From: Cytophagales bacterium | Lineage (GTDB): Bacteria; Bacteroidota; Bacteroidia; Cytophagales; UBA9547 | NCBI GenBank assembly: GCA_013297755.1 | Contig: JAAFIH010000028.1 | Span: 1 to 64,000, forward strand | Direction of reading: 5' to 3' | Length of the DNA: 64,000 nucleotides | Shown here: piece after piece, positions 1-64,000 of the stretch | How positions within the stretch are numbered: position 1 is the first letter of the stretch | Layout: the number at the start of each line of letters is the position of its first letter | Position numbers and translations under genes: made by a program | Notes under the pieces: model-generated | Told to the model about the DNA's origin: nothing | The model's database searches: none | What the model saw: the letters and a program-made list of their open reading frames with translations, nothing else

Positions 1-2208
1 GGTTATGATCGTGGGATTGGCGGTTAAGGTTGCTGATGCTCCTGATTGGGTTATATTCACTAGCTGGGTTAGTGTGCCTCCTGAAATTGTTACTTGGGCT
101 GTTCTGATGCCTGTGGATGTGTTGGCGGTGGCGGTGGCTGATATAATGCCATTGTTTGAACCTGAGCTATTGGATAATGTGAGCCAAGGTTGGGAGCTTA
201 CGCTCGTCCAACTGATATTGCTCGTAACATTAATATTTTGACTATTGCCAACTGATGGATAGGTTATGGTCGTGGGTGTAGCTGTTAGGGTTGCTGATGC
301 TCCTGTTTGGGTTATGTTCACTATTTGGCTTAGTGTGCCTCCTGAAATCGTTACTTGGGCTACTCTAATACCTGTGGATGTGTTGGCCGTGGCTGTAATA
401 TTTACATTCAAACTCCCAAAGCCACTGTTTGTAAATAAAACCAACCAATTAGGGATGCCAGTAATACTCCAATTTATATTTGAAGTAATAGATAGGGTTT
501 GGGTAGAGTTAGAAGATGAAAAAATCAAAGTAGTATTTGAAATAGTCAAATTTGGTGCATTTTCATTGGCTCCAATATCAAAATTTGTGTCTTGTGGTAA
601 TGTATTTCCATAAAAATCTTGTGTACCTACATTTAAGCTACCAAAAGCTGCATGGGATAAATCTAAGCCAGAGTTTATTGCAGGAGATACGTTTGAAAGT
701 TTATATCCTGTTAATGACAATGCAAGTAAATAAGGATTATTAATAGTAGGAGATTGTCCAGCAGCCATCAGATTTGGATTTGCTTGTATGCCCAAAGAAA
801 CCAAATCAGCCATTTCCTGACCTGTAGCTGCCATTTTCCAAGCGTTCAAATTGGTATAAATATTGCCATCCCACATAAATTGATAATTGCCATCGGCCGC
901 ATGATATAAATTTCCTTGCCAATGAATGTTTGAAGTATTTGGTGATACCCAGGCTGCATTAACCATATATCCTCCACCTGTAACATAGAATATATTATTT
1001 CTAATTTTTACACCAGTATAGTTTATACCATTCAAATAAACCATACCTGCAGTGCCACTTACCATACCTGTATTGTTGTCAGCATAAATGGTATTGTTAT
1101 AAAATTCGCAATTTGAAAAAGGATCTCCACCCCATATATGCACACTTCCCTTTGAGTTTTGCCTTCCATCGTTTACACTTATATTATAGCGCATAATATT
1201 GTTTTGCATTGAAGTTGCACCCACAAACTGTGCAAATAAAAACCCTGGTCCATAATTATCGTGCGAATAACAATATTGAACAATACAATTTTCGCTTCCT
1301 CCATCAATATCAAATCCACCACCATCGGCACCTTGGGACTTATTGGAATAAGATTCACAATACTGAATAGTAATATTTTTTGATTCGTACATCCATATTC
1401 CCACTGGACCACCACTAATGGCTAGGTTGTTTTTTCCGTTATCAAAGGCTGTGCAATATTCAATAATACCTCCATCAAACCCTGCAATTACTATTCCACT
1501 TCCTGAATTGCCAGTTTTTGTAGGGTCTCCATAATTTCTATAGGCTCTTACCTCGCTTATATATAGATTAGAATGGGTAGTTTTAGACTTTGCATAAGTC
1601 ATAAGCCCATCTTCAAAATTTTCATAAAAATCACACCCAATTATACTTACATTACTATATCCAACATAAGGTGTATTAGCACTCCATTCACCAAGATTGA
1701 AACCATATTTGTATCCTGAAGCCGAGCAATTTTTAAGTATTATCGTATTAAAGCCAATGGGTAAATCTTCATAAAACTGAAAGCCATGTCCTGGATTTGA
1801 TGCTGATCCTATACCTTTGAAATTGATACCAGAGATACTAAACCCTGCGGAATTATAAGCATAAAATCCGCTATTGTTGCCCGAGTTAATTGTACAATTA
1901 CCGTTACCAAATGTACCAAAACAAATAGGCAATGTAGCAGTACCTATGTTTTTTGAACTAGAAGGTTGATTGCCTTGCAGAAAAATCTTACCAGTAAAGG
2001 TTTGATTGGCTTGAAACAAAATTACATCTCCTGGATTAAAACCTACAAGCCAAGCATAATTTGACACTTGATCGGCAGTACGCCAAGCGGTACCAATGGT
2101 TGTTCCATTATTTATATCGTTGCCAGTGGGGCTGATATAAAAGGTTGTAGAAAATAATTTAAAATTTATTAATAAAAGTAATAATATTGGTTTTAGTGTA
2201 GTTTTCAT
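1..2208 (-). CDS. Secreted right-handed beta-helix protein with BACON-like repeats, partial (C-terminus outside window)
   Basis: The reading frame starts at an ATG at 2208 and stays open to base 1, giving 736 codons without a stop. It opens with a signal peptide and then FYISPTGNDINNGT, the N-terminal signature of Bacteroidota parallel beta-helix (pectate lyase-like) proteins. About residues 20-530 are beta-helix-like, with repeated short N/G-rich rungs such as IQYCESYSN and VQYCYSHDN. From about residue 550 there are Ig-like BACON-type repeats with a period of 87 residues (261 bp), each ending near AQVTISGG. Two are complete and a third starts at the edge. Such proteins are usually exported by T9SS, with a sorting domain at the C-terminus, which cannot be seen here. 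The N-terminus resembles that of the 3744-residue protein at 35875-47109. A lyase or polysaccharide-binding role is inference. Confidence 0.82.
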   Translation of the reverse strand, partial: MKTTLKPILLLLLINFKLFSTTFYISPTGNDINNGTTIGTAWRTADQVSNYAWLVGFNPGDVILFQANQTFTGKIFLQGNQPSSSKNIGTATLPICFGTFGNGNCTINSGNNSGFYAYNSAGFSISGINFKGIGSASNPGHGFQFYEDLPIGFNTIILKNCSASGYKYGFNLGEWSANTPYVGYSNVSIIGCDFYENFEDGLMTYAKSKTTHSNLYISEVRAYRNYGDPTKTGNSGSGIVIAGFDGGIIEYCTAFDNGKNNLAISGGPVGIWMYESKNITIQYCESYSNKSQGADGGGFDIDGGSENCIVQYCYSHDNYGPGFLFAQFVGATSMQNNIMRYNISVNDGRQNSKGSVHIWGGDPFSNCEFYNNTIYADNNTGMVSGTAGMVYLNGINYTGVKIRNNIFYVTGGGYMVNAAWVSPNTSNIHWQGNLYHAADGNYQFMWDGNIYTNLNAWKMAATGQEMADLVSLGIQANPNLMAAGQSPTINNPYLLALSLTGYKLSNVSPAINSGLDLSHAAFGSLNVGTQDFYGNTLPQDTNFDIGANENAPNLTISNTTLIFSSSNSTQTLSITSNINWSITGIPNWLVLFTNSGFGSLNVNITATANTSTGIRVAQVTISGGTLSQIVNITQTGASATLTATPTTITYPSVGNSQNINVTSNISWTSVSSQPWLTLSNSSGSNNGIISATATANTSTGIRTAQVTISGGTLTQLVNITQSGASATLTANPTIIT

Positions 2209-2405
2209 AATACGTTAAAATTAATATGATTATTCTTTATATAAGGACTAAAATTAATCAATTATTGAATAAATTTTGATTTTTATACACATCAAATGTT
2301 AAAGTGAACATATAAATTATATTGACTTCATATTCTAGGACCAAACCTAATATTGTTTTGAATACAAAATTGAAATTTTGATAAATTTTTGGTATCAAAG
2401 GCATT

Positions 2406-5207
2406 TTAATTTACAGATAGGAACATTTTTTTTATATCATTTTTTTCAAAAGTTGTTGTTGGATTAAATTCATTAGAATTCATGTATTTTAAAATAGAAT
2501 AATAGAGTTGATTTGCTTCTGGATAAACCCTAAGTTTATTCAATGGCGATGAGCAGACCAAAAGTTTGCCTTTGCCAATATTACATTCAAAGATGATTCC
2601 TAATTTGTGGTTTCTTTCTAAATTATCTATTACTTGTAAGATTGGCATATACTGGGTTGGTGTTTTGTCCAAAATAATTGGATTTGCAACATTTAGAATC
2701 GAAAACCATTGCCAGTTGGTATGAAAATCGGTCGGAAAATATGCAAAAAGTGGATGTTTAGGATTAGCAAGAAGGCCAAGTGTACCTGGCGAAAATGGTT
2801 GTTTAAATAACTTACTAAGTCCAAAAAACATACCATAGTTCCAAAAATCGGGTATAAATAATGGTGGAAGACTATTTTTTAATTCACTTTTTGTGGTTGG
2901 AAAATAAAGAACTTTCTTACCATTTTCGATTTCAGATAATACATTATTAGAGATGTTTTCTACAATTTTGGTGTTGCCAAAATCTAAGTCTTGTTTTGTA
3001 GGATAAATCCAAATAGGATATTCGTTTTTTATTGTTTTATCTTGATACCACACTGTTAGATTCAGTTTTTGAGGGCTTTCAAATGCTGATAAATCAAAAT
3101 TTATGTCTCCTATAAATGTTTTTTGTCCTATTTTGACATTTTGGGTTGGTATTGAGCCTTGTTTTAATATTTTTCCTTCATTATTTGCAAGCTCCCAAGT
3201 CAAGGGATTATTCAATTCTTTGGTATAAAAATTTGAGACATACACTTTGCTTTTGAATATTTCATTGTTTGTCCAACAATATTTAGAAAATTCTAGTAAT
3301 AAAACTATCGAATTACAAGATTGAGTCCATTCTGAGGGTTGAATTACATTTTTGCTATCCATGAAAGCATCTAAAATACCTACTAAGGCAGTACCCTGAC
3401 CAGGGTAATCTTGTAAATCTAGGAGCTGGAAACCAGCAAAACCATTGGTACGCAGGGCAGCTTCCATTTCGGCTTTGTAGCAAATAGCAGCCCATTTTCC
3501 AGTGGCTTGTTGAAAAACACTATCTTTGTATTTCATGCCTTTTTTTATCAATCTTTGATTAAAAATTTGCAGATTTCTCGGTTTCAAAACACCTGTATAT
3601 TTTTGAATTTCTTTGTAAAATGGGTATATTTGATATTGACCAATTTCGTGGCTTACCATAGGAAAGTTGTGTTTTGAAACTGAAAAGTCATAATTTACTA
3701 ATGTAGAAGGCACTGAAGTATTTAATATTCCTGCTTTTTTAGAATCAGTAAAAGACTGACTTAGTCTTATGTGAGTACTATCTGCATCTGTGGTAGAGGG
3801 TGTGCGTGCACCTACATAAAAATCAGATACTTTTGTAGGTCTTGTATAACCAGTTCCCAAATTAGAACCAATAGTATATAAGGGTCTGTTGTCATAATTT
3901 TTAAAATCTAAGGTTAGTTTTTCAAACCTTTCTATGTCTTCCCACATTTCGTTTCCGTTAGAAAACATGACAAAAGATGGATGATTTGCATAATATTGTA
4001 GCATAGCTTTGCCTTCGTTTAGCAAATCATTTTGCACAGAATCTGTTTTAAGATTGTTCCAAAATGGTAATTCAACTTGTAGGTAAATTCCTTCTAAATC
4101 TGCAGCCGTAAATGCAGCTTCTGGTGGACAATAGGTATGAAAGCGGTAGTGATTAAGTCCATATTTTTTGGCAATTTTGTAAACTCTACGCCACTCAGAC
4201 ACATCAGTTGGGGTATAACCAGTGATAGGAAATACAGCTGCTTCATGTTTTCCTCTCAAAAATATTTTTTTCTTGTTGATAGTAAAATTAGTTCCTAAAA
4301 TTGAAAACAGTTTCATGCCAGAAATGACAGATTTTGAATCATTTTGATTTTCGTTTTCTAATTCTGCAGTTATTTTATATAATGGTTGCTCAAATTCGTC
4401 CCACAAGCAATTTTGATCTTTCAAAGGAAATTTAATCGAAATTTCCTTTTTATAATCTATCTCAAAGTTTTTTGTTTCTATGGGAGAAGTATTGATGCTG
4501 TCTATTTTTTGAACATATACTTTTAATTTGAAATTAGGCTTATTTGCAGGATTTTCTATTTTTAATTTTAGATTGAAATAGCTAGAATCTATGTTTGGAA
4601 ATATCTGTAAATCAGCAATATATGTTTTGGGAGTAGCCTCTAGATACATTTTCCCAATAATTCCATTCCAATTTGTTTGCGAATGTTCTGAGTAAATGTG
4701 TACATCTCCATAAGGTGTTTTTGATAATGAATTGTCTATTCTGAGGGTAATGATATGTTTTCCTGGAGTAAGATACTTTGACAAATCTCTTTCGTGTGGG
4801 GTTTGCAAGTTTTTCATTTCAGACACAAAAGAGCTGTCAATCCAAAGCATGCTTTTTTTGGTTCTTTCCAAGTAAATAGAAATATGCTTGTCAGCCCATT
4901 CGTTAGGAATATCAATTTGCTTGCGATACCAACATACCCCTACAAAACTATAAACTCTACTCAAATGCAAAAGCGAAGAATCTGTTGTAAGAAATCCTTT
5001 TTTTCTTAAATCAGTAGTTCCTGGCAAGTCAATAGAATCAGGAAGTAAATTTTTAAACCAATTTTGAGCCATTCCTTTGTTGGCAGTATCAAGCGAAAAC
5101 TGCCATTTTCCTTCCAAAGACAAGTATTGTCTATGTTCTGTGGTTTTTTGATTGCAACCAACTAAAAATGATAATAGAATTGTAAAAATAGGAATTGTAA
5201 GTTTCAT
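2406..5207 (-). CDS. Glycoside hydrolase family 2 lipoprotein (beta-galactosidase-like)
   Basis: The 933-residue protein starts at ATG 5207 and has a lipoprotein signal with lipobox LVGC, so it is probably membrane-anchored. The N-terminal jelly-roll sugar-binding domain (about 30-190, LEGKWQFSLD) is followed by an Ig-like sandwich and a TIM barrel from about 310. In the barrel, SNGNEMW carries the expected acid/base glutamate (E420) and SHEIGQY the nucleophile (E521). The GFQLLDLQDYPGQGTALVG stretch is typical of a Bacteroidota/Planctomycetes GH2 subgroup whose substrate is not fixed. The C-terminal 300 residues are beta-rich accessory domains. It should remove terminal beta-linked sugars from oligosaccharides. 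No SusCD pair is in the window, so the target glycan is unknown. A TAAGTTTG promoter box lies 50 bases upstream. Confidence 0.85.
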   Translation of the reverse strand: MKLTIPIFTILLSFLVGCNQKTTEHRQYLSLEGKWQFSLDTANKGMAQNWFKNLLPDSIDLPGTTDLRKKGFLTTDSSLLHLSRVYSFVGVCWYRKQIDIPNEWADKHISIYLERTKKSMLWIDSSFVSEMKNLQTPHERDLSKYLTPGKHIITLRIDNSLSKTPYGDVHIYSEHSQTNWNGIIGKMYLEATPKTYIADLQIFPNIDSSYFNLKLKIENPANKPNFKLKVYVQKIDSINTSPIETKNFEIDYKKEISIKFPLKDQNCLWDEFEQPLYKITAELENENQNDSKSVISGMKLFSILGTNFTINKKKIFLRGKHEAAVFPITGYTPTDVSEWRRVYKIAKKYGLNHYRFHTYCPPEAAFTAADLEGIYLQVELPFWNNLKTDSVQNDLLNEGKAMLQYYANHPSFVMFSNGNEMWEDIERFEKLTLDFKNYDNRPLYTIGSNLGTGYTRPTKVSDFYVGARTPSTTDADSTHIRLSQSFTDSKKAGILNTSVPSTLVNYDFSVSKHNFPMVSHEIGQYQIYPFYKEIQKYTGVLKPRNLQIFNQRLIKKGMKYKDSVFQQATGKWAAICYKAEMEAALRTNGFAGFQLLDLQDYPGQGTALVGILDAFMDSKNVIQPSEWTQSCNSIVLLLEFSKYCWTNNEIFKSKVYVSNFYTKELNNPLTWELANNEGKILKQGSIPTQNVKIGQKTFIGDINFDLSAFESPQKLNLTVWYQDKTIKNEYPIWIYPTKQDLDFGNTKIVENISNNVLSEIENGKKVLYFPTTKSELKNSLPPLFIPDFWNYGMFFGLSKLFKQPFSPGTLGLLANPKHPLFAYFPTDFHTNWQWFSILNVANPIILDKTPTQYMPILQVIDNLERNHKLGIIFECNIGKGKLLVCSSPLNKLRVYPEANQLYYSILKYMNSNEFNPTTTFEKNDIKKMFLSVN

Positions 5208-5256
5208 TATTGAGATTTAAATAGGAGTTTTGTTATTTGAACTTTAAATTATGTTA

Positions 5257-5264
5257 CAAACTTA
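5257..5264 (-). promoter_or_regulatory. Putative promoter -7 box TAAGTTTG for the GH2 gene
   Basis: The minus strand reads TAAGTTTG, matching the Bacteroidota TAnnTTTG box, about 50 bases before the ATG at 5207. No clear -33 TTG was found at the usual spacing. Confidence 0.4.
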
Positions 5265-5373
5265 CACAATATCATCTTATTGATTTAAAAAATTTAAAAT
5301 AATAAACTTTCAAAAACACCCAATAAAAAGCACAAACAAATTTAAAAATTCTTAAAAAAATTACCTGTTTTTT

Positions 5374-5432
5374 AAGCCCCACCCCCAACAAATTATACCC
5401 CAAAGGGTAGAATCCCAAAAGGGAGGGGGCTT
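5374..5432. repeat. Imperfect palindromic intergenic repeat, possible bidirectional terminator
   Basis: AAGCCCC (5374-5380) pairs with GGGGCTT (5426-5432). Inside lie the smaller hairpins TACCC-CAAA-GGGTA (5396-5409) and CCC-AAAA-GGG (5414-5423). This GC-rich block stands out in an AT-rich spacer (5208-5560) that holds no gene. It resembles the 'AAGCCCC...GGGGGCTT' palindromes scattered between genes in many Bacteroidota. It may also end transcription of the 1472-residue gene upstream on the minus strand. Confidence 0.55.
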
Positions 5433-5560
5433 TTGATACTATTATTTTCAAAAAACACTATGATTAAAGTAAGATTTTAAATTTTAAAAATATAATTTTT
5501 TCAATTCATTTGCTATGCTTATAAGCAAAAATGGGCTTATAATTACAAAATTAAATTTTA

Positions 5561-8500
5561 TTACTCTCTAACCAATTTTATAGCTTTTATTACTTTTTCA
5601 TTTTTTAATATTTTTGCCATATAAGCGCCACTTGGCAATCCTATAATCAATTCGTTGCTTTGATAAATCATTTTGCTATATACCTCTATGCCTTTTATGT
5701 CATACAATTTTATGGAATAGTTTACATCAGTTTGTAGGGCTTCTATGTCTACTGTTAGCTTATCTGCAAATGGATTGGGATAGATGTGAACTTCTATATT
5801 TGTGTTTTCGTTTATATATTCTGAAACAATAGAGCCTTCTTTTCTTAAATTATTGTTGTTAGAGTTTTCTATCAATCGAGGTTTTATGTCTATGTAATCT
5901 ATCGAATAATTCCCACCATTCATTTGTGCATCTTTTTCGATACTTATGATGTTGTTTCCTGCTTTTAAGTTTATTGATAACATAACTTCATCCCATATAT
6001 CATTTCGGCCAGAAGCCAACATTTGAAACGATTTTTCTCTTACTCCATTTACATACACTGCCAAACTTTGGGTCATTCCATGTGGATTATTGTATTTTAT
6101 GGCTATTTTATATTCGCCAGATGTGGATACAAATACTTGATTGAAACTTAGTTTATCGCCATCTGATTGAAAATTTGTAACAAATCCTGTATGGGCATAT
6201 CCTGAACCTTGATTACTTATTTTTAAATTACTAGATAGCTCTGCTTCTTCTGCTTGAAAAGGAAAATAAAGTTGGTTCAAATCTTGGATTGCTTCAACCG
6301 AAATTCTATCAATACGTAATTGTTGCAGATTTATATCAAAATCTTTTTGTAATTTTATACTGTTGATGCCTTCGTTTAAGTATAATGTAATCTCTGCCTC
6401 TGCGTATGTATCCCAATTTGATTGGTTCAAAAACACCAATCCAGTATTGTTGATTCGAGTGCCATTGGTATACACAGCCATTTGCTGTGATGGGCCTTGG
6501 GCGTTGGCATAGCGTATTTTTATTTTATAAGTTCCAGCCAAGGCTACGTCTACATTGTCAAAATTGATGCTTGTGCCATTAGCATCTAGTTGATTTACGT
6601 ATGTTGCTCCACCTTGCGTTGCTATGTTTACTGGCCCAGATAATTGTGCTAATTCTGCTTCATATTGGCTTCCCATATACACAAAAGCTGTGTTGTAGGT
6701 GGGTGCATAATTAATAGCTAAAGCTCCACTAAGTAGTGCAGTGATTGGATAAATACCTATGGCAGCTGATGTTGTGGCAGCTGATTGATAGGTAATATTT
6801 ACTTGGTCTGTCCCTAAAAGTCCATCTATTTTGCTACTGAATGGTAAGTTTGAAGTACCCTGTTGTGTTCTAATGGAGTTTAAATATACAAATAAAGGTG
6901 CAGGAGTTACTTTGAGTTTGCCAACTACATTTGCTATATAATTATTGGCTTTACTTCCTTTTAGCTTTACTGATATTGGATATTCTCCTACAAAACTGTA
7001 TTGGGTTACTGATGTTGTAAAACGTGCAATACTTACATCATCGTTTCTAATTTTGCCACTGGTTATTTGGCCTGAAATTTCTGGTATTTCTGGCGAACCA
7101 TATACTTTTTGGGCTTCATTTATTGTTATAACTAATCTAGCTGGTATGATAGATAGATTTGCAATAGCATATTGAGGCAAATAGTTTTGTGAAACAACTC
7201 CTGAAATAGTTGGTGTGATGCTATAAATACCAACATTAGAAAATTGAGTTGCAGTGGATATATACCCAACCTGTACTTTATCTGCACCTACCAAACCTGT
7301 AATGCTGGATTGAAACTGAGGATTGGGCGAACCATAAACTTTTGTAGCTGGTCTTACCACTATTGCCAAAGGCTTTGGAGTAATAGTAAGCTCGCCAGAA
7401 ATAATTTGAGGTATATAATTACTAAGGCTTGTACCTGATACAGTGGCTGATATAGCATATTTGCCAACGCCAAAAAGCGAAGTGGCTTGGGTAGAATAAT
7501 TTACCATTACCACATCTGCACCTACCAAACCTGTAATGCTGGATTGAAACTGAGGATTGGGCGAACCATAAACTTTTGTAGCTGGCCTTACAAATATTGC
7601 CAAAGGCTTTGGAGCAATAGTAAGCTCGCCAGAAGTAATTTGAGGTATATAATTACTAAGACTTGCACCTGATACAGTGGCTGATATAGCATATTTGCCA
7701 ACGCCAGAAAGCGAAGTGGCTTGGGTAGAATAATTTACCATTACCACATCTGCACCTACCAAACCTGTAATGCTGGATTGAAACTGAGGATTGGGCGAAC
7801 CATAAACTTTTGTAGCTGACCTTACCACTACTGCCAAAGGCTTTGGAGTAATAGTAAACTCGCCAGAAGTAATTTGAGGTATATAATTACTAATACTTGT
7901 ACCTGATACAGTGGCTGATATAGCATATTTGCCAACTCCAGTAAGCGAAGTGGCTAGGGTAGAATAATTTACCATTACCACATCTGCACCCACCAAACCT
8001 GTAATGCTAGATTGAAACTGAGGATTGGGCATTCCATAAACTTTTGTAGCTGGCCTTACCACTATTGCCAAAGGCTTTGGAGCAATGGTAAGCAACCCTT
8101 TTCTAATGATGGGAGCATACCCCACTGGGCCACCAGAAACAATTGCTGTAACTTCATAAGTGCCAGCAGGACTGTTTGGCAAAGCCGTTGTTTGATAAGA
8201 AACAGTAGCCTCTGGCACAAGTCCAACTATTGTACTAGAAAATACAGGGTTGGGTTGTCCATAAGTTTTGGTTGCAGTAGTGCTTATTGATATACTTGGT
8301 GCAATCACCGTAAAATTAGCAGTATTGCCTGTAAGCCAAGTTCCATCTGGTTTTTTGAGTGAAACTGTAATGCTATAACTACCTGCTACTGTTGGCGTAA
8401 AACCAAATTGGTTGTTTTGCACATTAGCTTGCTGCAATCCAACAACAGTAAGCCCTGTTAGATTATTTTTTATAGTATAATAAGACTGACCACCAATATT

Positions 8501-9979
8501 GTTTGTAATACCAAAAACGACTGGTAGCCCTACATAACTTGCTACAACTGGAGAGGTAACTGTTCCAGGGTTTTCGATTATACAAGCATTAGGATTGTAT
8601 GTATCTCCATCAATTTTCCAACCTTTATTAGTGATTAAATTGGTTCTGGCAGCCAAAGAAGAGCAATATTTTAAATTCAAAGCTCCTATATTTAAACCAC
8701 TAAGAGTTGTTTTGTTTAACGCAATTAAAAAATTATCATAATTATCTAATGAAAGACCAGATTGGTCTAAGAAAAAACCTAAATTAACATTAAAATTAAA
8801 TTTTGAGGTCCAATCTACTAAACTTTGGTTAAATGATTTTGACTCATAAAACATTTCATTCATCAATACTGCTTTTGACAAATTCCATTTAGATACAGAT
8901 TGATTAAAAGTGTTTGCAAAAGCAAACATAGTTGCAAAACTAACAACATTTGAAGTGTTCCAATTGTGAATAGGTTGATTAAAATTTGTTGCCCAAGCAA
9001 ACATACCTGTCATATCACTTACTAAAGAGGTGTTCCACCCACCAATCGTTTGATTAAACGAAGTTGCATACCCAAACATAACAGACATATTTTTAACACT
9101 TGAAGTATTCCAACTGCCTATGGGTTGATTAAATGTTCTAGCTAAATAAAACAAATGGCTCATGTCAGTTACATTTTGAGTGTTCCAAGTGCCAATAGGC
9201 TGATTAAACCAAGTTGCACCACTAAACATATTACTCATATTGGTTACATTTTGAGTATTCCAAGAGCCAAGTGGTTGGTTAAACGAAACAGCTGATTCAA
9301 ACATACTAACCATTTCTAAAACATTTGCTGTATTCCAAGTGCCAATAGGTTGATTAAATGCACTTGCTCCATTAAACATTTCATTCATATATTCAACCTT
9401 AGATGTATTCCAGTTTCCAATAGGTTGGTTAAATACAGAAGCTTTATTAAAAACACCTATCATATTTGTAACATTAGAGGTATTCCAACTATTAATATTA
9501 GGTGGCCCATTCAGCCTAGAACAATTATAAAACATCTTTTTCATATCTTTGACCTGAGATAAATCAGGTATATCAGTAGCAGTAATGTTTAGACTAATGC
9601 AATCAGAAAATGCAGCATTCATACTTTTCCATTTTACAGAACCCCACTGTTTGACATCAAGTAACCTGTATGTTTCTGCATAATCTACTTTAAACTCATT
9701 CAGATAAATTGGATTTAAACTCAATTCAATGATAGTATTGGCTGGTAACCCCTGAATAACATGGGTATTGTTTGTAATAAGACCAGCACCAGTTTGCCCT
9801 AAAGGCACTGTTTTCCAAGTATATGCAACTGGGTTAGAAAAATCTACTTTTAATGAAATAGATGTAGGACTAGAGCCAAGCCTTGACATATCCCACACTG
9901 TGATAAAATCTTGTGCTTGAGATAGTTGTGTTGATACAACTAACAAAATCTGACTTAATATTAATGTAATTTTTTTCAT
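5561..9979 (-). CDS. BspA-type DUF285 / MBG / CBM multidomain surface protein with T9SS type A sorting domain
   Basis: The 1472-residue secreted protein starts with a signal peptide (MKKITLILSQILLVV) at ATG 9979. About residues 120-440 hold 25-residue DUF285 (BspA-type) repeats of the form NQPIGNWNTSNVTNM-MF, known from host- or surface-adhesive proteins. An Ig-like segment follows. About residues 620-1060 hold MBG-type repeats (ATKVYGSPNPQF), four of them nearly identical with a period of 78 residues. Two CBM6/CBM35-like carbohydrate-binding domains (QYEAELAQLSG and FPFQAEEAELSS) come next. The last 80 residues are a T9SS type A sorting domain (VHIYPNPFADKLTV to the C-terminus). The likely role is a surface-anchored adhesin or polysaccharide binder exported through the Por machinery. 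No catalytic domain was seen. Confidence 0.88.
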   Translation of the reverse strand: MKKITLILSQILLVVSTQLSQAQDFITVWDMSRLGSSPTSISLKVDFSNPVAYTWKTVPLGQTGAGLITNNTHVIQGLPANTIIELSLNPIYLNEFKVDYAETYRLLDVKQWGSVKWKSMNAAFSDCISLNITATDIPDLSQVKDMKKMFYNCSRLNGPPNINSWNTSNVTNMIGVFNKASVFNQPIGNWNTSKVEYMNEMFNGASAFNQPIGTWNTANVLEMVSMFESAVSFNQPLGSWNTQNVTNMSNMFSGATWFNQPIGTWNTQNVTDMSHLFYLARTFNQPIGSWNTSSVKNMSVMFGYATSFNQTIGGWNTSLVSDMTGMFAWATNFNQPIHNWNTSNVVSFATMFAFANTFNQSVSKWNLSKAVLMNEMFYESKSFNQSLVDWTSKFNFNVNLGFFLDQSGLSLDNYDNFLIALNKTTLSGLNIGALNLKYCSSLAARTNLITNKGWKIDGDTYNPNACIIENPGTVTSPVVASYVGLPVVFGITNNIGGQSYYTIKNNLTGLTVVGLQQANVQNNQFGFTPTVAGSYSITVSLKKPDGTWLTGNTANFTVIAPSISISTTATKTYGQPNPVFSSTIVGLVPEATVSYQTTALPNSPAGTYEVTAIVSGGPVGYAPIIRKGLLTIAPKPLAIVVRPATKVYGMPNPQFQSSITGLVGADVVMVNYSTLATSLTGVGKYAISATVSGTSISNYIPQITSGEFTITPKPLAVVVRSATKVYGSPNPQFQSSITGLVGADVVMVNYSTQATSLSGVGKYAISATVSGASLSNYIPQITSGELTIAPKPLAIFVRPATKVYGSPNPQFQSSITGLVGADVVMVNYSTQATSLFGVGKYAISATVSGTSLSNYIPQIISGELTITPKPLAIVVRPATKVYGSPNPQFQSSITGLVGADKVQVGYISTATQFSNVGIYSITPTISGVVSQNYLPQYAIANLSIIPARLVITINEAQKVYGSPEIPEISGQITSGKIRNDDVSIARFTTSVTQYSFVGEYPISVKLKGSKANNYIANVVGKLKVTPAPLFVYLNSIRTQQGTSNLPFSSKIDGLLGTDQVNITYQSAATTSAAIGIYPITALLSGALAINYAPTYNTAFVYMGSQYEAELAQLSGPVNIATQGGATYVNQLDANGTSINFDNVDVALAGTYKIKIRYANAQGPSQQMAVYTNGTRINNTGLVFLNQSNWDTYAEAEITLYLNEGINSIKLQKDFDINLQQLRIDRISVEAIQDLNQLYFPFQAEEAELSSNLKISNQGSGYAHTGFVTNFQSDGDKLSFNQVFVSTSGEYKIAIKYNNPHGMTQSLAVYVNGVREKSFQMLASGRNDIWDEVMLSINLKAGNNIISIEKDAQMNGGNYSIDYIDIKPRLIENSNNNNLRKEGSIVSEYINENTNIEVHIYPNPFADKLTVDIEALQTDVNYSIKLYDIKGIEVYSKMIYQSNELIIGLPSGAYMAKILKNEKVIKAIKLVRE
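7150..8085 (-). repeat. 234-bp tandem repeats encoding MBG domains
   Basis: A shared marker sequence begins at 7283, 7517, 7751 and 7985, an exact spacing of 234 bp (78 codons). Three copies are near-identical at DNA level. The fourth (lowest coordinates, last in the protein) diverges after its first third. The pattern indicates recent duplication or gene conversion within the cargo gene. Confidence 0.85.
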
Positions 9980-10250
9980 ATTATTTTAAAAATAAATTAT
10001 TTAAAAGATGTATTATTTGTGTTATAAATATATAGATTTGAAACAAAAATATAAAAAAAAATAAATTAAATAAAAAAAATGTAAAATTTTATTGATAAAA
10101 TTATATTTTTCTAATTTTATCACGTATATATTTAATGAATCATTTTATGTTATTTTATTAATTCGATAAATTAAATTTTTGTTTTTTTAATAAAAAAATA
10201 ATTTTTATTATACTACTTATTACACTTTAAAAATAAAAAACTATTAAAAG
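9980..10250. other. AT-rich divergent intergenic region
   Basis: Separates the minus-strand surface protein from the plus-strand sensor. It is almost entirely A and T. A TATTTTTG box occurs on the minus strand at 10044-10051, but it lies about 65 bases from the 9979 start. Nothing else is recognised. Confidence 0.4.
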
Positions 10251-11888
10251 ATGAAATTAAAAATTAAAAAATTTATACAATCCATCAGCGGCCGCACCAA
10301 AATTTTGATTAGTAGTTTTATCTTTACCCTTTTGGGGTTTTCAATTTATGTTTATGTTACAGTACATACTATAGAAAAAAATTATTCAGAATTTATCAAA
10401 CATTGGCATGCATTGCAAGTCAATTTATTTACAACTTTTGGCGTTTATCCTGATATACAATATTCAGTAATGAATGCTATTTACAATCAAGAATCAGATA
10501 CTACAGGTCTAAATAGCAATATGGTATCTGAGGCTAATTCATATAATACAAGTTTCAAAGTTCATTTAGATTCAGTTTCAACCAATTTTGACTATATTTC
10601 AGTCATAGAAGCCGAGAAGAATAATTTTAAAAATGCTATTAAAATGAAAATAGCCATTCTAAATCGCATAGCTTACCTCAAAAACAATCATCAATCCAAC
10701 CTTATATTCAAAGACTCTCTCATTCACAAAGTGTATCTACCCAAAATATCAGAATCTGTGGGCAACTATTGGGGTAGTTTTTTTCCATCTATGCTTAATG
10801 GTATCAATTCTGGTACAAAAAACTCTGACGATAACATAACCAATAGTTACAAAAGTTTTCAATTTATTGTATTAATAATTACCTTTATCTTAATTTTAAT
10901 TTATATTTATAGTTCTCAAAAATTTATTTATAAACTCAAAAAATCAATCAGTCAACCAATTGGAGCTATCAATCAACTGGCAACTGGCGAACTTAAAACT
11001 TTGGAAATACAAATCAACGATGAGTTAGCAGAAGTAATACATGCTTCAAACAACTTATCTCAAAATTTATCCAAAGCTAGCAAATTTGCCATAGAAATCA
11101 GTAAAGGCAATTTTGATCATAATTTTGAAGCTGTTGGTTCACAAGACACTCTCGGAAATGCACTCATTCACATGAGAAATGAGCTAAAAAAGTATGCAGA
11201 AAAAGAAAAACAAACTACTTGGATAAATTTTGGTATTGCAAAGTTTGCTCAAATCTTACGAAAACAAGATACTTCTTTGCAAGATATAAGCTATGTAATG
11301 CTGCATGAGTTAATCAAATATCTAGATGCCAATCAAGGTGGAATTTTTGTGTATGACAAAGACAGCGATACCCTCCATCAAATGGCTTGTCATGCTTATA
11401 ATAGAAAAAAACAATTAGAAAAAACAATACAAAAATACGAGGGTTTAGTAGGACAGTGCTTTTTAGAAGCAGAGCACATTCTAATTACTGATTTGCCCCC
11501 AAGTTATATTCATATCACATCTGGCCTTGGATACGCTACTCCCAAAGTACTACTTTTGATGCCTTTGATATACAACGATCAAGTACTTGGTGTACTTGAG
11601 CTGGCCAGTTTTAATAATTTTGAGGATTATAAAATTGAATTTATCAGAAAAGTTGCAGAAAATTTTGCAAGTTTAGTTTATAATATTACCAAAAATGATT
11701 TAACAAAAAAATTATTAGAAGACTCAACCCTCAATCGAGAAAATATCAAACAAAAAGAAGAAGAAATGAGGCAAAACATAGAGGAACTAACTGCAATACA
11801 AGAAGAAATGAAAAGAAAAGAACTTTATTTTATAGAAGAAATTGCTCGATTAAAAATAATAAATAGCTCAAAGAGCCTTGCTATATAA
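10251..11888 (+). CDS. Membrane GAF-domain sensor protein without output domain
   Basis: The 545-residue protein has a transmembrane helix at about 18-40, an extracytoplasmic helical domain of about 160 residues, and a second transmembrane helix at about 203-222. Then come HAMP-like helices (SQPIGAINQLATGEL), a GAF domain (about 330-490, including LPPSYIHITSGLGYATPK), and a C-terminal coiled coil with EEEMRQNIEELTAIQEEM. The layout is like a chemoreceptor or histidine kinase input half. No kinase, GGDEF or MCP signalling domain follows. A paralogue with the same GAF and coiled-coil motifs plus a PAS domain is at 57009-58760. It probably passes a signal by protein contact. Partner and ligand are unknown. 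Confidence 0.75.
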   Translation: MKLKIKKFIQSISGRTKILISSFIFTLLGFSIYVYVTVHTIEKNYSEFIKHWHALQVNLFTTFGVYPDIQYSVMNAIYNQESDTTGLNSNMVSEANSYNTSFKVHLDSVSTNFDYISVIEAEKNNFKNAIKMKIAILNRIAYLKNNHQSNLIFKDSLIHKVYLPKISESVGNYWGSFFPSMLNGINSGTKNSDDNITNSYKSFQFIVLIITFILILIYIYSSQKFIYKLKKSISQPIGAINQLATGELKTLEIQINDELAEVIHASNNLSQNLSKASKFAIEISKGNFDHNFEAVGSQDTLGNALIHMRNELKKYAEKEKQTTWINFGIAKFAQILRKQDTSLQDISYVMLHELIKYLDANQGGIFVYDKDSDTLHQMACHAYNRKKQLEKTIQKYEGLVGQCFLEAEHILITDLPPSYIHITSGLGYATPKVLLLMPLIYNDQVLGVLELASFNNFEDYKIEFIRKVAENFASLVYNITKNDLTKKLLEDSTLNRENIKQKEEEMRQNIEELTAIQEEMKRKELYFIEEIARLKIINSSKSLAI

Positions 11889-11910
11889 AATTATTTTATA
11901 ATATTACTTT

Positions 11911-12468
11911 TTATATTCTCAATAAACCTCTAAAACCTCTGGCTGCATAGTAAGATTCGGCTCCGTTGTGATAGGTAAAAACGGTTTTGTATCTGCAATC
12001 ACAAAAAATAGCTCCACCTAGTTTTCTTATATTATCTGGCGTGTGTACCCAGCTTGAGGTTTTCAAATCAAAAGGAGTAATTTTTTGTAGTTCCTTGTAT
12101 TGCGTTTCGTTCAGTATTTCTATTCCTATTTCTTTGGCCATTTGCATAGCACTATTAATGGGTTTATTTTCTTTACGGCTTTCTAGTGCTTGGTTGTCGT
12201 AGCATAAGCTGCGTCTGCCCAGGGGACTTTCGGTTGCACAATCATAAAAAACAATATCATCATCGGCACCAGCCAAAACTACCACATCTGGCTCGCCACC
12301 TGTAGCTTCCATTTGATAGAGAGAGATTAGTTTGGCTTCTGATACAGCAATTTTTAGCTCTATATCGCTCCATGTTAGATTTGGGTGGCGATACATATTT
12401 TTTTCAAATCTAGTTTTAAGTGTCTGTATTATTGATACAATATTGTCATCAGATATTTTAGTTGTCAT
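11911..12468 (-). CDS. DUF4256 family protein
   Basis: The 185-residue soluble protein is recognised as DUF4256 from features such as GGEPDVV, FYDCATESPLGRRSLCYD and the C-terminal TYHNGAESYYAARGFRG. The family is conserved but has no known function. It starts with ATG at 12468, nine bases after the tyrosine kinase stop, so it may be the last gene of the polysaccharide-export transcription unit. No signal peptide or membrane segment was seen. Confidence 0.85.
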   Translation of the reverse strand: MTTKISDDNIVSIIQTLKTRFEKNMYRHPNLTWSDIELKIAVSEAKLISLYQMEATGGEPDVVVLAGADDDIVFYDCATESPLGRRSLCYDNQALESRKENKPINSAMQMAKEIGIEILNETQYKELQKITPFDLKTSSWVHTPDNIRKLGGAIFCDCRYKTVFTYHNGAESYYAARGFRGLLRI

Positions 12469-12477
12469 CTTTTGAAA

Positions 12478-14892
12478 TTATGCCTTTTGCTTTTTGTTGA
12501 ATAGACTTATAAGATATTTTCTTATCGAAAATGGCTGGTCTTTTTCGTCATCTGTATAGTATCCATTATTAGATTTTGTTTTGGCATAATTACCATAGTT
12601 TGATGTATATCTATAGCCATAACCATAATTTTTGTATACATCATAATCGTTCATCACAAAAGTCATATTTTTGACATTCCCAGAATTTACATACTCGGCC
12701 AGTTCTTTTAGGTAGCTTGTTTGGGTATAATTGTGCCTTACTACATATATATTTACATCAGAATGGTGCATGATAGAAAGTGCATCAGACACCAAGCCAA
12801 GTGGGGGCGTATCAAAAAGAATAAAATCAAAATTTTGTCTCAAATGTTGGATTAGTTCTTGCAATCTATTGGCCATCAGCAATTCTGATGGATTGGGTGG
12901 CACAGGCCCTGAATTGATAAAGTAAAGATTTTCAAATTTTGTATTTTTAATAATATCTTTTTCGGTTGCATTAGAAGCCAAATAGTTGCTCAACCCAAAA
13001 GTATTTTTTACATCAATATCCAAATAAACTTTTGGCTTGCGCATATCAGCCCCAATCAATACTATTTTTTTGCCAGAAAGTGCAATGATAGATGCTATAT
13101 TGAGGGCAGTAAAAGTTTTGCCATCGCCACTCACAGACGAAGTGATGAGTATAACTTTTTGGTCGGGGCGAGACATAAAAAAACTCAAATTGGCACGAAT
13201 AGACCTAAAAGATTCGGCCAAGCTAGAGTTTGGCTTATTGATAATAACCATATTGTCGTTGTCGTGAATATGCCCAATAGAACCCAAAAACGGTATATTA
13301 CATTCGTTTGTAACATCGTCTTTTTCCATCACTTTATAGTTTATCATATATTTTAAAACTATAAAAATCAATGGAATAATAAAGGCAAGTAGTAAGTAAG
13401 TTGAATATATTTTATTGACGTTAGGCGACACTTTGCTTTGAATATAAGCAAAATCAACCACTTTGGTATCGCCAACTGTACCTGCCCTGATGATGGACAT
13501 TTCTGATTTTTTCTTTAATAAAATATTATACAACTCTTCATTAATTTTGTATTTTCTTTTTAGTTCTATGTAATTTTTTTCGTTATCAATCATGCTTGTA
13601 GCCATATTTTCGATTTTAGCTACCCTATCAGACACATCTTCGATCAATATTTTATTTGTATTTTCTATATTTTTTATTACTTCAGTAATATTTTTTTTAA
13701 TTTGATTTATTTTATTTTCATTATCAATTCTAAATGGGCTTAGATTTTGCTCGGCCTTGAAAGTGGTATTTTGCTTAGATTTCAGCTCCATCAATTCCGA
13801 AAGCAATTTTACCAATACTGCATCTTGCACACCTACTGAGGCTGGGGCTACTATATCTGTGTAGTCGCTTTTAGATTCTAAATATTTTTTTAAATAGTCA
13901 AAATACCTATTACTGAGTATAAATTTGGCCTTTTCGTCATCCAACATTTCCAATTTTGCAAATCTTTTTTCAATTAGTTGTTCCATATTAGAACCATTAA
14001 ATCGCTTTCTATAATTGGTTAATTGCGTTTCTAAGGTAAGCAATGTATCCAAGATGGAGCTTATTTGGTTATCTATAAAATTGATTGAGCGATCGCTTGC
14101 TGCATTTTTGTCTGACAAATTTAATCGCATAAATGTCTGACAGTGCCCATTGATAAAATCCATCTCTTTTTGCACACAGTTTCCCTGGGTATACAAAGCC
14201 AAAACAGAGCTATTTTTATCTACCTGATTGATTTTGATTTTATAAGCATATTGATTTATCAAATCTGAGAGGCTGTTGAGTTTAAAACTATAAACCCCTC
14301 CATCGTTGAAACTTGCATTGGGTTTTTTAGAAATAGTTAGCTGCAAATCGTTGATATAAAAACTTTCGCCAAAGGTTTGGGTTTGAGGCAATATTGTTTC
14401 TTTATCTTTAGAATAAATTTTAAATGATTTATCAGTAAGAATTTCTATTATAAAAGGCACACCTACATACAATCCAGTGCTATCAGTTGTTTTGATATCA
14501 AACGGAAAATCTTTGTACATTTCGGTAGCTTTGATTTTTCCTTCTACAAATCCATCGTATTTCCAATCCAAAATCCTCATGGTTTCTTCTATCAATCTTT
14601 TGGATGATAAAATTTTGATTTCATTCAATAAATTATAATTCCTTGAATAAGGATTATCTACACTAGAGCCCCCTTTGGTATCAAATGGATTGATATTTTG
14701 ACTGGCATCTTTTACAATTATTGTGCCAGAAATGGAGTATATGTTGGTGGTGTATTTGAGATAAGTATAAACCCCAAAAAATGCAATTCCAAAAGAAACT
14801 AAAAATAAATGCCAATAGCTCAATATTCTATGAAACCATCGTTCATAAATTTCGGCATCTATTTTGTTGGATTTGCTTTTGGTTTCTGACAT
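12478..14892 (-). CDS. Polysaccharide co-polymerase / tyrosine autokinase (Wzc-like BY-kinase)
   Basis: The 804-residue inner-membrane protein has a Wzz domain: an N-terminal transmembrane helix near residue 35, a long periplasmic coiled coil (about 250-460), and a second helix near 500. It is fused to a cytoplasmic BY-kinase. Visible kinase motifs are Walker A SSVSGDGKTFTA, Walker A' VLIGADMRKPK and Walker B FILFDTPP. A C-terminal tyrosine cluster (YKNYGYGYRYTSNYGNY) is the usual autophosphorylation site. It controls chain length and export of exopolysaccharide or capsule together with the outer-membrane protein encoded four bases upstream. No glycosyltransferases lie beside it. Confidence 0.92.
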   Translation of the reverse strand: MSETKSKSNKIDAEIYERWFHRILSYWHLFLVSFGIAFFGVYTYLKYTTNIYSISGTIIVKDASQNINPFDTKGGSSVDNPYSRNYNLLNEIKILSSKRLIEETMRILDWKYDGFVEGKIKATEMYKDFPFDIKTTDSTGLYVGVPFIIEILTDKSFKIYSKDKETILPQTQTFGESFYINDLQLTISKKPNASFNDGGVYSFKLNSLSDLINQYAYKIKINQVDKNSSVLALYTQGNCVQKEMDFINGHCQTFMRLNLSDKNAASDRSINFIDNQISSILDTLLTLETQLTNYRKRFNGSNMEQLIEKRFAKLEMLDDEKAKFILSNRYFDYLKKYLESKSDYTDIVAPASVGVQDAVLVKLLSELMELKSKQNTTFKAEQNLSPFRIDNENKINQIKKNITEVIKNIENTNKILIEDVSDRVAKIENMATSMIDNEKNYIELKRKYKINEELYNILLKKKSEMSIIRAGTVGDTKVVDFAYIQSKVSPNVNKIYSTYLLLAFIIPLIFIVLKYMINYKVMEKDDVTNECNIPFLGSIGHIHDNDNMVIINKPNSSLAESFRSIRANLSFFMSRPDQKVILITSSVSGDGKTFTALNIASIIALSGKKIVLIGADMRKPKVYLDIDVKNTFGLSNYLASNATEKDIIKNTKFENLYFINSGPVPPNPSELLMANRLQELIQHLRQNFDFILFDTPPLGLVSDALSIMHHSDVNIYVVRHNYTQTSYLKELAEYVNSGNVKNMTFVMNDYDVYKNYGYGYRYTSNYGNYAKTKSNNGYYTDDEKDQPFSIRKYLISLFNKKQKA

Positions 14893-14896
14893 GAAT

Positions 14897-15730
14897 TTAT
14901 CTAGTAAGATTTCTTAAATTAAAATACAATAATATTGCTATCGATAAAGTAGATATAAACAACGAAATATTAGCAATAGTATATGTTTTTACGTTTTTCG
15001 ACCTCAGCGGATCTACCACTACTACATCGCCAGGCAATAGATACAAGTCTTGGGTAGTAAGCAAATTTTGATCCAAAAAATTGATGTAATATATATGGGT
15101 TTTGTTATTATTTTGCCTTATAAGTTTGACTTTGGCTCTGTTGGCAAACTCTTTGAACCCCCCCGAAAGTGCAATAGCCTCTGGCACAGTTATACGATCT
15201 TGGCTTACCTGCAATTTGCCTTGTAGGTTTGTTTCGCCAATCACATATACAAAATAGTTTATCATACGTACACTTACTATGACATTATCTATGTATTTTA
15301 AAGCTAATTTTTGAATTATTTTTTCGGCCTCTACCACAGAGTATCCCATCACTTTTACGGTACCAATCACTGGTAGCAGTATGCACCCAGTAGAATCTAT
15401 TTCGTAACCTACCATACCTATATTTTGTTGCATCATTTGCCCATTGCCACCGCCAGCAGCCGAAAAAGATGATATATCGTACTCGCCTTTATTGGTAATA
15501 TTGTTCATATTTACCATCAACATATCACGTGGTTTGAGCAAGTATTTAAACGATTGTATGGGCAGCAATGTGTCGGTCGTTTGTAGCTGTCGAACCGATT
15601 TTTTTGTTAAATCTTGTAATAAAATTTGCTTACGAAGTGGCACACAACCCTCAAAAATGAGTATAGAAAACAAGAATACTGTTCCTATTATTTTTGGCAA
15701 AAAATGTAATTTTGGCTTTTGATATTTCAC
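14897..15730 (-). CDS. Polysaccharide export outer-membrane lipoprotein (Wza-like, SLBB)
   Basis: About 277 residues. The signal sequence is followed by lipobox IFEGC, then a poly-export domain (KPRDMLMVNMNN) and an SLBB-type domain (VYVIGETNLQGKLQV). The C-terminal hydrophobic helix is the probable outer-membrane anchor of the export channel. No ATG lies near the 5' end. A GTG at 15730 is chosen because a likely promoter box (15769-15776) would place the transcript start about at the alternative TTG (15763). The stop lies four bases from the kinase gene start, so the two are co-transcribed. Confidence 0.85.
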   Translation of the reverse strand: MKYQKPKLHFLPKIIGTVFLFSILIFEGCVPLRKQILLQDLTKKSVRQLQTTDTLLPIQSFKYLLKPRDMLMVNMNNITNKGEYDISSFSAAGGGNGQMMQQNIGMVGYEIDSTGCILLPVIGTVKVMGYSVVEAEKIIQKLALKYIDNVIVSVRMINYFVYVIGETNLQGKLQVSQDRITVPEAIALSGGFKEFANRAKVKLIRQNNNKTHIYYINFLDQNLLTTQDLYLLPGDVVVVDPLRSKNVKTYTIANISLFISTLSIAILLYFNLRNLTR

Positions 15731-15768
15731 TTTATTTGTTGAAAGTATCAAATTTAATATCAATCATA

Positions 15769-15776
15769 CAAAAATA
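15769..15776 (-). promoter_or_regulatory. Putative promoter -7 box TATTTTTG for the polysaccharide export genes
   Basis: The minus strand reads TATTTTTG, matching TAnnTTTG, about 40 bases upstream of the GTG at 15730. No -33 element is clear. Confidence 0.35.
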
Positions 15777-16131
15777 AAAATATAAGCGAAATAAATGTAA
15801 AAAATATTTGAAATCTTATTTTTTTAAAATCAGCATTAATTTTTTTTTAAAAACAAATAAAAGTAAATCCAAAGTAATAATACATTAAAATGATAATTTT
15901 CTTTAATCTTAACATTTAAAAACAAAAAAAAATAATCAAATCAAATAATTCACTTTTTTACCTATTTATAATTTCTGTACAGCTCATGTATTTATTCTTC
16001 TATTAAAAAAAGCCACTCTCTTTTTCGGATTTCTACACATAGAAAAGATTTTGTTGATGTGAGACTTAAACAAGCTGAGCAATAGTTATTTAGGCTTTAC
16101 AATTTATTTTATTTCAAAATATATTAATTTG
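15777..16131. other. Divergent intergenic region
   Basis: AT-rich spacer between the export operon and the restriction-modification gene. Apart from the promoter-like boxes at its two ends, no gene, RNA or repeat was recognised. Confidence 0.4.
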
Positions 16132-16139
16132 TATATTTG
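16132..16139 (+). promoter_or_regulatory. Putative promoter -7 box TATATTTG for the restriction-modification gene
   Basis: TATATTTG matches TAnnTTTG. It lies 12 bases before a TTG and 18 bases before a GTG candidate start, implying a very short leader. This favours the GTG at 16158 as start. Confidence 0.4.
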
Positions 16140-16151
16140 AAAAATTAATTT

Positions 16152-19100
16152 TTGATTGTGCATTTAGAAAACAAAAAAATTGGTCTTGCCATACATCCAG
16201 CCTACTTCAATCAACATTTGTTGAGGGCAGATGTAGAAGTTTTTAAGGCTAATTTTAGACTTCTTTTATCTCAAATCAATCAATCAGAATCTGAGGAACA
16301 TAACAAAAATATAGTTTCAAATTTTTTAAAAAATACCTATTACAAAGACATTTACAGTATCAATACTGCCGATCGTAAAGATTTGGTCGTACATACTGGC
16401 CAACAAAGCCACACGCCTGTAGGGGTAATAGTAGAAACCAAAAGCCCAGGAAACAAAGCCGAAATGGTAAGTTTCGACAAACCCAACGTAAAATCTTTGC
16501 ACGAATTGATGCATTATTTTATGCACGAAAGGTTGATTAAAAACAATCTACAACTCAAACATTTAGTCATCACCAATGGCCTAGATTGGTATATTTTTGA
16601 TGCCAAAGACTTTGAAAATAATTTTTTTATCAATAAAATTTTTAAAAATAATTACCAATCTTGGTACGACAAAAAACTATCAGGCACTACTACTGATTGG
16701 TTTTATACTCAAATTGCAAAACCTTTTGTAGATACCGAAATTGATATTTTGCCTTGTGTACACATACACTTGCCTGACTATAAGGATATTATCGAAAACG
16801 AAAATGCAGAAAACGAACACAAAATAATTCATTTATATAAAATATTTTCGCCACAACATCTGCTAAAATTACCATTTGCCAACGAAACCAATAAAATTGA
16901 TGTTGATTTTTATAACGAATTACTGCACATTCTTGGCCTAGAAGAAACCCTACACAATGGGCTGCTTTTGATAACCAGACTAGAACCTAAAGATAGGCTC
17001 GAAGGCTCAATTTTGGAAAATGCCATAGCCATGACCCATAATTTGAGAAGGCTAAAACACCTCAATAATTTAGAATTATTTGGCGAAACCGAGCCAGAAC
17101 AGCTCTTTAGTATAGGCCTCGAACTAACTATTATATGGCTCAATCGTATTTTATTTCTTAAACTACTAGAAGCTCAATTGATAAAATACCATAAAGGCAA
17201 CAATGATTATGCGTTTTTGAATATCGAAAAAATTGCTGATTTTGAGCAAATAAACGAACTTTTCTTTGAAGTTTTGGCAAAAAAACAAGAAACCAGAACA
17301 AGTGCTGTAAGTAATAAATTTAAAGATTTACCTTATCTTAATAGTTCACTATTTGAACAAACCGAACTCGAAGATAATGTACTTTATATATCACAACTCA
17401 AAAGTAGATTGACGCTGCCACTTTCAAAACAAACCGTTTTGAAAGATTCGCTTGGCAACAGAAAAACTGGCCATCTACCTACGCTTCAGTATTTATTTCA
17501 ATTTTTAAACGCTTATAGTTTTTCGAGCGATAGCAAAGCCGAAATACAAGACAACAGTCGAACAATAATAAATGCTGCAGTTTTGGGTCTAATTTTTGAA
17601 AAAATAAATGGATATAAAGATGGGTCGTTTTACACACCCAGTTTTATAACCTCTTATATGAGCCGTGAAGTAATCAAAAACACCCTTTTATGCAACTTTA
17701 GTAAAAAATGGAACAAAAAAATCGAAGATTTTGAAGCCTTAAAAGGACTCATTGATTACTCAAACCAAGAAGAACGCCAATTAGCAAACGAGGTCATAAA
17801 TACTACAAAAATAATAGACCCTGCCGTTGGTTCTGGCCATTTTTTAGTATCTGTACTCAACGAGTTGGTGTCTATAAAAAGTGAACTCAAAATACTACAA
17901 GACCCAAAAGGTAACAGGCTTAGAGGAATAAACGTAAGCAATGTAAGCGATGAATTAGTAATAATAAACGAAGAAATAAGTCAAAATTTTGAGTACTATG
18001 TAAACGACAGACATATACCACCCAGCGAAATACAATTAGTACAAGAAACACTTTTTTATGAAAAAAAATTACTCATCGAAAATTGTATTTTTGGTGTTGA
18101 TATCAACCCCAAATCTGTACTTATTTGTAGGTTACGTATTTGGATAGAATTGCTGAAAAGTGCTTTTTACACCTCAAAAAGCAACTATCAGCACCTAGAA
18201 ACTCTACCAAATATTGATATTAATATTAAAGCAGGCAATTCGCTAATCAGCAAATTTGATACTGGATTAAATATTTTTGAACGTGCTTCTGTCAATGATT
18301 TAATCAAAAAATATAAAATTGTAACCAATCAATACAAAAATTCTACCGATTATGACGAAAAAGATGAAATAAGAAAAACAATAAAAAACATAAAATCTGA
18401 ATTACAAAAATATGCCATTCCAAAAGATAAATATTACAGACAATATTTGAAAAAAAACAGAGAACTAGAGGCACTTGTTGATGTAAAGCCACAAAACAAT
18501 ATTTTAATAAACGCTCTAGAAAAATTGACAACTGAAACCCTTGAATTAAAACAAAAATATGAATCAAATTATTACTATTTATATCAAAATTCGCTTGAGT
18601 GGGCCATAGATTTCCCTGAAATATTATCAGATAATGGCAGTTTTGAAGGTTTTGATATAGTCATTGGTAATCCACCCTATTTTACAATGAGCCATGCCAA
18701 CAAACTAAGAGAAGTAAACGAAAATTACCAAACTTACAAACAATCTGGCGATATTTATATGCTATTTATCGAACGTGGCTTGCAAATTCTAAAACCAGAA
18801 GGACGATTGAGCATGATTACTTCTAATAAATGGATGCGTGCTGCTTATGGAGAAATTTTACGAAATTTCTTACTTAAAAACGCTACCATAGATAAAATTA
18901 TTGACTTTGATGCCCTCAAAGTATTTGATAGGGCTACTGTTGATACAAGTATTTTGGAGCTTACCAATCATAAAAATGGTAAGTCGACAGTACCTGCAGC
19001 CCGTTTTCCATTCGATTTTGACAAAGAAGATGGAGATATTTTAAAGTATTTTAATGAAAATAAAATTCTTTTATCAGATTTAGGGCCCGAAAGTTGGGAT

Positions 19101-19979
19101 ATAGCCACAGAAGATACCAAAAAACTACTTAAAAAAATAAAATCTAAAGGAAAATTACTCGAAGATTGGGATAATATTATTCATTATGGCATTAAAAATG
19201 GTTTCAACAAAGCATTTTTTATTGATAGTAATACCAAAACAAAATTAATTGCCGAAGATCCTAAATCTGCAAAAATTATACAGCCTTTTTTACGTGGAAG
19301 AGATGTTCACAAATTTTATATTGATAAAAAAGACCAATTTTTGATAAATACATACAATGGAAAATTAATTGACAAAATCAATCCTAAAACTAATAAAAAA
19401 ACAAAAGTAAGAATCGATAGAATTGAAGTAGAAAAAAAATATCCTGCTATTTATCAGCATCTTTTGAAATATAAATCACAATTAGAGGCTCGTACCGACA
19501 AAGGTATTGATTGGACAAACCATCGAAATTGTGCTTACCAAGATTTGTTCTTTGAAAATAAAATTATCTTCCCTGAAACTACTGGCAGACGTTGCGAATT
19601 TTATTACGACAAACACCAATTTTTGATTGATAAAACTTGTTTTATGCTCACAGGTTCAAATCTAAAATACCTTATGGGTATTCTAACTTCTAAAGTTATT
19701 GAATTTTATTTTGAAACCATTGGACGAACCCTTGGCAAAAGTGCCATTCAATATTCTAAACAATACATGGATAAACTTCCAATTCCTGAAATTACAGATG
19801 CTAACAAATCTGTGGTATCACAAATTGAAGCATTAGTGGACGAAATTACTGATATTAAAGAAAAAAATAATCAAACAGATACTACTAAACAAACCAAAAA
19901 AATAAACAGTTTAGTATATCAACTTTATCAATTAAATAAAGATGATATTACTTTTATAGAAAACGAATTGAAAGAATAA
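16152..19979 (+). CDS. Single-chain restriction-modification enzyme (Eco57I-like, type IIG)
   Basis: The 1275-residue protein joins an N-terminal nuclease-like region, an N6-adenine methylase and a target-recognition region. The nuclease region contains VIVETKSPG, an E-x-K like PD-(D/E)xK enzymes. SAM motif I is DPAVGSGHFL (from residue 556) and the catalytic motif is NPPY (840-843), separated by a long helical insertion typical of Eco57I-type enzymes. The last 300 residues resemble TaqI-like specificity domains (RGRDVHKFYI, LPIPEI). It should methylate one strand of its own site and cut unmodified DNA. No ATG is available near the 5' end: start is TTG 16152 or GTG 16158. It stands alone without separate R, M or S genes. 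Confidence 0.85.
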   Translation: MIVHLENKKIGLAIHPAYFNQHLLRADVEVFKANFRLLLSQINQSESEEHNKNIVSNFLKNTYYKDIYSINTADRKDLVVHTGQQSHTPVGVIVETKSPGNKAEMVSFDKPNVKSLHELMHYFMHERLIKNNLQLKHLVITNGLDWYIFDAKDFENNFFINKIFKNNYQSWYDKKLSGTTTDWFYTQIAKPFVDTEIDILPCVHIHLPDYKDIIENENAENEHKIIHLYKIFSPQHLLKLPFANETNKIDVDFYNELLHILGLEETLHNGLLLITRLEPKDRLEGSILENAIAMTHNLRRLKHLNNLELFGETEPEQLFSIGLELTIIWLNRILFLKLLEAQLIKYHKGNNDYAFLNIEKIADFEQINELFFEVLAKKQETRTSAVSNKFKDLPYLNSSLFEQTELEDNVLYISQLKSRLTLPLSKQTVLKDSLGNRKTGHLPTLQYLFQFLNAYSFSSDSKAEIQDNSRTIINAAVLGLIFEKINGYKDGSFYTPSFITSYMSREVIKNTLLCNFSKKWNKKIEDFEALKGLIDYSNQEERQLANEVINTTKIIDPAVGSGHFLVSVLNELVSIKSELKILQDPKGNRLRGINVSNVSDELVIINEEISQNFEYYVNDRHIPPSEIQLVQETLFYEKKLLIENCIFGVDINPKSVLICRLRIWIELLKSAFYTSKSNYQHLETLPNIDINIKAGNSLISKFDTGLNIFERASVNDLIKKYKIVTNQYKNSTDYDEKDEIRKTIKNIKSELQKYAIPKDKYYRQYLKKNRELEALVDVKPQNNILINALEKLTTETLELKQKYESNYYYLYQNSLEWAIDFPEILSDNGSFEGFDIVIGNPPYFTMSHANKLREVNENYQTYKQSGDIYMLFIERGLQILKPEGRLSMITSNKWMRAAYGEILRNFLLKNATIDKIIDFDALKVFDRATVDTSILELTNHKNGKSTVPAARFPFDFDKEDGDILKYFNENKILLSDLGPESWDIATEDTKKLLKKIKSKGKLLEDWDNIIHYGIKNGFNKAFFIDSNTKTKLIAEDPKSAKIIQPFLRGRDVHKFYIDKKDQFLINTYNGKLIDKINPKTNKKTKVRIDRIEVEKKYPAIYQHLLKYKSQLEARTDKGIDWTNHRNCAYQDLFFENKIIFPETTGRRCEFYYDKHQFLIDKTCFMLTGSNLKYLMGILTSKVIEFYFETIGRTLGKSAIQYSKQYMDKLPIPEITDANKSVVSQIEALVDEITDIKEKNNQTDTTKQTKKINSLVYQLYQLNKDDITFIENELKE

Positions 19980-19982
19980 AAA

Positions 19983-20025
19983 AACACTCAAACTTTAAAA
20001 AAATTACATTTAAAGCCTAAGTGTT
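19983..20025. terminator. Convergent bidirectional terminator hairpin
   Basis: AACACT (19983-19988) pairs with AGTGTT (20020-20025), and CTTTAAA (19993-19999) pairs with TTTAAAG (20009-20015). The hairpin sits between two convergent gene ends (19979 and 20051), where a shared terminator is expected. Confidence 0.5.
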
Positions 20026-20050
20026 ATAATACAAGCATAATCACAAATTA

Positions 20051-23000
20051 TTAATGCACAGACAATATTTCCATTTCAGTTCTTCTATTTTGTTGGTATT
20101 CTGCGTTAGTACATTTTACGCCATCTACACATTTATTGACAGGCCTCGATTCTCCATAGCCTTCGTATTCAATTCTACTAGGGTCAAACTTACCTTTTTT
20201 GATAATATATTCTGCCGATGATTTTGCTCTGTTTGATGATAGGGTTCTGTTTGATTCCTCACTTCCTCTACTATCGGTATGCGATCCTAATTTAATTCTC
20301 AATTTAGGATATTTATTCATCGTTTTTATTACTTTATCCAATTCTTTGCCAGCATCTGGTCTGATATTATATTTTCCTAGGTCGAAAAATATTTTTTCTA
20401 ACTTGATTTTGTCGCCTTCGCACAAAAGTGGGCTATCTATATTGATGGTTTTGGTTTTGATATTTTTAGTAATCACAAATTGAATATTGTCGGCACAGCT
20501 ATCTTTGAGTGCTTCTACTACATATTCTTTGTTTGGTTTTACTTCAAAAGCATACAATCCATTGGCTGCAGTGAGTGTTTGAGCTATCACAGAGCCATCA
20601 GTTTTGTCTTTTAATACTACTTTTACGTTATCCATAGGTTGCAAAGTTTCAGAACTAAATGCTTTGCCAGTAAGTGCTATCATACCTTCTTTGCAACGCA
20701 ATTTTGATTGATTTACCCCACCTTTAATAAAAGAGTAAGATGTTCTACGTCCACTTTGTTGCTTGGCTTCATCGCAGTATTGTGGGTTTGTGCAACCTTG
20801 TACTGGGTCTTTAGACACCAACAAAGTCAATCTTGCTATATCAATACCATTTTCTGTAAAATACTTTAATACTGCATTGCTTCTACGTAGTGCCAAGCGT
20901 TGGTTGTAAGTACCAGATGCTCTCGAATCTGTGTGAGAAGAAAACTCAAGTGCCAAATCTGGTTCGGCTTTTAGTAAGTTTAGCACTTTATCCAAAACAA
21001 TTTTAGCATCTGACCTTATGGCAAATTTATCCAAATCGTAATAGGTATTTTCTATAAAATATTTTTGCTTGTTTCTATCACAGTCTATCAAAGGTTGCAT
21101 ATACAAAAAGGCAGTGATTACTTTAGACTCCTTGATTCCTTTGGTCGATCTGGCTTCTATATTAGATTTGATGGCTCCTTTAGTTCCATAAACTTCGTAC
21201 TCATTTTCTGGCATTAATTTAAAATAAAAACGTCCATCTGCATTAGTTTTTGTGGTAGTGGTTTCTCCAGTAGTTTTGTTTGTCAATGTGATAGGTTCAT
21301 ATTGAGCTACTTCAGTTTCTCGATCAGTAAGCGTACCTTCAAGTGCAATCTGCAAAGGCTTATCCATATAAATTTTGACTTGTATGGTTTCTCCAGGTTT
21401 GATTCCTACAGTACTTATTTCTGCCATTTGATCGGCAAAGCCCTCTTTTTTTACAGGAATGTAATACACTTTTTCTGGCTCTAGTCCATCAAAAGAAAAT
21501 TTGCCTTCAAAATCGTTTTGTTTTTCAGGGTATATATTTTCGTTTTTATCGTTTAGTTTTACAAAGGCTTTGTCTATGGGTGTTTCATTTTCGACATAAA
21601 CTACAATTCCATCTAATTTTATACCAGGTTTGTAATCAAACATATATATGTCATCGTCTGGGCCACCACGTTTTCTGTTAGAACTAAAGTAGCCTGTTTT
21701 CATATCATTGCTTACTATTATTCCAAAATCATCTTTTTTGGAATTAAGCGGGAAACCCATATTTTTGGGATTTGCATTTGATAATGGGGTTTTGAAAATA
21801 TCCAATCCACCCAAACCAGGATGACCAGTAGAAGAGAAAAACAAGTTGTTGTTGCCATCTACAAAAGGAAACATTTCATTGCCAACAGTATTTATATCAG
21901 AGCCTAAATTTTCGGGTTTCGACCAAGTATTGTCTGCATTTTTGGTAACTTTAAAAATATCAGTTTTGCCTACGGAACCAGGCATGTCAGAAGCAAAATA
22001 TAATGTATTGCCATCTGCACTCAAGGCTGGGTGGCCAGTAGAATATTCGTTGCTATTAAAAGGCATCTCCTTGGCTGTAGACCAAGCTCCATTTGTTTTT
22101 TTGGAGTAATATAATTTCAACTTGTTTACTTTATCAGAGCTTTTTGCTCCTTTCATTTTATTATAATTATTACGCGTAAAATAAATCACAGAATCGCCAT
22201 CAAATGCACATGGGCCTTCGTGATATTTGGTGTTTAGTTTCTTACTAAATGGCTTTGTAATAAGTAAAGAAGAGTCTTTTGATAATTTATTGTCTGACTT
22301 AAAATAATGTCCATGATAGCCCACTGTGCGTGTGTCATTGCTGGTTTTGCGTGTTTCGTCTGCATGTAAAGGATTTTTTTCTTTAAAATTCAAATATGTA
22401 GATGTGTCTACATCATCAGCAATAATTGGCGTATAAAAATCACTTTTTATTACATTATTTGTGTCTACAAAATACATATCCAAATAAGCAGTATTATTCC
22501 ACCCATACACACGTTTTACACCATTTCCTTGCACTCTGGCCGATGTAAAAACAAGACCATCTTTGTAGGGGACAGGCGAAAAATCAGCTTGTTGTGTATT
22601 GATATTTAAGTAATAAATTTTGTATCTTGCCGAATCTGAATATAATTTAGATAAGTTTTCATAGCTTTTGGCAAACGCTGCTCCACGCTTATCTTCTGGC
22701 ATCATGGCATCGTATTTGTCGTAATAAAAGCGGGCTTCTTCATATTTTCCATTTCTAGCCAAAGATTCTGCATATCCAAGAGTAACTTCTGTATCTTGAA
22801 AACCCATATTTATCAATTTCCTGTAAGCTCTCTCGGCTTTCACTGATTCACGGGTTTTGAAATAGCAGTCAGCCAATTTTTTGATAGTTTCTGTGTTGTT
22901 GCTATCTTTTTTTAGCGATTGCTCATACAGTTCGGCAGCATCTGAGTAATGTAAGTTGGCATACTCTTTGTCGGCCAGTTTTTGCGACATATTTACTTTT

Positions 23001-23059
23001 TGGCCAAACATAGTTTGGCATAAAGAAACAAGAATTAATATGTAATAAATTTTTTTCAT
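20051..23059 (-). CDS. PorE-like protein: TPR, PD40 propeller, carboxypeptidase-regulatory domains and two OmpA domains
   Basis: The 1002-residue periplasmic/outer-membrane protein has a signal peptide, TPR repeats (about 25-150) and a WD40-like PD40 beta-propeller (about 160-480, e.g. GHPALSADGNTLYFASDMPG). Carboxypeptidase-regulatory-like domains follow, then two OmpA peptidoglycan-binding domains: YYDLDKFAIRSDA...SSHTDSRASG and IFFDLGKYNIRPDA...GSHTDSRGS. TPR-PD40-CRD-OmpA is the layout of T9SS component PorE, which links the secretion apparatus to peptidoglycan. A second OmpA domain, separated from the first by another regulatory-like domain (LTGKAFSSETLQPMDNV), is unusual. The gene lies 37 bases downstream of a PorP/SprF gene, the usual pairing. 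Confidence 0.87.
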   Translation of the reverse strand: MKKIYYILILVSLCQTMFGQKVNMSQKLADKEYANLHYSDAAELYEQSLKKDSNNTETIKKLADCYFKTRESVKAERAYRKLINMGFQDTEVTLGYAESLARNGKYEEARFYYDKYDAMMPEDKRGAAFAKSYENLSKLYSDSARYKIYYLNINTQQADFSPVPYKDGLVFTSARVQGNGVKRVYGWNNTAYLDMYFVDTNNVIKSDFYTPIIADDVDTSTYLNFKEKNPLHADETRKTSNDTRTVGYHGHYFKSDNKLSKDSSLLITKPFSKKLNTKYHEGPCAFDGDSVIYFTRNNYNKMKGAKSSDKVNKLKLYYSKKTNGAWSTAKEMPFNSNEYSTGHPALSADGNTLYFASDMPGSVGKTDIFKVTKNADNTWSKPENLGSDINTVGNEMFPFVDGNNNLFFSSTGHPGLGGLDIFKTPLSNANPKNMGFPLNSKKDDFGIIVSNDMKTGYFSSNRKRGGPDDDIYMFDYKPGIKLDGIVVYVENETPIDKAFVKLNDKNENIYPEKQNDFEGKFSFDGLEPEKVYYIPVKKEGFADQMAEISTVGIKPGETIQVKIYMDKPLQIALEGTLTDRETEVAQYEPITLTNKTTGETTTTKTNADGRFYFKLMPENEYEVYGTKGAIKSNIEARSTKGIKESKVITAFLYMQPLIDCDRNKQKYFIENTYYDLDKFAIRSDAKIVLDKVLNLLKAEPDLALEFSSHTDSRASGTYNQRLALRRSNAVLKYFTENGIDIARLTLLVSKDPVQGCTNPQYCDEAKQQSGRRTSYSFIKGGVNQSKLRCKEGMIALTGKAFSSETLQPMDNVKVVLKDKTDGSVIAQTLTAANGLYAFEVKPNKEYVVEALKDSCADNIQFVITKNIKTKTINIDSPLLCEGDKIKLEKIFFDLGKYNIRPDAGKELDKVIKTMNKYPKLRIKLGSHTDSRGSEESNRTLSSNRAKSSAEYIIKKGKFDPSRIEYEGYGESRPVNKCVDGVKCTNAEYQQNRRTEMEILSVH

Positions 23060-23096
23060 ATAATATTAAAGGTATAGTTAGTTCATTTTAAAAAAA

Positions 23097-24026
23097 TTAG
23101 AAATAGCGTGGCGAAAGCACCTTGGCTTTGTTGAAACCCATTTCATAACGCAACATTATTTCGTGGCTCATGGCTTTTACGAAACCAAAATTATTTACTT
23201 TTGTAGTCCAATCAAAGGCATAACCAATCCTAAACTGTTCTGTGGCTTGCCATTCTAGCAAAATACTTGGCGAGGATAAACTTCTATACGAAATACCAAC
23301 ACCAATTTTATCATAAAAATATATGTTTGCATTGATATCAGCTTGTATGGGTGCTCCACTTACCACTTTTACCAACAAAGAAGGCTTTAATTTTACTAAA
23401 TCGCTTACGTTGATTACATAACCTGCCATAAAAAAAGCATGCCTAAATTGCTGTGCCTTGTATTTACTAGCAACACTAATGCCACCAACAACAGCATTGC
23501 TCGATATATTACTATTTAATAATTTAGGAAATGAAAGCCCTATATAAAAACGGTCGTTGCTCCAAAAAAGACCAGCACCTATGTTTGGCAGGGTTTTATT
23601 GACATTAGCCCCAAAAGCAGGGTCGTTTTCGATTTTGGCATCTAATAAATTGGCCTGAAATTGAGTTATTCCAGCATTTATCCCAAAAGCTAGGGTAGAT
23701 TTTTCAAATCTTATTCTGTATGCACCACTTACATTGGCACCAAATACATTGAAAACTCCAATGGCATCGTTTGAAATTTGCAAGCCAAGTCCTAATTTTT
23801 CGTTGGCCAGTGGCATATCTGCACTAAAAGTAAGGGTTCGTGGTGCACCTGCTAAACCTGTCCATTGGTTTCTATACAAGGCAGTAAGGCTGAGTACATC
23901 TCTACTACCAGCATACGCAGGGTTTACGGCAAGCATATTGAACATATATTGTGTATACATGGCATCTTGCTGTGCATACAAAGTTCCGACAACAGAAATT
24001 AGGATGGTTAAAGTAAATTTTTTCAT
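23097..24026 (-). CDS. PorP/SprF family T9SS outer-membrane protein
   Basis: About 309 residues, an outer-membrane beta-barrel with signal peptide MKKFTLTILISVVGTLYA. The family signature DAMYTQYMFNMLAVNPAYAGSR is clear. The ATG at 24026 is preferred to a TTG nine bases upstream because it gives a standard signal peptide. PorP/SprF proteins work in T9SS secretion and are often dedicated to type B cargo. The neighbour downstream is the PorE-like protein, probably co-transcribed. A second family member is at 48777-49778. Confidence 0.92.
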   Translation of the reverse strand: MKKFTLTILISVVGTLYAQQDAMYTQYMFNMLAVNPAYAGSRDVLSLTALYRNQWTGLAGAPRTLTFSADMPLANEKLGLGLQISNDAIGVFNVFGANVSGAYRIRFEKSTLAFGINAGITQFQANLLDAKIENDPAFGANVNKTLPNIGAGLFWSNDRFYIGLSFPKLLNSNISSNAVVGGISVASKYKAQQFRHAFFMAGYVINVSDLVKLKPSLLVKVVSGAPIQADINANIYFYDKIGVGISYRSLSSPSILLEWQATEQFRIGYAFDWTTKVNNFGFVKAMSHEIMLRYEMGFNKAKVLSPRYF

Positions 24027-24763
24027 GTTTTTCAAGGTTAGTTAGTAAGAAATATAATTTATTAAAAATAGAAATCAAGCCATTTTTAATTCATCATATT
24101 ATCCGTTTATTTCATTTAATTTTTATAATTCTAGAGAATATTTTACAACAAATTTAACTATCAATAATTTCAAAATTGTACTAATTGAATAAATACGATT
24201 TTTTATAAACATATAATTTTATCTTATCAAAGCTAAATAATAACGTGCAATAATAACAATTTTTGAGAATGTTTATAAATTTTGGTTGAAATTTTCGATA
24301 AATATACAAGATTTAAAGACGAAAAAAATTGTATTTTTTTTGACTTTCAAACATCTAACTACAAATTATTCTTTTTGTTTAAAAAAGTCTAAAAGTTTAT
24401 GTCTTTAATTCTAATATATTTCTTTGTAAACTTAAAATTATAATTTTTTAAAATATCATGTTACAAAAAATACAACTTGAGTGTTTGAAAAAGTTAGCTA
24501 TTTTCTAAGGATTTTCACATATATTGAATCCAACATATTGTACGCATATAAAGACATTATAGGTTATAACAATAAAATATTACTTTAAAAATAATGTTTT
24601 AAGTAACAATAGTATCATTCTTCTTGATGCTTATAAGACCAAAGAAAGAGATTTTTTCATATAAAAAGAAGTTATTTGTGCTTTACTAATTATTTCTATT
24701 AAAGACCTTATTTGAGCTTTTAAAGATTAAAAAGAAATAAAATATAAACAAAACTCTTTAGAT
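24027..24763. other. Long AT-rich intergenic region without recognised genes
   Basis: 737 bases between the PorP/SprF start and the end of the M16 gene. No ORF with family resemblance, no tRNA and no strong hairpin was found on either strand. Confidence 0.4.
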
Positions 24764-26041
24764 TTATCCTACAAATACTTTTACAAAACTGCTGGTATCC
24801 AAATACTTGTTGGCTAGTTTTTGCAACTCTTTGGCCGAAACTTTTCTGATATTGGTTATATAGTTGTCGTAGTACGAATAATCTAACTCGTTGTAATGCA
24901 CAGTTTTGAACTTGTCGGCCAATGCAAAAGGCGTATTTACAGAATTTAAGTAGCCTCCAATCATGTAGTTTTTTACAGTTTCGAGCTCTTCTGATGATAT
25001 TTCAGTGTTTTTTAATATTTCTATTTGAGCAAAAATCTCGTCTACTGCCGTTGTAAGAAGTTCTTTTTTGACATCAGCCCCAATGACAAAATATCCTTCG
25101 TGCTGATGAGTGATGATTTGAGAATAAATACTATACGTTAGTCCTTTTTCTTCTCTTATGGTTTTCATAAGTCTTGAACCAAAATAACCACCTAAAATCT
25201 CATTTAATACCGTAAATTTAAAATAATCTGGATGTTTTCGAGTAAACATACGTTTTCCAATACGTAAACTCGATTGCACAGCTTCTACTTTTTCGAGATA
25301 TAGTTCGTTGGAATTTTGCTCAATTCTTATTTCTTTATTGGCCGATTGTGCAGGTGCTAATTTATATTTTTTATGACCAAAAAATTTGTCTATTTCTTTT
25401 AAAATGGTGTCATTGGCATTCCCAGAAACGATAATTTCAAAAGCATTGTCTTTGATGTAAGATTTATAAAAACCCAAACAATCTTTTAATTCTAATTCAA
25501 CTACATCGTTTTCGGTAATGAAATAACCATAAGGATGTGTTGTGCCAAAAATATGTTGTTTAAACAAACCAGCAGCTACAAAACTTGTTTTTTCTACATT
25601 TATTTTTAGCTGCTGCAAATGTATGTCTTTGATGTTGGCAAAGTTTTTTTCTAAGAAATTAGATTCATTGATAATTTCTAATATTAAAGGAAACAATGAA
25701 TAAATATGTTTTTCGAGGCAAGTCAACGAAATAGTAATTTTATCAACCCCAGAAAAAAAATCTATGTTAGCACCATAAAAAGCTATTTTATCGGCAATTT
25801 CTTTTTGGGAATGGTGCAAAGTGCCCTCACTGAGCATTTTGGCAGTAAAGAAAGATTGTCCCTTGATTGTTTCTGTATAATGGCCTGCATTGAAAACGAT
25901 GTCCAATTTAACTAGATTTTGGCTACCCATACGTATATAATGTAGCGGAATCTTGTTGGCAAGCTGTGTTGTGGTGGCCCTATTTATTTTGAATGGTTTA
26001 ATTTCAACACTTTCGGGGGCAATGGTTCTATCTAATGTCAT
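24764..26041 (-). CDS. M16 family peptidase-like protein lacking the zinc-binding motif
   Basis: 425 residues with the M16 (insulinase/processing-peptidase) fold: an N-terminal half similar to beta-subunits, and the C-terminal RLMKTIREEKGLTYSIYS motif, the R/Y substrate-binding pair of the family. Where active members have HxxEH, this protein reads GQSFFTAKMLSEGT without histidines. It is therefore probably the non-catalytic partner type. No active partner lies beside it. The ATG at 26041 is preferred to the TTG one codon upstream. It follows porV by 74 bases and may be the last gene of the operon. Confidence 0.82.
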   Translation of the reverse strand: MTLDRTIAPESVEIKPFKINRATTTQLANKIPLHYIRMGSQNLVKLDIVFNAGHYTETIKGQSFFTAKMLSEGTLHHSQKEIADKIAFYGANIDFFSGVDKITISLTCLEKHIYSLFPLILEIINESNFLEKNFANIKDIHLQQLKINVEKTSFVAAGLFKQHIFGTTHPYGYFITENDVVELELKDCLGFYKSYIKDNAFEIIVSGNANDTILKEIDKFFGHKKYKLAPAQSANKEIRIEQNSNELYLEKVEAVQSSLRIGKRMFTRKHPDYFKFTVLNEILGGYFGSRLMKTIREEKGLTYSIYSQIITHQHEGYFVIGADVKKELLTTAVDEIFAQIEILKNTEISSEELETVKNYMIGGYLNSVNTPFALADKFKTVHYNELDYSYYDNYITNIRKVSAKELQKLANKYLDTSSFVKVFVG

Positions 26042-26115
26042 CAAAAATTTATAAGAATGATAGCGTTTTTTGTAATATTTACAAAAAAATAATTATATTA
26101 ATCAGATATAGATAG

Positions 26116-27303
26116 CTACTCTACAGCCGATTCTTTTACTTTTCCTGGTTTTTCTATGTTTACATTAAGCGAAAAACGTAAAGTATTGGCCAAAGGCGAA
26201 TTTCTGGTAGTGGCTACCAAATAGGCAAAATCGAGCCCCAAAACGCTATATTTGATTCCTAAACCTAAGGAAACATATTGGCGTCCCCCTTTGGTAGGGT
26301 TTTCGTTGAAAAAACCCCCACGTATGGCAAACAAATTGTCGTACCAATATTCGGTGCCAAAACCTAAAGTAATTTCTCTCATTTCTTCGCCAAAGCCACC
26401 TGGGGCATCTCCAAACGAGCCAATCATAGCACTAACAATAGATTTGGATGTATTGGTAAATCTACGACCAGTCGCTGGGTCGAATTGTGGTGAGGGGGTT
26501 AGCAATTTGGCGGCTTCAACTCCAAAACTAATTTTATTGTATTCGTCCAACTCTGTGGTGTGCATTACACCCAATTTGAGGGTTGTTGGCAAATAATCAG
26601 ACCTAAAACCATAGCCCAATTTGGCACCAATATTGTTTATCATTATTCCTACGGCCAGTTTCATATCTTTGCCGCCAGCAAACATATCTGTTTTGTAATA
26701 AAAACCAATATCAGCAGCTGCCGACTGTCCGCCACCTGATTGTGCCAAAGCTCCTTGAAAGCCCGAAAGCAAATTAGAATAAATATATTTTAGCGATATG
26801 CCACCACTCAATTTTTTGCTTAACAATCGAGAGTATGTACCTGCAAGCGATAACTCTTGCGGTGTTCCATTGCCTTGTGGCAATGCTTGGTCGTCATAAA
26901 AATCAATTTTTCCTAAATCAAAATAAGTAAAATTGATGGCCACGGCATCTTCTTTTCTTAACTTATAGTAGCCTGCCAAATTATACAATCCCATATCAGG
27001 TGCTAAATTTCTAAGCCAGGGATTATACGAAATACTACCCCCAAAATCTCTTTCTACCAAGCATAGTTTGCCAGGGTTATGATAAGCCGAGTTTTCATCG
27101 GCCGAAGTAGCCACCCCCATGTCGCCCATAGCGGCCGAGCGAGCATTGGTAATGATACCCAAAAATGGCACAGCAGTTTGCAATGGACTTAATTCTTGGC
27201 CAAGCAAATTTGTTTTACTTGTTCCTATCGCTGCCTGTCCACGAACTAAAATGTATGAATAAAACGAAAAAATAATTAAAAAAACTTTTGAAAAACGCAT
27301 CAT
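26116..27303 (-). CDS. porV: T9SS outer-membrane protein PorV
   Basis: 395 residues, a FadL-like outer-membrane barrel with signal peptide and the PorV signature AVPFLGIITNARSAAMGDMGVATSADENSA near the N-terminus (given in two overlapping parts in the family). PorV shuttles cargo from the translocon SprA/Sov to the attachment complex and binds the sorting domain, acting with the sortase PorU. It starts 26 bases after porU ends, the conserved porU-porV order. Two consecutive ATGs (27303, 27300) could start it. Confidence 0.93.
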   Translation of the reverse strand: MMRFSKVFLIIFSFYSYILVRGQAAIGTSKTNLLGQELSPLQTAVPFLGIITNARSAAMGDMGVATSADENSAYHNPGKLCLVERDFGGSISYNPWLRNLAPDMGLYNLAGYYKLRKEDAVAINFTYFDLGKIDFYDDQALPQGNGTPQELSLAGTYSRLLSKKLSGGISLKYIYSNLLSGFQGALAQSGGGQSAAADIGFYYKTDMFAGGKDMKLAVGIMINNIGAKLGYGFRSDYLPTTLKLGVMHTTELDEYNKISFGVEAAKLLTPSPQFDPATGRRFTNTSKSIVSAMIGSFGDAPGGFGEEMREITLGFGTEYWYDNLFAIRGGFFNENPTKGGRQYVSLGLGIKYSVLGLDFAYLVATTRNSPLANTLRFSLNVNIEKPGKVKESAVE

Positions 27304-27329
27304 CTGTTAAATTCTATTAAAATACTACT

Positions 27330-30300
27330 TTATTTGACTACTACTAACCTTTGGATACTATCAGAAACGGCTCCATCTTTTTGAGCTACTATCGAACATT
27401 TATAAACGTACAAACCACTTGTAATATTGTAATTATCGTTTTGGCCAATGTTCCAATCTATTTCTAATGTTGCATTTGCATATTGTATATCTTCTACTAT
27501 TTTTTTTACCAACTGGCCTTGATTATTATAAATATCAAGTTGAAGGGCCAAATTTTCGCCTACTCTATTATGATTGATAATAAATTTTGTAAATTCTGAA
27601 GCTGGATTTGGTACATTTATAATTTGACTGATGGCAAATTTAGCAGATTTTGCCACAATAAAATCTAATTTTTTTTCAGATGAGTTATTATAAGTGTCCC
27701 ATGCCTTTACTTTGATGGTATGCAACCCGTCTGCAAGCGAATCTAGTGTGTACGAAACACTCCCTTTTTTGTAGTTATTAAGCTCTGTTGTGTAGTTTTC
27801 GTTTAATATTAAGGTCTGGTCTATATTGTTGTCGAGGACTCCAGTAATTTCGTGGCCTATGCCTGATCGAGCTATATTTATACCACTTTCATCAGCCAGT
27901 TTTATCAATAGCAGTGGTTTTGAACCAGTCATTCCTTTGTTTCTAAAAGTAGTATCATCCATGTATAAATGTATCTCTGGAGGGGTATTATCCTCAGGAG
28001 CGTTTACATTTGTGCCACCCAACATTACATTGTTGGTATATCCACCAGCGTCTATTAATTGTTTTTTGTCGAAAGCATACAGGCTAAATTTGCTATCACC
28101 TACTTTGTAATTGATGTCTTTTGGCAAAATAAAAGAATATACAAACTTACCATTTTCGACAGAGGCTTTGGCCGAAAGTACAGCATTATCTCTCATTTTA
28201 AAATCAAATGGGCTTTCTTGGTCGGGGTATTGTGCCAGTGTGCGAAGTTCGCTATATTTATCAAATAAATCAATTTCTATGGTACCATTAAAATTTTGCA
28301 TCAACATATTTTTTTCTTTATCTCTGATTTCGCCTTGAATAGTAACTTTAGATAAAGCCTCCAAAGTATCAGCAGCTACCGAAAGCCCATTGATAGATGT
28401 TAAAACTACATTATGCTCAGGAAAAGCAAGTACACTAGATGGATCGCCAAAAAGCATATAACTACGATTAAAAACGCTAACAGCACTAGCATTTTTGGCA
28501 TTTCTAAAGACTTCGCCTATATCAGGTCTGTTTCCTTTGGCATCTTTGATAAACATATTTTTATAAATCTCTTTGTTTAGCAGCAAGTTTGTAGATTTAT
28601 AGACTGGTCTAGTGGCTGTAATTGTACCAATGGCACCTCCTTTTTTGGCGAGTAACAATTCGAGGGCTCCTCCAGTTCGTTTTGGTTGGTCGCAGAGTCC
28701 AAAATCGCAAGTGGCCGTAATATAAAAGTTGAGTTTATCAAAATTAGTAAAAGATTGAGCATCAGTACCATTCAAAATTTGCTCTTGTGCTATATTTTCG
28801 GGGCCACCATGCCCTGAATAATTGATTATTAAAACACCCTTGTCTATATTATTTCTCAAAATACTATTTATTTTAGGAGCTAGTGTACCAATAGGAGTCA
28901 GTTTTAGTGGATAGGCATCAATATATGCTTTAGTAATATTAATAGCATTGGTATTGGTTTCGATGACAGTAGACAACTCTTCGGCATCGTGTATATGGCC
29001 ATTTGCATCTGCATTATCAGCAAGTAATAATATTTTATTTTTCCATTTTCCAAATGCGTTTTTATTACTTTTATAGTTTATGATTTTATCAACTGCGATG
29101 GAGGCTTCTTCAGCATTTCGTACTGGCAAGCGACCAACGCCAATCAACATATTATAATTGGAGTTGGATTCGGCCCACTCGCCTTCGTTATCTCCAAAAA
29201 ACCCATAATAATCATCAGAACAATAAGAATTGATACCACTTGTAGATTCTCGTGCTTGATATACAGGCACAAAATTGGTATTATCGGCTATTCTATTTTT
29301 GTAATCATAAGAACAAGCACCAAATAAAATTAGGTTTTTGAGGCCACCACGAGCATAAAACATGGCTGCACAATCTCTAATGGCTGTAATATCTTGGGCA
29401 CCACTCGAAAACTCGTTGTACACTTGGTCTGTAGTTGCTACCAATGTTTTGATACCTATCGAATTTTTGAACTGAGCAAGTCTTTTGGCTTCATTTTCAA
29501 AACTTGGATGCGTAATAATGAGTAACTGTGGGGTTTCGGCACCATGTATATTTTGGTTTGGTATTTTGGATTCAAAACTGGGTATTTGAGTAATTTGATT
29601 TGGATAAAAAGCCACAAAATGCTCTATTTGTGACATAGATAATGATTGAAACTGCAAGGTATTTCCAATAATTGTAGTAGACATTTGTATGGGAGAGGGA
29701 GTAGTAGAAATATTCCAAACTTCTAAGCCATTGCTCGCATTGCCTATATTGTAAACATTAGAAATATTTGATTTAGCATCTAAAGTCCTGAAAATCAAGC
29801 TATTACCAATCATATTTAAACTTCTTTTTGCTTGTATTTCTACATAATCTAAATAGCCAACTGCTGCTGGTTCGCTTTTTTCAAAAGTCATTTTATAAAC
29901 CATTGAGCTATTGTTATTGATAGCTTTAGCGTTTAGATTCAACGATGCCATACCAAAACTACCCACATCAAACTGAGCTCTTGTGCCAAAAACCAAGTCT
30001 GATTTAAGTAAGTTTTCGTTTAAATACAACTTAAATGTTGAGGGAGAAGCATCTCTTGATTTATTAAAATAAGCACTACGAATGGATATGTTTGAATTGG
30101 GCATAAGTCCTGTAAAATCAAAATTGAAATTGCGTGTAGTAGTGCTACCAAAATCTTCGCCATACCAAGTTCTACCCGACATCAACATATTTTGCAAATC
30201 ATTGTTTATATATAGTAAATCATCATAATAATCGATTACAACACTGGTTGCTGTGGTTGATTGTTGATTGGTATTTTCTTTAATTTTGATGTTATTACTA

Positions 30301-30740
30301 TCAGAAATATGTATAAAATAGTAAGATTTATCTGAATAAATATTTTTAATATGATTTATTTCTGAGCCATTGATTTTTAATTCGTTGGAGCCTTGAGCAT
30401 AAAATAAAATAAAATCAGTAGAATTGAATTTACCATTGGAGAGGCCATAAAATTTAGTGGAATTTTCTTTGAGATCGTCCCACCTAAAACTGGCTCTCGA
30501 TTGAGGCAACATACCTATTCCATTGCCATAAATTTTGATTTTATTAGGGTCTATATTCTGAGGATTGAGTCCTAATTTGACCAAAAAATTATAATCAATT
30601 TTATGTAATCCAGATTGAGAAACACCAATTTTGTAGAAATTTCCTTGTTTTAGGACAGATTCTTGAACATTATCGGCAGTGGCAAATACAGATAAAAAAA
30701 TACACACAATAACAATGCATCTTTGCATAAAAGCTAACAT
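27330..30740 (-). CDS. porU: T9SS sortase PorU (C25 gingipain-like)
   Basis: About 1136 residues from ATG 30740. A signal peptide and beta-rich N-terminal domains precede a C25 peptidase domain with catalytic histidine in YSGHGGPE (H644) and cysteine in TATCDFG (C678). Ig-like domains and a C-terminal PNPASEFTKF segment resembling a sorting domain follow, as in PorU. It removes the sorting domain of secreted proteins and attaches them to the cell surface. The frame extends to 30875, but that extension overlaps purS and would bury the signal peptide. ATG 30728 is a second option. Confidence 0.93.
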   Translation of the reverse strand: MLAFMQRCIVIVCIFLSVFATADNVQESVLKQGNFYKIGVSQSGLHKIDYNFLVKLGLNPQNIDPNKIKIYGNGIGMLPQSRASFRWDDLKENSTKFYGLSNGKFNSTDFILFYAQGSNELKINGSEINHIKNIYSDKSYYFIHISDSNNIKIKENTNQQSTTATSVVIDYYDDLLYINNDLQNMLMSGRTWYGEDFGSTTTRNFNFDFTGLMPNSNISIRSAYFNKSRDASPSTFKLYLNENLLKSDLVFGTRAQFDVGSFGMASLNLNAKAINNNSSMVYKMTFEKSEPAAVGYLDYVEIQAKRSLNMIGNSLIFRTLDAKSNISNVYNIGNASNGLEVWNISTTPSPIQMSTTIIGNTLQFQSLSMSQIEHFVAFYPNQITQIPSFESKIPNQNIHGAETPQLLIITHPSFENEAKRLAQFKNSIGIKTLVATTDQVYNEFSSGAQDITAIRDCAAMFYARGGLKNLILFGACSYDYKNRIADNTNFVPVYQARESTSGINSYCSDDYYGFFGDNEGEWAESNSNYNMLIGVGRLPVRNAEEASIAVDKIINYKSNKNAFGKWKNKILLLADNADANGHIHDAEELSTVIETNTNAINITKAYIDAYPLKLTPIGTLAPKINSILRNNIDKGVLIINYSGHGGPENIAQEQILNGTDAQSFTNFDKLNFYITATCDFGLCDQPKRTGGALELLLAKKGGAIGTITATRPVYKSTNLLLNKEIYKNMFIKDAKGNRPDIGEVFRNAKNASAVSVFNRSYMLFGDPSSVLAFPEHNVVLTSINGLSVAADTLEALSKVTIQGEIRDKEKNMLMQNFNGTIEIDLFDKYSELRTLAQYPDQESPFDFKMRDNAVLSAKASVENGKFVYSFILPKDINYKVGDSKFSLYAFDKKQLIDAGGYTNNVMLGGTNVNAPEDNTPPEIHLYMDDTTFRNKGMTGSKPLLLIKLADESGINIARSGIGHEITGVLDNNIDQTLILNENYTTELNNYKKGSVSYTLDSLADGLHTIKVKAWDTYNNSSEKKLDFIVAKSAKFAISQIINVPNPASEFTKFIINHNRVGENLALQLDIYNNQGQLVKKIVEDIQYANATLEIDWNIGQNDNYNITSGLYVYKCSIVAQKDGAVSDSIQRLVVVK

Positions 30741-30804
30741 CAAACTTTGGTTTGTAGTATTATTATTGTATATTTTTTCTAATAAGGCGATGGGGATTTT
30801 TATT

Positions 30805-31056
30805 TTAAATACTTTTGACAGTGCATTTGTAACCTTCCATGATAACATTTGCCAATAGTTTTTTGCAAGCTCCATCAGCTTTGGATTCGGCCTCAGATTG
30901 ATTTTGAGCTTCTAGTTCTAACACAATATGTTTTCCAATGCGTACATCTTGCACTCCAGTAATTCCTAAATTTGATAAGCCCAATTTTACAGCTTTTCCT
31001 TGTGGATCAAGAATTTCTTTGAGTGGCATTACATCAATTTCGGCTATAAACTTCAT
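30805..31056 (-). CDS. purS: Phosphoribosylformylglycinamidine synthase subunit PurS
   Basis: 83 residues, the normal PurS length, with typical features: FIAEIDVMPLKEILDPQG, the V-K-L-G-L-S-N-LG segment and A-CKKLLANVIMEGY. PurS joins PurL and PurQ for the fourth step of purine synthesis. Its start overlaps the end of pssA by 23 bases (31034-31056), showing co-translation. purL and purQ are not in the window. Its place between pssA and porU is odd for its function. Confidence 0.92.
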   Translation of the reverse strand: MKFIAEIDVMPLKEILDPQGKAVKLGLSNLGITGVQDVRIGKHIVLELEAQNQSEAESKADGACKKLLANVIMEGYKCTVKSI

Positions 31057-31735
31057 AAGGTTCTGAATAGTGTTTAATCAACGACAAAAGTACATACATT
31101 ATTATAATAATTGGTAACGAAAATAAAATTTTAATTTCAAATATAAAAAATAATAGCCATATCAAGCCTATAGCAACCAACAATAGTAGATGAAATAGTA
31201 TGTTTTTGAATGACATTGATTTGATTTTAAGTGAAAACATACGTATTTCGGAAACCATCAAATAACAAAAAACAATAATTAAGGCATTAAAAAAATAGGG
31301 AAGCGATAGCACTGTAAAGTATTGCGATAATAAAAGACTATTATCACCAAGTATAAAAGCTAAAGAAGCCCAAAAAATACCATTGGCGGGAGTAGGTAGA
31401 CCCAAAAAGCTAGTTGTTTGGCGGGTGTCGTTATTGAATTTGGCAAGACGAAGGGCAGAAAAAATAGGTAATAAAAGTGCAAAGTAAATATCAAAATGAT
31501 ACAGCATAATAGCAGGAGCTACGCCAAAAGTAACCATATCGGCCAAAGAATCTAGGTCTTTGCCAATAGGTGAATATGCTTTGAATAAACGAGCTGCAAA
31601 ACCATCAAAAAAATCAAAAATAGCTCCCAAAAGTATCAAATGCAGGCCATAGATTGGGTAAATAATAGCTAAAACTCCGCAAAATATATTGCAAGTAGTT
31701 AAAAAATTAGGAATATGACGAGTAATATTTTTCAT
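31034..31735 (-). CDS. pssA: CDP-diacylglycerol-serine O-phosphatidyltransferase PssA
   Basis: 233 residues, an integral membrane enzyme with several transmembrane helices. The CDP-alcohol phosphatidyltransferase motif DG-xx-AR-x8-G-xxx-D-xxx-D is complete (DGFAAR...GKDLDSLAD). It makes phosphatidylserine for phosphatidylethanolamine synthesis. ATG 31735 is chosen because it overlaps the lolD stop as ATGA and begins MKNITRHIPNFLT, normal for the family. The longer frame to 31771 adds residues inside lolD. Confidence 0.92.
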   Translation of the reverse strand: MKNITRHIPNFLTTCNIFCGVLAIIYPIYGLHLILLGAIFDFFDGFAARLFKAYSPIGKDLDSLADMVTFGVAPAIMLYHFDIYFALLLPIFSALRLAKFNNDTRQTTSFLGLPTPANGIFWASLAFILGDNSLLLSQYFTVLSLPYFFNALIIVFCYLMVSEIRMFSLKIKSMSFKNILFHLLLLVAIGLIWLLFFIFEIKILFSLPIIIIMYVLLSLIKHYSEPYEVYSRN

Positions 31736-32388
31736 TTTTCGTAAATAAGTCCATCGGCCATAGTGAGCCATCTATCTGATAGTTTGGCCAAGTCGAGGTT
31801 GTGAGTTACTATAACAAAAGTTTGATTTCTAGTATGTTTTAAATCTAAAAATAATTGATGCAGTTCTGAAGCATTTTTAGAGTCTAAATTGCCACTGGGT
31901 TCGTCTGCAAATATTATTTTAGGGTCGTTTATCAAAGCACGAGCCACAGCTACCCTTTGTTGCTCACCACCCGAAAGTTGGTTTGGTTTGTGCAACAAAC
32001 GATGCGAAAGTCCCACTGTTTCAAGCAAATCAATAGCTTTTTTATTGGCCGATTTCATATCAATACCTTTGATAATGGCAGGTAAACTTACGTTTTCGAG
32101 GGCAGTAAACTCAGGCAGTAAATTATGAAATTGAAATATAAAACCTAAAGTTTGGTTACGAAATTTGGCCAATTGATTTGATGATAGCGTTGAAATTTGA
32201 GTATTGTTGATGGATATAGTGCCACTATCTGCTCTGTCGAGGGTGCCAAGTATTTGCAACAATGTGCTTTTGCCCGCACCTGAAGCCCCTGTAATGGCCA
32301 CAATTTCGCCCTCTTGCACTTGCAGTTGAACTCCCTTGATAACTTCTATATGTTTGTAAGACTTTTTTAGGTCTTGCACCTGCAACAT
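31732..32388 (-). CDS. lolD: ABC transporter ATP-binding protein, LolD type
   Basis: 218 residues with Walker A GASGAGKST, Q-loop FQFHNLLPEF, signature LSGGEQQR, Walker B IIFADEPSGNLD and H-loop VTHN. The LLPEFTALENV segment and length match the MacB/LolD group, which drives lipoprotein release or similar periplasmic work. The permease is not in the window. It is the first gene of the lolD-pssA-purS-porU-porV unit, behind the heptamer array. Confidence 0.9.
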   Translation of the reverse strand: MLQVQDLKKSYKHIEVIKGVQLQVQEGEIVAITGASGAGKSTLLQILGTLDRADSGTISINNTQISTLSSNQLAKFRNQTLGFIFQFHNLLPEFTALENVSLPAIIKGIDMKSANKKAIDLLETVGLSHRLLHKPNQLSGGEQQRVAVARALINDPKIIFADEPSGNLDSKNASELHQLFLDLKHTRNQTFVIVTHNLDLAKLSDRWLTMADGLIYEK

Positions 32389-32457
32389 GCTGACTTTTTT
32401 TATTACAAATTAAATTAATTTGAGGTATTAAAAATAATTAATTTAAAATTTTATTGA

Positions 32458-32465
32458 CAAAAGTA
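32458..32465 (-). promoter_or_regulatory. Putative promoter -7 box TACTTTTG for the lolD-porV operon
   Basis: The minus strand reads TACTTTTG (TAnnTTTG), about 70 bases upstream of the lolD ATG. The region where a -33 TTG would lie is occupied by the ATTGATT tandem array, and no TTG was found at the usual spacing. Confidence 0.45.
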
Positions 32466-32473
32466 AGAATTTT

Positions 32474-32564
32474 ATTGATTATTGATTATTAATTATTGAT
32501 TATTGATTATTGATTATTGATTATTGATTATTGATTATTGATTATTGATTATTGATTATTGATT
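32474..32564. repeat. Thirteen tandem copies of the heptamer ATTGATT
   Basis: Exact 7-bp periodicity over 91 bases. Twelve copies read ATTGATT and the third (32488-32494) reads ATTAATT. It lies between the divergently oriented end of the toxin gene region and the lolD promoter box. Such arrays change length by slippage. Confidence 0.97.
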
Positions 32565-32623
32565 TAATAATTTTAAAAAAAGTATAAAATAATTTGGGAA
32601 AAATAAATTATAAAGATTGATAC

Positions 32624-32887
32624 TTAAAAGTTATAATGGTCTTTACACTCGATAATTCTGATATGATTCTCTAAAATTTCATAAACCATGCGATGCTTAT
32701 CAGTAATTCTTCTAGACCAAAAACCACTATAATTATATTTTAATGGTTCAGGTTTACCCAATCCATCGAATGGTGTTTTAGAAGTTATTTCAATTAATTT
32801 TAATAATTTTTTGAATGAATCAGGTTCACTTTTTTGTAATTCGAGCATTTGAGCAAATGCCTCTGAAGTAAAAAGTACATCTTTCAT
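32624..32887 (-). CDS. yoeB: YoeB/Txe-type toxin (ribosome-dependent mRNA interferase)
   Basis: 87 residues matching YoeB along its length: GLGKPEPLKYN with the catalytic glutamate, FWSRRITDKHRMVY with the key arginine, and C-terminal KDHYNF with the catalytic histidine (H84) and tyrosine. It cleaves mRNA at the ribosome when not neutralised. Its ATG overlaps the stop of the antitoxin gene by four bases (32884-32887). Confidence 0.92.
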   Translation of the reverse strand: MKDVLFTSEAFAQMLELQKSEPDSFKKLLKLIEITSKTPFDGLGKPEPLKYNYSGFWSRRITDKHRMVYEILENHIRIIECKDHYNF

Positions 32888-33123
32888 AGCCCATTTTCTT
32901 TCAGTGCTTTTTGCAAATCAAATAGAATTAACTCACCATTTCTAAGTTGTTCTATAGACTTATCTAATCTTTTTCTTCTTTCTGGATTATTTAAAATTAA
33001 TTCGGTTTCGTCCATCTCTTCATCAATTTGAATGGAAATGCGTTCGGTTTTGAATGTATTTTTAATGATTTCCAAAAAATTATCATTCAATTCTGATTTT
33101 GATAAAATATATGTTGCAGTCAT
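32884..33123 (-). CDS. Antitoxin of the YoeB-type module
   Basis: 79 residues, acidic C-terminal half, beginning MTATYILSKSELNDNFLEII. It precedes and overlaps the toxin, the normal order for type II modules. It looks like the Bacteroidota YefM-like antitoxins with an N-terminal DNA-binding part and a C-terminal toxin-binding helix. The pair probably represses its own promoter. Confidence 0.82.
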   Translation of the reverse strand: MTATYILSKSELNDNFLEIIKNTFKTERISIQIDEEMDETELILNNPERRKRLDKSIEQLRNGELILFDLQKALKENGL

Positions 33124-33191
33124 AAACTTATTTTTTAGTAAATATAAAAATTTTAGATTACATATTGAAATATAGTTTTAAAATCTTTTTT

Positions 33192-33223
33192 TTGGTTTTA
33201 GAATAATTTACCAATTATCTTTG
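33192..33223 (+). promoter_or_regulatory. Putative promoter TTG-N21-TATCTTTG for the GH78 gene
   Basis: TTG at 33192-33194 and TATCTTTG at 33216-33223, 21 bases apart, fit the Bacteroidota housekeeping promoter. The ATG is 25 bases downstream. Confidence 0.6.
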
Positions 33224-33248
33224 AAAAGTTTAAATTAATCACTGAAAA

Positions 33249-35645
33249 ATGAAAAAAATATTTCTTTTAATTTTTATCTCTTTTGTATCTTTTGCTCAGC
33301 AAATTGATAGAATTAATCCAGATTTGAAAGACAAAAGATGGTCTGCCTATTGGCTTTTGCCAGATGATTCTCGAAAATATGGGGTATATCATTTTCGCAA
33401 AACTGTTGATTTGCCATCTGTACCCAAAGAATTTATCATTCATGTAACTGCTGATAATAGATATGAGCTTTTTGTGAATGAAAAACGTGTTTGCTTAGGT
33501 CCAGCTCGTGGAGATTTGAATCATTGGCAATATGAAACAATAGATATAGCACCATTTTTGAAACCTGGCAAAAATGTGCTGGCTTCTGTAGTTTGGAATG
33601 CTGGTAGTAATAAACCTGTGGCTCAAATGTCAGATAAAACTGCTTTTATTTTGCAAGGTAACACAAAAGTTGAAGAAATAGTAAACACAGACCAAACCTG
33701 GAAAATGATAGAAAACACTGCTTACAGCCCTTATAGTAGACCAGCTTATTTTGGAACACCTGGAGCTTGCGAAAAAGTAGATGGAAATTTATATATTTGG
33801 AATTGGCAAAAAATTGATTTTGATGATTCAAAATGGCAAAAACCTTTCACTTTTGAAGGTAACAATGGCTTTCCTAAATCATACATTTTACCTTTTAATA
33901 CTTGGCAATTAATTCCTAGAGAAATTCCGCTTTTAATTGATTCGGTAGTAAGAATACAAAAGATTGCTCGTACAGAATTTATTAATATTAAATCCAATTT
34001 TCAGTTTGGAAAATCTGATTTGATTGTTCCGCCAAAAACAAAATGTAAAATATTATTAGACCAAACTTATTTAACCAATGCTTATCCCGAAATTTTGGTA
34101 AGTAAAGGCAAAAAATCTAGTATAGAATTGATTTATACTGAAGCATTATTTGATGAAAAAATAGCTAATTATTCAAAAGATCCAGCCGAAGGTAAAACAA
34201 ACAGGAATCAGATTGATGGCTTAGTTATTAATGGAAATGCTGATATTTTTATGCCAGATGGTGGCGATAAACGATTGTTTAGGCCACTTTGGTTTCGTTG
34301 TTATCGTTATTTGCAAATCGAAATAGAAACAAAAGATGAGCCACTCATCATCCATGATTTTAAAGGAATTTATACTGGTTATCCACTCACTCAAAAAGCA
34401 AAGTTTAGCTCTAATGATGATCAATTAACTAAAATTTGGAATGTGGGCTATCGTACAGCTTCGCTTTGTGCTCATGAAACTTACTTTGATTGCCCATATT
34501 ACGAACAATTGCAATACATTGGCGATACACGTATTCAGGCACTTATATCGCTTTATGTGGCTGGCGATGATCGATTAGTAAAAAATGCTATCAACCAATT
34601 TCATTACTCTCAGACTTATGAAGGGCTGACTAGAAGTAGCTACCCAAACCATGGACAACAGTTTATTCCGCCATTTTCGTTGTATTGGATTTTGATGATA
34701 AACGATTTGCGAATGCACACACCTAACGATGATTTTTGCAAGAAATTTACAAAAGGAATTGATGGTGCATTGGATTGGCACAAGCAATTTTTGTCTGAAA
34801 AAAATATGCTCAAAGACATTACCAACTGGAATTTTACGGATTGGCCCAACGAATGGAAATGGGATGGATCAAGGGGATATGGTGGAATTCCATCTGGCTC
34901 GCCCAAAGGCTATTCGTCTATTTTGAATTTACAATATGTTTATACACTCAAAATTGCAGCAGAAATGTATCAAGAATGGGGTATGAATTTGAAAGCTCAA
35001 GAATATAGAAATTTAGCAAATACTATCCAGCAAGCCACTTTTGACGCCTGTTGGAGTGCCGAAAAAGGTTTAATTGCTGATACACCTGAAAAACTAAGTT
35101 ATAGTCAGCATGCCAATTTGTGGTTGATTATGAATGATATGCTGCCTTTAGAAAAAAGAAAAGATTTTATGCAAAAAATAATTGCTGATAAATCTTTGAT
35201 TCAATGTACAGTTTATTATAAATTTTATTTGTTTCAAGCGATGAAAAAAGCTGGTATTGCCAATCAATATCTCGACCAATTATATCCTTGGAAAGAAATG
35301 TTAGCCATAGGATTGACTACATTTGCAGAGCGACCAGAGCCCTCAAGAAGCGATTGTCATGCTTGGAGTGCAAGTCCAAATTACGATTTATTGGCAACAG
35401 TTTTGGGTGTTGAGCCTGCTTCTTCTGGATTTAAAACCATAAAAATTAAACCAAATTTAGGAAATCTAAAAAATGCAAGTGGCAAAGTGCCACATCCCAA
35501 AGGCGAAATAAAAGTAAATTATGTAGTAGATAGCAATGGTGTAATAGAAGCAGAAATCATACTTCCAGTAAATACAAATGGGGTTTTTATTTGGAAAGAT
35601 AAAGAATATATTATTAAATCTGGATTTCAGAAATTTAAAATATAA
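33249..35645 (+). CDS. Alpha-L-rhamnosidase-like glycoside hydrolase (GH78)
   Basis: 798 residues with signal peptide MKKIFLLIFISFVSFAQ. N-terminal beta domains (YGVYHFRKTVDLPS; FVNEKRVCLGPARGD) are followed by an (alpha/alpha)6 barrel from about 390. The barrel includes YFDCPYYEQLQYIGDTR, the D-x-C-P-x-x-E-x-x-x-x-x-G-D region that holds acidic active-site residues in GH78. The C-terminal beta domain (CHAWSASPNYDLLATVLGVEP) is typical. It would release terminal rhamnose from pectin-like or glycosidic substrates in the periplasm. No T9SS sorting domain is present. It has its own promoter and stands alone. Confidence 0.87.
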   Translation: MKKIFLLIFISFVSFAQQIDRINPDLKDKRWSAYWLLPDDSRKYGVYHFRKTVDLPSVPKEFIIHVTADNRYELFVNEKRVCLGPARGDLNHWQYETIDIAPFLKPGKNVLASVVWNAGSNKPVAQMSDKTAFILQGNTKVEEIVNTDQTWKMIENTAYSPYSRPAYFGTPGACEKVDGNLYIWNWQKIDFDDSKWQKPFTFEGNNGFPKSYILPFNTWQLIPREIPLLIDSVVRIQKIARTEFINIKSNFQFGKSDLIVPPKTKCKILLDQTYLTNAYPEILVSKGKKSSIELIYTEALFDEKIANYSKDPAEGKTNRNQIDGLVINGNADIFMPDGGDKRLFRPLWFRCYRYLQIEIETKDEPLIIHDFKGIYTGYPLTQKAKFSSNDDQLTKIWNVGYRTASLCAHETYFDCPYYEQLQYIGDTRIQALISLYVAGDDRLVKNAINQFHYSQTYEGLTRSSYPNHGQQFIPPFSLYWILMINDLRMHTPNDDFCKKFTKGIDGALDWHKQFLSEKNMLKDITNWNFTDWPNEWKWDGSRGYGGIPSGSPKGYSSILNLQYVYTLKIAAEMYQEWGMNLKAQEYRNLANTIQQATFDACWSAEKGLIADTPEKLSYSQHANLWLIMNDMLPLEKRKDFMQKIIADKSLIQCTVYYKFYLFQAMKKAGIANQYLDQLYPWKEMLAIGLTTFAERPEPSRSDCHAWSASPNYDLLATVLGVEPASSGFKTIKIKPNLGNLKNASGKVPHPKGEIKVNYVVDSNGVIEAEIILPVNTNGVFIWKDKEYIIKSGFQKFKI

Positions 35646-35793
35646 TAAAAGCTCTTTTGTGAACTTCTAAAACCTCTTATATAATTTCAAATATTTGTAA
35701 TTACCATTTCAAGGTATTGTCGAAAAAAAAGGGAATCGATAATTCAAGAAAAAACACATATAAAATTTTAGAAAAAAAGAACACGCCAAAAAA

Positions 35794-35887
35794 GAACACG
35801 CCAAAAGGCGTGTTCCTACAATAACAATTATTTTATCAAAGAACACGCCAAAAGGCGTGTTCCTACAATAACAATTATTTTATCAAA
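35794..35887. repeat. Two tandem 47-bp units carrying REP-like palindromes, overlapping the 3' end of the giant gene
   Basis: The unit at 35794-35840 is repeated perfectly at 35841-35887. Each contains GAACACGCC-AAAA-GGCGTGTTC, a perfect 9-bp stem with a 4-base loop (35794-35815 and 35841-35862). An extra half-arm GAACACGCC is at 35779-35787. The second unit includes the TAA and last codons of the giant minus-strand gene, so the first unit is a copy of that gene's tail. The hairpins can end transcription from both sides. Confidence 0.92.
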
Positions 35888-38800
35888 GTTATATCCCCTG
35901 AAAGTGGTTTTGAACCATCTTTTCTGTCTATGGTATAATAATAAGTGCCAGCTGGTAGGCCACTACCATCCCAGGGATTGGTTTTGATTGCTTTGCCATT
36001 CAATTCAACAATAGGTGAACCATAGCGATTGAAAACATTAATTGTTGCAAAATCACTTAGTTTTAAAGTCGATAGATCCCAATAGCTATTTTTGTCGCCA
36101 GTATTTGGTGTAAGTGCATTAGGTACAAAATTGTTTTGTTGGCATGATTTTATTTCAATTGTATTAGAAATCACAGCAGGGCAAGGGCCATTTTTTACTT
36201 TTGCTTTATAATATTTTATATTATTAAACAAAAAATCATCTGGGGTAGAAAGATTGTCAGTTTGAGCTTTTGGCTGTGCTGTTGGGTTTATTGATTTAAA
36301 AACAGAAGTATCAGCTTTGCTGGCTTCGTACCACTGAATGGTGCCTCTATAATTTTCTAATAGGACTTGAGTGGAGGGTTCGTCAGGACATACCTCTGGT
36401 TTAGTAGTTACAGCTTTGCCTACTTTACTTTGTAGACTCACGTTTGCGGTGATTTCGTTACTCGTTTTGATTAGGTTTGGACAGTCTTTGAGCAATCCTA
36501 TTGCCTTGTAGACCCACGTTTCTGACAATTTTTCGGATGTAAATAATTGCTTATTGAGGCTTAAATTAGTTGATTTTGCCCAGTCTATTCCTAAAGGTGA
36601 TTTTTGATACCAAACAATAGAATCATTTTGAGAAGACGACACCAATATATTTACAGCATTTTGTTCGCAGATTCCTTCATTATTGAAATTTGCAGCAGTG
36701 ATAGTAATATTTGAAGGCTCTAATATTGTAACTGAATTTGTAGCACTTTTGCCATCGCAAGCTCCATTTCCTGAAATGGTATATACAATTTGATAATTTC
36801 CTTTATTACTATTTTCGAGATTAATATCTCCATTATTTTGATTGATAGCTAAACCAGCTTGAGCGTAAAATTTACCAGTATTTTCGCCAGAAATACTCAC
36901 AGATTGAGAACCTTCTTTGCAAAATTGAGTTTTAGAATAAGAAATTCCTGATAAAGAAACTGGTTTATCTATGGTAATACCAATAGTAGTTGAAATAGAG
37001 CTACAACCTGTCAATGTTTTAGTATAGGTTATAGTAGCAGTACCTATAAAATTGGTTGGAAATTGAATTGCACCATTGGCATCAACTACTAAATCGAGGG
37101 CAGATGTACTAAAGCCAGAAGTTAAACTTGTGTTTATAATTGAGGCATTTATTACTCTATCAGCACAAAATTTATTAGAATCATAAGCTAATCCAGTTGG
37201 CAACGAAGGCTTTGGATTTATGGTTAATCCAGTAAAAGTAGACATGGCAGGTGGGCAATTCCCTGATCTGTTTATAGCAATTATATTATAAAATCCAGTA
37301 CTGTTGTTGGCAATGTTTATGCCATCATTGGCACTGGCATTGACACCAGCATTTGTAGGAGTAATTATCCAAGTGGCAGTAGCTAAATTTGATGTGCTAG
37401 ACCAATTAATAGTGCCAATATCCGAACAAACGATATTATTTGGTATAGAAAAATTGGGCTGTAGTGGTCGTGAGTTTACAGTTACTACCACTACATTACT
37501 AGCAATGGTAGTAATAGTGCCACAAGTTTCTGTAGGTATTGCTATTAATTTTATAGTATTGACTCCTGAAGGCAATTCATAATTATTGTCATCTAAGGTA
37601 TTGGTAGTAATGTTGATTAAACTATTATTGACAAACCATTTATTATTATTCAAATTTCCTGTTGCAGTTGTATTCACATCTATTGTATATCTATTTTGAA
37701 AACAAAGAAAATCTACAGAGGATGAAATGTTTACCATAGGTTTTGATTTGACAATGGCATTTAGCATTAATCTATCAGAGCTTTCGCAATTATTTATGGT
37801 TTGGCTTATATAAGAGGTTACAGTGCTTGGATTATTGGTTGTAACTATTGGAGCAGTAGAAGTTCCAAAACCACCTGACGATGTATCATACCATTTTAAG
37901 TTTTGTCCTATGGCAGTTAAAGTTACACTTGGATCGTTTAGGCAAACTGGATTTGGACTTGTACCTATGGGTGGTACAGGTATCGAATTGACTGTAATTG
38001 ACACCATACTTGTAGACTGACAACTATTAGCATCTGTACCAGTAAGCGAAACTACTTGATTTGAGGATAATTGTGTACCTAAAGTCGTGTTTGTAGAACT
38101 AAATGGATACCATTGGTATGTAATTGCTCCTGAACCGCCAAGTGTTAAGGTTTCTCCATCACAAAGTGTAGTTTTAGAAGTACTTATTTGCACATTTGGC
38201 AAAGAATTTACAGTAACTGTAAACATGGCCACTGAACTACAATTATCAGAAGTTCCTGTAAGTGTTAATGTACTTGTGATTGAAGGAGTTAATGTATTTG
38301 TATTTCCTGTAACATTATTAGACCAATCATAACTAGCTGCACCCATTCCTGATAAAGTTACCGACTTACCTATACAAATACTTGGGGCAGAACCCAATAT
38401 ACTAACATTTGGATTTGCGTTAATAGCTATATCTGCATATTTGGTATCTGTGCCACAGCCTGTAATACTTACCATATTTTTGATTCTATACGTTTGATTA
38501 TTACCTGAGGCCAAAGCATTGACAATACCTTGAGTTTGATCTACCCATACTAAACTACCTGTACCTGTACTAGAAACTACTGATAAAGTTTGTATTGTAC
38601 CAGTGGCTTGTGGATTTACTCCTTGGCTACAAAAAGCAAAACCTGGAAAACTAAAATTAGCAGTAAGTGGATTAGTTCCTACTGTCATTGTAAAATAAGC
38701 AGATGTAGCACAAATACCTGAAGTTTGATATTGGATGACATAATTTCCAACTTGGCTTGCAGAAGGAGTAATTTCTCCATTTACACCATTAATTGATAAC

Positions 38801-41800
38801 ATATCTGACCCAGAAGTTGAGTAAGTGTATGCACCTCCAGTTGTTTGGCCAATAGTGATTGGCAACACAACACCAGAAGAAAGATTACAAATGGTAGCAC
38901 TAGGGTAGCTGAACGAGGCCACATCGTCTGCATTAATATTTAGATTAGTTGATGCACTTACAGATGGACAAGCATTGGCTGTTGGAACAATGATTGTAAT
39001 ATTATATCCACCTATCGAGCTTAAATTTGGCGTAATAACACCAGTATTTGTATTGATACTCAAAATATTTATTCCTGAAGTTGAATAACTAAAGATGCTA
39101 TTGACAGGGAAAGTTGTTGTTGGGTTTAGTATAGAAGCACTTTGGCAAATTGAATTAGCATACGTTAAATTTGGTATAGCGTTGAGTCCATCTACAGTTA
39201 CAGTTGCAAAACCACTTACAGAACTGCATCCACCAGAAGTAGGAATTAAATATGTGATAGTTGAAGTTCCTGATAAACTATTGACAGTAATTAACCCAGA
39301 AATGGAGTTTACATTAAAGCCATTGGTGGCAGAAAAAGAACCATTCGCAATTCCTGTACTAGAAACAAGTGTAATCGTTGATTGATTGCTACAATAGGTC
39401 GAATTTCCATAGCTAAAATTTGGTGTATTTGGTGCAGAATTGACTGTAATAGTAGCAGAATTACTTGCCCAACCACAACCATAAGCAGCAGGAATAGTAT
39501 ATGTTATGGTTGAAATTCCTGATAAACTATTGACATTAATTAATCCAGATATGGAGTTTACATTAAAACCATTGGTTGCAGTGAAACTTCCACCAGTGAT
39601 ACCATTGCTTGTAAAAATTGAAATGGTGCTTTGCGAAGAACAAAATGGAGCATTTCCATAACTAAAACTTGGGGTAGTGGGTGGTGCACTCACAGTAATG
39701 GTGTAGGCAGAGCTTAATCCTGTACCCAAAATACTAACAGCAAAGCTATAAATACCAACACTTGTAGGAGTAAAACTACTCAAAAGGGTTGTACTATTTG
39801 CCAGAGCAACATACTGACCATTGTTCAAACTATACATCCATGTTTTTGTACCCACTGCTCCTAAAAGTGTAAGATTTTGAATAGGATTTCCTTCGCACAC
39901 TTGATTGATTGAGCCTGTAACATATCCACCAACTCCAGAAACACTTATTGATTTTGATATGGAAAAGGCGTTTCCACAAATTCCATTTGTAACTCCAACT
40001 CTGTAGGCTGTAATGCCAATCGAATTTACATCTTCGCTAAATGGATTGGCATTTGTAGTACTTGGTATGGACACCCAACCACTATTATTGATATTTCTTT
40101 CCCAACCTGTGATAGCACCATTATGCCCTACAATCAACATACTGCCTGAATTTCCATTAACGGTAACTACAGAATTGCCGCCAGAAATTGTGCCAGCAAG
40201 GGCAAAGCCAGCAGTTGTAATTGTTGCCAACCCACTCACAGAACCACAACCATTGGCAGATGGAATGGTGTATGTGATGGTTGAAACACCTGCTAAACTA
40301 TTGACAGTAATTAATCCAGAAACAGAATTTACATTAAAACCATTGGTGGCTGAAAAACTACCATTAGTAATTCCAGTGCTTGTAAAAATTGAAATGGTGC
40401 TTTGCGAAGTACAGAATGGAGCATTTCCATAACTAAAACTTGGTGCAATGGGTGCTGAGTTTACAGTTACAGTTGCCAATCCACTCACAGAACCACAGCC
40501 ATTGGCAGATGGAATGGTGTATGTAATGGTTGAAACACCTGCTAAACTATTGACAGTTATTAATCCAGAAACAGAATTTACATTAAAGCCATTGGTCGCA
40601 GAAAAACTACCATTAATAATTCCAGTGCTTGTAAAAATTGAAATGGTGCTTTGAGAAGAACAAAAAGGAGCATTCCCATAACTAAAACTTGGTGCAGTTG
40701 GAGCTGAGTTTACAGTTACAGTTGCCATGCCACTCACAGAACCACATCCATTGGCAGATGGAATGGTGTATGTGATGGTTGAAACACCTGCTAAACTATT
40801 GACAATAATTAATCCAGAAACAGAATTTACATTAAAACCATTGGTGGCTGAAAAACTACCATTAATAATTCCAGTGCTTGTAAAAATTGAAATGGTGCTT
40901 TGCGAAGCACAAAAAGGAGCATTCCCATAACCAAAACTTGGTGCAGTTGGAGCTGAGTTTACAGTTACAGTTGCCAATCCACTCACAGAACCACAGCCAT
41001 TGGCAGATGGAATGGTGTATGTGATGGTTGAAACACCTGCTAAACTATTGACAGTAATTAATCCAGAAACAGAATTTACATTAAAACCATTGGTGGCTGA
41101 AAAACTACCATTAGTAATTCCAGTGCTTGTAAAAATTGAAATGGTGCTTTGCGAAGTACAGAATGGAGCATTTCCATAACTAAAATTTGGTGCAGTTGGA
41201 GCTGAGTTTACAGTTACAGTTGCCATGCCACTCACAGAACCACATCCATTGGCAGATGGAATGGTGTATGTGATGGTTGAAACACCTGCTAAACTATTGA
41301 CAGTAATTAATCCAGAAACAGAATTTACATTAAAACCATTGGTGGCTGAAAAACTACCATTAATAATTCCAGTGCTTGTAAAAATTGAAATGGTGCTTTG
41401 CGAAGCACAAAAAGGAGCATTTCCATAACTAAAACTTGGGGCAATGGGTGCTGAGTTTACAGTTACAGTCGCAAAACCACTCACAGAACCACAACCATTG
41501 GTAGAAGGAATAGTGTATGTGATGGTTGAAACACCTGCTAAACTATTGACAGTAATTAATCCAGATATGGAGTTTACATTAAAGCCATTGGTGGCTGAAA
41601 AACTACCATTAATAATTCCAGTGCTTGTAAAAATTGAAATGGTGCTTTGCGAAGCACAAAAAGGAGTATTCCCATAACTAAAACTTGGTGCAATGGGTGC
41701 TGAGTTTACAGTTACAGTCGCAAAACCACTCACAGAACCACAACCATTGGTAGAAGGAATAGTGTATGTGATGGTTGAAACACCTGCTAAACTATTGACA

Positions 41801-44800
41801 GTAATTAATCCAGATATGGAGTTTACATTAAAGCCATTGGTGGCTGAAAAACTACCATTAATAATTCCAGTGCTTGTAAAAATTGAAATGGTGCTTTGCG
41901 AAGCACAAAAAGGAGTATTCCCATAACTAAAACTTGGTGCAATGGGTGCTGAGTTTACAGTAACTACAACCCAGCCACTCACACTGCCGCATCCGCCACT
42001 TGGAGATGTAAAATAAGTAATAGTAGAAACTCCCGCAAATCCTGTAACCGAAATTGCACCACTTAATGTATTGATATTCAATCCATTGGTAGCTAAAAAT
42101 GTACCTCCACCAGTACCAGAAAATGTATTGTTTACTAAGCCATTTGAGTTACAAATTATATTATTTCCATAATTAAATATAGGATTTTGAGGCGATGGGT
42201 TTACAGTAATCAGCGAACTTGTAGTTAAATTTACAGTACCTGCACAATACGTTTGTGAACCAAGTATTGCCAAATCTCCAAACTGGCGATTGTCCCAAGC
42301 ATTATTATTAAAACCTGCATAAACCACTTGTGAGTAGCGATTAATGCCTCCATCGTTGTCATCGTAGCCCACATCAAAACCTATGGCACTACCTACAGAG
42401 GGAGCTGAAACGCCAATTCTAGCCCAAGGAATGGCAACTTCCATCGTATAGCCATCGTTGGTAAGTTTAGATTTAAAAATTACGCCACTTCCACTAACTG
42501 TAACTGGAATCCACGTGCTTTTTTCTAAAACCACATCATTGGGGTCGCCATATCTTAAAATATATTGTTTGGTATTGCTATCATAAGAACCATCGGCAGG
42601 GTTTCTAATGTTATCGCCATCTACAAATATTTCTATGGCATCTGTATCCCAAAATTGTTTGGTTGGGTCAAAAATAACTGAAGCATCAACTACTTTTACG
42701 CCAACATAAAGGTAATTAGCATCCCAAAGTGTACCAAAAGTGGCTGTATTATTACCTGGGCATACATCATTGACACATTTGGAAATAGATTTGGATAAAT
42801 TCCACCCTGATTCTGTTAAATTGCCATCAATAATAGGCAAAGAACTCGAAAACAATGCATTAGCTCCCGAAACATTGGCAGCAAATGCAGTGGCTTTTAC
42901 TGAAATGGAATTTCCACCCACAGTTAAATTTGCAGAAGGTATGGTGATACTTAAATTATTGCCTGTTCCCAAAAGTGTATTAGAAATTGCATTTGCACCA
43001 CTAAATGCTTGATAAACCACACCTGCCTCGCTGTTGGCAACGCTCACAGATGCACCAGCTCCTGTACACACAGATTGAGATGCTGGAAAAACTGCTAAAT
43101 TTACACTAGGCAAAGGAGTTATCGAAACTTTTGTACCCACAGAAACGGTATCTGTGCAAAGTCCTGAACCTACTTTTAGGTTATAAATCCCTGCTGTTGA
43201 AACAGTTAAAAATCTTGTATTTGCTCCTGTTATGGTTTGTCCATTTTTATACCATTGATTATTGATAGCAGATGTTGAAGTTAAAACCACATTTCCACCA
43301 GCACAAAAACTGGCTGCCCCCACAGGATTTATATTTGAAATTGATGTAGGATTAATATTGATGTCAAATTTTAAGCGTGGACTTTCGCAAGTGCCATTAT
43401 TGTTAGACACCCAAAGGGAATAGGCAGGAGTTCCTGCAGTGCCAGTAGCTGGAGCACCAGTGGTGGTGTTAAAAGGTCCACTTACAGATACATTGTACCA
43501 ACGCAAACTCGAACCAGAAACTTTGTTGGTAATGTCTGTGGCATTGGCATTGGCAAATTGGCAATAGGTTAAAGCTGCCCCACCTGTAATGGTTGGAAGT
43601 GGATTTCCAAGAATAGTTACCACTGCTAAGCCAAAATTATTTCTACATTGTGTACCAAGATTATCATAAGCCGTTAATGAATAATTATAAATTCCTGGTA
43701 AAGTCTTAATATCTGCAACTGTAGATTGAGGGAATCCATTTAAAGCCCATCGCAACTCTGATGCACCACTTGCAGTAATTACAAAAGGAATATTGGCACA
43801 AAATGTTAAACCAGGTTGAAAACTAATGGTTGGAGGTGGATTTATGAATAAAGAAGTTGTTGTAATACTTAGAGGACAGCCACCATTGGCATATTTGGTA
43901 AATCTAACTTGTATATTTCCTGTAACAGATGTAGGATAAATAGAACCAGAAACTGAGTTTACACTAATTCCTAAGCTTGTTGTAGAATAAAACCCAATAG
44001 AAGCATTATTAAATCCATTATTTTGGCTTAATGTTTGATTGTTGCAAGTGGGCCAATAACTAAAGGCAGGATTTGAATTTGAAGTTATATTTAATTGCAC
44101 TGGTGAGGTTACGCTAAAGCCACAAGTTCCGTTTATAAGTACCGAAAATAGCATACTTGAAAAATTTGCTCCTATGTAAGTATAAGTATTAGCGTTATTT
44201 ATGCCAGGGGCAGCACTCCAAACAGAACCACCATTGTTAGAATTTTGCCAGTTAAAAGTACTCCCATCCACTCCCAAAATACTCAAAACTGCTTTTTGCC
44301 CTTGGCAAATTGGATTTTCAAAACCAGTAATAGTAGGACTTACACCATTAATAGTAATTAATACAGCGTTTGAATAACTTACGTTAGTGCCACAAGCTGT
44401 ATTTGTATATGCTACCCTAAAATAGGTATTTGCCGATAATCCTACTGTAGTATATATAGCCATAGTTGCTCCAGTGATTGATGTCCAAGCACTATTATTG
44501 CCTGATTGTTGCCACTGAATACCTGAATTTGCTCCAATTACTGTAAGTATGGCTTTCTGACCAGAACATATAGCTGTGTTGTTTCCCAAAACTGAAACTG
44601 ATGACACAAAATTATCCTGTAAAATCAAAATTTTAGATTTGTAAGGACCTAAAGTGATGCTTCCACATACATAATTTCCATCTAAATCTTTGTATACATT
44701 TGTGCCTAGATTAAATGATTTTGAGGCAGTTTCATTGTTTACAAATAGTTTGCTTCTATCTAAGTAAGCATCTGGCTGTATACTTGTTACCTCCAAAATC

Positions 44801-47109
44801 GAAACATCATCAATCCATACAATGTCGCCATTGGCTTGCATATTAAAATGAAAACCCATGTCGTTAAAATTTCCTTGTGCTGTAAAAACCAACTGATATG
44901 TCGCTTTTTGGGTACTAAACTGAAAATTTTGTGCAGGAGATGGATAAAAATTAGAATAAACTGGCCATTTACGCAATACAAATGGTTGAATATTTCCATT
45001 TCTGTTTCCAACGATACTAAAATTAGCCACATAAACTTTTCCAGCTGTTACACTAAAAGCAGGGCTTTGTATTTCGCACATTCCACCACCTGTTTGTGAG
45101 CCTTTGATTGCTCCTCCATTGAGCAAAGGGTTTGTTTCCCAAATTGTATTTCCTGGTCCATTTCCACCCCAACCGTTAATATCAGAATCAAAAGTACCAT
45201 TAGAAACCAAACTTGCTCCTGTGGTAGAAATAAAGTAAGGACTCCATGCAAAATCTGTGCCTTTAGAATTTAGTTCTTTGTTGCGAAGCGTTCGCCATTG
45301 AGGTAATGTGTAAATTGACTGAACACTACCTGGACAATTTTCGGCATATTGCGAAAAAAGGGTCGATTTATATGGATTAAAAATATAATTATTATCAGAA
45401 GTTCCAAAATTAAATGGGCTATTGCAACGGTCGCTCGACCAACGAATGCCGTTTTGATCAGGACGTACCGAATAAAAGATATTATTAAATGTTTTGATAT
45501 TGACAATATCAGCACTCCAACTACAATCGTGGTTACAAGGATTTTGACTATCCGTTGGGTTAAATTCATGGTGCATCAATCCATTCCAATAGCAATTATA
45601 GGTAGTATTGTTGCTAATGGTATAGTTTTGGCTACTTTGCACAAAAAGTCCATTTTTGGAATTATAAATTGTATTTCCTGTAATAGTATTGGAGTGTGTG
45701 AACGAATCAAAATAAATACCTTCGGCAGCACCAATGTCATTTTTTGTCCAATCGTGTCCTGGCATACCATCTTCGCTTCCAAAACCATCGTGCAAAATAT
45801 TGTCTCTTACAATATTAAATTTGGTTTTGCCCCCCCAAGCCTGAATAAAACCATTATCGTTTTTTGTTAGGCCATTATTGCTCATTTCGTTTCGCTCGAT
45901 AATGTTGTTTTCGCCATTCCACACCATGCAACTATAGCCTGTACTATCTATTTTATTTTCAAAAACAGTCACATTATATATATGATGAATATAAAAACCA
46001 ATAGCTGAATTCAAATCATCAAATTCGTATCCTGCCCTGATTCCAATTCTTTTGGCTACATTTCTTTTTACAGTTGAATTTTTAAACCATTCTATATTAA
46101 TGGCTTCGCTGTTGATGTCATAAAAAGTACAGCTATCAATTAGTATATCACCAGTAGGATTGGCAGATGGTGTCCCAGAGGCTTGGCCTTGCAGATAAAT
46201 TCCTTTTTCTCCTATGTTTTTGAAATTACAAAATTGTACTGTAATAGAACTACAATTTCCACTACTAATACCTCTTTTTTTGTAGTACCTCAAATCTAAA
46301 TTTTCGTACAAAAGGTTGTTTATATACCCACCAGTATAAAATCCATAATCGAGTATAGATCCCTCAAAAGTTTGGGTATTGGGATTGAGTCCATTTGGCA
46401 TTTTTATAAATATATTGTAAGGAGCATTTTTTTCTTGGTACCATTCACCCGCCAAATCCATGGCAGATGCCACACCATCAACAAAAAAACCTTTTCCAGC
46501 TGATATCTGACTGCCACCGTTGGGTATGGTTACGTCTATGGTATTGCCACTTTGTGCGTTTACAGTTCCTTTTACAATCCAATCGTTTTGCCTGCGAACA
46601 TACACATTGGCACTATTCCAAGCTCCTAAACCAAGAATAGAATTTGTGAGTTGATTTCCGCTAAAATTATCAATAGGCAAATAGCTTTTGTTAGGAAAGC
46701 GAGCCACCGTTTGGCGTTTGTCGTTCATAAAAAGTTCGCCAATCAACTGACCTGGAGACATTTGCCACACATCGCTACCAGTATTTGTCCAGCCACCAAG
46801 CGTAGTAGACCCCAACAATTTTGGTTTTGCGCCACTGCCATAGGCACCATACATAATACGAGAAGTAGGAGTACTACCAGCTTTACCTATCGCAATTGTT
46901 CCTCTAAAAGTGCCTCCACGCTCAAATAAAACTTGGTCGCCATCTGCAAGACTGGCTTGATATGTAGACACCTTTGCCATAGTACGCCAGGGCTGAGCCA
47001 AAGTGCCAGGATTGGCATCGTTGCCAGTGGGAGATACATAATAATTGGTAGCAGTTGCAAAGAAACTAACAATTTGTGTAAGAATAAGAAATTTTATTGT
47101 ATTTTTCAA
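35875..47109 (-). CDS. Giant (3744-residue) beta-helix / CBM / Ig-repeat protein with T9SS type B sorting domain
   Basis: A signal peptide is followed by YYVSPTGNDANPGT and a right-handed beta-helix (about 20-620), a CBM4/9-like domain (about 625-775), Ig-like/PKD-like domains, and a CBM9-like domain (about 1415-1630, IDGNLTESGWNLSKSI...YTMEVAIPWARIG). Seven 83-residue tandem repeats span about 1720-2300, with many more Ig-like domains after them. The last 90 residues are a gliding-motility-type C-terminal domain (NNFVPNALTPNTGDKNSYWD to GDITLIK), the T9SS type B signal. It should be exported via PorP/SprF-type partners as a cell-surface or matrix adhesin with possible lyase activity. No ATG fits the 5' end, so start is TTG 47109. 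Confidence 0.9.
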   Translation of the reverse strand: MKNTIKFLILTQIVSFFATATNYYVSPTGNDANPGTLAQPWRTMAKVSTYQASLADGDQVLFERGGTFRGTIAIGKAGSTPTSRIMYGAYGSGAKPKLLGSTTLGGWTNTGSDVWQMSPGQLIGELFMNDKRQTVARFPNKSYLPIDNFSGNQLTNSILGLGAWNSANVYVRRQNDWIVKGTVNAQSGNTIDVTIPNGGSQISAGKGFFVDGVASAMDLAGEWYQEKNAPYNIFIKMPNGLNPNTQTFEGSILDYGFYTGGYINNLLYENLDLRYYKKRGISSGNCSSITVQFCNFKNIGEKGIYLQGQASGTPSANPTGDILIDSCTFYDINSEAINIEWFKNSTVKRNVAKRIGIRAGYEFDDLNSAIGFYIHHIYNVTVFENKIDSTGYSCMVWNGENNIIERNEMSNNGLTKNDNGFIQAWGGKTKFNIVRDNILHDGFGSEDGMPGHDWTKNDIGAAEGIYFDSFTHSNTITGNTIYNSKNGLFVQSSQNYTISNNTTYNCYWNGLMHHEFNPTDSQNPCNHDCSWSADIVNIKTFNNIFYSVRPDQNGIRWSSDRCNSPFNFGTSDNNYIFNPYKSTLFSQYAENCPGSVQSIYTLPQWRTLRNKELNSKGTDFAWSPYFISTTGASLVSNGTFDSDINGWGGNGPGNTIWETNPLLNGGAIKGSQTGGGMCEIQSPAFSVTAGKVYVANFSIVGNRNGNIQPFVLRKWPVYSNFYPSPAQNFQFSTQKATYQLVFTAQGNFNDMGFHFNMQANGDIVWIDDVSILEVTSIQPDAYLDRSKLFVNNETASKSFNLGTNVYKDLDGNYVCGSITLGPYKSKILILQDNFVSSVSVLGNNTAICSGQKAILTVIGANSGIQWQQSGNNSAWTSITGATMAIYTTVGLSANTYFRVAYTNTACGTNVSYSNAVLITINGVSPTITGFENPICQGQKAVLSILGVDGSTFNWQNSNNGGSVWSAAPGINNANTYTYIGANFSSMLFSVLINGTCGFSVTSPVQLNITSNSNPAFSYWPTCNNQTLSQNNGFNNASIGFYSTTSLGISVNSVSGSIYPTSVTGNIQVRFTKYANGGCPLSITTTSLFINPPPTISFQPGLTFCANIPFVITASGASELRWALNGFPQSTVADIKTLPGIYNYSLTAYDNLGTQCRNNFGLAVVTILGNPLPTITGGAALTYCQFANANATDITNKVSGSSLRWYNVSVSGPFNTTTGAPATGTAGTPAYSLWVSNNNGTCESPRLKFDININPTSISNINPVGAASFCAGGNVVLTSTSAINNQWYKNGQTITGANTRFLTVSTAGIYNLKVGSGLCTDTVSVGTKVSITPLPSVNLAVFPASQSVCTGAGASVSVANSEAGVVYQAFSGANAISNTLLGTGNNLSITIPSANLTVGGNSISVKATAFAANVSGANALFSSSLPIIDGNLTESGWNLSKSISKCVNDVCPGNNTATFGTLWDANYLYVGVKVVDASVIFDPTKQFWDTDAIEIFVDGDNIRNPADGSYDSNTKQYILRYGDPNDVVLEKSTWIPVTVSGSGVIFKSKLTNDGYTMEVAIPWARIGVSAPSVGSAIGFDVGYDDNDGGINRYSQVVYAGFNNNAWDNRQFGDLAILGSQTYCAGTVNLTTSSLITVNPSPQNPIFNYGNNIICNSNGLVNNTFSGTGGGTFLATNGLNINTLSGAISVTGFAGVSTITYFTSPSGGCGSVSGWVVVTVNSAPIAPSFSYGNTPFCASQSTISIFTSTGIINGSFSATNGFNVNSISGLITVNSLAGVSTITYTIPSTNGCGSVSGFATVTVNSAPIAPSFSYGNTPFCASQSTISIFTSTGIINGSFSATNGFNVNSISGLITVNSLAGVSTITYTIPSTNGCGSVSGFATVTVNSAPIAPSFSYGNAPFCASQSTISIFTSTGIINGSFSATNGFNVNSVSGLITVNSLAGVSTITYTIPSANGCGSVSGMATVTVNSAPTAPNFSYGNAPFCTSQSTISIFTSTGITNGSFSATNGFNVNSVSGLITVNSLAGVSTITYTIPSANGCGSVSGLATVTVNSAPTAPSFGYGNAPFCASQSTISIFTSTGIINGSFSATNGFNVNSVSGLIIVNSLAGVSTITYTIPSANGCGSVSGMATVTVNSAPTAPSFSYGNAPFCSSQSTISIFTSTGIINGSFSATNGFNVNSVSGLITVNSLAGVSTITYTIPSANGCGSVSGLATVTVNSAPIAPSFSYGNAPFCTSQSTISIFTSTGITNGSFSATNGFNVNSVSGLITVNSLAGVSTITYTIPSANGCGSVSGLATITTAGFALAGTISGGNSVVTVNGNSGSMLIVGHNGAITGWERNINNSGWVSIPSTTNANPFSEDVNSIGITAYRVGVTNGICGNAFSISKSISVSGVGGYVTGSINQVCEGNPIQNLTLLGAVGTKTWMYSLNNGQYVALANSTTLLSSFTPTSVGIYSFAVSILGTGLSSAYTITVSAPPTTPSFSYGNAPFCSSQSTISIFTSNGITGGSFTATNGFNVNSISGLINVNSLSGISTITYTIPAAYGCGWASNSATITVNSAPNTPNFSYGNSTYCSNQSTITLVSSTGIANGSFSATNGFNVNSISGLITVNSLSGTSTITYLIPTSGGCSSVSGFATVTVDGLNAIPNLTYANSICQSASILNPTTTFPVNSIFSYSTSGINILSINTNTGVITPNLSSIGGYNITIIVPTANACPSVSASTNLNINADDVASFSYPSATICNLSSGVVLPITIGQTTGGAYTYSTSGSDMLSINGVNGEITPSASQVGNYVIQYQTSGICATSAYFTMTVGTNPLTANFSFPGFAFCSQGVNPQATGTIQTLSVVSSTGTGSLVWVDQTQGIVNALASGNNQTYRIKNMVSITGCGTDTKYADIAINANPNVSILGSAPSICIGKSVTLSGMGAASYDWSNNVTGNTNTLTPSITSTLTLTGTSDNCSSVAMFTVTVNSLPNVQISTSKTTLCDGETLTLGGSGAITYQWYPFSSTNTTLGTQLSSNQVVSLTGTDANSCQSTSMVSITVNSIPVPPIGTSPNPVCLNDPSVTLTAIGQNLKWYDTSSGGFGTSTAPIVTTNNPSTVTSYISQTINNCESSDRLMLNAIVKSKPMVNISSSVDFLCFQNRYTIDVNTTATGNLNNNKWFVNNSLINITTNTLDDNNYELPSGVNTIKLIAIPTETCGTITTIASNVVVVTVNSRPLQPNFSIPNNIVCSDIGTINWSSTSNLATATWIITPTNAGVNASANDGINIANNSTGFYNIIAINRSGNCPPAMSTFTGLTINPKPSLPTGLAYDSNKFCADRVINASIINTSLTSGFSTSALDLVVDANGAIQFPTNFIGTATITYTKTLTGCSSISTTIGITIDKPVSLSGISYSKTQFCKEGSQSVSISGENTGKFYAQAGLAINQNNGDINLENSNKGNYQIVYTISGNGACDGKSATNSVTILEPSNITITAANFNNEGICEQNAVNILVSSSQNDSIVWYQKSPLGIDWAKSTNLSLNKQLFTSEKLSETWVYKAIGLLKDCPNLIKTSNEITANVSLQSKVGKAVTTKPEVCPDEPSTQVLLENYRGTIQWYEASKADTSVFKSINPTAQPKAQTDNLSTPDDFLFNNIKYYKAKVKNGPCPAVISNTIEIKSCQQNNFVPNALTPNTGDKNSYWDLSTLKLSDFATINVFNRYGSPIVELNGKAIKTNPWDGSGLPAGTYYYTIDRKDGSKPLSGDITLIK
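40205..41947 (-). repeat. Seven tandem 249-bp repeats within the giant gene
   Basis: The unit boundary GCTGAGTTTACAGT recurs at about 41948, 41699, 41450, 41201, 40952, 40703 and 40454, an exact 249-bp (83-codon) period. The copies 41450-41698 and 41699-41947 are identical as read. Each repeat encodes one Ig-like unit with two cysteines (PFCxSQ and NGCGSVSG). Diverged relatives flank the array on both sides (about 39190-39700 and 41950-42200). Confidence 0.93.
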
Positions 47110-47781
47110 TTTGGTTATATATTAAAGTATGTATTGAAAATTGATATTAATTTTTTATGGTCTTAGTAATATTAATACTTGAAAATGAAGAGTTATAACA
47201 ATATTATCTACCTTTAAGTATTTGTGCTTTTTCAAAATAATTCTTAGTTTAAAATTAAAATATCATACCAACAAGGTATTTAAAATATCAAATTTATAAT
47301 TTTTAATAATGTAAGTATTTTATAAAAATACAACGACTTTATTTTTACTTATACAATTTGAATATTTGATTTTTTTAATTTGAAACAAAATTTTTGTTCA
47401 AATTTAATAAAAAAATAATTAAAATAAATAATAAAAAAGTACAATTTTTGTTATTTATAAAACCATCTCTGATTAAAAGAATACCTAAAATTAGGATATA
47501 GAGTAAGATATTTTAAATGTATATACATTTAAAAAATCTATTTAAGTTGAATAAATCAAAGCATTGAAATCTATAAATATTACAACTGAAAAAATTAAAT
47601 AATCAGTAATAATTATAGTTTTATAAATTATTATTTAACATACTATAAATAATTATTCTTACAAAATAATCTTTGAGAGAAATTCATCTATTATAAAAAA
47701 TAATTGAAAATAATATTAAAAAATTTATGTTAAAATCATGTTTAATCAAATCTAAAATTTAATGCCATTATGGAAAGTCTT
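47110..47781. other. AT-rich divergent intergenic region
   Basis: About 670 bases between the TTG start of the giant gene and the epimerase promoter. No gene, tRNA or strong hairpin was seen. Confidence 0.4.
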
Positions 47782-47823
47782 TTTTCAAAAACTATACTTA
47801 TATTTTCAAAAACTATACTTATA
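47782..47823 (+). repeat. Two direct 21-bp repeats at the epimerase promoter
   Basis: TTTTCAAAAACTATACTTATA at 47782-47802 (21 bases including the last A) is repeated at 47803-47823. The second copy runs into TTTG, forming the promoter box TATATTTG. The first runs into TTTT and does not. Confidence 0.85.
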
Positions 47824-47827
47824 TTTG
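47820..47827 (+). promoter_or_regulatory. Putative promoter -7 box TATATTTG for the epimerase-PorP unit
   Basis: TATATTTG fits TAnnTTTG and ends 26 bases before the ATG at 47854. Confidence 0.5.
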
Positions 47828-47853
47828 TATCAATAATAACTAATTTTTTGTAA

Positions 47854-48771
47854 ATGAATGTATTTGTAAGTGGTGGTGCTGGTTATATAGGAAGCGAATT
47901 GGTCAATAAATTGGCTCAAGACAAAGATGTAACCAAAGTAATTGTGTATGATAATTTGGCACGAAAAAACTATAATTTTTTTACAAGCTATGCTTTTGAT
48001 AAATCCAAAATTGAGTTCCTAGAAGGCGATTTGCTAGATTCTCGCAAAATGCGACAAGCCCTCAAAGGCATAGATATAGTGTATCACTTGGCGGCCCTAA
48101 CCGACAAAAATCCTTACATCGATTCCCACATTTTTGAGCAAGTCAATCATTGGGGTACATCAGAATTAATCAATGTTATAGAAGAGTCTACTTCTGTTCA
48201 GAAAGTTATTTATTTGAGTAGTGTGGCAGTATATGGCTCAGGCGAAACTGTGTTTACAGAACAGCACATACCCAATCCTGATTCATTTTATGCCACCTCT
48301 AAATGGCGTGGCGAAGAACAAGTAAAAAGACTTTTTGAAACTAAAAAATGCTATATAGTGCGTGTGGGCAATGTATATGGCTATTCGCCATGTTTGAGAA
48401 TAGATGGCGTAATCAATAAATTTATGTTTGATGCCAATTTTAAAAACAAAATATCCATTATTGGTAATGGTCGCCAGTACAGAAATTATATTCACATAGA
48501 CGTAGTTTCCGAAACATTAGCAAAATTTCTTACCATACAAGCAGACTCTGATACTTTTAATTTGGTAGACAAAAACCTACAAGTATTGGATGTAGTAGAG
48601 ATTTTGCAAGAACTGTATCCACGATTGGAGTTTATATTTATAAATCAGCATCTCAAAATTAAAGATATACAAGTAGCCACTACAGACGTTAAACTATCGC
48701 AATATATACATATAGAGAGTACCAATTTGATTGACGATTTGAGCGATTATAAATCTAATTTTTCATTTTAG
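47854..48771 (+). CDS. NAD-dependent epimerase/dehydratase (extended SDR)
   Basis: 305 residues with the Rossmann motif GGAGYIGS (8-15) and catalytic YATSK (Y146, K150), preceded by SSVAVYG with the active serine region. Length and motifs fit nucleotide-sugar epimerases or dehydratases of the extended SDR group. The substrate cannot be read from sequence. It is five bases upstream of a PorP/SprF gene and so co-transcribed with it. A sugar-nucleotide step for surface glycans or the A-LPS-like anchor used by T9SS cargo is possible, but this is inference. Confidence 0.87.
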   Translation: MNVFVSGGAGYIGSELVNKLAQDKDVTKVIVYDNLARKNYNFFTSYAFDKSKIEFLEGDLLDSRKMRQALKGIDIVYHLAALTDKNPYIDSHIFEQVNHWGTSELINVIEESTSVQKVIYLSSVAVYGSGETVFTEQHIPNPDSFYATSKWRGEEQVKRLFETKKCYIVRVGNVYGYSPCLRIDGVINKFMFDANFKNKISIIGNGRQYRNYIHIDVVSETLAKFLTIQADSDTFNLVDKNLQVLDVVEILQELYPRLEFIFINQHLKIKDIQVATTDVKLSQYIHIESTNLIDDLSDYKSNFSF

Positions 48772-48776
48772 TAGAG

Positions 48777-49778
48777 ATGTATAAATTTGGCCTGAGTTTC
48801 ATTTATTTTTTTTTATTAAGTGTATGTTTTAATGAAATTAAAGCTCAGGATGTGCAACTAACCCAATTTTATGCCTCTCCTGTGTACCTCAACCCTGCCT
48901 TTGCAGGAGCTACCGATTGCTGGCGGGTGGGAGCAAACTACCGAAATCAGTGGTTTTTGGGCAATAAATCTTACCAAACTGGGGTAATATTTGGTGATAA
49001 AAACATACGCAGCATAGGTGCAGGCTTGGGTGCCTATATCATGTATGACACTCCTGGGTCTGGTGGATTTCAAACTTTTGAATTTGCTGCAGCTTTTGCC
49101 AAAAAAATAAAACTGTCGCAAGATTGGCAACTCAGGCTAGGATTACAACCTTCTTACCATCTCAAATACATGACGAGTGGTGCTGCCAGCAATACTTATG
49201 GCGACCAAATGACCAACCTACAAGGCGTAGTCAATGGCACCTCTGATAGCCCTTTAGTATATGGAAGTTACAATTTTTTTGATCTTTCTACAGGGTTTTT
49301 GCTCTATTCCAAAAGCCTTTGGCTAGGCTTGGCGGCACATCATTTGTTACGAAATCCTTTCATCAAATCTTACGCCATACAGCCAGTACCCATGAAATTG
49401 TCGCTACATGGTGGCTACAAAATACAACTATACGATGCCTCAGAATCTACCCTAACACCTGCATTTCAGCTCAAACAACAAGGTTATGCCTTGCAACTCG
49501 ACTTGGGTGCTTACTACGAACGCTCTCGTATGATTTTTGGGGCTTGGTATAGAGGCCTACCCATTATTACTGGCAAGGGTTTCAATACAGATGCACTTGC
49601 ATTTTTGATAGGTTATCGCAAATATGATTTTAGGGTTTGCTATAGCTATGATTTGCCCCTATCCAAAATGATTTACTCCTTTGGCACCCACGAAATATCA
49701 GTAGTGTTTGAATTTTGTGTGGCAGGCAAACAAAAACCCCCTCGCAATGTGCAACAACTACCCTGCCCTATTTTCTAA
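48777..49778 (+). CDS. PorP/SprF family T9SS outer-membrane protein (second copy)
   Basis: 333 residues with signal peptide ending at KAQ, and the family signature VQLTQFYASPVYLNPAFAGAT followed by YRNQW. Beta-barrel strands alternate through to the C-terminus. It pairs with an epimerase rather than with a type B cargo or OmpA gene. The giant type B cargo ends its divergent promoter region 0.7 kb away, so it may be the client, which is inference. Confidence 0.9.
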   Translation: MYKFGLSFIYFFLLSVCFNEIKAQDVQLTQFYASPVYLNPAFAGATDCWRVGANYRNQWFLGNKSYQTGVIFGDKNIRSIGAGLGAYIMYDTPGSGGFQTFEFAAAFAKKIKLSQDWQLRLGLQPSYHLKYMTSGAASNTYGDQMTNLQGVVNGTSDSPLVYGSYNFFDLSTGFLLYSKSLWLGLAAHHLLRNPFIKSYAIQPVPMKLSLHGGYKIQLYDASESTLTPAFQLKQQGYALQLDLGAYYERSRMIFGAWYRGLPIITGKGFNTDALAFLIGYRKYDFRVCYSYDLPLSKMIYSFGTHEISVVFEFCVAGKQKPPRNVQQLPCPIF

Positions 49779-49872
49779 CTTAGGCCTAGAATGTGGATTA
49801 AAAATAAAAAAAACAACTTGATAGTCATTCAGAAAATAAAAATAAGCATTTTTAAGTGGTAGACAATTTTAC

Positions 49873-49880
49873 TAACTTTG
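49873..49880 (+). promoter_or_regulatory. Putative promoter -7 box TAACTTTG
   Basis: TAACTTTG fits TAnnTTTG and lies 24 bases before the ATG at 49905. It overlaps an upstream in-frame TTG (49878), which therefore cannot be the start. Confidence 0.5.
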
Positions 49881-49904
49881 CATCAATACTTTTATAATAC
49901 TGAA

Positions 49905-52247
49905 ATGGCAAACGAAAAAAAAACGGAGAGAATTGTTTATTCTCACTTTGAACAATTTAAAGATGTAATTCATATTGAAGAACAGGCTTCTGATAATGCT
50001 AAAATTGATAAATTACTCAAAACTGCCTCTAAAAAAGGAACAGGAAAAGGCAGACCTGAATTTATTATTACCTACAATAAAAATGCTGATTTACTTATCG
50101 TTATAGAATGTAAAGCAGAAATTACAAAACACGAAAGTCCAAATAGAGACAAATTTGCAGAATTTGCAGTTGATGGCGTTTTATTGTATGCTTCATACTT
50201 ATCAAAAGAATTTGATGTTTTGGCTATTGCTGTAAGTGGCGAAACGAAACAACATTTAAAAGTATCTCATTTTTTACACTTAAAAAATGAACGAAAAGCT
50301 ACTGAAATATTTGGCGACAAACTTTTATCTGCACAAGATTATTTAGACGGATATTTAAAAAGTCCTGAAAAATTTAGACAAGATTACAACACACTTTTAG
50401 AATTTACAAAAAAACTAAACGAGAAACTTCATACATACAAAATCCTTGAAAGCCAAAGAAGTTTATTGATAAGTTGTATTTTGATTGCATTAGAAGATGA
50501 TGCTTTTCGGAAATCATACACATTAAAAAATACGCCAAAAAGTTTAGCAGACTTCTTAACAAAAACCGTTTCTGAAAAATTAGAAGAAGCCAATATTTCG
50601 GGTAAGAAATTAGAAAATCTAAACATGCAATTTGGTTTTATCAAAACCGACACTTCACTTTCTACAAAAGATAAAGTTTTAAAAGAACTTATTGACGAAA
50701 TTGACGAAAACATCAATCAATTTATCAAAACTCACGAATACTTTGATGTTTTAGGACAGTTGTACATTGAATTTTTGCGTTATGCAAATAGCGACAAAGG
50801 TTTGGGTATAGTACTGACACCACCACATATTACAGAATTATTTGCAGAATTAGCCCAAGTAAATAAAAATTCTATTGCTTATGACAACTGCACTGGAACA
50901 GGTGGATTTTTGATTTCAGCAATGAAAAAAATGATTGAAGACGCAAAAGGCGACAAAAGTAAAGAAGCTGAAATAAAATCGAAACAACTAATTGGCGTAG
51001 AATATCAAGCCCATATTTTTGCTTTGGCAGTTTCTAATATGTACATTCATCAAGACGGCAAAACCAATATAATGAATGGCAGTTGTTTTGATGAAGAAAT
51101 AATTAAAGAAGTAAAAGATAGAAAGCCAACTGTTGGTTTTTTAAATCCACCATATAAATCAGACAAAAAAACTGATACAGACGAATTAGAATTTATTTTT
51201 AATAACCTTGAAAGTTTAGTTGATGGTGGAACTTGTGTAGCAATTGTACCAATGCAAAGTGCATTAGCCACAGGTGGTAAGGTTTTAGAATACAAGAAAA
51301 AACTATTAGACAATCATACATTAGAAGCAGTATTATCAATGCCAGACGAATTATTTTTTAATTCAAAAGTTGGTGTGGTTTCTTGTGTTATGGTTTTTAC
51401 AGCACACAAACCACACCCAAAACATAAAGAAACATATTTTGGTTATTACAAAAATGACGGATTTGTAAAACGCAAAATTCAAGGCAGAATCGATGCTTAT
51501 GGACGTTGGGACGCAATTAAAGAAAAATGGATTTCTCACTTCTTAAATAAAAAAGAAGAAATAGGATTTAGCGTAAATCAAATAATAATAGCAGAAGACG
51601 AATGGTGTGCAGAAGCATATATAAAACCTGATTATTCTAAAATTACTACTATAGATTTTGAAAATAATGTCTTTAATTATATCTGCGTCCTTATCAAGTA
51701 TAAAATAATTGACATAGATAAAAACCTTACAAAAGAGCCTGTTTTAAATCAAAATTCACAATTTGATTTTAATAACTGGAAGAGTTATAATCTTACAGAA
51801 TTATTTGACATTAAAAAAGGAGAAAGGTTGACAAAGTACGATAGATTAACTGATGAAGAAAATATCCCACTCATAACTGCATCTTCAGAGAATAACGGTA
51901 TTGTTGATTTTATTTCTAGGTTTGATTTTGAGGATAGCAAAATTATCTTTGAAAACAAAATTACAGTTGATATGTTTTTTAATGTATTTTATCAGCCATT
52001 TGAGTATTTTAGTGATGACAATGTGCATACTTTGATTCCAAAATTTAATGATAATCCTTATATAAATTTATTTTTGGTTACTTTATTTAAAAGTTATGTT
52101 TTAAAGTATAATTACGGAAGACAGGTTAGATTACACAGACTTGAAAAAGAAAAAATATTTATCCCATCAAAGAATGGTAAGCCTGATTTTATATTTATGG
52201 AAAATTTTATAAAATCAATTATGTACTCCTCAATGATAAAACAATGA
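49905..52247 (+). CDS. Single-chain type I-like restriction-modification enzyme (nuclease + N6-adenine methylase + specificity domain)
   Basis: 780 residues from ATG 49905. The N-terminal 150 residues form an HSDR_N-like PD-(D/E)xK nuclease (GRPEFIITY...LIVIECKAE). An HsdM-type methylase follows, with YDNCTGTGGFL (SAM motif) and NPPY at 414-417. About 630-780 is one HsdS-like target-recognition half (WKSYNLTELFDIKKGERL to YNYGRQ...MENFIKS). Having cutting, methylating and recognition parts in one chain is the type IIG plan. Only one recognition domain is present. Its stop overlaps the start of a small ORF (ATGA), and broken copies of its 3' end follow. Confidence 0.87.
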   Translation: MANEKKTERIVYSHFEQFKDVIHIEEQASDNAKIDKLLKTASKKGTGKGRPEFIITYNKNADLLIVIECKAEITKHESPNRDKFAEFAVDGVLLYASYLSKEFDVLAIAVSGETKQHLKVSHFLHLKNERKATEIFGDKLLSAQDYLDGYLKSPEKFRQDYNTLLEFTKKLNEKLHTYKILESQRSLLISCILIALEDDAFRKSYTLKNTPKSLADFLTKTVSEKLEEANISGKKLENLNMQFGFIKTDTSLSTKDKVLKELIDEIDENINQFIKTHEYFDVLGQLYIEFLRYANSDKGLGIVLTPPHITELFAELAQVNKNSIAYDNCTGTGGFLISAMKKMIEDAKGDKSKEAEIKSKQLIGVEYQAHIFALAVSNMYIHQDGKTNIMNGSCFDEEIIKEVKDRKPTVGFLNPPYKSDKKTDTDELEFIFNNLESLVDGGTCVAIVPMQSALATGGKVLEYKKKLLDNHTLEAVLSMPDELFFNSKVGVVSCVMVFTAHKPHPKHKETYFGYYKNDGFVKRKIQGRIDAYGRWDAIKEKWISHFLNKKEEIGFSVNQIIIAEDEWCAEAYIKPDYSKITTIDFENNVFNYICVLIKYKIIDIDKNLTKEPVLNQNSQFDFNNWKSYNLTELFDIKKGERLTKYDRLTDEENIPLITASSENNGIVDFISRFDFEDSKIIFENKITVDMFFNVFYQPFEYFSDDNVHTLIPKFNDNPYINLFLVTLFKSYVLKYNYGRQVRLHRLEKEKIFIPSKNGKPDFIFMENFIKSIMYSSMIKQ

Positions 52248-52429
52248 ATTATACAAAAATATTAAACCATAAAATTATTTGGTTTTTAAGAGAGAGTGAG
52301 TCTTTAGTTTTGAACAACAGTTGGCAAGAAAAAATAGTTGGTTTTATTATAAATGAATACATGGAAGGTGAATTTGCTGTAGAAATTAATAACTCTACCG
52401 ATTCATTAATTTGGAAAATTGAAAAGTAG
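52244..52429 (+). CDS. Small hypothetical protein coupled to the restriction enzyme
   Basis: 61 residues. ATG 52244 overlaps the restriction gene stop by four bases (ATGA), suggesting translational coupling. I do not recognise the family. Its second half (EGEFAVEINNSTDSLIWKIEK) weakly resembles the 52677-52988 ORF (EGELCQFVNDEREFVYWKLKI). It stops about 12 bases before the first specificity-domain remnant, so it may be a truncated version of that family. Confidence 0.5.
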   Translation: MNYTKILNHKIIWFLRESESLVLNNSWQEKIVGFIINEYMEGEFAVEINNSTDSLIWKIEK

Positions 52430-52441
52430 TAATATAAATAA

Positions 52442-52651
52442 CTATTTTCAGCCAGCGACCACGTTGAAAAATTGATACCAACTTTTGAAATGAATAAATA
52501 TGTTGCTATGTTTTTAGTAACCATTATGAATTTAGAAAAGTATCGTTACAACTATGGTAGGAAATGTAGCCAAACAAGAATGAAGCAAATAAGTATAAAA
52601 CTACCAAGCAAAAAAGGACAACCAGACTTTGAGTATATGGAAAATTCTTAA
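52442..52651 (+). pseudogene. Remnant of a specificity (HsdS-type) domain C-terminus
   Basis: An open stretch after a TAA reads FSASDHVEKLIPTFEMNKY, then KYRYNYGRK and RMKQISIKLPSKKGQPDFEYMEN, the classic HsdS TRD C-terminal half. It aligns with the last 75 residues of the enzyme at 49905-52247. No start codon or upstream TRD part is present. A one-base deletion near 52645 breaks the last 14 codons. When restored, the frame ends in YSGSI and a TGA that overlaps the next ORF start. Confidence 0.8.
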
Positions 52652-52676
52652 AATCTTTAAACTATTCAGGTTCAAT

Positions 52677-52988
52677 ATGATGCACACAGAAAAATACATA
52701 TTAAATACGCTAAAAACTATTGCGTTAGAAGTTCTAAACAAAAAGCTGAATGGTAATAGTCCTCGATGGGATTTGACTATTTCTTCAGTAATAATAGATG
52801 AAGAAATTTATCAAGCAATTGCAAAAATTATTTTAGGCGGAAGCAAAGAAGGAGAACTATGTCAGTTTGTTAATGATGAAAGAGAATTTGTTTATTGGAA
52901 ATTAAAAATTAATTGGAAATATGAAAAACCAGCATTTATATTTTTCAACAAAAGTGAGATAATAGATATTATACTTAAACAAGAATGA
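52677..52988 (+). CDS. Small hypothetical protein following the specificity remnant
   Basis: 103 residues from ATG 52677, which overlaps the ancestral TGA of the preceding specificity remnant as ATGA, just as the 52244 ORF does with the intact gene. No recognised domain. There is a hydrophobic/charged pattern with WDLTISSVIIDEEIYQAI and EGELCQFVNDE. Its last three codons lie inside the next specificity remnant, so its end may be set by the recombination junction. Confidence 0.55.
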   Translation: MMHTEKYILNTLKTIALEVLNKKLNGNSPRWDLTISSVIIDEEIYQAIAKIILGGSKEGELCQFVNDEREFVYWKLKINWKYEKPAFIFFNKSEIIDIILKQE

Positions 52989-53086
52989 AACAGATAAGTA
53001 TAAAACTACCAAGCAAGAAAGGAGAACCAGACTTTGAATATATGGAAAATTTTATAAAATCGTTGTCTTATTCAGGTTCTATATAA
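52979..53086 (+). pseudogene. Second remnant of a specificity-domain 3' end
   Basis: Reads RMKQISIKLPSKKGEPDFEY then MENFIKSLSYSGSI and TAA. It is highly similar at DNA level to 52577-52677 in the first remnant and similar in protein to the end of the intact enzyme. It covers only the last 35 codons. No small ORF follows. An IS element begins 48 bases downstream. Confidence 0.8.
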
Positions 53087-53133
53087 CTTGAAAAAATCAA
53101 TAAAAAAAGAAAAGTACAATAATAGCTTAAAGT

Positions 53134-54853
53134 AGGCTTCCCTTTAAAATTATTTTTTTCAGGTCAATAATCTACTTAAAAGTATCATATTTTTCAAAAT
53201 ATTTTTTGTATTATTCCTAACGCTTGTTTGATAATATTAAAATAGTACAATTTTTTAGTTTTCGATTTTCATTTTCGCTTTTTTAGACCCAAAAGCACAT
53301 ACCTCTTCCATCAAAGTCTGCTTTGTTTTTTGTTTAAGCCGCTTTTTTACGACTTAATTTCATTTCTTTTTCAGCTTTTTCTTTCGCTATTTTGGCTTTT
53401 CTTTTATTCTTTATTAATACAACATTGGCGGTAAATACACCAAATAATACCCATATTAACTCCGTTCCCTCGTTTTGTGCCTTGATTTTGTTTAGCAAAT
53501 AATGGTTTTTTTCATTCCCAAAAGAGCCCTCCAAAGCGGTGCTTCGCAATTTCCCTAGTTTTTCCTTTATCTTTTTTTCCTTTCTTAATTTAACTGGGTC
53601 GCTTTCTTTTGGCCCTTTTTTTGGAAAATTAGTTTCTATGTCGTTGTCAGTAAGAAATTTCCTGTTTTTATTTGTAGGATAGATGTTGTCAGCCGCCAAT
53701 TGACTGCATTTACCAAACATTTCTTGGCATGACAACACGCTTGATTCTAGCCTTGTGTTTTCATTAAAAGCACTAAAACTTACATGCTCAAGCCAGTTTA
53801 TTCCGTCTGTTTGGCAAATATGGGCTTTCATGCCAAACTCGGTGGGTTTGTTTTCTTTTCCACGTTTTATGGGGCGTACGTAGGGTTTAAAAATGGAAAC
53901 TATTCTATCATCTACCTTATTTTTAGGGTCTTCTATTAATATTTTTTGTTGTTCTAGCACTTTTTGGATGCTCGAAAATACTATACCTAGTTTTGTTTCT
54001 ATTTCATAACCCTGCACTTGAGATACAGTATCTGTATATAAATTAATGCTTTTTTTTAAAAACTTTAGTAAGTTTTGTCGTATCTGTAATGTCTTTCTAT
54101 GACTCTTTTTTCGATTTTTACTGTAAGCTAAATACTTGTTTCTCTTAGCTTTAAATGCCGTTCTAGGTAATTTTAGATTATATTTTTTACAAAATGAGGG
54201 TATTAATTTTTCATGTATTTTTTCGCAACATTCAAATAGTAATTTTACATCAGTAGGAAAGCGAATGTAGCTCTCAAAGCAAGTAGCATCTAGCATCAAA
54301 AGATGTGTGTTTTCTAAATCATTGCTTGCTTTCCAGTAAGAAATCATTATTTTTTGAAAATCATTTGAGTTCAAATTTTTGGCTAAATACGACCTTACGT
54401 GGCTCACAAAGGCGTTATTTTTTATTTTTTCGTTTTCTTGTAGCAAACATCCACAAAATAATTGCATGTCTGTATTGGCATGAAAAAGTTCTAGTAATTT
54501 TTCATCGCTTACTTTGTAGTAGTGTTTCAAAAACATCATTCCAATATAGCCTTGAGGTTTAAGCCAAGCTGGGGCGCCTTTTGGCGATTCCTTTTCTGGC
54601 AATAATTGAACTAAATCAGTCCAAGGAATGGCGTCATAAATTTTTCCAAGCTCAGATGAATTCTTGAAAATGTACCATTTATAAGATTTATAGGAATCTA
54701 AAGGAAATAATGTAGATTGCATCGCTTAAGTTTGTTTTTAACACACGAAATATAAGCAAAAAACATCAATTTGGCACAGTTCGTGCCAAATTTGGTGTGA
54801 TTTATTTATCAACACCCTGATAATCAAGTAGTTAGAGAGAAAAAGGGAAGCCT
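53134..54853. mobile_element. Complete DDE-transposase insertion sequence, 1720 bp
   Basis: Terminal inverted repeats AGGCTTCCCTTT are at 53134-53145 and, inverted, at 54842-54853. They are flanked by the 5-bp direct repeat AAAGT (53129-53133 and 54854-54858), a target-site duplication. One transposase gene fills the element. Both ends and the reading frame are intact, so it looks recently active. Confidence 0.9.
53334..54722 (-). CDS. IS transposase (IS5/IS1182-like DDE)
   Basis: 462 residues. Candidate catalytic residues are D145 (LLMLDATCFES), D345 (LAADNIYPTNKN) and E398 (STALEGSFGNEK). An N-terminal helix-turn-helix-like region (YKVSDEKLLELFH) and a lysine-rich C-terminus are typical of IS1182/IS5-group enzymes. 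The exact family cannot be fixed by eye. The gene is intact. Confidence 0.87.
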   Translation of the reverse strand: MQSTLFPLDSYKSYKWYIFKNSSELGKIYDAIPWTDLVQLLPEKESPKGAPAWLKPQGYIGMMFLKHYYKVSDEKLLELFHANTDMQLFCGCLLQENEKIKNNAFVSHVRSYLAKNLNSNDFQKIMISYWKASNDLENTHLLMLDATCFESYIRFPTDVKLLFECCEKIHEKLIPSFCKKYNLKLPRTAFKAKRNKYLAYSKNRKKSHRKTLQIRQNLLKFLKKSINLYTDTVSQVQGYEIETKLGIVFSSIQKVLEQQKILIEDPKNKVDDRIVSIFKPYVRPIKRGKENKPTEFGMKAHICQTDGINWLEHVSFSAFNENTRLESSVLSCQEMFGKCSQLAADNIYPTNKNRKFLTDNDIETNFPKKGPKESDPVKLRKEKKIKEKLGKLRSTALEGSFGNEKNHYLLNKIKAQNEGTELIWVLFGVFTANVVLIKNKRKAKIAKEKAEKEMKLSRKKAA

Positions 54854-55080
54854 AAAGTAACTTCCAAAAGTCCCAAATATATTTTCAAAAGCCTCACACT
54901 AAACCCAAAGCCTCGCTCAAAACTATCGATTTGCCGTAAAAAAAAGAGAAACTTATGAAATGGGGTCTTTAAAAGTCGCCTTAAAAAAGCATTTTAAACC
55001 CTTGCTATAACTTTTTTGAAAATAAAAATGAATTGTAAATAAATAAACAAATTATATGACTTAATTAGGAGTATATTTTC

Positions 55081-55088
55081 TAGTTTTG
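55081..55088 (+). promoter_or_regulatory. Putative promoter -7 box TAGTTTTG for the AAA ATPase gene
   Basis: TAGTTTTG fits TAnnTTTG and lies 20 bases before the ATG at 55109. Confidence 0.45.
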
Positions 55089-55108
55089 CAAAAAAAAATC
55101 TAATTTTA

Positions 55109-56257
55109 ATGATAAAAAACAACAACGAAGCTACTAAAAGTACTACAATTACTTATATAGAAAATGAAAAGAAATTACCACAAAAAACAATACTTTTTAC
55201 AAAAGACAGCCATAATTTAGATTCACTAAGCCTCAAAAGTGATAAATTTAGATATATTGATAGTTTTAATTTTTATTTAAACTACTTTCATTATATCCCA
55301 AATTTGATGCAAGAATTTAATATTTTTAGTAAAAAAGCCAACGAATGGTTTTGCAATACCTACCATGCCGAAATTAAAGATTATTACTACTCAAAGAAAA
55401 GAGTAAAATCAAATAAAAAAACCGAAATAGACGAAGTAATATACATACTCCACAACGATTTATTGGTTTTTTTTGATCTCAATGACGATTGCGTTAGTTT
55501 GTTTTTTCGTAATACAGATATTGCTTTTATAGAAACTATACTATCACAACTCCAAAAATTTAGAATCAAAATCCAGCCAGATAGCCCAGAGATAATGCTT
55601 ATAGTGCAATCATCAAGGGGGCTAGATACAAAATCGCTAGATATTACTAAACCAAAACTAAATATTGAGGATAATTATAACGATGATTTTTTACCAATAC
55701 ATCAATTAATTTTAAAACGCTTAAAATTAAAAAATGATAAAGGACTTGTGCTTTTGTATGGCAAACCAGGCACTGGCAAAACTTCTTACATCAGATACTT
55801 GATAGGTTCTGTGAAAAAGAATGTCATTTTTTTGCCTCCAGATATGGCCTCAAATATTACTAATCCAGGCCTTATTTCAATTCTAATTGATAACCCTAAC
55901 GCAATTTTTGTAATAGAAGATGCCGAACGCTTGATTGTGGACCGAGAAACAGAAGATAATTCGCCAGTATCAGCATTATTAAATATTACAGATGGTTTAT
56001 TGGCCGATTGCTTAAATGTTCAGATTATTTGTTCTTTTAATACTGATATCTCCAAAGTAGATGCTGCATTGCTTCGCAAAGGCAGACTTATTGCCAAATA
56101 CGAATTTGGAGAATTGCAAACCAACAAAGCTCAAGCATTATCAAAAAAACTAGGTTTTAAGAATGAAATCAACCAAAGCATGATTTTATCTGATATTTAC
56201 AATCAAGAAGACCTAAATTTTGAAATTCAGAAAAAAAGAACCATAGGTTTCAAGTAA
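55109..56257 (+). CDS. AAA family ATPase (BCS1-like)
   Basis: 382 residues. The N-terminal 200 residues have no recognised domain. The AAA module has Walker A GKPGTGKT (218-225), Walker B FVIEDAE, a sensor-1-like SFNTD and an arginine-finger region ALLRKGRL. The LLNITDGLL segment resembles BCS1/CDC48-type AAA proteins. A chaperone- or unfoldase-like role is likely, with unknown client. It lies just past the IS element and has its own promoter. Confidence 0.82.
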   Translation: MIKNNNEATKSTTITYIENEKKLPQKTILFTKDSHNLDSLSLKSDKFRYIDSFNFYLNYFHYIPNLMQEFNIFSKKANEWFCNTYHAEIKDYYYSKKRVKSNKKTEIDEVIYILHNDLLVFFDLNDDCVSLFFRNTDIAFIETILSQLQKFRIKIQPDSPEIMLIVQSSRGLDTKSLDITKPKLNIEDNYNDDFLPIHQLILKRLKLKNDKGLVLLYGKPGTGKTSYIRYLIGSVKKNVIFLPPDMASNITNPGLISILIDNPNAIFVIEDAERLIVDRETEDNSPVSALLNITDGLLADCLNVQIICSFNTDISKVDAALLRKGRLIAKYEFGELQTNKAQALSKKLGFKNEINQSMILSDIYNQEDLNFEIQKKRTIGFK

Positions 56258-56424
56258 AATTACGAATTTTATATTTCTTTAAAATAATATTATCTAAGAA
56301 ATCATTTTTCTTTTTTTAATTTTTTTGCTCAAAAAATAAGCATTACAATCAATATTTTTAAAAGTTTTATTCTAAAAACTAAATGCTATTAAATACAATG
56401 TAAGATTGTCAATTTTGTAATTAA

Positions 56425-56464
56425 TCAAGGGTTTTTTCTGAAAATTTAATGTATTAACCCTTGA
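56425..56464. promoter_or_regulatory. Inverted repeat TCAAGGGTT-N22-AACCCTTGA
   Basis: Perfect 9-bp arms at 56425-56433 and 56456-56464 in the 293-base gap before the response regulator. It could be a terminator of the AAA gene or a regulator binding site. The T-run after the first arm rather than the second argues against a simple forward terminator. Confidence 0.4.
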
Positions 56465-56550
56465 ATCAGTAAATAAATAAGTCATTTTATTTACCACAAT
56501 TATTAATTTTATTAAAATTACAATTATTAAAAATAATACTTATAAAGTGT

Positions 56551-56961
56551 ATGAAAATATTATTAGTAGATGATGATCAAATAAGTACATTTATTACCAA
56601 AAATGTTATAAATAAAAGTAACATAAAAATAGATTTAAAAACGAGTTTATTTCCAAAACAAGCTCTCGATGATCTACAACAAATCAACGAAATAGAATCG
56701 CTACCACAACTGATTTTATTAGATTTGAATATGCCATTGGTAGATGGATTTCAGTTTATAGAGCTACTTATGAAAATGCACTCACCTAAAAGTGATATTA
56801 AAATTTGTGTTTTATTGAGTTCAAAAGCCCAAGATGATATTGATAGGGCTTATAAATACAAACCTGTGATAGATTTCATAACCAAGCCACTGACAATTTC
56901 AAGCCTAAATGCTGTACTTGCAAAACTGGATAATTTACAATCTCATGCTGATTTGCAATAG
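56551..56961 (+). CDS. Receiver-only response regulator (CheY-like)
   Basis: 136 residues, a single REC domain: acidic cluster VDDDQ near the N-terminus, phospho-acceptor D58 in LLDLNMP, switch residue in CVLLSSKA, and K112 in FITKPL. No output domain. It is 47 bases upstream of the GAF-PAS sensor gene and probably co-transcribed. No histidine kinase is in the window, so its phosphodonor is encoded elsewhere. Confidence 0.9.
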   Translation: MKILLVDDDQISTFITKNVINKSNIKIDLKTSLFPKQALDDLQQINEIESLPQLILLDLNMPLVDGFQFIELLMKMHSPKSDIKICVLLSSKAQDDIDRAYKYKPVIDFITKPLTISSLNAVLAKLDNLQSHADLQ

Positions 56962-57008
56962 AACAATTTATAAATAAGTACATCTATTATTCCAAAATCT
57001 ACCTAAAA

Positions 57009-58760
57009 TTGAAGAAAAAAGATACTATTTTCGCTAATAAAGTTCTAGAAATTTCACTTTGGTTATACATCATTTTCGCTTTACTTTTAAGCCCAATTTA
57101 CAACACTTTTTTATTTGCTTTACCGATTATTATAATATCAATTACATGCTATTATTTAGCAAAATATTTACTACCCCAAAGTAATTTATATCAATATATT
57201 GGTAGTGGCTGTTTGGCTGTTTTTACAGCTTTGCTTATATATCAGTCTCATGGAATTATGGAAATGCACTTTTTGGCTTTTGTAGCATCTATTTTACTTA
57301 TTCAGTTCAAAAAATGGCAAGTACAATTACCACTTATTACTATTGTAGTTATCCACCACATCACACTGGCTTATGCACAATTTGGAGCCAATTTAGATGT
57401 ATTTTTTATGGCAGAAAATGATTTTTCGTGGCTTACTTTTATTTTGCATTTAGTTTTGGCAGCAATTATATTCTTTTTGTGTAGTTATTGGGCCTTTATT
57501 ATCGAAAAATATGATACTAAACTTGATAAACATACTCAAAAACTACAATCTCAAATCGAAATAAATGATAAAATTGAACTTATAGCTTCAAAAATTGCCA
57601 ATGGAGATTTGAGCTCAAAATTTGAAGTAGACGAAAAAAATACTCTAAGCAAAGCCCTCAAAATAATGCAATCTAACCTTGTCAAAGCCCATATAAAAGA
57701 AAATGAAGAGAAATTTTATAACTTAGGATTGGCTCAAGCTGCTGACATTTTGAGAGAACACAACGATAACTTAAAAACACTTTCAACAAAAATATTGGTT
57801 TTTTTAATCAAATATGTAAATGCTAATCAAGGGGGTGTATTTTTATTAAATGATCTTGATACAGATAATATCTACCTTGAGCAAACAGCTTCGTATGCCT
57901 ATGATAGAAATAAGTTTTTAACAAAAAAAATACAACTCAATGAAGGCCTCTTAGGTGCTTGCTTCCACGAAAAAGAAGTTATTTATATGACAGATGTGCC
58001 CCCAACCTATATACATATTACCTCTGGTCTTGGGTTGGCTACCCCCAAAGCAATTATTATTGTGCCACTAATAGCCAATGAAACCGTAAATGGAGTTATA
58101 GAAATGGCCTTTTTCAACGAAATTGAACTTTTTAAAATTAATTTTATAAAAAAAGTATGCGAAATTTTTGCATCAACAGTGCAATCCGTTGAAGCAAGTA
58201 ATAAAACCAAAAAATTATTAGAAAAGTCTCAGCTACAAACCCAAACTCTACGCAACCAAGAAGAAGAAATGAGACAAAATATGGAAGAATTACTGGCCAC
58301 GCAAGAAGAGATGAGTCGTAAAAATTCGGAAATTGAAAACACTATTAAAACATATCAAAACCTAACCAAGACGATTGATAGTACTTTTGCGAGATTAGAA
58401 ATACGACCAAATGGTAAAATCATAGAAGCTAACCAAGTATTTTTAGACCTATTGCAGCTAAAAAATGTGCAGGTAAACAACAAAACTTTTAATTTTTTTA
58501 TAGAACCAGAAATAAAAAATACAACAGAGTATCTTCAGTTGTGGAACCAACTTAATATGGGTATTTCTAGTAATTTTTTGATAAAATCTAAAAATGCTCT
58601 AGGTCAGTCTATTTGGCTTAAATGTATTTTTAAACCTTTAGTAAACGAGGAGGCTGCTGTTGAAAAAATACTTGTTTTGGCCATGAATATTACCCAAGAA
58701 ATAGAAAAAATAGAATACTTAGAAAATGTAATTTCTAGTTCAAATATTAAAGTAAAATAA
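57009..58760 (+). CDS. Multi-pass membrane GAF-PAS sensor protein without kinase domain
   Basis: 583 residues starting at TTG 57009 (no ATG nearby). The N-terminal 180 residues carry about six transmembrane helices with HGIMEMHFLAFV and IHHITLAY, a pattern seen in some chemoreceptor membrane domains. Short HAMP-like helices, a GAF domain (about 250-400, VPPTYIHITSGLGLATPK), a coiled coil (EEEMRQNMEELLATQEEM) and a C-terminal PAS domain (about 455-570) follow. No kinase or methyl-accepting domain is present. It is a paralogue of 10251-11888 over the GAF and coiled coil. The adjacent receiver protein suggests a shared signalling complex. Confidence 0.8.
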   Translation: MKKKDTIFANKVLEISLWLYIIFALLLSPIYNTFLFALPIIIISITCYYLAKYLLPQSNLYQYIGSGCLAVFTALLIYQSHGIMEMHFLAFVASILLIQFKKWQVQLPLITIVVIHHITLAYAQFGANLDVFFMAENDFSWLTFILHLVLAAIIFFLCSYWAFIIEKYDTKLDKHTQKLQSQIEINDKIELIASKIANGDLSSKFEVDEKNTLSKALKIMQSNLVKAHIKENEEKFYNLGLAQAADILREHNDNLKTLSTKILVFLIKYVNANQGGVFLLNDLDTDNIYLEQTASYAYDRNKFLTKKIQLNEGLLGACFHEKEVIYMTDVPPTYIHITSGLGLATPKAIIIVPLIANETVNGVIEMAFFNEIELFKINFIKKVCEIFASTVQSVEASNKTKKLLEKSQLQTQTLRNQEEEMRQNMEELLATQEEMSRKNSEIENTIKTYQNLTKTIDSTFARLEIRPNGKIIEANQVFLDLLQLKNVQVNNKTFNFFIEPEIKNTTEYLQLWNQLNMGISSNFLIKSKNALGQSIWLKCIFKPLVNEEAAVEKILVLAMNITQEIEKIEYLENVISSSNIKVK

Positions 58761-59001
58761 GGGAACTTTTAATGCCCCAACTCAAGTAGAGAAATTTTAA
58801 AGAAATTATCATTCAAAAATTTTAAATAAAAAATAGTCTACAAAACCTCTACCTCAACCTTTTATACTTATAGTAACGATACTTTTAGTCCATTTTAGTT
58901 TGCATATACATCTTAGTAATAAATTTACTATTTAAAATAGATTTACATTTTTTATTTCAAAATTTGAGGACAGGACTGCAAAAAAACTAAAAACTAAAAT
59001 G
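58761..59001. other. Intergenic region before proC
   Basis: AT-rich, with no recognised gene or RNA. The proC promoter lies at its downstream edge. Confidence 0.35.
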
Positions 59002-59031
59002 TTGTGAAAACATTTTTATAGACTAAATTTG
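59002..59031 (+). promoter_or_regulatory. Promoter TTG-N19-TAAATTTG for proC-gldF-feoB
   Basis: TTG at 59002-59004 and TAAATTTG at 59024-59031, spaced 19 bases, match both elements of the Bacteroidota housekeeping promoter. The ATG is 23 bases downstream. The best promoter match I found in the window. Confidence 0.7.
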
Positions 59032-59054
59032 CAAAACATAAAATATAAAAAAGA

Positions 59055-59852
59055 ATGAAAATAGCTATTTGGGGATGTGGCAACATGGGTTTTACCTATG
59101 CAAAAGCATTTATGAGCGATAAATTAGTAGAAAAAAAAGCACTTTTGCTGATAGATAAATCAGAATTTGTAAACGAAAAATTAAAAGAAAACGATTTTTT
59201 TATAAGCCAACCAGATGCCAAAATTGCAGATTGCGATGCTATTATACTAGCCGTAAAGCCCCAAGATGCGGCTTCTGTATATATAGAATTAAAAAAATAT
59301 TTGCAACCACATCAACTTGTGCTTTCTATCATGGCAGGCATAACTATAGAAGTTTTACAATCAAATCTCAACCACCAAAATATAGTAAGAGCCATGCCCA
59401 ACACACCAGCACAGATAGGTCTAGGCATTGCAGGATATTCGGCAGCACCCCACGCTAATATGACCTCAATCTCTATTGCACAGCAACTGTTGGCCACCAC
59501 AGGCAAAACTGTGTTTCTAAAAAACGAATCTATGCTTGATGCCGTAACAGCCATAAGTGGGTCAGGTCCAGCCTATTTCTATTACTTTGTTAATGCAATG
59601 ATTGAAGCAGGAATTAAACTAGGTTTAGATGCCAAAACGAGTTCTTTATTGGTTTCAGAAACCATGAATGGCTCTTATCATCTGATGCAACAATCAGATA
59701 AATCGCTCCAAGAATTGATAGCAGCCGTAAGCTCCAAAGGTGGCACCACAGAAGCTGCACTCAAAGTATTTGAGGCAAATGCTATCGCACAATCTATAGA
59801 AAAAGCACTTATTGCAGCCGAAAATAGAGCCAAAGAATTATCCAAAATCTAA
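59055..59852 (+). CDS. proC: Pyrroline-5-carboxylate reductase
   Basis: 265 residues, full length for ProC. The N-terminal NAD(P)-binding GCGNMG motif, AVKPQD, RAMPNTPAQIGLG and the C-terminal signature AVSSKGGTTEAAL are all present. It makes proline from pyrroline-5-carboxylate in the cytoplasm. First gene of a close-packed trio: gldF starts 12 bases after it. Confidence 0.95.
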   Translation: MKIAIWGCGNMGFTYAKAFMSDKLVEKKALLLIDKSEFVNEKLKENDFFISQPDAKIADCDAIILAVKPQDAASVYIELKKYLQPHQLVLSIMAGITIEVLQSNLNHQNIVRAMPNTPAQIGLGIAGYSAAPHANMTSISIAQQLLATTGKTVFLKNESMLDAVTAISGSGPAYFYYFVNAMIEAGIKLGLDAKTSSLLVSETMNGSYHLMQQSDKSLQELIAAVSSKGGTTEAALKVFEANAIAQSIEKALIAAENRAKELSKI

Positions 59853-59864
59853 TCAATTATTATC

Positions 59865-60593
59865 GTGTGGGCAGTATTTCATAAAGAATTTCACTCTTTC
59901 TTACATAGCTTAATTGCTTATTTAGTTATAGGTATTTTTTTGGTTGCTATTAGTTTTTTTATGTGGATAATGCCCGAAGAAAACATACTTGATGGAGGAT
60001 ATGCTCATATAGATACTTTGTTTTCGATTGCTCCATATATGTTTTTGTTTTTAATCCCTGCCATAACCATGCGTAGTTTTGCCGAAGAAAAAAAAACAGG
60101 AACTTACGAATTGCTACTTACCAAACCTATTTCAGAGCTGAATATTATTTTAGGTAAATATTTTGCCTGTTTTGCTTTATCATTATTGGCAATAATTCCA
60201 ACCATTTTATATTACATTTCTATCTACTTATTGGCCGACCCCATAGGCAATGTAGATACACCTGGCATCGTAGGTTCTTATATAGGATTGGTTTTTTTGG
60301 CAGCCATATTTACTTCTTTTGGCATTCTAGCCTCTGCCATCGCTGATAATCAAATTTCGGCTTTTATTTATGCTATTCTTGGTTGTTATGTCATTTACAC
60401 TGGTTTTGGTTCTTTGGCCACCCTTTTTGGTGCTGGTAGCAAAGCCGATTTTGTAGACAAACTTGGCATTTCTTACCATTACAATACACTCAGCCGTGGA
60501 CTTATTGATAGTCGTGATATACTATATTTTACAAGTGTGATTGCATTAGTCATTAGTGCTACTTATATGTCATTGAAACTAAATAACACATAG
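59865..60593 (+). CDS. gldF: Gliding motility ABC transporter permease GldF
   Basis: 242 residues, GTG start at 59865. Six transmembrane helices and the ABC-2 permease motif MRSFAEEKKTGTYELLLTKPI, characteristic of GldF. GldF forms a transporter with GldA and GldG, needed for gliding in Flavobacterium johnsoniae but absent from some gliders. gldG usually follows directly. Here feoB follows eight bases downstream instead. Confidence 0.87.
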   Translation: MWAVFHKEFHSFLHSLIAYLVIGIFLVAISFFMWIMPEENILDGGYAHIDTLFSIAPYMFLFLIPAITMRSFAEEKKTGTYELLLTKPISELNIILGKYFACFALSLLAIIPTILYYISIYLLADPIGNVDTPGIVGSYIGLVFLAAIFTSFGILASAIADNQISAFIYAILGCYVIYTGFGSLATLFGAGSKADFVDKLGISYHYNTLSRGLIDSRDILYFTSVIALVISATYMSLKLNNT

Positions 60594-60600
60594 TTTTTTT

Positions 60601-62613
60601 ATGAAAAAATACACTATTGCACTTGCTGGAAATCCCAATAGTGGCAAAACTACCCTTTTTAATGCACTCACAAAATCTAATCAAAAAGTAGGCAATTTTG
60701 CAGGTGTTACCATCGAGCGGCACTCTGGTATTTTTTCATTACAAAATGCCATAACATGTACTTTAATTGATTTGCCAGGCACATATAGTATTTATCCAAA
60801 AACAGAAGATGAAGCCATAACTTCTACTGTTTTGAAAAACTATCAAAATGAAAAAATAGACCTTGTCATGGTAGTAGTAGATGCCACCAATGTATATCGA
60901 AATCTACTATTGTTCAGCCAAATATATGATTTAAAAATACCAATAATATTGGTATTGAATATGATAGATGAAGCCAAAAATAAATCTATCAATATCAATA
61001 TCGAACAACTAAAGCAAGATTTGAATATACCCATAGTGGCAATTTCGGCTCGTTTGCAACTAGAAATAGATGTATTAAAAAATGAAATTTTTAACTTTTT
61101 TAATCATCCTCAAAACGACCAGGTATATCATTACAACTTTTATACTCCAAATAAAAATTTTTTAGAAAATATTACAAAAATTCCTACAAAAACACAAAAC
61201 GAATATCTCTCTATCCTAGATTATCATTTTAATAATAAAACCCAAATTTCGCTACAAGAACAAACATTTGAAACCATAAGCAGATACCAAAAAATAAGTA
61301 CAATTACCCAAAATTGTGTATCTAAACCCAAGGCTATACACTCCAAAACCCAAAAAATAGATGCTTTTTTGCTTCATCCTTTATTTGGATATTTGATAAT
61401 GATTTTTATTTTTATTGGTATATTTCAAGCCTTATTTACTTGGTCTAGCTACCCCATGGATATGATAGACGAAGGAATGCAATACATTTCATGTTTTATA
61501 AAAAATAATTTAGGCAAATCTGTCTTTTGCGATTTTATTACCAATGGTTTAATAGCTGGTATAGCAGGAATAGTAATATTTATACCTCAAATAGTTTTAC
61601 TATTTTTCTTCATAACCATACTCGAAGAATCAGGTTATATGGCTAGAGTAATGTTTTTGTTAGATAACTTTATGAAGAAAGTTGGGCTCAATGGCAAAAG
61701 TTTTATACCTTTATTTACAGGTGCAGCCTGTGCTATACCAGCCATTATGTCTACAAGAAACATAAATAATAAAAAAGAACGAATTATTACAATTTTTATA
61801 ACCCCATTCATTAGTTGCTCTGCTCGGATTCCAGTGTATACCATCATTATTGCTACTGTTATTCCTAGTTCACAATATTTGTTTGGAGTTTTCAATATGC
61901 AAGCATTAGTGATGGTAGGTTTATATGTATTGGGATTTGCTATTGCTATGGCAACATCGTTTTTATTATCAAAAACAATCAAAACGAGTGAAAAAAGTTT
62001 TTTTATGTTAGAATTACCCAATTATAGATTACCTCAGATTGGTAATATTTGGCATACTATATATGAAAAAGTTTTTTTATTTATTACAGAATCAGGAAAA
62101 ATAATTTTAATTATTTCACTTATTTTATGGCTGTTATCCAATTTCTCGCCTGCTAGCTTTCACACTTCTGCACATGATAAAACTAAGATTGAAAACGAAT
62201 CTCAAAAACTAGAAAATTCGTTTGCAGGTATCCTAGGCAAATCCATTGAGCCTATATTTAGCCCACTTGGCTTCGATTGGCGTATAGATATAGCCATTAT
62301 TACATCTTTTGCTGCCAGAGAAGTGTTTGTATCAACTATTTCTACCATATATTCAATCCAAAACCAAGAAGATACTAAATTGATAAAAGATACCTTGATA
62401 ACAATAAAAGACAGTCAAGGTAAGCCTTTTTTTACTTTGGCCAGAGGTGTTTCAATACTTATTTTTTATGCTTTAGCGTTGCAGTGTATGAGTACAATTG
62501 CAGTGTCAAAAAGAGAAACTGGATCTTGGAAAATACCTATATTACAATTTTGCTATTCTTTATTTTTAGCTTATAGTTTGTCGTATGTAAGTTATAAACT
62601 ATTATTTGTATAG
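60601..62613 (+). CDS. feoB: Ferrous iron transporter FeoB
   Basis: 670 residues. N-terminal GTPase with G1 GNPNSGKTT, G3 DLPGTYS and G4 NMID, then a Gate/Core membrane domain with about eight helices including GAACAIPAIMSTR and CSARIPVYT, conserved FeoB segments with the transport cysteines. It imports Fe(II) across the inner membrane. No feoA precedes it, and none is fused. It lies eight bases after gldF and so is co-transcribed with proC-gldF. Confidence 0.95.
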   Translation: MKKYTIALAGNPNSGKTTLFNALTKSNQKVGNFAGVTIERHSGIFSLQNAITCTLIDLPGTYSIYPKTEDEAITSTVLKNYQNEKIDLVMVVVDATNVYRNLLLFSQIYDLKIPIILVLNMIDEAKNKSININIEQLKQDLNIPIVAISARLQLEIDVLKNEIFNFFNHPQNDQVYHYNFYTPNKNFLENITKIPTKTQNEYLSILDYHFNNKTQISLQEQTFETISRYQKISTITQNCVSKPKAIHSKTQKIDAFLLHPLFGYLIMIFIFIGIFQALFTWSSYPMDMIDEGMQYISCFIKNNLGKSVFCDFITNGLIAGIAGIVIFIPQIVLLFFFITILEESGYMARVMFLLDNFMKKVGLNGKSFIPLFTGAACAIPAIMSTRNINNKKERIITIFITPFISCSARIPVYTIIIATVIPSSQYLFGVFNMQALVMVGLYVLGFAIAMATSFLLSKTIKTSEKSFFMLELPNYRLPQIGNIWHTIYEKVFLFITESGKIILIISLILWLLSNFSPASFHTSAHDKTKIENESQKLENSFAGILGKSIEPIFSPLGFDWRIDIAIITSFAAREVFVSTISTIYSIQNQEDTKLIKDTLITIKDSQGKPFFTLARGVSILIFYALALQCMSTIAVSKRETGSWKIPILQFCYSLFLAYSLSYVSYKLLFV

Positions 62614-62767
62614 TTTTTTTTGGTTTTATTACTAAAAAAATAATGTATTTTAATAAAAACTTGGATTCAAAAAATTAATTATTCAAATTATTCAAAACTA
62701 CATTCTAATAATGCCTCAGGTCTGATTCATTTTAAAAAAATTAAAAAAGAATGAATTAAATTGAAAC

Positions 62768-62799
62768 AAAAAAGGCCATCTTTCCAGATAGCCTTTTTT
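62768..62799. terminator. Bidirectional intrinsic terminator
   Basis: AAAAAAGGC-C-ATCT, loop TTCC, AGAT-A-GCCTTTTTT forms a strong hairpin with A- and T-runs on both sides. It lies between the convergent feoB and small lipoprotein genes. Confidence 0.88.
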
Positions 62800-62822
62800 G
62801 TGGATTGTAACCTTGTGTGTGA

Positions 62823-63029
62823 TTATTTCACAACAGCAGCAGCTGAATCTACAACAGCAGCAGCAGCTGAATCTACAACAGCAGAAGCAGAATCTACAAC
62901 AGCAGAAGCAGCAGAATCTACAGAAGCAGTAACATCTGTAGCGGCTTCAGTAGCAGCAGTTTCAGCTTTTTTACAAGACGCAAATGCTAACGCACCAGCA
63001 ACAATCGATAACGCAAATACTTTTTTCAT
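62823..63029 (-). CDS. Small Ala/Val/Ser-rich lipoprotein
   Basis: 68 residues: signal peptide MKKVFALSIVAGALAFASC with the lipobox cysteine at 19, then a low-complexity tail with repeats of VDSAxxAVVDSA. Similar short lipoproteins are common and highly expressed in Bacteroidota. The heptad-like D-S-A-A-V-V pattern suggests a helical Lpp-like structure, which is inference. The TATTTTTG box at 63060-63067 and the strong terminator at 62768-62799 make it a compact single-gene unit. Confidence 0.78.
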   Translation of the reverse strand: MKKVFALSIVAGALAFASCKKAETAATEAATDVTASVDSAASAVVDSASAVVDSAAAAVVDSAAAVVK

Positions 63030-63059
63030 TTTTATAATTTATTAAAGTTAACTAATACG

Positions 63060-63067
63060 CAAAAATA
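63060..63067 (-). promoter_or_regulatory. Putative promoter -7 box TATTTTTG for the small lipoprotein
   Basis: The minus strand reads TATTTTTG (TAnnTTTG), 30 bases before the ATG at 63029. Confidence 0.4.
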
Positions 63068-63097
63068 ATTAAATTGTTGAATAAAAAAAATATTTTT

Positions 63098-64000
63098 TTA
63101 TTTTTGCCTAAAAACCAATGTAATATTGATGCCCTCGTAACCAAAATATTCGCGCATTTTGTTTTCTAAATATCTTTTGTAAGGTTCGTTTACATAGCGT
63201 GGATTGGAGCAAAAGAACGCAAATGTAGGATTTCTGATAGGTAATTGAGTAATATACTTGATTTTGACAAATCTACCTGATACAGCAGGTGGCGGATACT
63301 GGGCTATGGCCTCTTGCATGCGCTCGTTGAGTACTGATGTAGGTATTTTCTTAGTTTTGTTATGAAATATCTCTACTGCTTTTTCCAAAACTTTATGAAT
63401 GCGTTGCTTATTGACCACAGAAGTAAATATGACAGGTAAAAAATCGTTGGGCGATAGCTTTTTCTTGATAAAATCTTCCCATTCTTTTGTAGTTTTAGAG
63501 TCTTTATCATCTATCAAATCCCACTTGTTTACAGCAATAATCGTAGCTTTTTTGTATTTTACGGCAAGCCCTATGATGCTCATGTCTTGGCTTTCGAGGC
63601 CTCGTTCTGCATCAAGCATACATATACAAATATCTGATTTTTCGATGGCGTTGATAGAACGCATACTCGAATAAAATTCAATATCATCTTTTTCTACAGA
63701 TTTCTTACGAATACCTGCTGTGTCTGTCAAGATAATATCAAGTCCAAAAGCCTTGTATCTGGTATCTATGGCATCACGAGTGGTGCCGGCAATATCAGTA
63801 ACAATGCTACGCTCTGTACCCAAAAGTACATTGAGCATAGACGATTTGCCTACATTGGGCCTACCAACTATGGCTATGCGAGGAATTTTCGGGGCCGATT
63901 CTTTTTCGTCTTCTATGGTTGGTTCGTCTTTGAAATGACTGATGACTTGGTCTAACAAATCGCCTGTGCCAGAACCTGTTTGCGATGATATAGGAAAAAT
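63098..64000 (-). CDS. der: Ribosome biogenesis GTPase Der, partial (N-terminus outside window)
   Basis: 301 codons are visible and the frame is open to the right edge (ISSQTGSGTGDLLD at the boundary). The second GTPase domain has G1 GRPNVGKSS, G2-region GTTRDAID, G3 DTAG and G4 NKWD. The C-terminal KH-like domain (RNPTFAFFCSNPRYV) is complete. The first GTPase domain, about 150 residues, lies beyond the window. Der is needed for 50S subunit assembly. Confidence 0.95.
   Translation of the reverse strand: MFPISSQTGSGTGDLLDQVISHFKDEPTIEDEKESAPKIPRIAIVGRPNVGKSSMLNVLLGTERSIVTDIAGTTRDAIDTRYKAFGLDIILTDTAGIRKKSVEKDDIEFYSSMRSINAIEKSDICICMLDAERGLESQDMSIIGLAVKYKKATIIAVNKWDLIDDKDSKTTKEWEDFIKKKLSPNDFLPVIFTSVVNKQRIHKVLEKAVEIFHNKTKKIPTSVLNERMQEAIAQYPPPAVSGRFVKIKYITQLPIRNPTFAFFCSNPRYVNEPYKRYLENKMREYFGYEGINITLVFRQK

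Follow-up and report, generated by a model that had tools for sequence, protein, structure and literature searches.

Apparent exchange of a target-recognition domain together with a small coupled gene at a type IIG restriction-modification locus

Introduction

The exchange of target-recognition domains (TRDs) and the movement of domains in the S genes of restriction-modification (RM) systems are established (Furuta et al. 2011, PMC3077401), and single-TRD S subunits that dimerise have been described (PMC3874165). Insertions with long target duplication are likewise described for RM genes (Nobusato 2000, as cited in PMC3077401). In the type IIG/IIB enzymes of the BcgI kind (BcgI, BsaXI and TstI), the nuclease and the N6-adenine methylase form one chain and the TRDs are type I-like, as in the enzyme analysed here. 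However, the present enzyme has a single TRD fused to the same chain and is then followed by a small coupled gene; no description of a companion small gene for BcgI or BsaXI was found in the open-access literature searched. In a type IIG enzyme, cutting and methylation both change at once with a new TRD, a change expected to put the host at risk. A concrete candidate for a means of surviving or tuning such specificity changes is a small gene that is exchanged along with the TRD.

The locus lies in a stretch of 64,000 nucleotides (the window) from a Cytophagales bacterium (contig JAAFIH010000028.1, positions 1 to 64,000), and was compared with related loci carrying labels such as L019 and L039.

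Results

The enzyme gene and its surroundings

The forward-strand gene at 49905..52247 encodes a polypeptide of 780 residues with a PD-(D/E)XK nuclease at the N terminus, an N6-adenine methylase and one TRD (TRD-B) at the C terminus, the R-M-S order. Pfam comparison of the protein showed matches to N6_Mtase (E=2e-29) and Methylase_S (E=7e-16), the latter corresponding to exactly one type I S-subunit-like TRD. The best PADLOC model is type IIG (REase_MTase_IIG, E=1e-166, matched residues 19-594), the nuclease motif PEF...ECK is present and N6_Mtase motif I is intact. The initial annotation had described an intact nuclease-methylase-specificity gene, and the Pfam and PADLOC matches and the motifs bear this out; the product is predicted to be an intact single-polypeptide type IIG RM enzyme. 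TRD-B and its conserved C-terminal helix occupy 51774..52247 on the forward strand, and TRD-B is 56% identical to the second TRD of L030.

The enzyme gene is followed without a gap by an array of a small ORF (ORF1), a TRD 3' stub, another small ORF (ORF2) and a second stub. A transposase gene (DUF772 / DDE_Tnp_1_2) at 53334..54722 on the reverse strand adjoins the array and is not a member of it, and an AAA ATPase gene (55109-56257) adjoins the transposase gene. In the host, a PorP/SprF gene lies beside the enzyme locus, a sign of Bacteroidota. No terminator-like sites were found in 49500-53400, and no recombinase gene was recognised at 48000-56000, where the DDE transposase gene alone was seen.

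The stubs behind the enzyme gene

The first stub (52447..52680, forward strand) comprises the last 78 codons of a TRD of another type, TRD-A. It is frameshifted by a 1-nt deletion near 52642, and its old stop lies at 52678-52680. The second, older stub (52977..53086, forward strand) holds the last 35 codons of a TRD-A allele, directly abuts the end of ORF2 and is 90% identical to the first stub over 82 nt. Both had been noticed initially as extra specificity C-termini and both are real, but the first is slightly longer than the 52442-52651 given for it, extending from about 52447 to 52678-52680. The repeats among the specificity ends are direct and 64-90% identical; no long inverted repeats were found at the locus. 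The view that the stubs are stored cassettes did not hold, as they consist only of 35-78 codons from the conserved 3' end, with a frameshift in the first. Because the variable half of the TRD is absent from the stubs, they are best read as debris of earlier specificity ends.

The preceding state is retained in L019

The Sphingobacteriales MAG contig JAAFJW010000118.1 (L019) carries an intact TRD-A, an ORF2 whose start lies at ATGATG across the stop, and, after it, the same terminal stub. Its intact TRD-A is the gene end that matches the first stub of the window, and its ORF2 has a copy of the TRD-A 3' end, roughly 107 bp long, on either side. DNA comparisons of the window and L019 showed identities of 92.6% for the first stub, 98.7% for ORF2 and 93.6% for the second stub, whereas the first stub is 87.9% identical to the TRD-A of L039, consistent with the kinship of the backbones. 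The stubs are not the product of a single old deletion of one hsdS gene, the case that would have spoken against the initial annotation. The DNA 3' of the last stub is unrelated in the two loci (62.6% in a global alignment, near background), indicating that the array has moved between loci as one unit. The L019 enzyme gene is truncated on its 5' side beside a transposase-like gene, and since two transposase-like ORFs (L019:2727-5061) lie immediately 5' of it, the L019 enzyme is probably inactive.

Edges of the newest exchange

The DNA of the window is mostly about 78-94% identical to L019, L039 and L040 as far as about 51480, but by about 51620 the identity is no higher than 60%, placing the left edge of the exchanged segment in 51440..51620. 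The protein comparisons agree with this drop: the methylase is 88-89% identical to those of L039 and L040, which both carry TRD-A and are the closest backbones, whereas TRD-B is 33-38% identical to their TRDs. The right junction of the newest layer lies in 52430..52447, where ORF1 ends and the old TRD-A takes over at its FSASDHV codons. The identity drop along the gene, the TRD-A-type kin of the backbone and a TRD-A stub that runs from FSASDHV onward together argue that TRD-A was replaced by TRD-B plus ORF1. A segment of roughly 0.96 kb (about 51480-52440) would thus have been replaced, bringing in TRD-B and ORF1 and leaving the old TRD-A 3' end.

Parallel arrays in relatives

L029 carries another TRD type (TRD-C) and a small ORF of 69 aa, followed by a stub of TRD-A that begins at the same codons as the first stub of the window. 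L041 carries TRD-D, a 74-aa small ORF that overlaps the enzyme stop by 16 nt, and then a stub that reads YQAFDFSA, joined to MENFIKSLPYSSSI. The stub and the intact TRD in front of it are of different types in the window, L029 and L041, and of the same type in L019. The L029 stub is 79% identical to that of the window, far below the 92.6% between the window and L019, and the event in the window is younger than its split from L019; thus, the L029 and L041 arrays stem from events separate from that of the window. The initial proposal, that the recognition end was exchanged repeatedly and that a small ORF came with it each time, is supported by L019, by the identity drop and by L029 and L041.

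The three right junctions (window, L029 and L041) fall within about 15 bp of one another on the TRD, a clustering that was noticed after the fact. Each of the four intact TRD-A genes has GGTTATTG just upstream of the junction point; in L029 and L041, GGTTATTGG (the GYW codons) occurs in the small ORF shortly before the junction. It is possible that short homology guided the right junctions. In L021 (1501-4483), a type IIG gene has its second TRD in a separate overlapping frame, possibly reflecting a frameshift between two TRDs.

The small genes form a family

ORF1 (52244..52429, forward strand) encodes 61 residues, and its ATG overlaps the enzyme stop as ATGA. ORF2 (52677..52988, forward strand), the companion gene of the previous layer, encodes 103 residues. 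The ATGA overlap had been noted for both ORFs; the deletion has since put the stop preceding ORF2 out of frame, but L019 (6001-6004) confirms the overlap. The chance of a random open frame in this composition is about 0.011 for 61 codons and about 0.0006 for 103 codons.

The family comprises ORF1, ORF2 with its L019 counterpart, and the small ORFs of L027, L029, L030, L041 and L042, of which those in L027, L030 and L042 stand without any stub. The genes start overlapping the enzyme stop or about 4 nt behind it. The proteins have a variable N-terminal region followed by a shared Trp, and they also have in common the segment IA..I..GY..GE and a W-x-I stretch at the end. Leave-one-out profiles recovered ORF2 and the other members except ORF1 at E 1e-6 to 1e-9. 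The membership of ORF1 is weaker: a profile built without it matched at E=0.036, and its pairwise likeness to ORF2 is reached in about 1 in 1000 shuffles. The distant relatedness that was initially suggested for the two ORFs is weak both pairwise and by profile. The L027 protein (100 aa) is 56-58% identical to ORF2, with dN 0.32, dS 1.33 and dN/dS of about 0.24, showing constraint at the protein level. The small ORFs are accordingly regarded as a real protein family, as judged from sequence comparison.

Searches with the family profile in 292 genomes of the order gave seven confident matches in six genomes (E 3e-12 to 1e-31), all seven directly behind this enzyme gene or its stub. Homologues thus adjoin other specificity ends, and the question raised at the outset, whether they always follow type IIG 3' ends, is answered affirmatively for these matches. 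Across the phylum (392 genomes), the profile found the two copies of the window and otherwise nothing better than E=0.005. A 75-aa ORF in L058 (1420-1647) reaches this value with a similar GYTAGELCES...GWW stretch and lies upstream of an apparent ArdC-like antirestriction gene, assigned by eye and not by profile; it is possibly a very distant family relative in mobile elements. Neither ORF1 nor ORF2 matched Pfam or NCBIfam, and no other member had a Pfam match above the cut-off. The small ORFs matched no PADLOC family, had no significant match in PHROGs (best E 0.008) and none in the PDB, and searches of plasmids, phages and viral contigs with a subset of members gave no convincing homologue. 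The predicted structure of ORF2 is uninformative (pLDDT 41).

The identity among the small proteins across TRD types is 16-30%, in contrast to 69-89% for the backbone. The small gene is absent in L028, L040, L047 and L039, the L039 contig ending 225 nt after the stop. Of the conserved small gene first proposed, the attachment to the 3' end holds and the conservation is limited, given this divergence and its absence from at least four relatives. Since L039 and L040 lack the small gene yet keep an intact nuclease motif, it is optional and not essential.

Between the window and L019, ORF2 has 3 substitutions in 306 positions, compared with 24 in 345 for the surrounding stubs (Fisher P=1e-4; P=0.004 against the second stub alone). 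However, the low count extends to synonymous sites (one change), so a recent exchange of ORF2 may account for its few changes.

Discussion

A likely course of events

We consider it likely that recombination has replaced a 3' module at this locus, consisting of a TRD and a translationally coupled small gene, on at least one occasion and probably on two. The left crossover of the newest event would lie at about 51480, where the 3' portion of the methylase is conserved. At the right end, the DNA just behind the incoming small gene would have been joined to the middle of the resident TRD-A, whose 3' end was left over as a stub. We infer that short homology served to join this end once foreign DNA had been taken up, by end joining or by homology-facilitated illegitimate recombination. 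As the TRD and the small gene would change together, the target that is cut and methylated would be altered in one step. The locus keeps a readable order of specificity changes, and with the intermediates in relatives the path of TRD exchange can be traced stepwise.

Other explanations

A small gene could instead insert at the end of a specificity gene, duplicating its last 0.1-0.23 kb, with the TRD swapped later in a separate step. The position of the L019 ORF2 between its two TRD-A 3' copies resembles the insertions of Nobusato 2000 as presented in PMC3077401, and such an insertion could explain L019 alone. The other three arrays need extra steps: in the window, L029 and L041 the stub type differs from the intact TRD, requiring two steps each and not one, and the copy lengths vary from 107 to about 234 bp. 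We regard this course as unlikely. An origin from two or three whole RM or specificity genes that lost all but their 3' ends would be in keeping with stubs that are 3' ends only, and Furuta et al. (PMC3077401) describe broken paralogues of S as well as TRDs duplicated through recombination between repeats. However, L019 has the middle layer as its sole active end with no copy in front, and the deletions would have to begin just after each small ORF in four cases, making such decay improbable.

Specificity ends repeated serially at one locus also recall the silent cassettes that serve switching in phase-variable hsdS loci. The absence of the variable TRD half from the stubs, the frameshift in the first stub and the merely 64-90% identity of the direct repeats leave this reading scarcely credible, and a phase-variable hsdS locus was rejected on the lack of exchangeable TRD sequence in the stubs, of long inverted repeats and of a recognised recombinase gene at 48000-56000. 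The small ORFs, lying between pieces of TRD, might themselves be alternative-frame or decayed TRD sequence, and ORF1 is short and only weakly alike. However, a TRD match of any conviction was absent from the ORFs when their DNA was compared by blastx, and aligning the family with TRDs in hhalign gave 0.1% probability; on these two comparisons the small ORF as a disguised TRD was rejected. The dN/dS value and the members without stubs also oppose a non-genic origin, which is very improbable.

A role for the small protein

The small gene is translationally coupled, is exchanged together with the TRD and has diverged about as far as the TRDs have, and ORF2 shows fewer changes than the stubs; these features suggest that the small protein works with the recognition side of the enzyme. 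The small protein would act on the enzyme that it accompanies, and a modulator or partner, most likely of the TRD side, is favoured. It is possible, though on the doubtful side, that the small proteins are cognate modulators, for example holding back cleavage at the new specificity until the host genome has become methylated. Such restraint following a specificity change is the most attractive reading, with a structural partner of the single TRD as the main alternative. If the small proteins are cognate modulators, the true exchange unit would be the TRD plus its modulator, and this would account for both their joint travel and the later loss of the small gene.

A strict requirement for the small gene to restrain an active nuclease does not fit L039 and L040. 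Strict pairing of the small protein with TRD type was also rejected on mixed evidence, the window and L030 having TRDs that are 56% identical and small proteins that are 16% identical. In L028, read on the reverse strand and also without the small gene, the enzyme residues corresponding to window residues 65-75 contain ACK instead of ECK; with this loss of the catalytic Glu, seen in L028 only, the enzyme has probably lost cleavage.

Comparison with known systems

A family of small genes at the 3' ends of type IIG genes was not found in the open-access papers searched, and a fast-diverging small gene that travels with an exchanged TRD unit appears to be undescribed, TRD exchange itself being known. 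Like C proteins and other small RM regulators, the small ORFs lie in the operon of an RM enzyme. However, they are located 3' of the enzyme, are exchanged with the TRD and match neither a helix-turn-helix nor another Pfam family; identity with C proteins was rejected because no helix-turn-helix match was found (Pfam; NCBIfam for ORF1 and ORF2). As in the long target duplication of Nobusato et al. 2000, so far as it is presented in PMC3077401, a segment that has newly arrived lies between direct copies of a gene end, but the copies here are of different TRD types in three of the four cases. In the S-gene exchange described by Furuta et al. 2011 (PMC3077401), recognition domains recombine while the backbone stays, as they appear to do here. 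Both crossovers in those S genes fall in repeats inside the genes and leave no tail, whereas the right end in the window lies behind the companion gene and a stub of the former recognition domain is left.
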